From a virus, in IMG/VR virus record IMGVR_UViG_3300032242_000972, positions 1-34,419 of that record: a stretch of DNA of 34,419 bases; one strand, written 5' to 3'. The notes below the pieces were generated by a model that saw only the letters and a program-made list of their open reading frames with translations, did not search any database and had not been told where the DNA came from. Shown here piece after piece: positions 1-34,419 of the stretch; position 1 is the first letter of the stretch, and the number at the start of each line of letters is the position of its first letter. Made by a program: the position numbers and the translations under genes.

Positions 1-2
1 AT

Positions 3-209
3 CATGTGCTGCCTAAGGGTTGGACAGTGGACGACCACAACCATCTCCGATACACGGCACCAGCAGCCCGACCAACGCCGTTGAGTTCACTGCATCACAC
101 ATCCACGACGCACGTTCACGTCCACTTGAACGCCAAAGAGATTCAACGGCAAGTCATTAAGCAAACGAACCAGTACAAGGTTCGTAACGGTGCAACGAGG
201 TTGACCTGA
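3..209 (+). CDS. 3' end of a probable tape measure / tail protein (partial)
   Basis: The frame is open to the left edge of the window, so this is the C-terminal 68 residues of a longer protein whose start lies upstream. The GTG at 6 is just the first start-like codon in view. The tail contains a His/Val-rich beta stretch (HVHVHLNAKEI) followed by a short basic end, a pattern I associate with the C-termini of tape measure or other large tail proteins of actinophages. The stop overlaps the ATG of the next tail gene (TGATG), so the two are translationally coupled. The tape-measure call is inferred mainly from position, directly upstream of a distal-tail-type protein. Confidence 0.55.
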   Translation, partial: HVLPKGWTVDDHNHLRYTAPAARPTPLSSLHHTSTTHVHVHLNAKEIQRQVIKQTNQYKVRNGATRLT

Positions 210-3200
210 TGGCACAGGACTGGCCGATATTAGGCGTAGCGGTCGCGTTCACCGGCGACCCAAACAATGCGAGCGCAACCTACGGCTGGACGGACATCAC
301 CAGTCGAGTGTTGGAAATCAAAACCAAGCAAGGCCGCGAGTACGAGTTATCGAACACGGAGGCCGGGGATTGCACGTTCACACTCAACAATGATGACGGC
401 GCATTAGACCCGACAAATACGTCATCGCCGTACTACCCCAATGTGACTCCGTATCGGCGGATTCGTGTGGCGGCACAGTACGGCACTGGAAACATTTTGA
501 ACGATCAGAACAGCAACCACCCAGACGCTCCGGTCATCTGGAGTGATTCGTCGTTTGAGGTTGGCATAAGTCACTGGACTGCAAATGGACCGACAGTGCT
601 GCCAGTTCTTGTCCGTTCAACCGCAGACAAGCATGACGGAACCACGTCCATGCTGATGACATGTGGCGCAAACGCTTTGAACGCTTCCGGCGTGGCTAAT
701 CTGGCATCGCTTAACGTTCCAACAATTCTCGGCCAGCAGTACACGTTCAGCACTTGGCTGAAGGTCAACGCCTTACCGGCATCTGGCACGGTAGGAATTC
801 TTGTCAACGGAATTGCTTTTGGCCCAACGACGACAACGGTTGGTTCATGGTTGCAACTGTCGATGACATTCACCGCCGTTGACTGGTACAGCACCGTCGG
901 GGTCTATACGGGCGGCGCAGCGACAACAAGTTCCCATTCGTTGTACATCGACAGCGTGGTTGTCAATCCGGGCGCAAGCGCAACGCCATACCGACACATC
1001 TGGGTGATCGACGGAGGTGTCAGAACCACCGCCGTTGATGGATGGATCACTCAAACAGCCAACGTGCAAGTGAGTCAGGCGCTAAACGTTGGTCTGAACG
1101 ACAACAACAGTCTGGCAGTGGTCACCTCTGCAACTGCCACACCAGTTGTCAACGCCTACTTAAGCGGCACGTACGGCTTTCCGGTTACGCCTACCCAAAA
1201 AGTTGCATTGCAGGTGCAAGGCTTGGCAACCGTTGCCGGTAGAACCATGCGCTTGTCAGCGTACTTCTACAACTCCGGGGGAACTCTGCTTTCGCTTCCG
1301 CAGATTGGAACCGATGCAACCTTGTCCACTACTCAATGGACTCAGATCGCTGGAACGGTTACTGTTCCGGCCACTGCCGCAACGTGCGTTCTCAATGTGA
1401 CGTTTCCAAGCGGAATGGGTGCCAACGAAACCGCCTACCTGACAAATGGAATGTTTGAAAGCAATGTTGCCTCTGTAGGAGATTACGCTGACACCTACAC
1501 CGGAACGTTGGTTCAGCCATTGTTCACCGGCTACGTCGAACGCTGGCCGATGAAGTTTCTCAACAGTGGTTTCCAGTCGCGTGTGGAAATTACGGCAGTG
1601 GATACGTTAGGCGTTTATGGACTGACACGCATGAAGAACTGTGTGGTCGCTGACTTCCAGCAAGATTACGTGACTAGCGGAACCGCCAACGGATTCAAGG
1701 CTTCCTACTGGCCGCTCACCGAAAACTTAACGCTTGCTCAAACCACTGGAACACAGGTTGGTGGACAGCAAGGCTCGTCCAATGCTGTGCTGACGTTGAC
1801 ACAAACCGGAGCGGGTGGCGTTGCCGCCTTGGGGTCCACCACGTACATCACGGCAGCAGACGGCCTGACTGGCTTAACGTTGACACCCACAACAGTGACA
1901 ACAGATGGCGCATACCTGAAAGCGAACTTGACAGGTACGCAAACGGTCGGCGGCCTCAACCTCGGTGTCACGTTCGAGATGGCGTTCAAAGCCAACGCAA
2001 ACGCAAGCGGAAACACGTTGATGATTTGCTGGCCGTCCAGCAGGAAACAGAACAGCACCTACTATTTCTCGTCGTCCGTTACGGCATCCGGCTATCTATG
2101 GAATATCTGGTACGACGGAATCGGCAGTTCCGGTGCCACGTTTATCGGTAGCACCAACTTGATTGACAATGCGGTCCATCACTTTGCCGTCACATGGGCA
2201 CCAACCGCAACGGGCTACACGCTTACGTCATACCTAGACGGAGTGGTGCAATACAACGGCGCTTACCCGGACACGCCCTACACCACACCAATCATGGATT
2301 CGTACTTGATTGGTGGGCCAGCAGCGGGCGCATCGTTTGGTCGCTTATTCAGCGGAACCATCGGCCATATCGCTATGCACCCAACAGCCCTATCGGCCTC
2401 ACGCATCGCTTCACATGCGGCAGCAATACGTACCGGATTCACTGGCGACACCACAGGTGCACGCATCAACCGTTTACTAGGTTGGGCCAACTTCAACGGA
2501 CCCAAAAGCATTGCCACCGGAAACTCAACATTAGGGCCAGCCAGCAGCCTTGAAGGCGCAACACTTCCCGACGCTCTGCAATCTGCCGCTGACACTGAAA
2601 GCGGACTGGTGTACGTGGACGGCGGTGGACGTGTCACCTTCACCAGCCGCCAAACACGATTCAGTGCCAACACCAATTTCGTGGCAGGCGAGAAAGACAC
2701 GTTCGGGGAACTGCCATATGACAGCGACATCGCTTTCGATTACGACCCGCAGAAGGTGTACAACCAAATCCAGTTCTCACGTAACCAAGGCGTATCAACC
2801 AACGTGTCGGACGTAACCTCGCAAGCGAAGTATTTCCAACGTGTTTTGAACCGCACCTTGTACATGAACACGGATACGGAAGTTGTGTCGGCGGCCAACT
2901 GGTTCTTGAACCGCTACAAAGACCCGCACCTGCGAGTAAGCGTGTTGGAGTTTGATCTGGCGACGCTGAGTAGATGGCAGCAACTTCTGCCGCTTGCGTT
3001 GTCTCAAAAATTGCAGGTCAAACGGCGCACAACAGCGGGCAATGTTGTGACGTTGGATGCGTTCCTTGAATTGTTGGAACACCACATAACGCCGGATTCG
3101 TGGAAGATCAGCGCGCAAGCCACCCCGGCATCTTTTAGTACCGGATGGATCATGGGTAATTCTGCGATTGGTAATCCTCTAGGACCGGCAAATCCTCTAG

Positions 3201-3253
3201 CACCGGCAAACATCAACTCGATCATCGGTCAAACAACCACTGTCGCTTATTAG
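209..3253 (+). CDS. Minor tail protein with carbohydrate-binding and LamG-like modules
   Basis: 1014 residues. The N-terminus (about residues 1-95: W-x-DITSRV, a repeated beta pattern, then SPYYPNVTPYRRIRV) matches the start of siphovirus distal/minor tail proteins. Two beta-sandwich regions at about 113-255 and 275-425 resemble CBM4/9-like modules (SSFEVGISHW, then a YTFSTWLKV-type strand). Residues about 495-740 look like a LamG/concanavalin-like lectin domain (FEMAFKAN, HHFAVTW, YLDGVVQY). The C-terminal part (about 760-990) resembles the conserved end of these tail proteins. The protein probably sits at the tail tip and touches host-surface glycans. It is coupled to the upstream gene by a 1-base overlap and followed after 9 bases by the next tail gene. 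The family-level call is firm; ligand specificity is unknown. Confidence 0.85.
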   Translation: MAQDWPILGVAVAFTGDPNNASATYGWTDITSRVLEIKTKQGREYELSNTEAGDCTFTLNNDDGALDPTNTSSPYYPNVTPYRRIRVAAQYGTGNILNDQNSNHPDAPVIWSDSSFEVGISHWTANGPTVLPVLVRSTADKHDGTTSMLMTCGANALNASGVANLASLNVPTILGQQYTFSTWLKVNALPASGTVGILVNGIAFGPTTTTVGSWLQLSMTFTAVDWYSTVGVYTGGAATTSSHSLYIDSVVVNPGASATPYRHIWVIDGGVRTTAVDGWITQTANVQVSQALNVGLNDNNSLAVVTSATATPVVNAYLSGTYGFPVTPTQKVALQVQGLATVAGRTMRLSAYFYNSGGTLLSLPQIGTDATLSTTQWTQIAGTVTVPATAATCVLNVTFPSGMGANETAYLTNGMFESNVASVGDYADTYTGTLVQPLFTGYVERWPMKFLNSGFQSRVEITAVDTLGVYGLTRMKNCVVADFQQDYVTSGTANGFKASYWPLTENLTLAQTTGTQVGGQQGSSNAVLTLTQTGAGGVAALGSTTYITAADGLTGLTLTPTTVTTDGAYLKANLTGTQTVGGLNLGVTFEMAFKANANASGNTLMICWPSSRKQNSTYYFSSSVTASGYLWNIWYDGIGSSGATFIGSTNLIDNAVHHFAVTWAPTATGYTLTSYLDGVVQYNGAYPDTPYTTPIMDSYLIGGPAAGASFGRLFSGTIGHIAMHPTALSASRIASHAAAIRTGFTGDTTGARINRLLGWANFNGPKSIATGNSTLGPASSLEGATLPDALQSAADTESGLVYVDGGGRVTFTSRQTRFSANTNFVAGEKDTFGELPYDSDIAFDYDPQKVYNQIQFSRNQGVSTNVSDVTSQAKYFQRVLNRTLYMNTDTEVVSAANWFLNRYKDPHLRVSVLEFDLATLSRWQQLLPLALSQKLQVKRRTTAGNVVTLDAFLELLEHHITPDSWKISAQATPASFSTGWIMGNSAIGNPLGPANPLAPANINSIIGQTTTVAY
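3173..3208 (+). repeat. 18-bp tandem near-repeat in the tail gene
   Basis: Two adjacent 18-bp units (3173-3190 and 3191-3208) differ at one base and encode NPLGPA-NPLAPA near the C-terminus of the minor tail protein. This is probably a slippage-prone proline-rich linker. Confidence 0.8.
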
Positions 3254-3262
3254 GAGGAAATA

Positions 3263-3793
3263 ATGGCGTGGACACCACCGCCGAGCATGACAGCGGGAAC
3301 GCTGGTCACCGAAACGTATTGGAACACCAACGTTCAAGCGAACCTGCTCTACCTGTACTCGCAGATCACTGCCCCTCCGTACTGTTCGTTAAAAGGCACA
3401 ACAGCGCAAACTCTTACCACGGGAACTACTTATTATTCGCTCCTGTTTGACACCGAGATTGACGACGCCAGCAACATGCACGTCAGCGGCAACACAGCAG
3501 CCATCGTTGTCCCGTCTGCGGGTGTGTACATGGTCAACGGTGGATGGTCGGCAAGTGTTACAACAGGCAATGTAATCCGAATTGCTTATGCCGTGAATGG
3601 AACATCCGCCGATGACACATACGTTCAGATTCCTTCAACTGGTGGTTTTTTTGGGGTAACCCTGAGCCGGTATGTGCGTCTAGCCGCAGGCGACTCTGTA
3701 ACGCTCCAAGCGTTATCTACTCAGGCTGGCCTTCCTGTGGCCGTCAGTGCCCAAGCGCGCCCGTATTTTCAAGTTCGATGGGTCGGCCTGTAA
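3263..3793 (+). CDS. Small tail / receptor-binding-like protein (C1q/TNF-like jelly roll)
   Basis: 176 residues, preceded by a strong ribosome-binding site (AGGAGG at 3252-3257). The N-terminal segment (about 1-35, WTPPPSMTAGTLVTETYWNTN) resembles the short attachment region of actinophage tail proteins that begin this way. The rest is beta-rich, with FDTEIDDASNMHV, GVYMVNGGWSAS and RYVRLAAGDSVTLQAL, like the strand order of C1q/TNF-type trimeric knobs. It is likely a virion tip or fibre-head protein that helps bind the host. The position between the minor tail and lysis genes supports this. The fold call is from pattern only. Confidence 0.65.
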   Translation: MAWTPPPSMTAGTLVTETYWNTNVQANLLYLYSQITAPPYCSLKGTTAQTLTTGTTYYSLLFDTEIDDASNMHVSGNTAAIVVPSAGVYMVNGGWSASVTTGNVIRIAYAVNGTSADDTYVQIPSTGGFFGVTLSRYVRLAAGDSVTLQALSTQAGLPVAVSAQARPYFQVRWVGL

Positions 3794-3841
3794 ACCGTTT
3801 CACCCCAACACAATCCCCCTGACCGAAAGGGTCTATTCGCC

Positions 3842-4102
3842 ATGTCTGGAATCCTTGACCGCCTCCCCGCCTCCGTCCGCCACTTCCTGTTCAGCGTCGG
3901 TGCCATCCTTGCGCTCGCCGGACTCGACTGGCTGCAAGCCAACTACACGACGCTGAACATTCCGCAGCCCATCATCGGCATCATCGCCATGCTGATTCCG
4001 GTGGCTGTCGCCTACCTAACTCCCATCACGAATCAGTACGGAGTGGGCGCTGCTGATATTGCCAACGCTGTCAACGGCACGGACACGCAGCAGGGAGCCT
4101 GA
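3842..4102 (+). CDS. Holin-like protein with two membrane segments
   Basis: 86 residues with two hydrophobic spans, about 11-30 (FLFSVGAILALAGLDWL) and 43-62 (IIGIIAMLIPVAVAYLTPI), and a short polar tail. Size, topology and placement directly before the endolysin are typical of a phage holin, which forms the inner-membrane lesion that times lysis. An AAAGG-type ribosome-binding site lies about 10 bases upstream. Only one base separates its stop from the endolysin ATG. Holins share little sequence, so the call rests on topology and context. Confidence 0.8.
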   Translation: MSGILDRLPASVRHFLFSVGAILALAGLDWLQANYTTLNIPQPIIGIIAMLIPVAVAYLTPITNQYGVGAADIANAVNGTDTQQGA

Positions 4103-4103
4103 C

Positions 4104-5459
4104 ATGGGCGACGTATCACTCAACGGCTGGCCCGTGTTGGACGATGGTGATCCGCGCCTTGCCACGGGAACCATCCCCGGCACTGACCGCAAAATCACAA
4201 CGAACAAGGCGTGCCTTCCACTGTTCTTGCATTTCTGCGCCGCATGGAACAAAGAGATGCCAGCACGTTTGAAGTTGACCGATCACCGCAACGAAGTTGA
4301 TTCGTGGGAGGTGCGACAAGCGCGAGCCGCGTCCGGCTACAGCGACCATGCGTCCGCCACGGCGATCGACCTTGCCTACAGGATTTTGCTGGCAGATAAC
4401 CAGAGGCACATGACCGATCAAGAGCAGGCAATCCTTAAAAGGATTCTGGCTCGTTACCGTTGCGCCGACGGCCACCAAGTGCTCGCCAACGGGTACGCAT
4501 GGGGCAAAGTGGACGAAATGCACACCGAACTCAGCATGGCATGGGAAGAACACGCTTTGCGGAATACGACAGCCGCCGATGTTGCCGAAGTGACTAAGCG
4601 GTTGAAGATTCGCCCGGACGGCACCGTGTCCATCATTAGCAAGATTCTTGCTCCGGTGGCACCGAAGCCGAAGCCGGTTCCCGTTGTGGCTAAAGGCTCG
4701 GTGTGGTGCAGTCAATTCTTGACCGCGCAAGGTTTGACCGGTGCCACTCACAAACTGGTGTGGACGTTGGCCGGTCGTGAATCCGGTTGGGATGCTGCCA
4801 GCATTTACCCCGCCGGGAACCATGATTGGACAGCCGAACAACCGCCATACGACTGCGGATTGCTACAGGTCAACTCAACGCACCTACCGGAAATTCGCAC
4901 CATGTTTGGCCCATCAGCCAACATGCGAGCGATGCTCGATCCGGTCAACAACCTCCGGTTCTCGGCGCACCTGTCCAAGAATTGGACGGACATGACCGCG
5001 TGGGGTATTGGTGGCGTGAATGCGGATGGAAGCATCCGCTTCGACTGGTCGCAATATCCGCAGGCGTGGTTGAACAAGATTGTGGCTCCGGGTGTGACAC
5101 AGCAGCATGAATCCGAGCAGTCGTTCCTTGCCATCTGGAAGCAGTACGTGGCGCCCGGCGTTGTCCCGCCTGCACCTAAGCCAACACCCAAACCAGTGCC
5201 GAAGCCCGGCGTCGTGGTGAGTCTTGCGGCGCTCATTAAGCATGATCCGGCAGCGGTGAAGGCTGTACAGGTGGCCTTGAACGGCGTGGTTGGTAGCGGG
5301 TTGACGGTTGACGGATTGTGGGGGCCAAAAACTCAACTGGCCTACGACAAGTTCCGCGTCAACATGATGGGCCTATCTGGTAGTGCTGCCGCTGGTTTGC
5401 CCGGTGTTCAATCGTTGACGGCGTTGGGTAAGGCTGCCGGATTTACGGTGGTGGCTTGA
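4104..5459 (+). CDS. Modular endolysin: M15-type peptidase + lysozyme-like domain + peptidoglycan-binding domain
   Basis: 451 residues; the ATG at 4104 follows the holin stop by one base, so an in-frame start further upstream inside the holin gene is unlikely. Domain 1 (about 1-150) looks like a D-Ala-D-Ala/VanY-type M15 peptidase: S80-D-H82, D89 (ATAIDL) and E138-M-H140 are plausible zinc ligands. After a Pro/Lys linker (186-194), domain 2 (about 198-330) resembles a transglycosylase/lysozyme-like fold, with E226 in GRESGWD as the likely catalytic acid, followed by CGLLQVNSTH. A second Pro/Lys linker (355-369) leads to a C-terminal peptidoglycan-binding-like domain (about 373-451; VDGLWGPKTQLAYDKF). 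It would cut peptide and glycan bonds of the host wall at lysis. Confidence 0.9.
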   Translation: MGDVSLNGWPVLDDGDPRLATGTIPGTDRKITTNKACLPLFLHFCAAWNKEMPARLKLTDHRNEVDSWEVRQARAASGYSDHASATAIDLAYRILLADNQRHMTDQEQAILKRILARYRCADGHQVLANGYAWGKVDEMHTELSMAWEEHALRNTTAADVAEVTKRLKIRPDGTVSIISKILAPVAPKPKPVPVVAKGSVWCSQFLTAQGLTGATHKLVWTLAGRESGWDAASIYPAGNHDWTAEQPPYDCGLLQVNSTHLPEIRTMFGPSANMRAMLDPVNNLRFSAHLSKNWTDMTAWGIGGVNADGSIRFDWSQYPQAWLNKIVAPGVTQQHESEQSFLAIWKQYVAPGVVPPAPKPTPKPVPKPGVVVSLAALIKHDPAAVKAVQVALNGVVGSGLTVDGLWGPKTQLAYDKFRVNMMGLSGSAAAGLPGVQSLTALGKAAGFTVVA

Positions 5460-5563
5460 TGCGTCCAGAAAATGTTGCCATCGGGTTCATGTTCGTTGCG
5501 CTGGCTGTCACCGGAGCATTTGTGGGGCAGTTGGCCTACCGCATGTTCACTGAGAAAAAGTGA
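5459..5563 (+). CDS. 34-residue single-span membrane protein in the lysis cassette
   Basis: Begins with an ATG overlapping the endolysin stop by one base (TGATG) and ends six bases before the next ATG. One hydrophobic segment at about residues 7-25 (AIGFMFVALAVTGAFVGQL) is followed by a basic end (TEKK). Position suggests a lysis accessory such as a second holin or antiholin, but no family is recognisable. Confidence 0.6.
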   Translation: MRPENVAIGFMFVALAVTGAFVGQLAYRMFTEKK

Positions 5564-5569
5564 TCCGCC

Positions 5570-5926
5570 ATGTTGAACCCGGATCAGTTGGCGCTTGTTG
5601 CTGAATGGGCGCAAATCCTTTCAGTGTTAGCGGCAGCAATTTTTGGCGCATACAAGGTGCGCCAAGCGTTGGATCGGCGAGACGCCGAATTGGAAAACCG
5701 GATCGAACGAACCGAGGTGGATCGGGAGCGGTTGATAACCGAACTCACCGACGTAAAAGCCCAACTCCGTAAAGAGTTCAGTGGTAACAGTGGCGGCATT
5801 CGTGAAGCCATCAACCGGATCGGTGTGACCGTGGAACGTGTTGATGACAAAGCCGACCGCGTTGCCTTGGAGGTTGCGGAATTGCGTGGACGGTTCGATC
5901 AACACCTGACAGAGCCGCCCCGCTAA
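5570..5926 (+). CDS. Membrane-anchored coiled-coil lysis-cassette protein
   Basis: 118 residues. A hydrophobic span at about 12-30 (EWAQILSVLAAAIFGAYKV) is followed by a long charged helical region (about 31-110) with heptad-like spacing: ENRIERTEVDRERLITEL, then VERVDDKADRVALEVAELRG. Small proteins with one N-terminal span plus a coiled coil are common downstream of actinophage endolysins, where they are thought to act as a second holin or spanin-like factor. A perfect hairpin follows the gene. Function is inferred from topology and position only. Confidence 0.65.
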   Translation: MLNPDQLALVAEWAQILSVLAAAIFGAYKVRQALDRRDAELENRIERTEVDRERLITELTDVKAQLRKEFSGNSGGIREAINRIGVTVERVDDKADRVALEVAELRGRFDQHLTEPPR

Positions 5927-5931
5927 CCATG

Positions 5932-5956
5932 CCCTGCCACGTATGAGGTGGCAGGG
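5932..5956 (+). terminator. Hairpin after the lysis cassette
   Basis: A perfect 9-bp stem (CCCTGCCAC / GTGGCAGGG) with a 7-base loop sits six bases after the stop of the coiled-coil gene. No T-tract follows, so it may be a weak or partial terminator or an RNA-stabilising structure. Confidence 0.55.
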
Positions 5957-5970
5957 ATTGGAGGAACGAC

Positions 5971-6192
5971 ATGGCTGGACTACGAGAAGCCCTCAGCGTT
6001 GACCCCATAAGAACATGCCGCGTCCGGGAAATTCTTGAGCAATTGGACAAGGATGACCGCGCGGCGCTGTTGGAAGCATTGTCTTGCCGCAGCGGCAATC
6101 ACATTGCAGGCGTGCTGAAACGTGCTGGCTATCCGGTGTCAGACACAACAATCCGCACGCACAAGCGCGGAGATTGTGCCTGCGGTGGGTGA
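5971..6192 (+). CDS. Small helix-turn-helix protein
   Basis: 73 residues with GGAGG at 5960-5964 before the ATG. An N-terminal helical segment (CRVREILEQLDKDDRAALLEAL) precedes a recognisable HTH-like stretch: HIAGVLKRAGYPVSDTTIRTHKRG, shown here only by its key residues G49, D58, T59 and R62-H64. It ends CACGG. This compact organisation recurs in actinophages, where such proteins are annotated as HTH or small terminase-like. Here a separate small terminase candidate lies by the large subunit, so a regulatory DNA-binding role is more likely. No partner can be named. Confidence 0.65.
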   Translation: MAGLREALSVDPIRTCRVREILEQLDKDDRAALLEALSCRSGNHIAGVLKRAGYPVSDTTIRTHKRGDCACGG

Positions 6193-6214
6193 GGTAGCGG
6201 AAGCATTCGCCGGT

Positions 6215-6955
6215 ATGGCGCCGCGAATCCTGTGCCTTGATATTGAGACAGCGCCAGCCATTGCTCACGTTTGGGGCTTGTACAACCAGAACGTCGGGCT
6301 GAACCAAATCGTGGAGCCGGGTCGCGTCCTGTGTTTTGCGGCGCGTTGGCACAACCAGAAACAGGTCATGTATTGGTCAGAGTTCCATGATGGTCGTGCC
6401 GCCATGTTGGATGCCGCTGAACGGTTGCTAACTGACGCCGACATCATCGTCCACTACAACGGGACACGGTTTGATCTACCGCATCTCCGCACCGCGTTGG
6501 CATTGGACAATCGGAAACCTGTTCCACCGGTGCGAGAAGTTGACCTGCTGCGAGTGGTGCGGCGCGTGTTCAAGTTCCAATCCAACAAACTGGATTTCGT
6601 TGCTCAGCAATTAGGGCTGGGTGGCAAGGTCAAACATGAGGGCCACGACCTGTGGGTGAAATGTTTAGCCGGTGATCCCAAAGCATGGGATCGGATGCGC
6701 CGATACAACAAACGCGACGTGGACTTGACGTTCGACTTGTACGACCGGCTATCGCCGTGGATACCAACCCATCCGCATTACGGATTGTGGACAAGAGAAG
6801 AAGCATCGTGTCCGCGTTGTGGCTCCACCAATCTGACTCACCGTGGATGGACACGGACAGCCGTCACCACTTACGCGCGGATGCAGTGCGAATGCGGTGG
6901 TTGGGTTCGGATGAATCACGTCAAGGCGAGAACCACCACTCGGCCAGTTACATGA
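6215..6955 (+). CDS. RNase H-fold 3'-5' exonuclease (DnaQ/YprB-like) with C-terminal zinc ribbon
   Basis: 246 residues from the ATG at 6215. The exonuclease I motif (CLDIETAP, D9 and E11) begins right after it. Exo II-like YNGTRFDLP and exo III-like YNKRDVDLTFDLYDRL follow, the layout of YprB/RNase_H_2 or DnaQ-type nucleases. The C-terminus has a zinc ribbon (CPRCGS, then CECGG). In-frame GTGs at 6176 and 6185, the former with a GGAG three bases upstream, are alternative starts overlapping the HTH gene. Its last codons overlap the next gene (ATGA). It could trim DNA or RNA ends; its place in the late operon rather than the replication block is unusual. Activity is predicted from motifs. Confidence 0.8.
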   Translation: MAPRILCLDIETAPAIAHVWGLYNQNVGLNQIVEPGRVLCFAARWHNQKQVMYWSEFHDGRAAMLDAAERLLTDADIIVHYNGTRFDLPHLRTALALDNRKPVPPVREVDLLRVVRRVFKFQSNKLDFVAQQLGLGGKVKHEGHDLWVKCLAGDPKAWDRMRRYNKRDVDLTFDLYDRLSPWIPTHPHYGLWTREEASCPRCGSTNLTHRGWTRTAVTTYARMQCECGGWVRMNHVKARTTTRPVT

Positions 6956-7122
6956 AACAACCGCTGGCGATTACGGCGTGCAGTCATTCGTGGCGCAATC
7001 CTGCTGAACATGAGGTGTGCCGGTGCGGCTATTCGTTTGCGGATTGGTATCGCAATTCCGGCATCCCAGAAGTGTTGGAAGGTGGGCGAGATGGCAGAAG
7101 CCGAGCGAGTAACAATCCATGA
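6952..7122 (+). CDS. Small Cys/His-containing hypothetical protein
   Basis: 56 residues, with an ATG overlapping the exonuclease stop by four bases (ATGA). The N-terminal half has CSHSW and CRCGYSFADWY, a possible compact zinc-binding knuckle (C10, H12, C27, C29). The C-terminus is basic. Not recognised. Coupling suggests co-expression with the exonuclease. Confidence 0.55.
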   Translation: MKQPLAITACSHSWRNPAEHEVCRCGYSFADWYRNSGIPEVLEGGRDGRSRASNNP

Positions 7123-7327
7123 CGCGCTGACACGTGCCGTCCAGCACGACTTTGGTGATGATGTCCGAGTCACTGCGTTTGTTGCCGCCGTGGAGGTGGT
7201 ATCGCTGACGGATGGCGCTCAGTCGGTGGTGACTTTGGTGGACGATACGTCGCCGTGGTGGCATCTCGCTGGCGTGCTGCTGGCCGCCACCATCAACGAC
7301 GACGACGAATCCGTTAACGATGATTAG
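7091..7327 (+). CDS. Small acidic hypothetical protein
   Basis: 78 residues. The ATG at 7091 is preceded by GGAAGGTGGG, and it overlaps the end of the previous gene by 32 bases. It is predicted alpha/beta with an acidic end (NDDDESVNDD). No recognised domain. The stop lies inside an 8-bp inverted repeat (7315-7340). Confidence 0.55.
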   Translation: MAEAERVTIHDALTRAVQHDFGDDVRVTAFVAAVEVVSLTDGAQSVVTLVDDTSPWWHLAGVLLAATINDDDESVNDD

Positions 7328-7456
7328 CCACCCATCGTTAGCGGAATGAACGATTGTTAGCGACAGCGCAGGGCTACGTCCGTTGGCCCTAAGTAATGGC
7401 GAGGAGATATGTCTGATTTGGGCTAACCATTTGATAACCGCCGTGTGACCAAATGG
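7315..7456 (+). other. Structured non-coding stretch with three inverted repeats
   Basis: Three stems precede the terminator. TAACGATG / CATCGTTA (7315-7322, 7333-7340) is perfect and straddles the stop codon of the previous gene. AGGGC / GCCCT (7370-7374, 7386-7390) is short. CCATTTG / CAAATGG (7427-7433, 7450-7456) is perfect with a 16-base loop. A GAGGAG followed by ATG and a stop after five codons (7410-7427) could be a chance minicistron. No ORF of credible length or tRNA is seen. It may be a structured 3' UTR or small RNA ending at the 7490-7531 terminator. Confidence 0.45.
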
Positions 7457-7489
7457 CTACCATCGTCCGTAACTCTAGGTATAGAAAGT

Positions 7490-7531
7490 CCCGAATTCCG
7501 TTGCAGCCCAACGGGTTTCGGGGTTTTTTTT
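7490..7531 (+). terminator. Rho-independent terminator of the tail/lysis operon
   Basis: Two-part stem: outer CCCGAA (7490-7495) with TTCGGG (7517-7522), inner CCGTTG (7498-7503) with CAACGG (7509-7514), then a run of eight T (7524-7531). The T-run on the + strand makes this a canonical terminator for rightward late transcripts. Confidence 0.9.
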
Positions 7532-7547
7532 ATTTCTGGGTTACAAG

Positions 7548-7587
7548 TTGACATTGCAATAATTGACCCGTACGCGCGCCCGCGCGT
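7548..7587 (+). promoter_or_regulatory. Candidate promoter with downstream dyad for the accessory operon
   Basis: Between the terminator and the first gene of the next operon is a TTGACA (7548-7553) and an extended -10-like TGCAATAAT (7555-7563). The TTGACA has no good -10 at 17 bases, so the extended -10 is the better candidate. A perfect dyad ACGCGCG-CC-CGCGCGT (7572-7587) sits where transcription would begin and could be an operator. Inferred from sequence only. Confidence 0.4.
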
Positions 7588-7618
7588 TCGTTAGATCAAA
7601 CACCGAGGAGGCACCACC

Positions 7619-7756
7619 GTGATCCGCATAGATGTCCCGCAGAGCGACGTTCGCGCAACCGCCGCACGTCTCCGCGAGCAATACCCCGACGCATGGGTGA
7701 TCGCTGAACCCAGCGTCCTGTCAGGCACCTACATCGTCACCGTTTGGGAGGACTAA
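7619..7756 (+). CDS. 45-residue hypothetical protein, first gene of accessory operon
   Basis: GTG start with a strong GAGGAGG (7606-7612) upstream. The protein begins MIRIDVPQSDVRATAARL and ends TYIVTVWED, which suggests a small alpha/beta fold. Two bases separate it from the next ATG. No family recognised. Confidence 0.6.
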   Translation: MIRIDVPQSDVRATAARLREQYPDAWVIAEPSVLSGTYIVTVWED

Positions 7757-7758
7757 TC

Positions 7759-7983
7759 ATGACCACGAAACCGCTAACCGGACGCCGCGTCGCCGCCATC
7801 TTGCGCGGCGCAGGCATTGCCGTTCTGGAAACCGTAACCATGCGCGAGAACGAAACCTGCTCGGAGATGTACAACGTGGACGCCGCCAACCGCGCCGCGC
7901 ATCTGCTGTCCGAACACGGATGGGATGCCCGCGTCGTCAGCATCACCGGTACCGCCAAGCACTTTGTGTGGGTGACGGCATGA
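7759..7983 (+). CDS. Small hypothetical protein
   Basis: 74 residues from the ATG at 7759, chosen over a TTG 15 bases upstream because GGGAGG ends eight bases before it. Helical N-terminus (RRVAAILRGAGIAVLETVTM), then alpha/beta. Its stop overlaps the next ATG (ATGA). No recognised domain. Confidence 0.6.
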   Translation: MTTKPLTGRRVAAILRGAGIAVLETVTMRENETCSEMYNVDAANRAAHLLSEHGWDARVVSITGTAKHFVWVTA

Positions 7984-8294
7984 GAACCATCACCAGCACA
8001 CACGGTGGACTCACCGAACGATTCACGACCGACGACATGGACGCCGCCAAGCGGCGCACCGTCTCGCTGTACCCGTTCGCTCGCGGACAGTGGTTCCGTT
8101 GGGAGGCGCTCGACAGCAGCAACGCCACGTGGACGATGACCGTCCACACCCGTAGCGGTCGCGTCGTGGACGTGGTTGTCATCCACGACCCGCAGGCACA
8201 GCACGACTACGAGCGCGACATGCCTGCCTGTACCCGTGGCATCACCGTTGACCCGGTTGCCGTGGCTCGAACCGCCAAGGCAGGTGCCCGATGA
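7980..8294 (+). CDS. Hypothetical protein, 104 residues
   Basis: Begins at an ATGA overlap with the previous gene and ends at another ATGA overlap with the metallohydrolase. Beta-rich with aromatic residues (FARGQWFRWEALDSS, TWTMTVHTRSGRVVDVVV). No recognised motif. Tight coupling suggests joint expression with the metallohydrolase. Confidence 0.6.
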   Translation: MRTITSTHGGLTERFTTDDMDAAKRRTVSLYPFARGQWFRWEALDSSNATWTMTVHTRSGRVVDVVVIHDPQAQHDYERDMPACTRGITVDPVAVARTAKAGAR

Positions 8295-9097
8295 GCGACC
8301 GCGACACACAACGGAAGCGCGTGTACGACGCGGAACGCGACATGACCGCGTGGACGTGGACGCAGACCATCGCCAACGATGACCTGTCCACGTATGTCGC
8401 CACCGTGATGAACCGACGTGCCGTCCGTGCCCGTTGGGGTGCACGTCACGTCTCCATCACGCTCAAGCGTGGCGGCAAGGCATACGGCGGATACGGTCGC
8501 ATCTCGTTGCCAAAAGGTGCACGCAACGAGCCAGTGATCCTTCACGAATTGGCACACGTTCTCGCCGGTGAATGTGGCGGGTGGCATGGTCCGCAGTTCA
8601 CGGCCACGTATCTGCTGCTCGTTCGCACGATGATGGGCCGCGAGACGTACACCGAACTTCGAGCCGCGTACAAGGCAAACCGAGTCAAGGTGGGCACGCT
8701 GCCACCGTTGCGTGCCGTTGTGCCGTTGCCTCATGCGTTGAACGTTGACGACATCAAGGCGGCACGCCGCTCCAAGAAATCACCTGCACCCAAGCCGCCA
8801 CGTAAGCCGCGCCAACCCGGCATGGTGTCCGCGTTGCGTCTGGCGCAGGAGATGGGCGTGGTCATCACGCCGCTGGGCGGTGACCGTTACGACGGATTCA
8901 CCGTCGAGTTGGAAGCACCCACCGGGTACCGATTCACCGAATCCGATTGCCACGTGTTCGACGGCATTGGAGATGACGTGAGGGGAGCGTGGCGTGACGC
9001 CTACCGGCAACTCACTTTTGGCCTCACACATTGCGTGGATGACCAGTGCAACTGCGGAACAGATTTACCACGTGCCGCAACCAGCAAGGGGGCATGA
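8291..9097 (+). CDS. HExxH metallohydrolase, TIGR04338-like
   Basis: 268 residues. The start RDTQRKRVYDAE and the later ILHELAHVLAGECGGWHGPQF region (H85, E86, H89 and a third ligand at H99) match the actinobacterial TIGR04338 putative metallohydrolase family, found in the Rv0185 group and in actinophages. A Pro/Lys linker (about 157-175) leads to an extra C-terminal domain (about 178-268) with GGDRYDGFTVELEAP and a Cys-containing end (CVDDQCNCGT), longer than the core family. It is probably a zinc peptidase-like enzyme; the substrate is unknown, with host-takeover or defence proteins as untested options. Confidence 0.8.
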   Translation: MSDRDTQRKRVYDAERDMTAWTWTQTIANDDLSTYVATVMNRRAVRARWGARHVSITLKRGGKAYGGYGRISLPKGARNEPVILHELAHVLAGECGGWHGPQFTATYLLLVRTMMGRETYTELRAAYKANRVKVGTLPPLRAVVPLPHALNVDDIKAARRSKKSPAPKPPRKPRQPGMVSALRLAQEMGVVITPLGGDRYDGFTVELEAPTGYRFTESDCHVFDGIGDDVRGAWRDAYRQLTFGLTHCVDDQCNCGTDLPRAATSKGA

Positions 9098-9100
9098 CTC

Positions 9101-9700
9101 ATGTCCAGTTTCACCAGCACCATCACCAACCAAAACAACAACAACATGGAGGACGAAATGACCACGACAACAACGAACACCAACAGCGCCGCTGAGGAAT
9201 GGTTTGGTATTGACCGAGGCGCGCTGTGTCTCAACACCACCGTGGTGTACGGCGGACTGACTTGGGACGTGGCAATCACCAAGCGCAGTCGTTACGGCGA
9301 GCGCAGCGTGTACACGCGCCTATTCATTGACACACCCGAAGCGTTCGACGCGATTGCTACCGCCAATCATCCGGTGCCAACCGGCGCAATGTTCCCGGAT
9401 GCGCGCCGCAAGATTTACGGCAACGACGCCACCATCACTTACGAACCGTTCGACGCTGACCAAGCCTGCTACACGTCGCGCGGTGATGACGTGGAGGTGG
9501 ACAAGGCGTGGGACCGACACAACAAGGCACAGGTCGCCGCATGGCAGGAGGTTCTACGCCAAGTCGATCACCACACCCACGTGGGCAAGAGCCGGTTCAG
9601 TCGCAAGGCGGGCTGTTCGTGCCCGTGTTCGCCCGGTTTCGTCGCCGCCAATCACCGTCACGGATCGTTCTGGATCACCGTCGTGGGGGTGGCGGCATGA
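9101..9700 (+). CDS. Hypothetical protein, 199 residues, with Cys-rich C-terminus
   Basis: The ATG at 9101 has AAGGGGG eight bases upstream. A second candidate at 9158 has GGAGG five bases upstream and would remove a low-complexity Asn/Thr leader. The body contains LTWDVAITKRSRYGERSVYT and an aromatic/acidic stretch. The C-terminus has CSCPCSP, a possible metal site. No recognised family. The stop overlaps the next gene (ATGA). Confidence 0.55.
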   Translation: MSSFTSTITNQNNNNMEDEMTTTTTNTNSAAEEWFGIDRGALCLNTTVVYGGLTWDVAITKRSRYGERSVYTRLFIDTPEAFDAIATANHPVPTGAMFPDARRKIYGNDATITYEPFDADQACYTSRGDDVEVDKAWDRHNKAQVAAWQEVLRQVDHHTHVGKSRFSRKAGCSCPCSPGFVAANHRHGSFWITVVGVAA

Positions 9701-9774
9701 GCATCGACATCATCGTGGCGCTCATCATCATCGCTGCCAGCATCTTGACCCTCATCCAGTGCGGGGTGAAGTGA
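9697..9774 (+). CDS. 25-residue membrane peptide
   Basis: The ATG overlaps the previous stop and its own stop overlaps the next ATG (TGATG). It is almost entirely one hydrophobic span (IIVALIIIAASILTLIQ). Too short for family assignment, but the double coupling argues that it is translated. Confidence 0.5.
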   Translation: MSIDIIVALIIIAASILTLIQCGVK

Positions 9775-9965
9775 TGAACCACAACCGTTACGTGGGCACC
9801 GTCGGACGCCGTGACGCTCTATGGATTGTCACCACGTCAGTGGGCGAGACGCCCAACGACGGCGACGCCGCCGCCATCGCTGTGCTGGCACACCGTTACG
9901 GCGTGCCAGCCAACCGTTTTGTCATCACAACAATGACCAGCCCAAACCGAAAGGAAAACCGATGA
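9774..9965 (+). CDS. Small hypothetical protein, 63 residues
   Basis: Starts at a TGATG junction and ends at an ATGA junction. Alpha/beta pattern (RYVGTVGRRDALWIVTT, AAAIAVLAHRYGVPANRFVI). Not recognised. Confidence 0.55.
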   Translation: MNHNRYVGTVGRRDALWIVTTSVGETPNDGDAAAIAVLAHRYGVPANRFVITTMTSPNRKENR

Positions 9966-10147
9966 GCATGTCCCGCAAGCACTACGTGTTGTTGGCAGAA
10001 ACCATCCACTGGTCCATGGACATGGAACAACTGGTGGACAACCTGTGCATCGTCCTTAAGCAAGACAATTCCGACTTCAACGCTGACCGCTTCCGTGAAG
10101 CGTGCGGCGCTCACCATTCACGTCAACGAGAGGACAACAAGTCATGA
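9962..10147 (+). CDS. Small hypothetical protein, 61 residues
   Basis: ATGA-coupled to the previous gene and overlapping the next by four bases, with AAAGG upstream. Mostly helical (YVLLAETIHWSMDMEQLVDNL, then DRFREACG). Unknown function. Confidence 0.55.
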   Translation: MSMSRKHYVLLAETIHWSMDMEQLVDNLCIVLKQDNSDFNADRFREACGAHHSRQREDNKS

Positions 10148-10758
10148 TCCACCACCACCCGTACACCGTCATCAAGAACGGGCAACCAATCCGCAACGGT
10201 GACGACCGCCACCAGATGCTGAAGTTGGCGCGCAAGATTGGCGGCAAGATGATTGAGAACGACACGACGATCCCTGCCACGGTCATCAAACGCGACACGG
10301 ACGAGTGGGTGACACGCGACGAGGAATGGCTCATCTATCGCTGCTACAGCGAGTTTGAGCAACCATCACGGCCCCTTTACGGCGTCAAATGGTTGGACGA
10401 GGCGGGCAACTGCCGCGACATCGTTGCCACCACCGCGACGCTCAAGGAGGCACGGCAGGAAGTCACCCGACGGATTGCTCAACTGACGCCGCGCTGGTCG
10501 TGGACGCAAATGGGCACCGACTTTGGCGGCACACCTGCCACCAACGAGCGCGCCGCGTGTTCCGTTGGGTTCCCATTCGGTCTGGATTGCTATGTCCGAT
10601 ACGACGGCGACCGGCTTGTGTCTCGCGTGTTCGATGACGACAGCGTGCTGATACGTGAGTTCACTTGGTACGGATACGCCACGTGGAACGAGGCGCGGGT
10701 CTGGTGCGAACACGTAGCGCAAGAACACACCAATCGGATGATCGGGGCGAACCTGTGA
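10144..10758 (+). CDS. Hypothetical protein, 204 residues
   Basis: The ATG at 10144 overlaps the previous stop and has GAGAGGAC upstream. The N-terminal part (HHPYTVIKNGQPIRNGDD) reads like a small beta domain. The middle has WLDEAGNCRDIVATTATLKEA, and the end is aromatic-rich (REFTWYGYATWNEARVWCEH). No known domain recognised. Coupled to the next gene by a GTGA overlap. Confidence 0.6.
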   Translation: MIHHHPYTVIKNGQPIRNGDDRHQMLKLARKIGGKMIENDTTIPATVIKRDTDEWVTRDEEWLIYRCYSEFEQPSRPLYGVKWLDEAGNCRDIVATTATLKEARQEVTRRIAQLTPRWSWTQMGTDFGGTPATNERAACSVGFPFGLDCYVRYDGDRLVSRVFDDDSVLIREFTWYGYATWNEARVWCEHVAQEHTNRMIGANL

Positions 10759-11009
10759 GCGCCCCATTTGGGTTCGTTGCCATCTGCTCATGCGGATGGC
10801 GTACACGTCCCACGGAGACGCTAGGCGAGACGCAGAGCCTCGCCAATCGTCACCGCAACATTGCCAACAATCCCTCCGACCATGTCGTCAACGTGCGGCA
10901 GCGCCGCGTCTGCGTGCATTGCGGAGGACGGTCGTTCGTTTACGACTTGTACGGCCCGATGGGCTGTGACACCTGTCAGGGGTTGGGAGTGATGACAGCC
11001 ACCGGCTAA
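10755..11009 (+). CDS. Zinc-ribbon protein
   Basis: 84 residues from a GTG overlapping the previous stop. Two cysteine sets: CSCGW near residue 11, and CVHCGG plus CDTCQGLG at about 53-78, the second like a DnaJ-type or treble-clef zinc knuckle. Possibly a nucleic-acid or protein-binding adaptor. Followed by a 74-base A-rich gap before the next gene. Confidence 0.6.
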   Translation: MSAPFGFVAICSCGWRTRPTETLGETQSLANRHRNIANNPSDHVVNVRQRRVCVHCGGRSFVYDLYGPMGCDTCQGLGVMTATG

Positions 11010-11083
11010 CTGTGCCACGATTGACCACCAAAAATAGGCAAGACAACCAATCCAAAAAACCAAACCAAAGGACGGAAACTCAA

Positions 11084-12256
11084 ATGCAAAACACAACACG
11101 CAACGCAACGCTCGCTGACCTCGCCACGCTGTTGACCGAGCAGCACGCTCGGAAGATTGACGTGGTGGCACCTGCCAGTCAGATAACGGCAAACCACGGA
11201 CTCATCGTGGTGAAAGGTGCAGAGCCAATCATCACCGAGGACGGCGTAACCAACGGAGATGGCCGCTACCAGCCCACGGTGGTGTTTGACGAGGGCATGG
11301 CTCACAAGTTGGGAATCCCGCAGCCGTACCTGAAGGCGCTACGTCAAGACAGGATCGACTTGTACGACGCCAACGTGAACGGATGGCTCCACGGCAACAC
11401 CGGCGAGGGTTGCGACCTTGGCTGCTCGTACCCCGGAGACGACCGGTCGTTCCTGTTCCGTGGATTCATTGGCGACGAGCCGGGTTCGGTAGGCGTTGCA
11501 CGTGCCTTCCTGTCCGACTCGTACAAGGTGATCGACAACTTGGACGCTCTCACCGCCGCATTGGACGGTGTACGTCAGGCGCAGACCCACGTGGAGATTG
11601 ACGGCTGCGACCTGTCAGAGCGGCGCATGTACGTCCGAGTCAAGGCACCGAGCATCACCGCCTTGGCACCAACTCTGCTGAGGAATTACCGCTCACCGTT
11701 CAATGGCGACACTGGTGCCGACAACCCCACCGTGTTCGCTGGATTCATCATCAGCAACAGCGAGACCGGCAGCGGCGCGTTTACCATCACGCCACGCCTC
11801 ATCGTTCAGGTGTGCAGCAACGGCATGACCATCACCAAAGATGCTCTCCGCTCGATCCACCTTGGCGGAAAGATGGACGAGGGCATCATCCGTTGGGGCG
11901 AGGACACGCAACGCAAGTCGCTGGAATTGGTGACAGCCAAGACACGCGACGCCGTGGCAACGTTCTTGGACACCGACTACATGTCACGCGCCATCGCTGA
12001 CTTGGAGGAAAAAGCGGGCGTCAAACTGACCGGTGCCGTGGACGAGAAAGTGCGGCAGGTCGGGAAGAAGTTGCAGTTTGACCAGTCACACGTTGACGGT
12101 GTGCTGGCGCACTTCATCCAAGCCGGTGACCTCACCGCTGGCGGCGTGATGCAGGCGGTCACGTCGTTTGCTCAGACCGTCGCCTCACCTGACGATGCCG
12201 CTGATTTGGAATCCTCAGCGATCCGCGCATTGGAGATGGCTGCGTCGTTGGCGTAA
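11084..12256 (+). CDS. DUF932-like phage/plasmid protein (TIGR03299 type)
   Basis: 390 residues; the ATG at 11084 follows AAAGGACGGAAA. The middle has the family pattern: FAGFIISNSETGSGAFTITP, then RLIVQVCSNGMTITKDA, with a preceding KAPSITALAPTLLRNYRSP. Members occur widely on phages and plasmids, and their biochemical role is not established. The long helical C-terminus (about 270-390) is typical of the family. It is the largest gene of the accessory block and is followed immediately by a strong hairpin, so its transcript probably ends or is stabilised there. Confidence 0.75.
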   Translation: MQNTTRNATLADLATLLTEQHARKIDVVAPASQITANHGLIVVKGAEPIITEDGVTNGDGRYQPTVVFDEGMAHKLGIPQPYLKALRQDRIDLYDANVNGWLHGNTGEGCDLGCSYPGDDRSFLFRGFIGDEPGSVGVARAFLSDSYKVIDNLDALTAALDGVRQAQTHVEIDGCDLSERRMYVRVKAPSITALAPTLLRNYRSPFNGDTGADNPTVFAGFIISNSETGSGAFTITPRLIVQVCSNGMTITKDALRSIHLGGKMDEGIIRWGEDTQRKSLELVTAKTRDAVATFLDTDYMSRAIADLEEKAGVKLTGAVDEKVRQVGKKLQFDQSHVDGVLAHFIQAGDLTAGGVMQAVTSFAQTVASPDDAADLESSAIRALEMAASLA

Positions 12257-12265
12257 CCAATCAAG

Positions 12266-12301
12266 GAGCGGGCGTCGTGCTGTTACTGGCGACGCCCGCT
12301 C
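12266..12301 (+). terminator. Strong hairpin after the DUF932-like gene
   Basis: A perfect 12-bp stem (GAGCGGGCGTCG / CGACGCCCGCTC) with a 12-base loop, nine bases after the stop. It is followed by TCGCCGTTTC rather than a clean T-run, so termination may be partial. The next gene begins 42 bases later. Confidence 0.7.
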
Positions 12302-12343
12302 TCGCCGTTTCATCAACCATCCAAAAAATTGAGAGGACAAGCA

Positions 12344-12691
12344 ATGCCATTTTCATTGAACATTGGACAGGTCATATTCAGCGACGAGCAGACCATCGTC
12401 ATCACTGCCATCCGCAGTCGCGCGCGCAGCATCTTCCTGTTTGGAACCGACCTCACAACCTCCGAGCGAATCGTTATGGAGGTCAGCGAAGGCATCGTGG
12501 ATGACGACCTCATTTCGCTACGAGACGTGCCTATCGGAACCGTGCTGTGTACGACGTGCCACGGCAAATGCGTGGTCAATCGGGACGGGATGCAAGCGTG
12601 CGGCGAATGTGACGGTTTGGGATTGCTGGCCGATCCCGACCTCGGACCAGATGGTGTCATCCGTCTCCAAGCACTACAGGAGAACCTATGA
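12344..12691 (+). CDS. Zinc-knuckle protein, 115 residues
   Basis: The ATG at 12344 has GAGAGGAC about ten bases upstream. Beta-rich N-terminal half (LNIGQVIFSDEQTIVITAI), then CTTCHGKCVV and CGECDGLGLL at about 69-95, a DnaJ-like Cys4 pattern also seen in the 10755 gene. Possibly a transcription or chaperone adaptor; function unknown. Coupled to the next gene by ATGA. Confidence 0.6.
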   Translation: MPFSLNIGQVIFSDEQTIVITAIRSRARSIFLFGTDLTTSERIVMEVSEGIVDDDLISLRDVPIGTVLCTTCHGKCVVNRDGMQACGECDGLGLLADPDLGPDGVIRLQALQENL

Positions 12692-12975
12692 ACGCCTACA
12701 TCGGAGGGTTGGGTGACATCACCGAACTGTGCTACCGGATGGCGGTAGACCAGTCACCGCCAGCCCGCATGTGCCGCCAATATTCCGAGACACACGCCAA
12801 CGGCGATCTGGAATTCGCCTTGTGGATGTTTATGTGTTGGCGCGTTGCGCGTCGCCTGTTTGATTTGCCCGACATGCCATGGCATGACTGGTACACCGCC
12901 AACATGACCCCGTGGGTGGCATTAGATCGAGCCATCTCACTGTGGCATCCACTAGAAACCAAGGAGACACCATGA
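12688..12975 (+). CDS. Hypothetical protein, 95 residues
   Basis: ATGA overlap at both ends. Helical and Trp/Met-rich (LEFALWMFMCWRVARRLFDL, DMPWHDWYTANMTPWVALD). The hydrophobic stretch is short and interrupted by charges, so it is more likely an amphipathic helix than a true membrane span. Not recognised. Confidence 0.55.
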   Translation: MNAYIGGLGDITELCYRMAVDQSPPARMCRQYSETHANGDLEFALWMFMCWRVARRLFDLPDMPWHDWYTANMTPWVALDRAISLWHPLETKETP

Positions 12976-13202
12976 GCCGCCGCTACCCTTTACGGATGGG
13001 CGTCGTTCGATTGCTAACCACGTCGGAGGTGGCCGCCGTCTGTGGCGTCGGCGTGTCCACCATTGCTGCCTACCATCACCGAGGGCAGATGCCGGAACCT
13101 GACCAGCGCTACGGACGCACGCCGCTGTGGTTGGCATCAACCATCGTCCTATGGCGACCAGAAACAGCAAACGCCATCGACGCATTGGAGGAACGAGCAT
13201 GA
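12972..13202 (+). CDS. Excisionase/MerR-like HTH protein
   Basis: 76 residues, ATGA-coupled to the upstream gene. LLTTSEVAAVCGVGVSTIAA followed by YHHRGQMPEPDQRYGRTPLW is the helix-turn-helix plus wing pattern of small AlpA/MerR-type excisionase-like proteins. It lies about 450 bases from the 3' end of the integrase gene, so a recombination-direction role is possible, but a transcription-regulator role fits equally well. Confidence 0.65.
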   Translation: MSRRYPLRMGVVRLLTTSEVAAVCGVGVSTIAAYHHRGQMPEPDQRYGRTPLWLASTIVLWRPETANAIDALEERA

Positions 13203-13411
13203 GCAAGCCGGTGTGCCCGCGCTGCGGGCATCTAATTCCCAACGACGAACAACCCGGAGCATATGCGGGCGCCCGGAGTCGTCTTGATAGTGCGGTGGAG
13301 ATTTGCTCCGACTGCGGCGTCCATGAGGCGTTGCAGCAATGGACCAGCGACACCAAGTCATGTACGCCCATGTCCGAATGGCCCGTGCCTGACTATCGGA
13401 AGGTGGGATGA
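13199..13411 (+). CDS. Zinc-ribbon protein, 70 residues
   Basis: ATGA-coupled. CPRCGHLIPNDEQ near the start and CSDCGVHEALQQW at about 36-48 form a Cys4 zinc ribbon with a short helix, a layout common in small actinophage proteins. It may bind nucleic acid; no partner is visible. Confidence 0.65.
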   Translation: MSKPVCPRCGHLIPNDEQPGAYAGARSRLDSAVEICSDCGVHEALQQWTSDTKSCTPMSEWPVPDYRKVG

Positions 13412-13412
13412 C

Positions 13413-13541
13413 ATGGCCGCCTACCTGCTGTCCTACTGCGAACGATGCGGAACGGAAACGAAATGCAAGACATGGCGAGAACCAAATGGGGATCGCTACC
13501 CGCTGTGCCCTGACTGCTTTGCTGTGAAGTCTCGGCGCTAA
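13413..13541 (+). CDS. Zinc-ribbon protein, 42 residues
   Basis: Begins one base after the previous stop, with AAGGTGGGA upstream. Cys4 ribbon: YCERCGTETKCKTW and LCPDCF. Last clear gene of the rightward accessory block before the convergent integrase. Confidence 0.6.
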   Translation: MAAYLLSYCERCGTETKCKTWREPNGDRYPLCPDCFAVKSRR

Positions 13542-13546
13542 CGCTG

Positions 13547-13636
13547 GTGGTTTTGGGAATGGCTGCGGTCGCGGCCATTCTCATAACCACACTCAACGGC
13601 AAGAACCGTACCGGAATTGGTACGGTTGTGACATAA
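13547..13636 (+). CDS. Possible small membrane peptide
   Basis: An ORF open from 13514 encodes a hydrophobic run (TLVVLGMAAVAAILITTL) and then a polar end. Starts could be GTG 13547, TTG 13553 or ATG 13559, none with a clear ribosome-binding site. Its 3' part encodes the 13604-13627 hairpin. It resembles the other tiny membrane peptides here, but could be chance. Confidence 0.25.
   Translation: MVLGMAAVAAILITTLNGKNRTGIGTVVT
13604..13627. terminator. Perfect dyad near the integrase 3' end (terminator or attachment-site candidate)
   Basis: AACCGTACC-ggaatt-GGTACGGTT, a perfect 9-bp inverted repeat with a 6-base centre. On RNA it is a stable hairpin. Its position just past the serine integrase gene, and the TACGGTAC-type arms, also make it a weak candidate for part of a phage attachment site. 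No T-run follows. Confidence 0.45.
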
Positions 13637-13644
13637 GAAGGGCG

Positions 13645-13676
13645 AGCGGCTCACCCGATCAGTTGGGTGGGCCGCT
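13645..13676. terminator. Convergent terminator hairpin
   Basis: AGCGGCTCACCC pairs with GGGTGGGCCGCT over 12 positions (one G-U wobble) around an 8-base loop that contains the integrase stop region. It lies between convergent operons and can fold on either transcript, so it probably blocks read-through in both directions. Confidence 0.7.
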
Positions 13677-15041
13677 TTCCCATGTCGGAGTGATGACCAC
13701 GCGAGGTTGGATTCCGCTCTTGTACACGGTGATGGTGGTGATGAGCGCTCGCAGTATCTCCCGCTGTCCAAGGATGTCCAACGTCTCCCATTCGTTGAGC
13801 AGGTCTGGTGGCAAGACTGGTGCGGCCATGCGCCATGCGCTTTGGTCTGCTGCGTGTTGTGCCGCGTCTCGCTCTGTGACGATTTGATCCCGTGTGGCTA
13901 TGTAAGTCTCGCGCGGTATGTCCCCGTCAGCGTATTGGCGCGTTAATCGGGCCAGACTGGCGTCGAGCCGCGCTACATGTTTCTGGTTGTCTCGCATGAT
14001 GCGGCGTTGAGGCTTGTTTACTGTGCGCTTGTTAATTTCTGCGGCAACGGTGCCAAGGAATTCTGTAACAACTGCGTCCACTGCGTTGAGTTTGATGCTG
14101 CCGGGAGATGGACACACCACCATGTGATTTCGGTGGTGGGTGCAATTCACCAAGTTGCTAATTTTGTTGGACGATCTTCCTACTGGCCCGCCGCATCCGC
14201 CGCATTTCAGAATGCCCGCGTAAGGATTAGTGGGGCGGCGAATGCGCGGCGAAACTAGGGCATTCAACCGGCGCAGGGCTTGATATTGCTCCCACGTGTC
14301 CATGTCAATAATTGGTGGGTGTGCGCCTTGAATTATTTCGCCGCGCCAACGTAACAGGCCTGCTGCGGTGCCGCTTTCCATGGTGTGACGTACCGATTGC
14401 GACCACCAACCTCGGGATGGTTTGACGGTAGGGACGCCGTTGGCATTCATAATGCGTGCAATCTCGCTGAATGTGTGTCCGGCAATATAGAGCCGATACA
14501 TTTCCGCGAGCGCGGGTGCTGTTTCAGGGTTGGGTTGGTAGCCGTTCTCGCGTGTATAGATGTAACCGAATCTCGGGTACCCGCTGTGAGCAAGGCCCGC
14601 TTTGGCTCGGCGGTTGTGTGTTTCTTTCCATTGGTCGCCGATCCGGTCGGATTCAAACTGCGCCATGAGCAGGAATTGACCGCGACCGAACCTGCCGACG
14701 CTGGTGCTGGTGTCAAAATCTTCGGTGGCGGCGACCAGACGTGCGCCGACTTGTTCCACGCGGTCTAGGTTGATGAGCGCGTCGCGTATGTTGCGCCCGA
14801 ACCGTGACCATTTCCAGACCACAATGAGGTCGGCTTCGCCGTTGATGGTGCGGTCTAGCACTTGTTGTACGCCTGCGCGGGCAAAGTTGCGCCCTGTTTC
14901 GTCTAGGTCGTACACCACGTCCACAATGACGGCACGGTTGCGAGCGCACCAATCTTCAATGGCAATGAGTTGCAGTTCCGGGCTGACCATTTCCTCGCGG
15001 GCTTTGCTAACACGCACGTAGGCCAGAGCGCGAGAGGTCAC
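13659..15041 (-). CDS. int: Large serine integrase
   Basis: 460 residues on the minus strand. The N-terminal catalytic domain has YVRVSKAREEM with nucleophile S12, then DETGRNF, VVWKWSRFGRN and a long helix (QFLLMAQFESDRIGDQWKE). A recombinase domain follows (about 155-260), then a zinc ribbon (CGGCGGP, NCTHHRNHMVVCP at about 275-310) and a coiled coil (about 345-400; LDASLARLTRQYADG). This is the layout of phage integrases that recombine attP and attB without host factors. The GTG start overlaps the stop of the small upstream gene (GTGA), so it is translated as the last gene of a leftward lysogeny operon. Chromosomal target not visible. Confidence 0.93.
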   Translation of the reverse strand: MTSRALAYVRVSKAREEMVSPELQLIAIEDWCARNRAVIVDVVYDLDETGRNFARAGVQQVLDRTINGEADLIVVWKWSRFGRNIRDALINLDRVEQVGARLVAATEDFDTSTSVGRFGRGQFLLMAQFESDRIGDQWKETHNRRAKAGLAHSGYPRFGYIYTRENGYQPNPETAPALAEMYRLYIAGHTFSEIARIMNANGVPTVKPSRGWWSQSVRHTMESGTAAGLLRWRGEIIQGAHPPIIDMDTWEQYQALRRLNALVSPRIRRPTNPYAGILKCGGCGGPVGRSSNKISNLVNCTHHRNHMVVCPSPGSIKLNAVDAVVTEFLGTVAAEINKRTVNKPQRRIMRDNQKHVARLDASLARLTRQYADGDIPRETYIATRDQIVTERDAAQHAADQSAWRMAAPVLPPDLLNEWETLDILGQREILRALITTITVYKSGIQPRVVITPTWESGPPN

Positions 15042-15268
15042 GCCAGCAGTTTAGTTGTGTCGGCGTTCGATAAATGTTCAGTCAACCATGTGCTGATTCG
15101 TTGACGTTCAAACCAGATACCGACCACGGTCAAAGCGTCCGCCACGCCATCTATGGCGGCGTCCAACGTTTGGTTGGGGCATACGAACACGTAAGTCTGT
15201 CCATGACGGATGGCAACCACGACCGGTTCGGACATGCAAACGCTGAACAAGACGACGTTGGAACTCAT
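15038..15268 (-). CDS. Small hypothetical protein in lysogeny operon
   Basis: 76 residues from an ATG with AGGGGGACC upstream; a start 39 bases further upstream is less likely. Beta strand-rich N-terminus (NVVLFSVCMSEPVVVAI), HGQTYVFVCPNQTLDAAIDG, then a helical end. Lies between the repressor candidate and integrase and overlaps the integrase start by four bases. Unknown; might modulate integration or repression. Confidence 0.6.
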   Translation of the reverse strand: MSSNVVLFSVCMSEPVVVAIRHGQTYVFVCPNQTLDAAIDGVADALTVVGIWFERQRISTWLTEHLSNADTTKLLA

Positions 15269-15334
15269 TTTGGTCCCCCTACGATTGTGCCCCGTATGAA
15301 TGAGCAAACCGTAGCGGCAAAGTGGTTGTTTTGG

Positions 15335-15691
15335 CTACCTCTGGTGGTTGAGCATGGATTCAACCAGTGCGGCAATTTCTTGGCGACGTTGCGGTGGGAG
15401 TTCGCGTATGGATGCCACGATCATTTGCAGTTCGTGGTCGTCGTCGGAGAATGCTGTGATGGTGTAGCCGGTGTCCTCGGCTGCTGCTTGACTTAAGACG
15501 CGGACGCTAACGCCTAACCCGGCGGCCAATCGTTCCAATGTGGTGGGTCGTGGCGGTGTGACGGATGGGCCGTTAATGATTTTTTGCACTGTTGCCGGTG
15601 GTAGATCGGCTCGGCGGGCCAATTCGCGCTGTGACCAACCCTTTTCGTCCAAGATGGTTTGGATCATGCTGCCAAGTTTGCTGGTTGTCAT
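15335..15691 (-). CDS. XRE-family repressor candidate
   Basis: 118 residues. N-terminal HTH_3/XRE domain (about 8-63): GWSQRELARRADLPPATVQK is the helix-turn-helix, followed by TLERLAAGLGVSVRVLSQA. The C-terminal part (about 75-118; LQMIVASIRELPPQRRQEI) is helical and probably mediates oligomerisation. No LexA-type peptidase is present, so induction would have to work without self-cleavage. First gene of the leftward operon and next to the 740-base non-coding switch region, the usual position of an immunity repressor. GGAAGAGGAAA precedes the ATG. Confidence 0.8.
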   Translation of the reverse strand: MTTSKLGSMIQTILDEKGWSQRELARRADLPPATVQKIINGPSVTPPRPTTLERLAAGLGVSVRVLSQAAAEDTGYTITAFSDDDHELQMIVASIRELPPQRRQEIAALVESMLNHQR

Positions 15692-16094
15692 TTCATTTCC
15701 TCTTCCCCCAGTAATGGTTTACTTCCCCATGTCCAATCTCAGTGTGGCATCATGCGTTTGGCCGTTTTCAGTTGACACGCAAAATGGGACCATTGGTGGG
15801 ACATTCCGCCCGTTTGCGCGGGTCACGTTTGGGCGCGTCGGCTGCGTTCCCTCGCGTGCCTCGCATGATTCGCGCTAGACGCGCAGGGCCGCAAGCAGGC
15901 GCGCCAGCATTGCGGTTGCGTGTAATTGTCGCACCCATAGGTGTTTGCGCGCCTACGTGCGGCAGGTTGACACCTCGCGGGTTCAACATTCCCAAAATTG
16001 TGTCGGGGCACTCTTGACAAACACGCTATGTGACCGACGGTGATGAAGTGATTACTGCGTGGGATCGCGTGCGCCGCGTGCCCGCGTGACGTTC

Positions 16095-16186
16095 TACAGG
16101 ACGGATGGTAGCGGCTGGTGTCCAACGTCCAGCCGAGTACAGGACAGCGGTTGGCGGCTCCAAATTGTGCGTGCCGCGTACAGGAA
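16095..16186 (+). repeat. Three TACAGGA direct repeats with a nested hairpin
   Basis: TACAGGAC at 16095-16102 and 16138-16145, and TACAGGAA at 16179-16186, lie 43 and 41 bases apart, close to four helical turns each. Between the first two is a perfect CGGCTGG / CCAGCCG stem (16112-16118, 16129-16135) with a 10-base loop. Candidate regulator-binding sites upstream of recT. Confidence 0.5.
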
Positions 16187-16230
16187 ACCACGTGGCTAAC
16201 CATGACCATTTCAACGGGGCAAACCGATTG

Positions 16231-16265
16231 CCATGAGTGGTCATCCGTGACATCATGGCTCATGG
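16231..16265. repeat. Inverted repeat CCATGAG / CTCATGG
   Basis: Perfect 7-bp arms at 16231-16237 and 16259-16265 with a 21-base spacer. Possible operator half-sites; could be chance. Confidence 0.3.
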
Positions 16266-16370
16266 CCACGTCGCTCACCGTCTCTCCAATGCCCACTGAA
16301 AATGGGCGTGATGCTTGGTTGGACAAGGCAGCAGCCGCATTTGCGATTGCTCGGGAACGACGTGACATGG

Positions 16371-16400
16371 AAAAACCCCCACCGGGTAGGCCGGTGGGGG
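16371..16400 (-). terminator. Leftward-facing Rho-independent terminator
   Basis: A perfect 10-bp stem (CCCCCACCGG / CCGGTGGGGG) with a 5-base loop is preceded by five A on the + strand, so a leftward transcript would end in hairpin plus T-run. No leftward gene is visible to its right. For rightward RNA it would be a hairpin 30 bases before recT. Confidence 0.7.
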
Positions 16401-16430
16401 CGGTGCACCAACCGTAGCAGAGGACGAAAC

Positions 16431-17210
16431 ATGAGTGCATTAGCAGTCACCGATGGACAGGACTGGTGGGACGAACGGCAACTGGCCGCGTTGACCCAAA
16501 TCGGAGTCGCCAACGCCAGCAAAGGCGACCTCGCGCTGTTCCTGTCATACGCACAAAAGACCGGACTGGACCCGTTCAGTCGCCAGATTTACATGATCGA
16601 ACGTGGCGGCAGATGGGGCATCCAAGCCTCCATTGACGGCCTCCGCATCGTGGCACAACGGTCGGGCCAATACGCCGGACAGGCAGGGCCATTCTGGTGT
16701 GGGCCAGACGGACAGTGGGTGGACGTGTGGTTGTCAGACGCCGCCCCTGCCGCCGCCAAAGTTGGCGTGTATCGAGCCGGGTTCAGCGAACCATTGTGGG
16801 CCACAGCATTGTGGAAGGAATACGGAGCCGGTTCGCAAATCTGGAAGAAGATGCCAGCCCTCATGCTCGCCAAATGCGCTGAAGCGTTGGCGTTGCGTAA
16901 GGCATTCCCGCAAGACCTGTCCGGCATTTACACGGCGGACGAGATGGCACAGGCCGACGACAAGCCCGAACCCAAACCGGCACCAGCGCGTCTGGTTGTT
17001 GAGCGTGCCGAAACCGTTGAGTACTCAGACGAACAACAAGACCAAGCGGCACGTCTGGTTTATGCGGCGTCCGTTGTCGCCGACGTGGAAGAACTGCGAA
17101 TCATTTGGGGAGACGCAGACCGCGCAGGTCTGCTGGATGCGCCTGTCGATGGTTCAACGGTGCGCGAACGCATTGCTCAACTCGTCGCCGACATTCGGGA
17201 GGCATCATGA
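16431..17210 (+). CDS. recT: RecT/Bet-family single-strand annealing protein
   Basis: 259 residues from an ATG with GAGGAC upstream. The core has [20 protein letters not shown], then [20 protein letters not shown] with the characteristic I-D-G-L-R, and [20 protein letters not shown] followed by [15 protein letters not shown]. These are landmarks of the RecT/Bet annealing family. The C-terminal about 85 residues are a separate charged extension. First gene of the rightward recombination/replication operon. A Cas4/RecB-like nuclease three genes downstream is the likely exonuclease partner. Confidence 0.92.
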
Positions 17211-17584
17211 CCGCGCCCATGTTGCCCTACGCGGGCACGTCTGGTTGGTCAGGCAGCGAATCCAGTCGGCAGCGCGCCGTCACCGCTGACGCCAACGGGC
17301 TGACCGGCAAACGGCAGAAGGAAACGCTGGCATTCGTCACGTCACGCCTGTGGGAAGGCGTCACATGGAAAGATGTCGCCAACCATTTGAACGTGCACCA
17401 CGGCACCGCCTCAGGCGTGCTGTCTGTGCTTCACAAAAGTGGGCATCTTGCCCGCTTACAGGAGACACGTGGTCGGTGCGCGATCTACGTCCACCCTGAC
17501 TACGTACACGGACGCGACATCGCTGAGCAGGGACGCAAACCGCAACGGCACACCTGCCCCAATTGCGGAACACAGGTGGCGTGA
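17207..17584 (+). CDS. Winged-helix protein with C-terminal zinc ribbon half
   Basis: 125 residues, ATGA-coupled to recT. A winged HTH at about 36-95 ([53 protein letters not shown]). The C-terminus ends CPNCGTQ, a single zinc knuckle. Likely a DNA-binding accessory or regulator of the operon. TGATG overlap to the next gene. Confidence 0.65.
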
Positions 17585-17697
17585 TGACACAACGACATGC
17601 CGCCTTATTGCGTGACGACAGCCGCATCCATCGCTGCACCTGCGGGTCATGGGTCTGGGATTTTGACCCGTGCGGCGTCTGCGGGGAGGTGTCCTAA
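17584..17697 (+). CDS. 37-residue zinc-ribbon peptide
   Basis: Starts in a TGATG overlap and ends in a TAATG overlap. CTCGSWVWDFDPCGVCG is a compact Cys4 motif. Possibly completes or assists the preceding winged-helix protein; not assignable to a family. Confidence 0.55.
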   Translation: MTQRHAALLRDDSRIHRCTCGSWVWDFDPCGVCGEVS

Positions 17698-18053
17698 TGA
17701 CTGTCACACCACAAGCCGTCGAACAGCGACTGGTCACGTTGTCGCGTGACGTTGACGAGGCACACACCGACTTGGTGAAAGCCGAACAGGAATACGCCAA
17801 CGCCAAATCCGACTACGAGATAGCCGCCGCCCGTGCCCGTCTGTCATTGGCAAGGGCTGAAGGTGCCCGCAAATTGACCGTGGCCGAACGTGAGGATGAA
17901 GCATTGCTGCAAACGCAAACCGAATACCGCCGCGTCATGAGTGCGGATGCACTGGTCCGTGCCGCCCGAGCCAACGCCGCACGTCTGCGAACACAGGTGG
18001 ACATTGCTCGCAGCGTCGGCACTTCCGTTCGTACTGAATGGAGTGCCGCATGA
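17697..18053 (+). CDS. Coiled-coil hypothetical protein
   Basis: 118 residues. Almost entirely helical, with heptad-like spacing over residues 5-110 (VEQRLVTLSRDVDEAHTDLV, AEQEYANAKSDYEIAAARA, LVRAARANAARLRTQVDIA). Lies between the annealing protein and the nuclease and is ATGA-coupled to the nuclease. Perhaps a scaffold for the recombination proteins; that role is inference. Confidence 0.6.
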   Translation: MTVTPQAVEQRLVTLSRDVDEAHTDLVKAEQEYANAKSDYEIAAARARLSLARAEGARKLTVAEREDEALLQTQTEYRRVMSADALVRAARANAARLRTQVDIARSVGTSVRTEWSAA

Positions 18054-18694
18054 GCGCCGCCAACAAGGTTCTCGGAGTTCTATTGGAGAGCCGCAGCAAT
18101 CGAGACAAGCAAACCCATGTTGGGCCTAGCGAGATTGGTGGCTGTCGTCGCCGCGTCTGGTATCGCCTTAATGGCACACCCGAATGCAACGACACACTCA
18201 AACTGCCAGCACTCATGGGCACCGCCATCCACCGCATGTTGGAACGAACCGCCAGCAAACACGATCCGTTTGGCACCGATTGGCAGATTGAAGTGGAACT
18301 GGTGCACGACGGCCTCATGGGTCATGCCGACCTGTACAGCAGCGCAAACCGTGAAGTGGTGGATTGGAAAACCACCAAGAAGGCATCGCTCAGCAAATTC
18401 CCGAGCGAACAACAACGTTGGCAGGTGCAGTTGTATGGCTGGCTGGCTAACGCCAACGGCCTTCCCACCGAAACGGTCACGCTGGTTGGCATCCCGCGAG
18501 ACGGCGACGAGCGGAACATTGTCGTCCATTCGGAACCGTATGACGAAACGGTGGCGCAGGAAGCGCTGACGTGGTTGTCCGAGGTGCGCGACATGACCGA
18601 ACCGCCACCGCCACAGGAAACGCGCCGGTTCTGCTCGTTGTACTGCTCATGGTTCGACGGTGAGGGGGTCAACGGGTGTCCAAGTCGTACATGA
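18050..18694 (+). CDS. Cas4/RecB-like PD-(D/E)XK nuclease with Fe-S cysteines
   Basis: 214 residues from an ATG overlapping the previous stop. Motifs in order: GPSEIGGCRRRVWY (C32), GTAIHRMLE (H61), GHADLY (D94), VVDWKTTK (D105, K107), WQVQLYGW (Q127), then C195-x3-C199-x10-C210. The split C + CxxxC + C set matches the 4Fe-4S cluster of Cas4/AddB-type nucleases. It probably resects DNA ends to feed the RecT-like annealer; such pairs are common in phage recombination. No cas genes or CRISPR arrays are present, so a CRISPR role is unlikely. Confidence 0.85.
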   Translation: MSAANKVLGVLLESRSNRDKQTHVGPSEIGGCRRRVWYRLNGTPECNDTLKLPALMGTAIHRMLERTASKHDPFGTDWQIEVELVHDGLMGHADLYSSANREVVDWKTTKKASLSKFPSEQQRWQVQLYGWLANANGLPTETVTLVGIPRDGDERNIVVHSEPYDETVAQEALTWLSEVRDMTEPPPPQETRRFCSLYCSWFDGEGVNGCPSRT

Positions 18695-19044
18695 AAGACA
18701 TGCCAAACCTTCAAGGCGCACGCTGCCGCGAGGTCGGCCCGGACATGATGTTTGTGTTCGATGAAGCGCAACCAATTCGGGGACACATAGCCACCTCACG
18801 CAACCGGCACCTGTCGGCATCGTTGCGTGCCATGTGCGCCTCATGTCCCGTCCTGTACCCGTGCTTGGAATGGGCCATGCCCAATGAGAACTACGGGTGG
18901 TGGGGTGGTCTGTCAGCGCAAGAACGCGAAATGGTCAGACGCCGTGGCGTTGCTGCTGACGCCGTGGTGTATGCGCTGGAACGTCTGCTGGACATGGGAG
19001 CCGATCCCGACATTACGCGACTGCTGGAACGTGATGCCGCATGA
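18676..19044 (+). CDS. WhiB-family Fe-S transcription regulator
   Basis: 122 residues from a GTG with GAGGGGG upstream, overlapping the nuclease gene by 19 bases. C17-x36-C54-x2-C57-x5-C63 provides the four cluster ligands, and GWWGG (74-78) is the family signature. A basic EREMVRRRG follows for DNA contact. WhiB proteins are confined to actinobacteria and their phages, and some phage members act on host WhiB regulons. Here it could switch phage or host transcription at the onset of replication. ATGA overlap with the initiator gene. Confidence 0.92.
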   Translation: MSKSYMKDMPNLQGARCREVGPDMMFVFDEAQPIRGHIATSRNRHLSASLRAMCASCPVLYPCLEWAMPNENYGWWGGLSAQEREMVRRRGVAADAVVYALERLLDMGADPDITRLLERDAA

Positions 19045-19730
19045 GCATCCGCCTAATGCAATTGGTTTGGGACGGCGACCTCGGATTAGACCCCACAGCG
19101 CTGCTGGTGCTGTTGTCGTTAGCCGATCAAGCGAACGATGACGGGGTGTGTTGGCCCTCCGTGCGATCCACGGCTGCCCGCACAGGCATAAGCGAACGAC
19201 GAGTCCAACATTGGCTCACCGTATTGGCCGACCGAAACTTGCTACGAGTGCAAGAACGACCGGGCCGCTCGTCGCTGTATTACGTCACCCCCGCTGTACC
19301 CGTCACCCCTGACGTACACAACACCCCTGACGTACACAACACCACCACCCCTGCCGCCAGCGACGTGGGAGGGGTGCTGTTCCCGGCACCCATAACCATA
19401 AAAGAACCACCAAATGAACCACCAACACAGCCGACCCTCAACAGTGGTCGGCTATGGGCCGTCCAATGGTTCGACACCTACGGCGAGAAGCCACCCAACA
19501 CTCAGGTGCGCCGTGTGGCGCGAGACGGTGCCGTCCTGCTCAAGGAAGGACACACACCCGAACGCATCACCGAGGCGATCAACCGCGCGGTCAAGGACGG
19601 GCACGCCAACCTGTCTGCCGCCCTGTTACGCCTCTCCGCGCCCGTGCGAGAACAGCGCACCGGCAATCCAGCATTGCAAGCCATCAAAAGGACGAGCGGC
19701 GCATTGGCGCTGATGGGAGAAACACCATGA
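19041..19730 (+). CDS. Winged-helix replication initiator candidate (lambda O-like layout)
   Basis: 229 residues. N-terminal winged helix (about 1-81): LLVLLSLADQANDDGVCWPS, STAARTGISERRVQHWL, then a wing (ERPGRSSLYYV). A Thr/Pro/Val linker (83-130) is encoded by tandem iterons. The C-terminal domain (about 133-229) starts GRLWAVQWFDTYGEKPP and is helical. DNA-binding domain, linker containing iterons and a C-terminal partner domain reproduce the arrangement of lambda O, which binds its own gene. The gene lies in the replication block, just upstream of a possible helicase-loader gene. The initiator call is inference from architecture. Confidence 0.65.
   Translation: MSIRLMQLVWDGDLGLDPTALLVLLSLADQANDDGVCWPSVRSTAARTGISERRVQHWLTVLADRNLLRVQERPGRSSLYYVTPAVPVTPDVHNTPDVHNTTTPAASDVGGVLFPAPITIKEPPNEPPTQPTLNSGRLWAVQWFDTYGEKPPNTQVRRVARDGAVLLKEGHTPERITEAINRAVKDGHANLSAALLRLSAPVREQRTGNPALQAIKRTSGALALMGETP
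19287..19426 (+). other. Candidate replication origin inside the initiator gene
   Basis: Two exact 18-bp tandem units (19305-19322 and 19323-19340; core ACCCCTGACGTACACAAC) follow a degenerate third unit (19287-19304, 12 of 18 identical). Downstream, 19391-19420 is 63% A+T, unusually high for this region, and contains GAACCACCAA twice (19405-19414, 19417-19426). Iterons plus an A/T-rich segment within an initiator gene is the lambda oriR arrangement. Confidence 0.5.
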
Positions 19731-20125
19731 ACCGAGACGACGCACTCAAACTGCTCGCCGTCGGCATCTCATTAGACCCGCGACTCAAGGGCGGCACCGG
19801 CGACGACCCGGACGAGATGCTGCTCAAAGCGGCAACATGGAGCGGCACATTGGACAACGACATGCCACTGTCCTTCGCCGTCGAAACCATGCGAGCGCAT
19901 TACAGCAACAACGAACAAATGATTATGCCGGGACATCTCAACAGCCGGTGGCGTACACAGTCCCGCAAGACACAACACACGGACTCACATTGCGGCATCA
20001 CCGGTTGCGTGTGCGTACACCGGGACGGCTGCTACAAGGGCTGGATCGACAACGATTACGGAACAACCAAACCATGCCCGACGTGCCGCCCCATCGTCGC
20101 CGAACGATTGGCGAGCCGAACATGA
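19727..20125 (+). CDS. Replication-block protein, possible helicase loader, with Cys-rich end
   Basis: 132 residues, ATGA-coupled to the initiator candidate. The helical N-terminus (about 1-85: EMLLKAATWSGTLDNDMPL, FAVETMRAHYSNNEQMIMP, GHLNSRWR) resembles actinophage proteins next to initiators that are sometimes annotated as helicase loaders or replication accessory proteins. The C-terminal third has CGITGCVCVHRDGCYKG and CPTCRP, probably a zinc site. Function is inferred from position and weak resemblance. Confidence 0.5.
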   Translation: MNRDDALKLLAVGISLDPRLKGGTGDDPDEMLLKAATWSGTLDNDMPLSFAVETMRAHYSNNEQMIMPGHLNSRWRTQSRKTQHTDSHCGITGCVCVHRDGCYKGWIDNDYGTTKPCPTCRPIVAERLASRT

Positions 20126-20322
20126 CCAAAGTCACCGCCATGCCAATGGATGAAGTGCTACCCGGCGACATCGTAATCATCCACGGCAAACGCTACGAGG
20201 TTCGCTGGATCGTCGGGCCAGACACACACGGCTGGTTTGATTTGCGAATCATCAACGCGCAACAACCGGCAGCGCTAGAAGCATTCACCGCGTGCGGACG
20301 ACTGGATGTGGTGCATGACTGA
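20122..20322 (+). CDS. Small beta-rich hypothetical protein
   Basis: 66 residues, ATGA-coupled. VLPGDIVIIHGKRYEVRWIV reads like a small beta-barrel of the kind found in RNA- or nucleic-acid-binding proteins, but the match is too generic to name. Overlaps the next gene by eight bases. Confidence 0.5.
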   Translation: MTKVTAMPMDEVLPGDIVIIHGKRYEVRWIVGPDTHGWFDLRIINAQQPAALEAFTACGRLDVVHD

Positions 20323-20839
20323 CCAACACGCCATCAGCCTGCTCATCGGCGAATATCCCAGCCTCTGGGATGTCATGGACGTGTGTGACAAATCCACACG
20401 CGGACAACGCAACATCCGCCGCTACCCATTAGCCATCGGCGTCCTCTCAACCGCCATGGAATTCCACGATTGGACACGTAACACCTGCCAAACCATGGCG
20501 CTAAGGCTCAACGCCACACCGTCATGGGTTGGATTACCCGTGCCCAGCGGCCCTGATCCACGCATCTTGGAACGTTTGGTCTGGATGGATTCGGTGTGGG
20601 TAAGCGTCGATCAAACCGACCCTCACCTAGCCAAGAACGTGGCTCAATCAGCCGAACGTTGGCACCGCCGCATCATCAACCATGTTGGAGCGCCAAAAGC
20701 GTTGGTTTATCTACAAAACTCACGATGCCCCAAATGCGAATTGGCCACCGTCATGCGTGAGGGCGGCACCCTGTTATGTGTCAACGTGCTATGCCGAGAC
20801 GGCGACGAATGGCACACATGGGCGGCGTTCAATGCGTAA
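20315..20839 (+). CDS. Hypothetical protein with zinc-ribbon-like end
   Basis: 174 residues from the ATG at 20315; a GTG at 20306 is an alternative. The helical N-terminal region contains LWDVMDVCDKSTRGQRNIRR and FHDWTRNTCQTMALRLNA. The C-terminus (about 140-174) has CPKCELATVM and CVNVLCRDGDEWHTW, a Cys4 ribbon pattern. Such proteins recur in actinophage replication blocks without assigned function. Overlaps the HNH gene by eight bases. Confidence 0.6.
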   Translation: MTDQHAISLLIGEYPSLWDVMDVCDKSTRGQRNIRRYPLAIGVLSTAMEFHDWTRNTCQTMALRLNATPSWVGLPVPSGPDPRILERLVWMDSVWVSVDQTDPHLAKNVAQSAERWHRRIINHVGAPKALVYLQNSRCPKCELATVMREGGTLLCVNVLCRDGDEWHTWAAFNA

Positions 20840-21188
20840 CAACCGAGACGTAGTGCTGGCACGGTCAGGCGGCTATTGCGAACGCTGCGGCATCCCATTA
20901 GCAAACGATTGGGCGCTGCATCACCGCAAACTCCGCAAACATGGCGGCGACAACAGCCCAGCAAACCTTATGGCGCTGCACCATCACTGTCACAACCTTG
21001 GAACCGACTCCGTACATCTCAACCCAGCAAACGCCTACGCAATGGGCTGGCTGGTGCGTTCAACGCAAGACCCGGAGTTTATTGCCATGCGATTGCCAAA
21101 CGGCACAGACGTGCTGCTCACAACTACCGGCGACTATCTGTCGGCGGGACTCAAAATGACCGAGGATGGAGAACGAAATGGCTGGTGA
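20832..21188 (+). CDS. HNH endonuclease
   Basis: 118 residues from the ATG at 20832. The HNH core is clear: YCERCGIPL (C16, C19), WALHHRKLRKHGGDNSPANL (H30/H31 and N46) and ALHHHCHNLG (H50-H54). The C-terminal 50 residues are a separate beta-rich tail. Could nick DNA for packaging or recombination, or be a homing-type enzyme. Its position in the replication block, away from the terminase, argues against the usual packaging partner. Overlaps the SSB gene by 11 bases. Confidence 0.85.
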   Translation: MRNNRDVVLARSGGYCERCGIPLANDWALHHRKLRKHGGDNSPANLMALHHHCHNLGTDSVHLNPANAYAMGWLVRSTQDPEFIAMRLPNGTDVLLTTTGDYLSAGLKMTEDGERNGW

Positions 21189-21573
21189 ACCACTTATCAC
21201 TGTGACCGGAAGATTGGGTGCTGACCCGGAAGTTCGCAGCACTCCCACCGGCAAAGAAGTCACCGAATTACGAGTGGCAGTCACGCCGCGAATCAAACGG
21301 TTTGACGCATGGACGGATGACACCACCATGTGGTTCGACGTTGAATGCTGGGGCAATCACGCCGACAGCGCTCTACGTAAAGGCGCGCTCGTCATCGTCA
21401 CGGGCACACTACGCGCCAACGAATACACCAACAAGGCAGGCGAACAAGTCACACGCCACCGCATCACCTCGCAATACGTTGGCGTGGTGCACAAGCCGCA
21501 AGGCCAAGCCGAAGCCGTGATGGACAACGTACAAGGGGGGAGCGACCCGTGGAAAACCCCGAACCCGTTCTAA
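21178..21573 (+). CDS. ssb: Single-stranded DNA-binding protein
   Basis: 131 residues. OB-fold landmarks: ITVTGRLGADPEVRSTPTGK, VTELRVAVTPRI, WFDVECWGNHADSALRKGAL, then VTGTLRANEY and HRITSQYVGVV. The start at 21178 (GGAGAACGAA upstream) is preferred over the in-frame ATG at 21166. The tail is short and ends DPWKTPNPF, keeping Pro-Phe but lacking the acidic run that usually recruits partners in bacterial SSBs. It protects ssDNA during replication and recombination. Confidence 0.92.
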   Translation: MAGEPLITVTGRLGADPEVRSTPTGKEVTELRVAVTPRIKRFDAWTDDTTMWFDVECWGNHADSALRKGALVIVTGTLRANEYTNKAGEQVTRHRITSQYVGVVHKPQGQAEAVMDNVQGGSDPWKTPNPF

Positions 21574-21731
21574 TCGACTCAGGCGTGGCAGCAATGCTGC
21601 TCCACACGTCACCGGACAATGTGCGCCAAATGATTAAGCGCGGCAAACTCTCCAAACACGGCACAGCCAAGCGCCGCTCATTGGTTCGCTACGAGGATGT
21701 GCTGGCATTACAGAAGCAACGCAATGGCTGA
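21549..21731 (+). CDS. Excisionase-like HTH protein
   Basis: 60 residues from a GTG, overlapping the SSB gene by 25 bases, with AAGGGGGG upstream. VLIDSGVAAMLLHTSPDNVR followed by QMIKRGKLSKHGTAKRRSLV is the HTH/wing pattern of AlpA/Xis-like proteins. A second candidate, after the 12972 gene, for the recombination directionality factor or a transcription regulator. Confidence 0.65.
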   Translation: MENPEPVLIDSGVAAMLLHTSPDNVRQMIKRGKLSKHGTAKRRSLVRYEDVLALQKQRNG

Positions 21732-21807
21732 AGCCTTGTTGCAAATCGGCCTAATGGCCTGCTGGTTAATGGCTGGCATTTGGCTGGTGAAATTGTTTAC
21801 GCGCTAA
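21724..21807 (+). CDS. 27-residue membrane peptide
   Basis: ATG inside the end of the previous gene (8-base overlap). One hydrophobic span (LLQIGLMACWLMAGIWLV) and a basic end (KLFTR). Fits the group of tiny membrane peptides in this genome. No family. Confidence 0.45.
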   Translation: MAEALLQIGLMACWLMAGIWLVKLFTR

Positions 21808-21903
21808 CCATGGGCGTGTCGTGGTTGCCTACCGGCAGTGGCTGTTACGCTTACTGCCGGTGGGCGAACCATGCCCATCGTCGGACGGACGACGGGAGCA
21901 AGC

Positions 21904-22443
21904 ATGGCTGCAAAAAGTTTTCCCGTTGCAATGGTTCCAGTGGATCGACTCAGCCCATACCCCGGCAATGCACGCCGAGGCAACGTGGAACGAATCGCGG
22001 AATCCCTTGCAGCGTATGGACAATGGCGTCCCATCGTGGCGCAAAAATCCACCGGACATGTGCTGGTTGGCAACCACATGCTGCAAGCAGCCACCAGCCT
22101 CGGCTGGGGATCGCTGGCCGTCTATTGGATGGACGTGGACGACGACACCGCCCGACGCATCTTGCTAATGGACAACCGCAGCAGCGACGGCGCGCTGTAC
22201 GACGACGACGACCTCCGAATGCTGTTCGAAGCATTGGACGGTGACGTGACAGCCACCGGCTGGTCAGAAGCCGACATGGAAAAACTGTTGCGCGACATAG
22301 ACGAGTCAGACGTAAACACCGAACCCATGCTGCCGTCCTATCAGTACAACGTGATCGTGGAATGCCGAGATGAAGCGCAACAAGCCGAACTGCTGGCTCG
22401 GTTTGAGGCTGATGGCCTGACATGCAAGGCGCTGGTCACATGA
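21904..22443 (+). CDS. ParB/sulfiredoxin-fold protein
   Basis: 179 residues from the ATG at 21904 (GGGAGC upstream; GTG 21838 and ATG 21871 are in-frame alternatives). N-terminal ParB fold: VPVDRLSPYPGNARRGNVER, then GQWRPIVAQKSTGHVLVGNH with G-N-H in place of the usual G-H/E-R. C-terminal domain (about 142-179; YQYNVIVECRDEAQQAELL) is ferredoxin-like and common in phage ParB proteins. This fold acts as a CTPase, nuclease or nucleotide-binding partner. No ParA gene is seen, so plasmid-type partition is unlikely. ATGA-coupled to the ABC/GNAT fusion. Confidence 0.85.
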   Translation: MAAKSFPVAMVPVDRLSPYPGNARRGNVERIAESLAAYGQWRPIVAQKSTGHVLVGNHMLQAATSLGWGSLAVYWMDVDDDTARRILLMDNRSSDGALYDDDDLRMLFEALDGDVTATGWSEADMEKLLRDIDESDVNTEPMLPSYQYNVIVECRDEAQQAELLARFEADGLTCKALVT

Positions 22444-23624
22444 AAATCAGCGTGAACGTGTCAACGCCAATCCCATCATCAGTGCGAGCGCGCCAACTGG
22501 AAGCCATGTTTGACGTGCCACGGGCCGAGATGAGCGCGCTGGCATGGGAAGGCGACATGCCTATCGAGCAGCGGGAATGGAACGTTGGCCTGATTGTTGG
22601 CCCCAGCGGTTCAGGGAAAACCACCATCGCTCGGGACGTGTTCGGAGATTTCGCTCAACCCGAATGGCACAGCCTCAGCGTCGTGGATGATTTCCCTACC
22701 AACGCCAGCATGGAAGACATCGCCGCCATCTGTCAGGCCGTTGGCTTCAACACCATTCCGGCTTGGTTGCGACCATACGACGTGCTATCCACCGGCGAAA
22801 AGTTTCGCGTGGACATGGCTCGACTGCTGCTGGAAGCATCCGATGTCACGGTCATGGATGAGTTCACCAGCACCGTGGACCGGCAGGTAGCCAAGATTGG
22901 CAGCCACGCCGTCCAGAAATACGCCCGCAAACATGGCAAACAGTTCGTGGCGGTCACCTGCCATTACGACGTGCTGGACTGGTTACAACCAGACTGGGTG
23001 CTGGAACCAGCAACCATGACGTTCACGTGGAGGTCGGTTCAACCCCGACCACTCGTCAACACCACTATCCAGCCTGTTCCTTACTCCGCATGGAGGCTGT
23101 TCGCTCCATTCCACTATCTGACCAGCGACCTTAACCGCACCGCCCGATGCTGGTGCCTATTCGTTGACGACCAACCCGCAGCATTCGCTGGCGTCCTACG
23201 CCGACCGCACCCCAAAGCCAAAGACATCATGGGCGTGTCCCGTCTTGTAACGCTGCCAGACTGGCAAGGCCTCGGCTTAGCCTTCCATCTGGCCGACAAC
23301 ATTGGCGGCGTGTACAAAGCCATCGGTGAAAGGCTACGAACCTATCCGGCTCATCCAGCCTTGATCCACGGTTTTGATCGGTCACGCATGTGGCGACTGG
23401 CACAGAAACCAGCCTACGGTTCAGGCAACAGCAGCAAGACAGGCCCAAACGCCACCATTGGCAGCCGCAGCCGAGCATCCGGCGCCAACATTACCGGCGA
23501 TATGGGATTACGTCAGGCAAAAACATGGGCACACGGCAGCCGCCCCTGCGCCGTGTTCGAGTATGCCGGACCAGCACACGCCGACCACAAGGAAGCCGCC
23601 GACCTTTTCGGGTTCTGGAAATGA
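22440..23624 (+). CDS. ABC-type ATPase fused to a GNAT acetyltransferase-like domain (COG2401-like)
   Basis: 394 residues. The N-terminal ATPase has Walker A GPSGSGKT (54-61), signature-like LSTGE (116-120), Walker B VTVMDE (136-141) and an H-loop H175 in CHYDVLDW. There are no membrane spans, so it is not a transporter. Residues about 205-394 form a GNAT-like domain: SRLVTLPDWQGLGLAFHLAD has Q276-G-L-G279-L-A281, fitting the Q/RxxGxG/A acyl-CoA loop. The ABC+acetyltransferase arrangement is known from COG2401 and resembles the GNAT fold of phage Mu Mom, which modifies adenine. A nucleic-acid modification role here is inference. Confidence 0.85.
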   Translation: MKISVNVSTPIPSSVRARQLEAMFDVPRAEMSALAWEGDMPIEQREWNVGLIVGPSGSGKTTIARDVFGDFAQPEWHSLSVVDDFPTNASMEDIAAICQAVGFNTIPAWLRPYDVLSTGEKFRVDMARLLLEASDVTVMDEFTSTVDRQVAKIGSHAVQKYARKHGKQFVAVTCHYDVLDWLQPDWVLEPATMTFTWRSVQPRPLVNTTIQPVPYSAWRLFAPFHYLTSDLNRTARCWCLFVDDQPAAFAGVLRRPHPKAKDIMGVSRLVTLPDWQGLGLAFHLADNIGGVYKAIGERLRTYPAHPALIHGFDRSRMWRLAQKPAYGSGNSSKTGPNATIGSRSRASGANITGDMGLRQAKTWAHGSRPCAVFEYAGPAHADHKEAADLFGFWK

Positions 23625-23989
23625 CACCCGAAACACGTTCAACCTCAATGTGGACCGACATTGCGCTCATAGACGTGGAAGAAGCAATCCTCCACCTACG
23701 GTTCCGCCTGTTACGTCACGCCGACGCTGCCAACCGTCTCACCACACAACCCGGCTACCTGTCACGCATCAACCGGATCACTCAAGAAATCCTTGAACTC
23801 TCCAACGACATCATCCAATGGCAAAACCTGCTGCGCGCTACGACACTAACCGAAACCGAATATCCACCAGACGCGCCCGCAACCCATACAACTCCTGAAC
23901 CGCCAACAACCCCGACCGACCCGACACATGACCATACGCCGCTGGGTCGGACAGCAAATCCTCCCTACGAAACCACCCCACATACGTAA
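23621..23989 (+). CDS. Hypothetical helical protein with Thr/Pro-rich tail
   Basis: 122 residues, ATGA-coupled to the ABC/GNAT gene. The first about 75 residues are helical (IALIDVEEAILHLRFRLLRH, ITQEILELSNDIIQWQNLL). The remainder is Thr/Pro-rich and low-complexity. The last 152 bases lie opposite the 3' part of the ASCH-domain gene, so the tail's composition is probably shaped by that antisense gene. Not recognised; context suggests a partner of the ABC/GNAT protein. Confidence 0.5.
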   Translation: MTPETRSTSMWTDIALIDVEEAILHLRFRLLRHADAANRLTTQPGYLSRINRITQEILELSNDIIQWQNLLRATTLTETEYPPDAPATHTTPEPPTTPTDPTHDHTPLGRTANPPYETTPHT

Positions 23990-24146
23990 CCGTGGCAAAC
24001 GCAAACGGCGGCAAATCGTAACGACACCGCAACGCCACCCGCTCACCTACCACCGGCAACCGAGACGACGGACGACGCACCGTCCGACACTTCACACCAG
24101 CCAAAATCGGCTCCACATACCGCCCCTGAAACCCCAAAACCGCCAC
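23838..24146 (-). CDS. ASCH-domain protein on the opposite strand
   Basis: 102 residues from GTG 24146 (GTG 24173 and TTG 24185 are in-frame alternatives; none has a strong ribosome-binding site). AVLGFQGRYVEPILAGVKCR then TVRRP, VVGERVALRCRYDLPPFAFA and TVTYVGWF reproduce the ASCH pattern, including the GxKxxTxR element (K-C-R-T) that holds catalytic Lys/Thr in the YqfB N4-acetylcytidine hydrolase. ASCH domains bind or process RNA and modified nucleosides. It is the only leftward gene outside the lysogeny block and overlaps the + strand gene tail-to-tail by 152 bases. Expression has not been shown. Confidence 0.7.
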   Translation of the reverse strand: MAVLGFQGRYVEPILAGVKCRTVRRPSSRLPVVGERVALRCRYDLPPFAFATVTYVGWFRREDLLSDPAAYGHVSGRSGLLAVQELYGLRARLVDIRFRLVS

Positions 24147-24177
24147 GCCCAGCAGTACACCACGACGGGACACCCCA

Positions 24178-24633
24178 ATGACCAAGACACAACGAGCCGC
24201 CGAAGCAATCGAGAACGAGCGCCGCGTAGTCGAATTACGCCTAGTCGGACTCACGTTCGACCGCATCGCTGAACAGATCGGCTACACCGATGGCTCAGCG
24301 GCCTACAAGGCCTACCAACGAGCCATTGCCCGCACGGTCACCCAACCGGCTGAGGAATTGCGTGACGTGGAACTCGCTCGGCTGGATTCGCTGTGGCGAG
24401 TGAATTACCGAAACGCCATGACCGGTGATGCCAAAGCCACCTTGGTTTGCCTGCGAATCAGTGAACGACGAGCGCGACTGCTCGGCATGGACGCCCCCAT
24501 CAAGACGGAGATGGAACTTACGGCGTATCAAGGCGGGACGGACATAGATCGGGAGGTGGAGCGCCTTGCAGCACTCCTCAACGAGTCTGCTGGCGGCAGC
24601 AAGGCTGCTGTGGCTGCAACAAGCCCGGCCTGA
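24178..24633 (+). CDS. terS: Terminase small subunit candidate
   Basis: 151 residues. An N-terminal HTH (about 1-45; RVVELRLVGLTFDRIAEQIG, YTDGSAAYKAYQRAI) is followed by a helical region (LARLDSLWRVNYRNAMTGD, ATLVCLRISERRARLLGMD) and a C-terminal tail. This pattern is typical of actinophage small terminases that recognise packaging sites. It overlaps the large-subunit gene by 68 bases. Could also be a plain HTH protein, but the adjacent large terminase makes the call likely. Confidence 0.8.
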   Translation: MTKTQRAAEAIENERRVVELRLVGLTFDRIAEQIGYTDGSAAYKAYQRAIARTVTQPAEELRDVELARLDSLWRVNYRNAMTGDAKATLVCLRISERRARLLGMDAPIKTEMELTAYQGGTDIDREVERLAALLNESAGGSKAAVAATSPA

Positions 24634-25891
24634 GCAAATACCTGACGACACCGCCGACTGGGACGTGTACATCGCTCGCTCTGGACGTGGTTGGGGTAAG
24701 ACGCGATCTGGTGCCGAATGGCTCGCTTATCAAGCGGTACGCGAACCCGGAACCCGTTGGGCGGTCGTCGCTGCCACGTTCGCCGATGCTCGCGACACCT
24801 GCGTGGAAGGCGAATCAGGACTGCAAACCATCCTGAACCGCTACCGGATGATCCGCCGATGGAATCGAAGCATCGGCGAGATTGACCTCCGCAACGGTTC
24901 CAAAATCAAACTGTTCTCCAGCGAAGAACCAGACCGGCTTCGTGGACCACAGCATCACGGCGCATGGTGTGACGAATTAGCGGCATGGAAATACCGAGAC
25001 ACCGACACATGGGACAACCTCCAATTTGGTTTACGTCTCGGCGATAACCCGCGCGTGTTCGTCACCACCACACCACGACCCAAACGGCTGCTCAAGTCGT
25101 TGTTCAAGGACCCGCGCGCCATCGTCGTCAGCGGTTCCACCATGGACAACGCTGCCAACCTTGCACCATCACAGGTGGCCCGCCTTGTCGCCAAATATGA
25201 CGGCACACGATTAGGTCGCCAAGAACTGCTCGGTGAACTGTTGGAGGACACACCGGGCGCTCTATGGACCATGAGCAACCTTGACGACCACCGCGTGGAC
25301 ACAGCACCAGCACTGGTACGGATCGTGGTCGCCGTCGATCCGGCAATCACCGCCAACGATGACTCGGATGAGACCGGCATCATCGTCGCTGGACGAGACG
25401 CGCTCGGCAACGGGTACGTCCTCGCCGACCATTCCGGTCGTTACACACCGGACGGATGGGCGCGTGCCGTATGGGATGCCTACGAGCAGCACAAGGCGGA
25501 TGCCGTCGTCGTGGAGGTCAACCAAGGCGGCGACATGGTGACGCACACGCTCCGATCCGTGAACAACAGCGGCAGCATCCGCACCGTCCACGCCTCACGC
25601 GGCAAACGATTACGCGCCGAACCAATCAGCGCCATGTACGAGCAAGGCCGCATCCATCACGTGGGAACCATTGGTGCCCTTGAGGATCAGATGACCACAT
25701 GGACACCGGACGACCCCAAATCGCCTGACCGTTTGGATGCTCTGGTGTGGGCCATGACCGACCTCATGGATTCCGGTGGCACCGACGCATTCATCCGCGC
25801 CATAGCGACCACATGCGCCTGCGGTTGGCCCAACCTGCCATCCGCCTATGTGTGTACACGATGCGGGCAACCGTTGGGAGGTGCCGCATGA
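24566..25891 (+). CDS. terL: Terminase large subunit with C-terminal zinc ribbon
   Basis: 441 residues from TTG 24566, which has GGGAGGTGGAG just upstream. Walker A G40-RGWGKT46, Walker B with D136/E137 (AWCDEL), coupling motif VTTTPRP (167-172). Nuclease domain acids D258 (VVAVDPAI), E317 (VVVEVNQ) and D391 (DRLDALVWA). The motor packages DNA into the prohead and cuts it. The C-terminus carries an extra Cys4 ribbon (C417, C419, C430, C433; CACGW and CTRCGQPL) beyond the core. The start overlaps the small subunit by 68 bases, an unusually long overlap. Confidence 0.93.
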   Translation: MQHSSTSLLAAARLLWLQQARPEQIPDDTADWDVYIARSGRGWGKTRSGAEWLAYQAVREPGTRWAVVAATFADARDTCVEGESGLQTILNRYRMIRRWNRSIGEIDLRNGSKIKLFSSEEPDRLRGPQHHGAWCDELAAWKYRDTDTWDNLQFGLRLGDNPRVFVTTTPRPKRLLKSLFKDPRAIVVSGSTMDNAANLAPSQVARLVAKYDGTRLGRQELLGELLEDTPGALWTMSNLDDHRVDTAPALVRIVVAVDPAITANDDSDETGIIVAGRDALGNGYVLADHSGRYTPDGWARAVWDAYEQHKADAVVVEVNQGGDMVTHTLRSVNNSGSIRTVHASRGKRLRAEPISAMYEQGRIHHVGTIGALEDQMTTWTPDDPKSPDRLDALVWAMTDLMDSGGTDAFIRAIATTCACGWPNLPSAYVCTRCGQPLGGAA

Positions 25892-25956
25892 GGAAAACCG
25901 AATACGTGCTGTGGATTCTCCTGTTAACCGCCGCTGTCCTGTTTCTGACTCAATGA
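25888..25956 (+). CDS. 22-residue membrane peptide between terminase and portal
   Basis: ATGA-coupled to the terminase; a GGGAGG lies upstream. One hydrophobic span (YVLWILLLTAAVLFLTQ) preceded by MRKTE, a typical single-pass arrangement. Its stop lies about 12 bases before the portal start, near the portal's ribosome-binding site. Function unknown. Confidence 0.45.
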   Translation: MRKTEYVLWILLLTAAVLFLTQ

Positions 25957-25968
25957 AAGGTGGTGCCT

Positions 25969-27984
25969 GTGCCGTACTGGCAGATCGTAGATAAGTCTCT
26001 CGGCGCGCTACCGCCCGGAACCGTCACACAAACCGAACAGCAAGTCCGCGACCAATCACCACAACTGCTGGCCGGACAAACCGTAGCGTTGGAGCGAGAC
26101 GGCAACGATGCTGTCGTACCGTTCGCACCCGGCACGCCACTGTTCCCCGCCATCATCAACCCGCAAACGCGAGATGGTGGCAGCGACCCGCGCCGTTACG
26201 AGTTCCCGGTCGCATGGAACCTACAGGTCACCGAACAGCGTGCCGTCCCGTTCAGCGTCCTACGGCAGGTCGCCGACCAATGCGACCTTGTACGGCGTTG
26301 CATTGAGGTGGTGAAGTCTCAGGTCACCGGTTTGGAATGGGACATCTCTCTCGCTCCATCAGCGATTGAACGTGTGATGGGGGAATCCGGTGGCACCGGG
26401 CACGCTGCTGCCGCAAAGGAAGCCCGCGACGCGCTGCTGCCTGACATTAGCCGCGCCGTCGACTTCTGGAAGATGCCCGACCCGGTAAACGGCCTCACAT
26501 TCGCCGACTGGATCGCCTGCCTATTGGAAGAAATGATCGTGCTGGATGCGGCAACGATCTACCCGTCACGCACCTACGGCGGCGACATTCAAGGCCTCCT
26601 CATTCTGGATGGGTCAACGATCCGTCCACTGTTAGACCAATACGGAAACCGGCCCACACCACCGCACCCCGCCTACCAGCAGGTGCTGTACGGATTCCCG
26701 CGCGGCGAATTCCATGCCATCCCAAATGTGGATGCCGATTTCCAAGCCGACGATTTGATCTACGCGCCACGTTCTCGCCGCGTCATGTCGCCATACGGAT
26801 ACAGCGCCGTGGAACGAGCATTACCTCTCGCCGACCTGTACATGAAACGTCAACAATGGATCAGGCAAGAGTTCACCGAAGGCGCCACACCGGAAACGTT
26901 CGTGGTCACGGACGCCCAATTCGGCAACAACCCGGAACTGTTGCGCTCATATGAAGCCATCCTCAATGACCGGCTGTCCGGCAACATGGATGTCCGAAAG
27001 CGGATGCACCTGCTACCGGCAGGTATGCAACCCATCCAAATGTCGGGATGGGACTCCAAGTTCAAGACTGAACTGGACGAGTTGTTGGTCAAGGATTTGT
27101 GCGCTCACTTTGGTGTGCTGCCGTCACAGATTGGGCACACGCCACGCTCCGGTCTCGGCGGCAAAGGCCATCAAGAAGGCGAACAAATCAGCGCCGACTC
27201 GTTGGGCATCAAGCCAACATTGTCGTGGCTCAGCGACCTGCTCAATTCCATCTCGTACCGGTTCCTTGGGATGAGCAAGGATTTGGCGTTCGTGTTCAAC
27301 GATGGCTCGACACGGGATGAAACAGCGCAGGCGAACCGCCGCCAAGTTGAACTGTTCTCCGGTCAGGCAACGCTGAACGAGTTACGTGCCGAACAGGGCC
27401 GACCGCTGTACACGTTCCCCGAGGCTGACCAGCCGTTGATCGTGGCTGGCTCCACGGTGTCCCCAATCGCCACTGTCTCGGAGGCAACGGTGTCAGACAT
27501 TGCCGCCACAGACGCACAGGGCAACGCTAACGGGTCACCGGCACCCGTTGCAGGTCAAGACACACCCGACATGGATGTCACGCCTCAGATGGCGCAGAAC
27601 GCTCCGATGGTTGGCTGTGACTGCTGTCCAGACTGCGGCCCCAACTGTGACGGGACGTGCTGTGACAAATGCCAGAGCAACAGCAAAGCCGCCGACGCTG
27701 AACTCGCCGCGTTCGCACGATTCGCCCGCAAACGTGACAACCTGACGCGCCCATTCCAATTCCAACACCAACCCGCCGAATACGCCGACCTACTCAACGA
27801 CCTCGGACGAATCAGCGGCAAAGGCGCAGCAGACGCAGCCATCATGCTCAAAGCAGGTGGTCGCCGGGGGCGAGACAGCGCCCCGGTCTTGGCCGGGGAG
27901 AAACAAGGAAGCCGAACTGCTGAACGTGTACACACGCCGAATCCACGATTCACGTGGCACGCTCCCGTCACGGCGACTGGCTGA
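25969..27984 (+). CDS. Portal protein
   Basis: 671 residues from GTG 25969, with AAAGGTGG five bases upstream; an in-frame GTG at 25960 sits inside that site. Portal-family features include WNLQVTEQRAVPFSVLRQVA, GLEWDISL, ILDGSTIRPLLDQYG and the late helical stretch WLSDLLNSISYRFLGMSKDL. The C-terminus is Cys-rich (about 545-570; CDCCPDCGPNCDGTCCDKC), then continues through the start of the MuF gene. The portal forms the dodecameric head vertex for DNA passage. The 128-base overlap with MuF in another frame is unusual. Confidence 0.9.
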   Translation: MPYWQIVDKSLGALPPGTVTQTEQQVRDQSPQLLAGQTVALERDGNDAVVPFAPGTPLFPAIINPQTRDGGSDPRRYEFPVAWNLQVTEQRAVPFSVLRQVADQCDLVRRCIEVVKSQVTGLEWDISLAPSAIERVMGESGGTGHAAAAKEARDALLPDISRAVDFWKMPDPVNGLTFADWIACLLEEMIVLDAATIYPSRTYGGDIQGLLILDGSTIRPLLDQYGNRPTPPHPAYQQVLYGFPRGEFHAIPNVDADFQADDLIYAPRSRRVMSPYGYSAVERALPLADLYMKRQQWIRQEFTEGATPETFVVTDAQFGNNPELLRSYEAILNDRLSGNMDVRKRMHLLPAGMQPIQMSGWDSKFKTELDELLVKDLCAHFGVLPSQIGHTPRSGLGGKGHQEGEQISADSLGIKPTLSWLSDLLNSISYRFLGMSKDLAFVFNDGSTRDETAQANRRQVELFSGQATLNELRAEQGRPLYTFPEADQPLIVAGSTVSPIATVSEATVSDIAATDAQGNANGSPAPVAGQDTPDMDVTPQMAQNAPMVGCDCCPDCGPNCDGTCCDKCQSNSKAADAELAAFARFARKRDNLTRPFQFQHQPAEYADLLNDLGRISGKGAADAAIMLKAGGRRGRDSAPVLAGEKQGSRTAERVHTPNPRFTWHAPVTATG

Positions 27985-29101
27985 ACAAGCCATCCGCCAA
28001 CAGCCTAAAAATCCGAACGCATGGATCACACGGCAACGCATCACAGTCCTCGGCACCAAAACCGTCAAAGCACTCCGCGACCTGTACACGGAAGCCGGAT
28101 GGCTTGGCACCGCATCCGCTCGCGCTCAACTGTCCGTCCGCAAAGCACCACGCACACCCAAACCGGACTGGGGCAATTGGACACCCGGCAATCCTGCCGC
28201 CGCCGCACGCGCACTCGGTGACGCATTAGACGGCAGCGGATTAAGCGACCTGCTGGATGAGGCCGGCATTTCCGTGAGCAGCATTAACGAGACACGGCTC
28301 GGAGAACTGGGACGAGTCATCTCCAACGCTTTGGATAACGGATGGGGCGTGGACGAAACCGCCGCCGCATTAGGTGACGTGCTGGACGATCCAAGTTGGG
28401 CCGAAACAATCGCGTGGACTGAAATGCGGCGCGCCACCACCGCCGCCTCGTTGGACACGTACACCGCCAACAGCGTCGAAAAGGTCGAATGGTCAACAGC
28501 GGACGGCAACGCCTGCCCAATCTGCACCGACAACGCCGACCAAGGCCCAGTGCCGATCACCGAAGGATTCACCAGCGGCGACGACGGTCCACCAGCACAT
28601 CCGAACTGTGGCTGCGTCATTATCCCGGTCATCGACTTCGCCAACAGCGCTGATTTTGAGGAGGACATTGTGCTGCACGCCAAAGCGGCAATGCCAACCG
28701 CTGATGACCAATCCGCAGCGCTTCAAATGTTGGCGCTCATGCCAGATGACCCCAACAAGCCCGGCCACCTGTTTAGCCCGTGGCCTGTCCGCGACGACGT
28801 AAACGCGGACTCCTATGTTCGCGCCGACCTATGGACGGCGTGCAAGCAAAAGCAGGTGCACATTGACAACCTATGTGCCTCAACGCATCACCTGTCCCGC
28901 GAAAACCTGCGCTGGCATATCGAACACGTTGGAGATGTCCGTCCAGATAAGGACGACAACGGCGACGTGCTGGCAGGGGCAGGGCCACAGGTCGTCAAGA
29001 CCCAAGGCGACCGCGTAATCGTTCAAGGGCACCACCGACTCGCAGCCGCGTGGCTCATGGGAATCCGTGACGCGCTCGTCTGGCAGATTAAGGAGAACTG
29101 A
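27857..29101 (+). CDS. MuF-like head protein with C-terminal ParB-fold domain
   Basis: 414 residues from GTG 27857, in a different frame from the portal and overlapping it by 128 bases. The N-terminal/middle MuF domain has EAELLNVYTRRIHDSRGTLP, a long helical region, then CPICTDNADQGPVP and AHPNCGCVIIPV (about 219-262). After this, residues about 285-414 contain KQVHIDNLCASTHHLSRENL and VIVQGHHRLAAAWLMGIRDA, the ParB/sulfiredoxin pattern with G-H-H-R. MuF proteins of temperate phages often carry variable C-terminal enzyme or toxin domains. This could be an internal virion effector; that role is inference. Confidence 0.8.
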   Translation: MVAGGETAPRSWPGRNKEAELLNVYTRRIHDSRGTLPSRRLAEQAIRQQPKNPNAWITRQRITVLGTKTVKALRDLYTEAGWLGTASARAQLSVRKAPRTPKPDWGNWTPGNPAAAARALGDALDGSGLSDLLDEAGISVSSINETRLGELGRVISNALDNGWGVDETAAALGDVLDDPSWAETIAWTEMRRATTAASLDTYTANSVEKVEWSTADGNACPICTDNADQGPVPITEGFTSGDDGPPAHPNCGCVIIPVIDFANSADFEEDIVLHAKAAMPTADDQSAALQMLALMPDDPNKPGHLFSPWPVRDDVNADSYVRADLWTACKQKQVHIDNLCASTHHLSRENLRWHIEHVGDVRPDKDDNGDVLAGAGPQVVKTQGDRVIVQGHHRLAAAWLMGIRDALVWQIKEN

Positions 29102-29367
29102 TGGCAGTCCAGTCTGGGCAGGCAACCGTCGCCACGGCAGCAAAGCCCATTGCCACCGGCAACAACTTCGCACACACACCCGCCACCGTCGTTATCGCCA
29201 ACGGTGCGGCAGTCATAGCGGTCGGCGGCGACGCCACCGTGACCACCACCACCGGGTTGCTCGTTGCAGCCAACACCACCGTCAGCATTCCGCTGCGCGC
29301 TGGTGAAGCGTTGTGGGCGATCAGCGCAACATCATCCACCGTCTCGTACATCGTCACAGGCAACTAG
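29101..29367 (+). CDS. Small beta-rich head protein
   Basis: 88 residues, 1-base overlap with MuF (TGATG). Ala/Thr/Val-rich beta pattern (FAHTPATVVIANGAAVIAVG, TTTTGLLVAANTTVSIPLRA, GEALWAISATSSTVSYIV), like small head decoration or fibre-type proteins placed before the protease. Not assignable to a named family. Confidence 0.55.
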   Translation: MAVQSGQATVATAAKPIATGNNFAHTPATVVIANGAAVIAVGGDATVTTTTGLLVAANTTVSIPLRAGEALWAISATSSTVSYIVTGN

Positions 29368-29375
29368 GAGACTCA

Positions 29376-30458
29376 ATGTCCACCACCAGCACTTTCGTCC
29401 CCTTTATCGGCAAGGGCGAGCGTCAGGAGGACGGGTCCGTCCTTGTACGCGGCATCGCCACCGACAGCACGCTCGACATCGACCAGCAAGTTTGCGATCC
29501 AGACTGGTTGGAGAAGGCAATGCCCGACTGGTTCAAGTGGGGCAACATCCGCGAACAGCACAGCAGCATTGCCGCTGGCGTCGCCACCGAATACGACAAC
29601 GTGGAAGGCAAACACGTCATTGCCGCCCGCATCGTTGATCCGAACAGCGCCAAGAAGGTCGAATCCGGCGTGCTGAAGGGATTCAGCATCGGCATCATGA
29701 ATCCGCGCGTGGTCAACGACAAGGCTGCTCCGGGTGGCCGCATCATTGACGGCCAAATCGTGGAGGTCAGCATCGTTGACCGCCCCGCCAATCCGGCGTG
29801 CCGTCTCGCTCTCGCCAAATCAGTTTCGCTGATGGAACCCGGCACCGACATTGCGCCTGCCGATATGGAAGGCGACATGGTGAAGATGGAGGTGCTGACC
29901 GAGGATGAGGAAACCGACCTCGCCAAGACTCCCGAATCGGACAATGACGCGCTCAACGCATTGCGGAAGCACATTGCACCCGGCACCGTTCTCACCGAAG
30001 AAGTGTTGGAGAAGGCGTTCAAGAAATCGCTCAAGAAGGCCCTCAAGAAGGCCGTAAAGGCTGAGGCTGCCAAGACCGCCGAAACCGTTGAGGTACCAAC
30101 GGAAGCCCCCGTTGAAACTCCGGTGGAAGCCCCCACAGATTCAACCGCTGAGACCGTCGCCAAGATGGCGAAACGTCTCAAGCGAATTGAAAAGACCCTG
30201 CGCTCGCTCACTAAGGCGTCCAAGCCAGTGGCCGATCTGGAAATGCAGGTGACCGCTCTCGCCGAGCAGATCACAGAGGTTTCCAAGTCAGCCGTACCCG
30301 GCCCGGCACGTGTGAGGCAGCAGGTTGTCGCCCCCGCAAATGACAATGCCGCGCGGGCAGCGGCACTCCGCAAGAAGGCCGCAGAAACCAGCGAGCGTGA
30401 ATTGGCAGAAGGCTACCGCCGACTGGCCGCCACGCTCGAAGCCGACGCGACCCTCTAA
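29376..30458 (+). CDS. Prohead protease fused to a scaffold-like region
   Basis: 360 residues; TAGGAG before the ATG overlaps the previous stop. The protease region (about 1-150) has NIREQHSS with H62, SGVLKGFSIGIMNP with S104, and GQIVEVSIVDRPANPAC, the usual His/Ser layout of HK97-type capsid maturation proteases. The rest is Lys/Glu/Ala-rich and helical (about 190-360), with KKSLKKALKKAVKAEAAK and a coiled coil (RLKRIEKTLRSLTKAS), typical of an internal scaffold that is digested as the head matures. It lies directly before the major capsid gene. Confidence 0.88.
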   Translation: MSTTSTFVPFIGKGERQEDGSVLVRGIATDSTLDIDQQVCDPDWLEKAMPDWFKWGNIREQHSSIAAGVATEYDNVEGKHVIAARIVDPNSAKKVESGVLKGFSIGIMNPRVVNDKAAPGGRIIDGQIVEVSIVDRPANPACRLALAKSVSLMEPGTDIAPADMEGDMVKMEVLTEDEETDLAKTPESDNDALNALRKHIAPGTVLTEEVLEKAFKKSLKKALKKAVKAEAAKTAETVEVPTEAPVETPVEAPTDSTAETVAKMAKRLKRIEKTLRSLTKASKPVADLEMQVTALAEQITEVSKSAVPGPARVRQQVVAPANDNAARAAALRKKAAETSERELAEGYRRLAATLEADATL

Positions 30459-30487
30459 CCACTCACACATTCGGAAGGAACACCATC

Positions 30488-32176
30488 GTGGATGCAATTC
30501 CCAGCCGCGACCTGTTCGGCACCGATGACCCGGTGACTCTCGCTGAAAAGAAAATCGCGTTTGACGCGGCAGTCAGCGAATCATTCACCAAGGGCGTCAA
30601 CGGTGAAACTCAGGTTGCTATCCCCGGCGTACCCAGTGCGCCCGCCAATCCGCTCAACGCTCTAGAAGGCGCGCTCGCCGATCCGGCACTCGCCAAGAGC
30701 ATCGACGCCGGAACCCTCGCCGCTGTTCAGCAGCAGGTACAGGTCGCCCGCTCAGCGCAGGCCGACATCGTGAAGGATTTCACGCTGACCTCGCCGCTCT
30801 CGTCCGGTCTGGTTCCGTTCGACCTTGAAGCGCCAGCCAAGTTGCTGACGCCTCGCCCCACCCCGCTCCGCAACAAGATTCCCCGCAAAAAGGGAATCGG
30901 CACCAGCCACCGCTACAAGCGGATCACCGGATTCACCGGCACCGGCACCGGTGGCGTCGGCGTAACCCACCCGGGAATCGTTGACACCACACAGACCTCG
31001 TTCGCCAACAGCGGCTCATCCAACTCGCTGTACTTCAACCGAGGCGGAAAGATTTCCTACGCCGCCGACGAGGCCACCGTGCTGTACGTCCAGAACTCGG
31101 TCAGCGATCAGGTTCCGTGGTCGGCACAGTTCTCAGGTCAGGGCTTCCAAGACATTCGCGCCCTCTCAGCACAGACGCTGCTCTACTCATCCATGCTGTT
31201 GGAAGAGCGCCTCATGCTGTTCGGTCGCGGAACCGGAACCGGCTACGTCGGTGCCGTCGCTGCTCCCGGAACCCCCACCGGCTCGGCTCGCACGGCTGCG
31301 GCTGGCGAGACGGCCATTAGCGGTGCCACCACCAACATTTACGTCAAGGTCACCTCAGACGCTGGCGACTTCGGTCAGTCCACGTTGTCATCGGCGTCCG
31401 CTGCCATTGCCGTATCGGCTGGTCAGGTCGTAGACATCACCATCCCGTCGTTGCCTGCCACCGCTCTCGGTGCCCGCATTTACGTCTCCACGGGCGCTTC
31501 AGACCCCGGAGATGCCAGCCGTTACTACATTGGCCGCACCGGCTACAACACGTACACGGTTCAGGGCACACTGCCCACGTCGGGTACCGCTGCCAGCGCC
31601 ATCACCGCTGACACGTCGGCTTACGCCGCCGGATACGACGGCATCATGCCAATCGTCATGGGTTCAAACTCGGGATACAACAGCCGCCTCAACGCGGCTT
31701 TCAGCACCGCAAATCCCGGCAACGAATACCAGACCGCGTTCTACACCATGTACAACTCGGTCAAGGCTGACCCAGACGAAATCCTGATGGCAGCGCAAGA
31801 CCGGAAGCAGTTGTCAGACGCCCTGAAGGTGAACACTGCCAACAACTACCGGTTGACCGTCAAGCAGGACGAACTCGGTGGCGTCATCCTCGGCGACATC
31901 GTGTCGGGTCTGCTCAACGAGTCCACTGGAAAGATTGTCAACCTGACCGTCCACCCGTGGATGCCTCAGGGCAACTCGGCGATCCTGTCGTACTCGCTGC
32001 CCATCCCTGACACGCAGGTGTCGGACGTGTGGTCGGTGTACAACGTTCAGGATTACCTCGGCGTGCAGTGGCCGGTCAACCAGTTCGCATACGAGGCTTC
32101 CTCGTACTGGTACGGCACGTTTGTCTGCTACGCCCCCGCATGGAACGGTTCTGTTAACGGCATTAAGGCCGCGTAA
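30488..32176 (+). CDS. Major capsid protein (HK97 fold) with an inserted surface domain
   Basis: 562 residues from a GTG with GGAAGGAAC upstream. An N-terminal delta-like helical region (about 1-105) is followed by the E-loop/P-domain region with PLRNKIPRKKGIGTSHRYKR and SLYFNRGGKISYAADEATV. The end contains YQTAFYTMYNSVKADPDEIL, a feature of actinophage capsid proteins. Residues about 260-378 form a Thr/Ser/Ala-rich insertion (TTNIYVKVTSDAGDFGQSTL, GARIYVSTGASDPGDASRYY), probably an immunoglobulin-like surface domain. Followed by a very strong hairpin. Confidence 0.9.
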   Translation: MDAIPSRDLFGTDDPVTLAEKKIAFDAAVSESFTKGVNGETQVAIPGVPSAPANPLNALEGALADPALAKSIDAGTLAAVQQQVQVARSAQADIVKDFTLTSPLSSGLVPFDLEAPAKLLTPRPTPLRNKIPRKKGIGTSHRYKRITGFTGTGTGGVGVTHPGIVDTTQTSFANSGSSNSLYFNRGGKISYAADEATVLYVQNSVSDQVPWSAQFSGQGFQDIRALSAQTLLYSSMLLEERLMLFGRGTGTGYVGAVAAPGTPTGSARTAAAGETAISGATTNIYVKVTSDAGDFGQSTLSSASAAIAVSAGQVVDITIPSLPATALGARIYVSTGASDPGDASRYYIGRTGYNTYTVQGTLPTSGTAASAITADTSAYAAGYDGIMPIVMGSNSGYNSRLNAAFSTANPGNEYQTAFYTMYNSVKADPDEILMAAQDRKQLSDALKVNTANNYRLTVKQDELGGVILGDIVSGLLNESTGKIVNLTVHPWMPQGNSAILSYSLPIPDTQVSDVWSVYNVQDYLGVQWPVNQFAYEASSYWYGTFVCYAPAWNGSVNGIKAA

Positions 32177-32195
32177 CTAACCATCCCCAAGGATC

Positions 32196-32248
32196 GCCCC
32201 GGAGGGTGAGGCGCGGAACCCCCGTCCTCTCCGCGCCCCCTCCGGGGC
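32196..32248 (+). terminator. Long two-part hairpin after the capsid gene
   Basis: Outer stem GCCCCGGAGGG (32196-32206) with CCCTCCGGGGC (32238-32248), inner stem GGCGCGGA (32210-32217) with TCCGCGCC (32230-32237), a TGA bulge and a 12-base loop. No T-run. Likely lowers downstream transcription or stabilises the abundant capsid mRNA. The rest of 32177-32366 shows no gene. Confidence 0.7.
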
Positions 32249-32366
32249 ACCCCGCACACAAAAGCGTGAGGTCAACGCGCCGGTAAGGGTCGGTATTACT
32301 CCGTTTGCCAGCAGACAGGCGCGTGGACGGGCCGACCACCTCAGCGCAGTTCACTAGGAGGACACG

Positions 32367-32666
32367 ATGGCTCGACTGCTTTCACCGGATGATGCGTGCG
32401 TGGAGGCAAAGGTGGAAGGCGTTCGCACGGGCGCATCCATGCTGTACCGCCGCACACCGGACGGCACCATGCACGTCACAGACAAAAACCACATCAAGGC
32501 GTTGAAAGACCTTGGCTTCACCGACGCCTCGGCTCTTAGGAGTTCGGCGCGTACACGCACCGATTACGCCTGCCGACCATGTGGATTCCGCTCATACTTC
32601 CGCACCTGTTCCAGATGCGGCGCTGACCTCAAGGAGACCAACAATGACACCACGCAAGAAGGCTGA
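32367..32666 (+). CDS. Small zinc-ribbon head-region protein
   Basis: 99 residues; AGGAGG upstream. N-terminal half ASMLYRRTPDGTMHVTDKNH and the C-terminal Cys4 ribbon (YACRPCGFRSYFRTCSRCGA). Overlaps the next gene by 23 bases. Proteins of this type often follow the capsid gene in actinophages; role unknown. Confidence 0.65.
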   Translation: MARLLSPDDACVEAKVEGVRTGASMLYRRTPDGTMHVTDKNHIKALKDLGFTDASALRSSARTRTDYACRPCGFRSYFRTCSRCGADLKETNNDTTQEG

Positions 32667-32805
32667 AACCGGCTGCTGCTCTGAGTGTTTCCCTGACGGA
32701 TTTGGTATACCGGCTGACCTCGGTGGCGGCGAGTACTCGTTGCGCGTTTGCGAACACGGCGAATGGCACAACGGAACCGTCAAGGCTGAACCGTCCGACG
32801 ACTGA
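32644..32805 (+). CDS. Small Cys-containing protein, 53 residues
   Basis: ATG with AAGGAG upstream. GCCSECFPDGFGIPADLGGG and VCEHGEWHNG suggest a small zinc-binding fold. Lies between the zinc ribbon and the connector gene. Not recognised. Confidence 0.55.
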   Translation: MTPRKKAETGCCSECFPDGFGIPADLGGGEYSLRVCEHGEWHNGTVKAEPSDD

Positions 32806-32819
32806 TTTAGGAGACTGAG

Positions 32820-33695
32820 ATGGCGCAAACGTATACCGCCACCACGCCACTCGGTTCGACTCCGTACCTGACGCTGACCGAGTTCAAAAATGCTCCAACG
32901 TCAGTGGACGTGGACGACCTAATCGGTGGTGGAACCCAAGCAGTACAGGACGCCGAACTGACCAACGTGATCGCACGTGCCAGCAGCATGATGGACACCT
33001 ACTGCAACCAAGTACTGACAGCAACGTTGGACACTGAAACGATGCGCGTCCGACCAAAGCGTGACGGCACTCTGGTGTTGCATCCACGCTATTGGCCGAT
33101 CCGATCGGTCAGCGCCATCAGCACCGGCAAATCGCCGCAGTATTTGTACGCCGTGGACACCACGACGGTGTGGATCGAACCGATGGAAGTCATCATTCCG
33201 CAGGCACAATCGTGGCCCACAGGTTTCAACACGTCGTCCATGTACGGCATCGACGTGTTCGTCCAAATGTCATACGTCAACGGATGGGCAAACACCACAA
33301 CCAGCGCAACCGTGCTGAGCAACGCGGCGAACCTGCCACTACGCAACGTGACCGGCATCATTCCGGGTGACACGCTCACCATTTACGACGGCATAAACAC
33401 TGAGAACGTGACCGTGGCAACATCATGGACGCCAACGACTGGCGCTGCCAGTGTGCCGCTCGCAGCCAATACGACGTTCGCCCATGCAACGGTAGGCACC
33501 AGCGTCAGTGCCTTACCACCAGCGGTCAAGCAGGCTGCCATCTATTACGTCACCGCATTGTTGAAAGCACGCGGATCAGTTGCACTGGTCATGGATAGCG
33601 TTTCGCCCGGTCGCACCATTGAGGACACGATGGGCATTCATGCCGACATCACGATGGGACAGACGCTGCTTCAACCGTTCCGGCGTATTCGATGA
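32820..33695 (+). CDS. Head-tail connector / adaptor protein with extra beta domain
   Basis: 291 residues; AGGAGA upstream of the ATG. The N-terminus (YLTLTEFKNAPTSVDVDDLI, then LTNVIARASSMMDTYCNQVL) and C-terminus (PPAVKQAAIYYVTALLKARG) match gp6-type adaptors that dock on the portal. Between them (about 155-225) is a beta-rich insertion (LPLRNVTGIIPGDTLTIYDG, ENVTVATSWTPTTGAASVPL). Overlaps the next gene by four bases. Confidence 0.75.
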   Translation: MAQTYTATTPLGSTPYLTLTEFKNAPTSVDVDDLIGGGTQAVQDAELTNVIARASSMMDTYCNQVLTATLDTETMRVRPKRDGTLVLHPRYWPIRSVSAISTGKSPQYLYAVDTTTVWIEPMEVIIPQAQSWPTGFNTSSMYGIDVFVQMSYVNGWANTTTSATVLSNAANLPLRNVTGIIPGDTLTIYDGINTENVTVATSWTPTTGAASVPLAANTTFAHATVGTSVSALPPAVKQAAIYYVTALLKARGSVALVMDSVSPGRTIEDTMGIHADITMGQTLLQPFRRIR

Positions 33696-34180
33696 GTCGC
33701 GCCACAGTTCGCGCGGCGTTGGTTTCGTACTTCACGCCGCCAGCAGTAACCGGACTCAACACGGTCTACAGTTCGTACCCGAAACGGATTCCGGCCACCG
33801 CATTCCGTTATGGGCAAGCCGCCGGTACTAAGACGGGAACCGTTGGGGTCATTCACATTGAGCGATCCAGTGAGGAACGCATTGCGCTTGGCGGTATCAC
33901 TTCCGGCAAAAAGGAAATCACGTACACGGTCGGTTTGGACTTGTACTGCCACAGTCTGCAAGCCCATTCCGAAGATGCCATGGCGGACTTTGATGTCGTG
34001 GTGGAGAACGTGCTGAACAAGATTCGTGCCGACCGCCAGTTGGCAGCCACCAATGTCATCTTCCGAGCAGGCGAAACCTTGCTGGAATGCGACTTCGGGG
34101 AACCGAAAGTCATCCGAGACGGCGCAACCGAACAGTGGGGCGTCGTCCGTTTTGAAGTAGTCGAAATCATCAACGCCTGA
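33692..34180 (+). CDS. Tail terminator / head-tail joining protein
   Basis: 162 residues, ATGA-coupled to the adaptor. ATVRAALVSYFTPPAVTGLN then YSSYPKRIPATAF, KEITYTVGLDLYCHSLQAHS and FDVVVENVLNKIRADRQLAA resemble tail-completion proteins of siphoviruses. Presumably stops tail-tube growth and links it to the head. Position after the adaptor supports this. Confidence 0.65.
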   Translation: MSRATVRAALVSYFTPPAVTGLNTVYSSYPKRIPATAFRYGQAAGTKTGTVGVIHIERSSEERIALGGITSGKKEITYTVGLDLYCHSLQAHSEDAMADFDVVVENVLNKIRADRQLAATNVIFRAGETLLECDFGEPKVIRDGATEQWGVVRFEVVEIINA

Positions 34181-34191
34181 AAGGGATGCCC

Positions 34192-34419
34192 ATGCCGCAG
34201 TACCAGTTCACCGGTGACGAGGAACGCGAGTATCCGACACTCTCGCTCACCGTGCAGCCCGGAGACACGATCACGCTGCCCGAAACGCTGGAGGACGTTG
34301 CCGGTCTAGAACCGATAACTGACGCACCTGCCGCCAAGGGTAAGAAATCGACCAATGAGGACACCGCACCCACCGACGCGCCCGCGTCACCACCCGCAGG
34401 AGTAAACGATGCCTCAGCC
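34192..34419 (+). CDS. Partial small structural-region protein (runs off the window)
   Basis: ATG at 34192 with AAAGGGATG upstream. The frame stays open for 76 codons to the window end. YPTLSLTVQPGDTITLPETL forms a short beta domain, followed by an Ala/Pro/Thr/Lys-rich tail. A second possible start (ATG 34409, in another frame) has AGGAG at 34398-34402 and may begin the next gene, perhaps the major tail protein. Small proteins like this commonly precede it. Confidence 0.5.
   Translation, partial: MPQYQFTGDEEREYPTLSLTVQPGDTITLPETLEDVAGLEPITDAPAAKGKKSTNEDTAPTDAPASPPAGVNDASA

Follow-up and report, generated by a model that had tools for sequence, protein, structure and literature searches.

The window, by which the whole analyzed stretch of a virus record (34,419 bases) is meant, very probably contains a lytic replication origin that is built like ori-lambda and lies within the gene of its own initiator (19041-19730, the gene under study); the probability of this reading is roughly 0.88. 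An earlier note on this DNA had proposed such a lambda-like origin. The anatomy of the site in the window and comparative evidence from homologues, in which the linker DNA is under selection, both support it.

Anatomy of the site within the initiator gene

The gene at 19041-19730 on the plus strand encodes an O-like replication initiator of 229 amino acids, composed of a winged-helix N-domain, a disordered linker and a helical C-domain. The protein matches HTH_36 (E=5.7e-11) and PHROG 391, annotated as 'replication initiation O-like' (E=1.1e-18); the latter match covers residues 1-125 only and leaves the C-domain outside. An AF2 model built from 32 sequences (mean pLDDT 75.8) shows a confident winged helix in residues 1-84 (19041-19292, plus strand; pLDDT block means of 79-98 for residues 1-80) with the secondary structure H3-11, H18-30, H41-48, H52-64, E68-71 and E79-82, followed by a stretch of low confidence at about residues 85-133 and a helical domain from residue 134. 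A fold search with this model was uninformative about the family, as it returned generic winged-helix regulators (best E 1.4e-3) and one DnaD model at rank 10. Among solved structures no relative was found by sequence (best E 0.25). The iterons occupy codons 81-107 and the A+T-rich segment codons 118-129, so that the putative origin DNA coincides with the predicted floppy linker. This agrees with the earlier placement of the iterons in a linker directly past the winged helix.

The core CACCCC(C/T)G is present four times in the initiator gene, at 19286, 19304, 19322 and 19346, with spacings of 18, 18 and 24. Tandem Repeats Finder (TRF) reported a perfect repeat at 19304-19343 (period 18, 2.2 copies, 100% match), which extends in degenerate form over 19282-19337 (3.1 copies, 81%). 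All four iterons lie on the plus strand. Iteron 1 (19283-19300) is degenerate, being 78% identical to unit 2, and its core CACCCCCG at 19286 is placed as in relatives. Iterons 2 (19301-19318, core at 19304) and 3 (19319-19336, core at 19322) were detected by both TRF and the repeat scan and share the exact 22-nt repeat CACCCCTGACGTACACAACACC, which starts at 19304 and recurs at a spacing of 18. Iteron 4 (19343-19360) follows at a spacing of 24 with the core CACCCCTG at 19346 and 86% identity over 14 nt. A possible fifth core, an inverted GGGGTG on the minus strand at 19371-19376, is weak and was found by pattern scan only. Thus the two exact 18-bp units and the degenerate third unit described earlier were recovered, but their number had been set too low, as the core occurs four times and is accompanied by one inverted GGGGTG. 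Dyad symmetry is clear in iteron 2 (CGTCA-CCCC-TGACG) and weak in the other units. As a family-wide feature it found no support, the best centre being 38% complementary.

The repeat CACCCCTGACGTACACAACACC is the only one of at least 16 nt at a spacing of 12-60 in the 34,419 bases scanned. Its length was reached in none of 60 first-order Markov sequences of equal length, in which the largest repeat measured 13 nt. When the initiator gene was shuffled synonymously, with protein and codon counts fixed, a 22-nt repeat arose in 2 of 1000 shuffles and the observed count of repeated 9-mers in none of 1000. A related repeat test, applied to 31 other genes of the window that were listed by hand, flagged one at the same level (209-3253), which indicates that the test is selective, yet not unique to the initiator gene. 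Near the end of that long tail-region gene, an 18-nt tandem repeat is located at 3173-3210 (2.1 copies, 95%).

Directly after the iterons, as the earlier note had claimed, lies the most A/T-rich stretch nearby, a putative DNA-unwinding element with 64% A+T at 19392-19427. It is a local maximum, namely among all 36-nt windows starting at 18,000-21,800, and ranks within the top 0.19% across the whole window. Within it TRF identified a 12-nt repeat, AAAAGAACCACC, on the plus strand at 19400-19425; the 10-bp repeat GAACCACCAA that had been noticed before recurs there at a spacing of 12. All the elements of the proposed origin are therefore present where they had been placed, or only a few bases away. 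The relatives L179, L178 and L092 contain related A/C-rich 12-13-mers (GAAACACCC), some of them out of frame. The A+T content of relatives rises at codons 116-128; the mean is 45-46% at codons 116-124, directly past the iterons, compared with 30-35% at the iterons themselves. A perfect 8-bp inverted repeat (AGCCGACC/GGTCGGCT) borders the segment at 19429-19453. This hairpin was discarded as a conserved element, as such hairpins showed no rise at the corresponding position among the cluster representatives described below.

The iterons might be initiator sites whose main role is to control copy number or to act as a secondary origin, with lytic replication starting elsewhere. Phage SPP1 provides a precedent, since it has two origins, of which one (oriL) is positioned inside gene 38 (PMC6316719). 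However, the exact 18-nt unit, allowing up to three mismatches, was found nowhere in the window except at 19304 and 19322. A second origin in the window was rejected on this ground, and lytic replication starting elsewhere is very unlikely. The cumulative GC skew of the record peaks inside the initiator gene, at 19154. This is a maximum and not the minimum expected of a bidirectional origin whose leading strands are rich in G; it would count against the origin reading, although gene orientation confounds the measure.

Iterons and codon conservation in homologous genes

Since all four units of the window are in the same frame, the window by itself leaves room for a peptide repeat (VTPDVH/NTPDVH), that is, a recent tandem duplication of 18-nt units in a tolerant disordered linker and without any function of the DNA. 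The low confidence of the modelled linker is typical of disordered stretches, and out-of-frame repeats are no more frequent in the window gene than in shuffles (observed number reached in 42 of 300 shuffles and, in a second run, in 25 of 200). It is the homologous genes that lend the origin reading its force.

A peptide scan that used only the O protein against viral contigs yielded ten pattern matches and no relatives. The exact 16-nt iteron matched 16 viral contigs once each and without arrays, which was taken as chance. Relatives were obtained via terminase, exonuclease and alignment queries. The first set, derived from the terminase and exonuclease queries and from 50 of 80 terminase records that were searched (12 of the 50 with a match), comprised 40 distinct O-like frames. 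After two shorter ones were dropped, 38 genes of at least 200 codons, including those of the window and of L082, were tested. In 30 of these 38 genes, no more than 3 of the 300 synonymous shuffles had as many repeated 9-mers as the gene itself, and in 24 out-of-frame repeated 9-mers were likewise in excess. Repeated 9-mers were absent from three (L059, L065 and L052). Genes of an aquatic group contain ACGGGGCGAC up to four times, with spacings such as 23 and 30 and followed by A/C-rich 12-13-mers. The spacing of 23 shifts the reading frame.

The second set was assembled by alignment queries from the best 80 of at least 532 viral loci and the best 80 of 110 genome loci. An O-like frame was present in 155 of these 160 loci; 149 frames were distinct, and 145 genes of at least 450 nt were analyzed. 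These relatives scored best in each scan, many of them come from Pseudomonas prophages, and they are not independent of each other. Matches to ACCCC[CTG]G[CA] fall almost entirely (515 of 519) into codons 80-139 of the 145 genes, where the window has its iterons. Three or more copies of the core are found in the linker of 106 genes, and 104 of these write it in more than one frame (two frames in 72 genes, three in 32, one in 2). Out-of-frame repeats exceeded all 100 synonymous shuffles in 119 of the 145 genes. Clustering at 80% N-domain identity gave 52 clusters, the window included. Repeats went beyond synonymous shuffles in 51 of them and out-of-frame repeats in 45; the window passes the test for all repeats and fails that for out-of-frame repeats. 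The homologue L326 from an Actinomycetota MAG, which is 51% identical over residues 1-99, has an array of its own with spacings of 18, 18, 23 and 22. Lambda O and lambda P were used as positive and negative controls for the repeat test, which flagged the former (0 of 400 shuffles) and not the latter (193 of 400). The four annotated iterons of lambda start at codons 116-138 in frames 0, 2, 2 and 1.

The codons of the linker are also better conserved than those of the flanking domains. At identical residues the same codon was used in the linker with a frequency of 0.79 among 21 aquatic genes (N-domain 0.39, C-domain 0.43), 0.59 among the 51 cluster representatives (0.40 and 0.41) and 0.46 between the window and these representatives (0.32 and 0.38), figures that are descriptive because the pairs are not independent and the residue make-up differs between regions. 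A first codon count, which demanded the motif in both sequences, was circular and was replaced by this count without that requirement. Because the core stands in several frames and linker codons are better kept, selection in the homologues appears to act on the linker DNA and not on the peptide. The earlier note had named repeats that are absent, or conserved in protein but variable in DNA, as the result in relatives that would speak against an origin. The opposite was found, as the relatives carry the same core at the same codons, mostly in more than one frame. A repeat kept for its peptide, or without any function, can hardly account for this pattern.

The N-domain is a plausible candidate for the part of the protein that reads the iterons. 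Aquatic HTH_36 genes and the group of L015 share a mean identity of 50% in the C-domain and of 26% in the N-domain. The motif ACG[GAC][GC]GCGAC was found in 18 of 21 aquatic HTH_36 genes and in none of the 7 genes of the L015 group, whereas CCCTG[GA]AA was present in all 7 of the latter and in none of the 21 former. Different N-domains thus go along with different iterons while the C-domains are related, which fits recognition of the iterons by the N-domain. Tentatively, the N-domain and its iterons may move between phages as one cassette that leaves the C-domain in place, and unrelated helicases or loaders may occupy the slot that follows; in the window, an Actinomycetota phage, the occupant would be a compact Cys-rich loader whose family is uncharacterised. 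If so, iteron arrays would be a readable natural record of the DNA specificity of winged helices.

Gene neighbourhood and proposed course of initiation

The early module has the order RecT, HTH gene, exonuclease, WhiB, O-like initiator, small gene, HNH and SSB. On the plus strand it encodes a RecT-like annealing protein (16302-17210; PF03837, E=4.1e-27), a PD-(D/E)XK exonuclease (18038-18694; PF12705, 1.9e-9; PHROG 1674, 8.1e-31) and a single-strand binding protein (21166-21573; PF00436, 1.3e-21). Profile matches identified the HTH gene, with weak similarity to MarR (17207-17584), and the WhiB-like gene directly upstream of the initiator gene (18676-19044). Terminase, portal and head genes are located downstream of the module, and the minus strand harbors a serine recombinase and a repressor-like gene. 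The WhiB gene and the homologue L326 suggest an Actinomycetota host. A single gene at 22422-23624 combines an ABC-ATPase part with a GNAT acetyltransferase part and adjoins a ParB-like gene (21838-22443), an unusual pair.

Binding arrays may be regulatory, and a WhiB-like gene just upstream and an HTH gene nearby would supply regulators, but it is most improbable that the repeats are operators by which the initiator or another phage regulator controls the early operon and that no origin exists, since the array lies deep within a coding region, is tied to the initiator gene in phages and prophages whose neighbouring genes differ, and has an A+T-rich repeat segment behind it.

The gene that follows the initiator is located at 19727-20125 on the plus strand and encodes a candidate helicase loader of 132 amino acids with a Cys-rich C-terminal part. 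Its product matches PHROG 8924 (3.4e-9) and PHROG 37378 (4.3e-4), and both families are shared with gp72 of Gordonia phage Maridalia, which is annotated as 'helicase loader' and likewise follows an HTH gene that contains internal repeats. The direct similarity of the two products is weak (tblastn, E=0.2). A Pfam search with the window product gave no match, a comparison of its profile with those of two clusters of next genes from relatives was negative (7.1% and 0.1% probability), and a model made without alignment was unusable (mean pLDDT 40). That the next gene encodes a helicase loader is thus a plausible suggestion, a fair guess and no more. In related loci the place after the O-like gene is taken by a Pfam lambda-P protein, as in MD8, or by either a DnaB helicase or an AAA ATPase (representatives L210 and L209); these classes are rough, as 99 of 149 loci were typed, 50 received no assignment by the start-codon rule and Pfam was applied to six representatives.

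The HTH gene of Maridalia (gp71, L367 1536-2504) has internal repeats, TGACAACTCGC, with spacings of 11, 34 and 45 in codons 80-101. They precede the annotated helicase loader and possibly mark a similarly laid-out origin in an isolated actinophage.

By homology and by analogy to lambda, several copies of the O-like protein would bind the four CACCCC(C/T)G iterons (19283-19360) via their winged-helix domains and wrap the DNA, and the adjoining A+T-rich repeat segment (19392-19427) would melt. The C-domain would then recruit a helicase loader, which is probably encoded by the next gene; this loader would bring the host DnaB helicase, and replication would start at this site. No helicase, primase or polymerase family was matched among the 30 window proteins scanned, only exonuclease-domain families in 6122-6955. 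Thus the phage presumably uses the enzymes of its host.

A likely replication origin is thereby placed to within 150 bases on the genome of an uncultured phage. The simple comparative test applied here, which combines repeats in several frames with conserved codons in a disordered linker, requires no experiments to find such origins. Aligned iteron arrays from relatives could show which winged-helix residues read which bases.

Comparison with known origins

Ori-lambda occupies the middle of O, where four iterons are accompanied by an AT-rich tract, and its minimal binding site is a 19-bp imperfect inverted repeat (PMC7466680). The site in the window resembles it in having iterons of about 18 bp within the initiator gene, in their number of four, in their CCC tracts and in the adjoining A/T-rich segment. 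The spacings are 20, 24 and 23 in lambda and 18, 18 and 24 in the window. However, the N-domain belongs to HTH_36, whereas lambda O matches Phage_rep_O (PF04492, 5.7e-36), a family that the Pfam scan did not find in the window initiator. A direct match between the two proteins was likewise not obtained (BLASTP 18.5 bits, profile comparison 1.4%). The iteron sequence and the next gene are also different, and dyad symmetry is not general.

The O protein of Pseudomonas phage MD8 bridges the two initiators. Its N-domain matches HTH_36 (1.5e-11) and its full length matches PHROG 391, a family that is also matched by the C-domain of lambda O (2.7e-39). MD8 and its kin share with the window the N-domain family and the core CACCCCCG from the same codons onward. 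In MD8, as in lambda, a helicase-loader gene lies directly downstream. The window differs in that its match to PHROG 391 is confined to residues 1-125, in that it has another next gene where MD8 has a Pfam lambda-P partner, and in the sequence and spacing of the units.

SPP1 oriL (with gp38/gp39/gp40), compared by its description in PMC6316719, also has direct repeats and an A/T-rich element in the initiator gene and a separate loader (gp39). In contrast to the 30 scanned window proteins, SPP1 has a DnaB-type helicase of its own (PMC6316719). Among the titles listed in literature searches for actinophage iterons or origins and for intragenic phage origins, none concerned this phage group. For MD8, repeats within the O-like gene and a basically lambda-like replication have been published (PMC8508860), so that intragenic origins of this kind are already known, even in the N-domain family of the window. 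The origin in the window would thus be a new example of a known arrangement.

Follow-up and report, generated by a model that had tools for sequence, protein, structure and literature searches.

A terminase-adjacent ParB, ABC/GNAT and ASCH-like gene cluster is a probable phage DNA-modification cassette that takes the place of Mu Mom

Why would a phage keep a ParB-fold protein, an ABC ATPase fused to a GNAT acyltransferase and an ASCH-like protein together beside its terminase genes? In the window, i.e., the whole of IMG/VR virus record IMGVR_UViG_3300032242_000972 (34,419 nucleotides), the genes of this region run in the order SSB, HTH, ParB, ABC/GNAT, a small plus-strand ORF, a minus-strand ASCH-like gene, an HTH/TerS-like gene, the large terminase subunit (TerL) and the portal. 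The best explanation of this arrangement, which we consider likely, is a phage DNA-modification cassette that would fulfil the role of Mu Mom through different machinery; its ABC/GNAT protein is most likely an ATP-dependent acyltransferase acting on phage DNA, a functional equivalent of Mom that is not itself a detectable homologue of it. The features of the locus are as follows:

21904-22443, plus strand: ParB protein, with the ParB/Srx-fold domain at 21904-22323
22324-22443, plus strand: tail domain of about 40 amino acids at the C-terminal end of the ParB protein, with a beta-alpha-beta pattern judged by eye
22440-23624, plus strand: ABC/GNAT fusion, 394 amino acids, the ATG at 22440 overlapping the ParB stop codon
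22440-23039, plus strand: ABC ATPase domain, residues 1-200 of the fusion
23040-23624, plus strand: GNAT domain, residues 201-394 of the fusion
23621-23989, plus strand: small ORF with an ATGA overlap with ABC/GNAT, its C-terminal part overlapping the opposite-strand ASCH gene
23838-24146, minus strand: candidate ASCH-like protein, 102 amino acids, GTG start, convergent to ABC/GNAT
24178-24633, plus strand: HTH protein, probable small terminase subunit (phrog_645, E 2e-30), directly before TerL
24566-25891, plus strand: terminase large subunit (Pfam Terminase_6N, E 2e-25; Terminase_6C, E 5e-19)

The ParB and ABC/GNAT genes, and likewise the ABC/GNAT gene and the small ORF, overlap as ATGA and are therefore probably translationally coupled. 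The first-pass annotation, which had grouped the three domain types as one nucleic-acid modification cluster, needed correction on the strand of the ASCH gene, whose minus-strand orientation is opposite to that of the other genes and which shares about 150 bases with the plus-strand ORF 23621-23989. This small ORF matched no Pfam family at E<=0.1, and its Thr/Pro-rich C-terminus is probably an incidental result of ASCH coding on the other strand. The 'RNase E' label carried by phrog_645 on gene 24178-24633 is doubtful; the position of the gene and its HTH suggest a small terminase subunit, and the label looks wrong. A WhiB gene at 18676-19041 (Pfam E 1e-12) suggests an actinobacterial host for the phage, and the nearest known relatives of the window terminase are mixed.

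The ABC/GNAT fusion with an acyl-CoA loop, as first annotated, is real: the protein matched Pfam ABC_tran (E 1.3e-7) and Acetyltransf_1 (E 4.8e-5) as well as, over the whole length of the family, phrog_11143 of unknown function (E 1.7e-92, residues 11-383 of 400). The ABC domain contains Walker A (54-61), signature (116-120), Walker B (136-141) and D-loop (144-147) motifs and His175. In alignments with 47-49 relatives, reaching down to about 30% identity, Walker A, LSxGE, the DE of Walker B, the D-loop, the H-loop and the Q-G-x-G acyl-CoA loop of the GNAT domain were invariant or nearly so; the invariant columns were G50-K60, S117/G119, D140/E141, H175, R268, P273 and G277, and the invariant or near-invariant positions of the GNAT domain were F221, H225-Y226-L227, R268, P273, Q276-G277-x-G279, W318 and F373. 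The AlphaFold model of the whole protein had a mean pLDDT of 88.5, and because a Foldseek search with it returned ABC matches only, the GNAT domain was folded separately (mean pLDDT 84.5). The top PDB matches of this second model were all acyl-CoA GNATs (E ~1e-6), the nearest folds being protein N-acetyltransferases such as RimI, GCN5 and NAA80. Features of acyl-CoA binding are thus found both in the sequence, as the loop, and in the fold model, which matches ordinary acyl-CoA GNATs. A specific kinship of the GNAT with Mom, toward which the initial comparison had pointed, was not recovered: the ABC/GNAT protein had no Pfam match to the Mom family PF25680 at E<=1, profile comparison of the GNAT with a narrow and then a broad Mom set (hhalign) was not significant (probability 0.2-0.3%), and the Mom structure 8bv8 was absent from the top 50 PDB fold matches of the GNAT (Foldseek).

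Relatives of the ABC/GNAT protein occur in phages of Gordonia, Rhodococcus, Arthrobacter, Streptococcus, Lactococcus, Oenococcus, Pseudomonas, Porphyromonas, Aeromonas and Leptospira, and also in genomes, mainly of Planctomycetota and Actinomycetota, where the terminase family of the window often lies 0.1-1 kb downstream (about 20 loci with a window-type terminase at this distance). The carriers include lytic actinophages, one T4-like phage and prophages. Relatives were retrieved by means of conserved peptides, as the best 80 per scan, so the counts given here describe close to middle relatives, and counts of locus clusters do not equal counts of independent events. Several Gram-positive phages encode ABC and GNAT in two separate but coupled genes, misnamed 'ABC iron siderophore transporter'. 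Examples are found in Lactococcus, Streptococcus and Oenococcus phages (L084:7974-9028, L086:5968-7037 and L087:5977-7037), in which the GNAT is annotated as hypothetical and, in two of the three loci, the ParB upstream of the split genes is annotated 'DNA modification methylase'.

The ParB fold of the upstream protein, already recognized in the first reading, is likewise clear: the best PHROG match was phrog_723 (ParB-like, E 1e-39), PHROG ParB families ranged from E 1e-39 to 1e-34, phrog_498 (ParB-fused DNA methyltransferase) matched at E 4e-23, and Pfam ParB_N, at E 0.02 below cut-off in the window protein, is above cut-off in relatives. Overlooked at that stage was that the C-terminal 40 or so amino acids form a separate conserved domain, the tail. 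The gene directly 5' of ABC/GNAT in relatives encodes either a ParB protein or, in Mu-like phages, a stand-alone protein of about 50 amino acids that is homologous to the last 40 or so residues of the ParB protein; phrog_28816 matches the stand-alone tails at E 4e-10 to 6e-20 and the window ParB protein at E 2e-4. When the tail profile was run against the 131 non-redundant ABC/GNAT loci listed (85% identity clusters), a tail was present upstream in 119 of the 124 testable loci, within 2.6 kb and directly adjacent in 95; seven loci were truncated by a contig end and five had no upstream tail. Two of these five, both in Planctomycetota genomes, encode ParB, tail, ABC and GNAT as one polypeptide (L108:5272-7107 and L166:5386-7140), and in L090, L091 and L092, which hold distant ABC/GNAT relatives, no tail was found by profile search. 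Conservation of the neighbourhood, run as a set test, therefore holds for ParB-tail plus ABC/GNAT across many phyla; among the loci listed, it is the tail and not ParB that is the constant partner of ABC/GNAT.

Because the tail is nearly constant upstream and ParB is often absent, we infer that the tail docks onto or activates the ABC/GNAT protein and that ParB is optional. The proposal that ParB guides the enzyme is plausible, but ParB is dispensable, as many Mu-like loci have the tail without it. The ParBs that accompany Mom or a methyltransferase lack the tail, and those of a PAPS-reductase type gave only partial, low-score matches. In the latter loci (L206 and L208:1-3094) a ParB is followed by a PAPS-reductase-like gene and ends in 'FDDE.QQ..W...L..LK', with tail E-values of 8e-4 and 0.011; this end may be a related docking tail that serves a different modification enzyme. 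A profile search of the tail against the PDB matched only short helical pieces of repeat or designed proteins, and these matches were judged spurious.

The case for DNA modification comes from where the ABC/GNAT gene stands in two settings. The first is that of Mu-like phages, in which the order is Com, tail, ABC/GNAT and formyltransferase. The Com of Pseudomonas phage Komp_PAO1_1 matches Pfam PF10122 'Mu-like prophage protein Com' (E 9e-21), and a Com model built from ABC/GNAT loci recovers Mu's own Com, annotated as 'translational regulator of Mom'. Com was found in 12 of the non-redundant loci listed, all of them tail-only, and in Porphyromonas phages the ABC/GNAT gene sits at the right end of the genome, like mom in Mu. 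In the Mu-like Pseudomonas and Porphyromonas phages (L088:5683-7727 and L089:5876-7604) tail, ABC/GNAT and formyltransferase lie near the mom position, with Com present in the Pseudomonas phage; the Porphyromonas record annotates the tail peptide as an anti-CRISPR candidate, which is contradicted by the family of the tail.

The second setting involves ParB and the terminase. The Arthrobacter phages GravityBall and EastWest are syntenic, with identities of 54%, 62%, 57% (ParB), 83% and 47% (clamp) along the flanks; between the common flanks, GravityBall has Mom (PF25680, E 3e-60) and EastWest has ABC/GNAT. Among the best 80 Mom loci related to GravityBall gp71 (L213-L292), a ParB of the same type lies within 2 kb of Mom in 76 and a window-type terminase within 1 kb in 13, and tail, Com, formyltransferase and ABC/GNAT were found in none. 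Furthermore, in phage Shambre1 a ParB-methyltransferase fusion holds a place like that of the window, before TerS, TerL and portal. The Mom slot behind Com is a property of the Mu-like relatives; the window itself has the ParB-terminase setting, which is also common to Mom. Given the 76 of the best 80 Mom loci, often beside a terminase, phage DNA-modifying enzymes in general seem to have ParB as a partner. The exchanges with Mom in two unrelated settings, taken with the ParB-methyltransferase, argue that ABC/GNAT does the same task, the modification of phage DNA. The earlier suggestion of a modification comparable to that by Mom is thereby strongly supported, by context in both replacement settings and not by similarity of the GNAT.

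The ASCH assignment of 23838-24146 is the weakest of the domain calls. The only homologues of the protein are those of L004 and L017, where the gene is convergent as in the window; it matched no Pfam family at E<=1, the cut-off of the ASCH profile was not reached, and a tblastn search of phages gave no match. The L004 homologue matched an ASCH family in Pfam at E 0.13 only, and a profile of the three sequences had YqfB, an N4-acetylcytidine amidohydrolase, as its best PDB match at E 0.04 only. K19, T22 and R24 are invariant in the three homologues and align with Lys21, Thr24 and Arg26 of YqfB (K-x-x-T-x-R), so the K-x-x-T motif noted at the outset stands, and the two convergent homologues show that the ORF is real. 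The variable region of the homologues has no conserved Glu for the catalytic Glu74 of YqfB, and the YqfB profile match ends before that residue.

Across the family, the slot directly after ABC/GNAT is filled in two ways. Members of one clade (SH-aLRT 100), with or without ParB, have a Formyl_trans_N protein (Pfam E 1e-12 to 7e-21) encoded 3' of ABC/GNAT, and in the other clade there are two ASCH subfamilies. The slot holds 16 ASCH genes, 15 of them convergent, against 0.9 expected from their density elsewhere in the loci, an enrichment of about 17-fold (binomial p 4e-12, optimistic because of shared ancestry). ASCH is absent from most of the ABC/GNAT loci listed, and at least 8-13 gains or losses are needed on the tree, which indicates that the association recurs. 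Formyltransferase and ASCH never accompany the same ABC/GNAT in the loci listed. One locus (L019:850-5181) carries two different ABC/GNAT systems in tandem, one with a formyltransferase and one with an ASCH gene. The commoner ASCH subfamily has G-x-K-x-x-E-x-R and lacks the Thr nucleophile, its relatives also occur in phages without ABC/GNAT, and a comparison of the profiles of the two subfamilies gave no significant match. Since the commoner ASCH lacks the nucleophile and is found without ABC/GNAT, a role as reader or regulator is at least as likely as one as eraser. The idea that ASCH reads or removes the mark thus gains from the enrichment in the slot and loses from the missing Thr in one subfamily and the apparent lack of a Glu74 counterpart in the window protein. 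Clusters of antisense ORFs were shadows of conserved genes and were ignored.

Could the substrate be RNA? TmcA, an ATPase-GNAT fusion, makes N4-acetylcytidine in tRNA, and the ABC/GNAT protein might act in a TmcA-like manner, with a YqfB-like ASCH removing or recycling N4-acylcytidine. The combination of ATPase and GNAT is the TmcA layout too, and YqfB tops the PDB matches of the window ASCH profile, at E 0.04. YqfB hydrolyses N4-acylcytidines (PMC6972931). However, the ATPase here is an ABC and not a helicase, RNA cytidine acetyltransferase appeared only as a weak match to the loop (E 0.14), ASCH is missing from most loci, and both the replacement of Mom and the terminase setting favour DNA; this reading is unlikely.

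We rate it no more probable that the ABC/GNAT protein acetylates a protein, such as host RNA polymerase, a restriction enzyme or a packaging protein, for the benefit of the phage, as the phage GNAT Rac does. Against DNA as the substrate, the GNAT is similar to N-acetyltransferases in general, and proteins are the targets of many of these, RimI, GCN5 and NAA80 being its closest folds; some phage GNATs are known to modify proteins of the host (PMC7824862), and ABC and GNAT could work together on another substrate. Protein acetylation leaves unexplained, however, the obligatory ABC ATPase, the ParB partnership, the control by Com and the exchange with Mom and with a ParB-methyltransferase.

ParB and ABC/SMC-like ATPases cooperate in chromosome segregation, and with a terminase 0.1-1 kb downstream in about 20 loci, ParB and ABC might form a partition, packaging or transcription device in which the GNAT is secondary. 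This is quite improbable: the acyl-CoA loop of the GNAT is as invariant as the ATPase motifs, the Mu-like loci are found at the other end of the late region, frequently without ParB, and the retention of GNAT as a separate but coupled gene in some Gram-positive phages indicates that it is kept as an enzyme. Least probable of all is that prophages carry the genes as a defence or toxin-antitoxin module, for although GNAT toxins exist and the ABC part weakly matches mad3 of the MADS defence system (PADLOC, E 7e-11), that match covers ABC motifs only, no other defence model fits, and the carriers include lytic actinophages and a T4-like phage, with the genes embedded in the phage late region.

In the DNA-modification cassette that we favour, the tail at the ParB C-terminus would dock onto the ABC/GNAT protein encoded by the overlapping next gene, and the ABC domains would dimerise on ATP and load onto or move DNA. 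The GNAT would then move an acyl group from acyl-CoA to an exocyclic base amine, for which adenine N6 and cytosine N4 are the natural candidates; the identity of the base and of the acyl group is a guess, as are the roles of ParB, which might position the complex on phage DNA or give NTP-dependent control, and of ASCH, which in the window system may bind or hydrolyse the acylated nucleoside. In sister systems the formyltransferase may formylate the acyl product. Modification would precede packaging of the DNA by the adjoining terminase, and the DNA would thereby escape restriction. A broader form of this proposal has about even odds of being right: a widespread system distinct from all those characterised, in which a tail-recruited ABC motor drives base acylation by GNAT and the accessories are interchangeable, with formylation or an ASCH reader/eraser according to clade.

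If the proposal is true, phages of Actinomycetota, Planctomycetota, Bacillota, Pseudomonadota and Bacteroidota have in common an uncharacterised, Mom-replacing DNA modification, and an acyl or formyl-acyl base would join the known restriction-evasion marks along with a new DNA-writing enzyme. A decade-old prediction would become testable in cultured phages (Jace, EastWest, Komp_PAO1_1, P335 and the Porphyromonas phages), and GravityBall and EastWest offer a one-for-one natural exchange for comparative nucleoside analysis.

The core idea is not new, as ABC-coupled GNATs were predicted to acylate a DNA base by Iyer et al. 2013, restated in the Jumbo Phages article (PMC7824862), which names Tenacibaculum phage pT24 for a predicted ABC-ATPase and GNAT system. 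A limited literature search found no experimental work on ABC/GNAT modification and nothing published on the tail, on a link with Com, on the exchange with Mom or on a slot that alternates between formyltransferase and ASCH; parts of the gene context may be in Iyer 2013. The pT24 system belongs to the same protein family (direct match to the window protein, tblastn E 2e-50) and has the same predicted chemistry; pT24 encodes its ABC and GNAT in two genes, with no tail found there, whereas the window system also has ParB-tail and ASCH. The window ASCH has in common with YqfB the K-x-x-T-x-R of the ASCH fold; no residue of the three-homologue alignment matches Glu74, which lies beyond the end of the YqfB profile match. 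Mom, both of Mu and in its ParB-associated form (PF25680, 8bv8), shares with ABC/GNAT the slots behind Com, behind ParB and beside the terminase, membership of the GNAT superfamily and a similar H-Y motif early in the domain; in contrast to Mom, and with no profile or top-50 fold match to it, ABC/GNAT has an ABC ATPase, a tail and an intact Q-G-x-G loop. The ParB-fused DNA methyltransferases (phrog_498) have the same type of ParB in the same place before TerS, TerL and portal, as in Shambre1, but the putative modifier in the window is a GNAT with an ABC motor, and its ParB ends in the tail.
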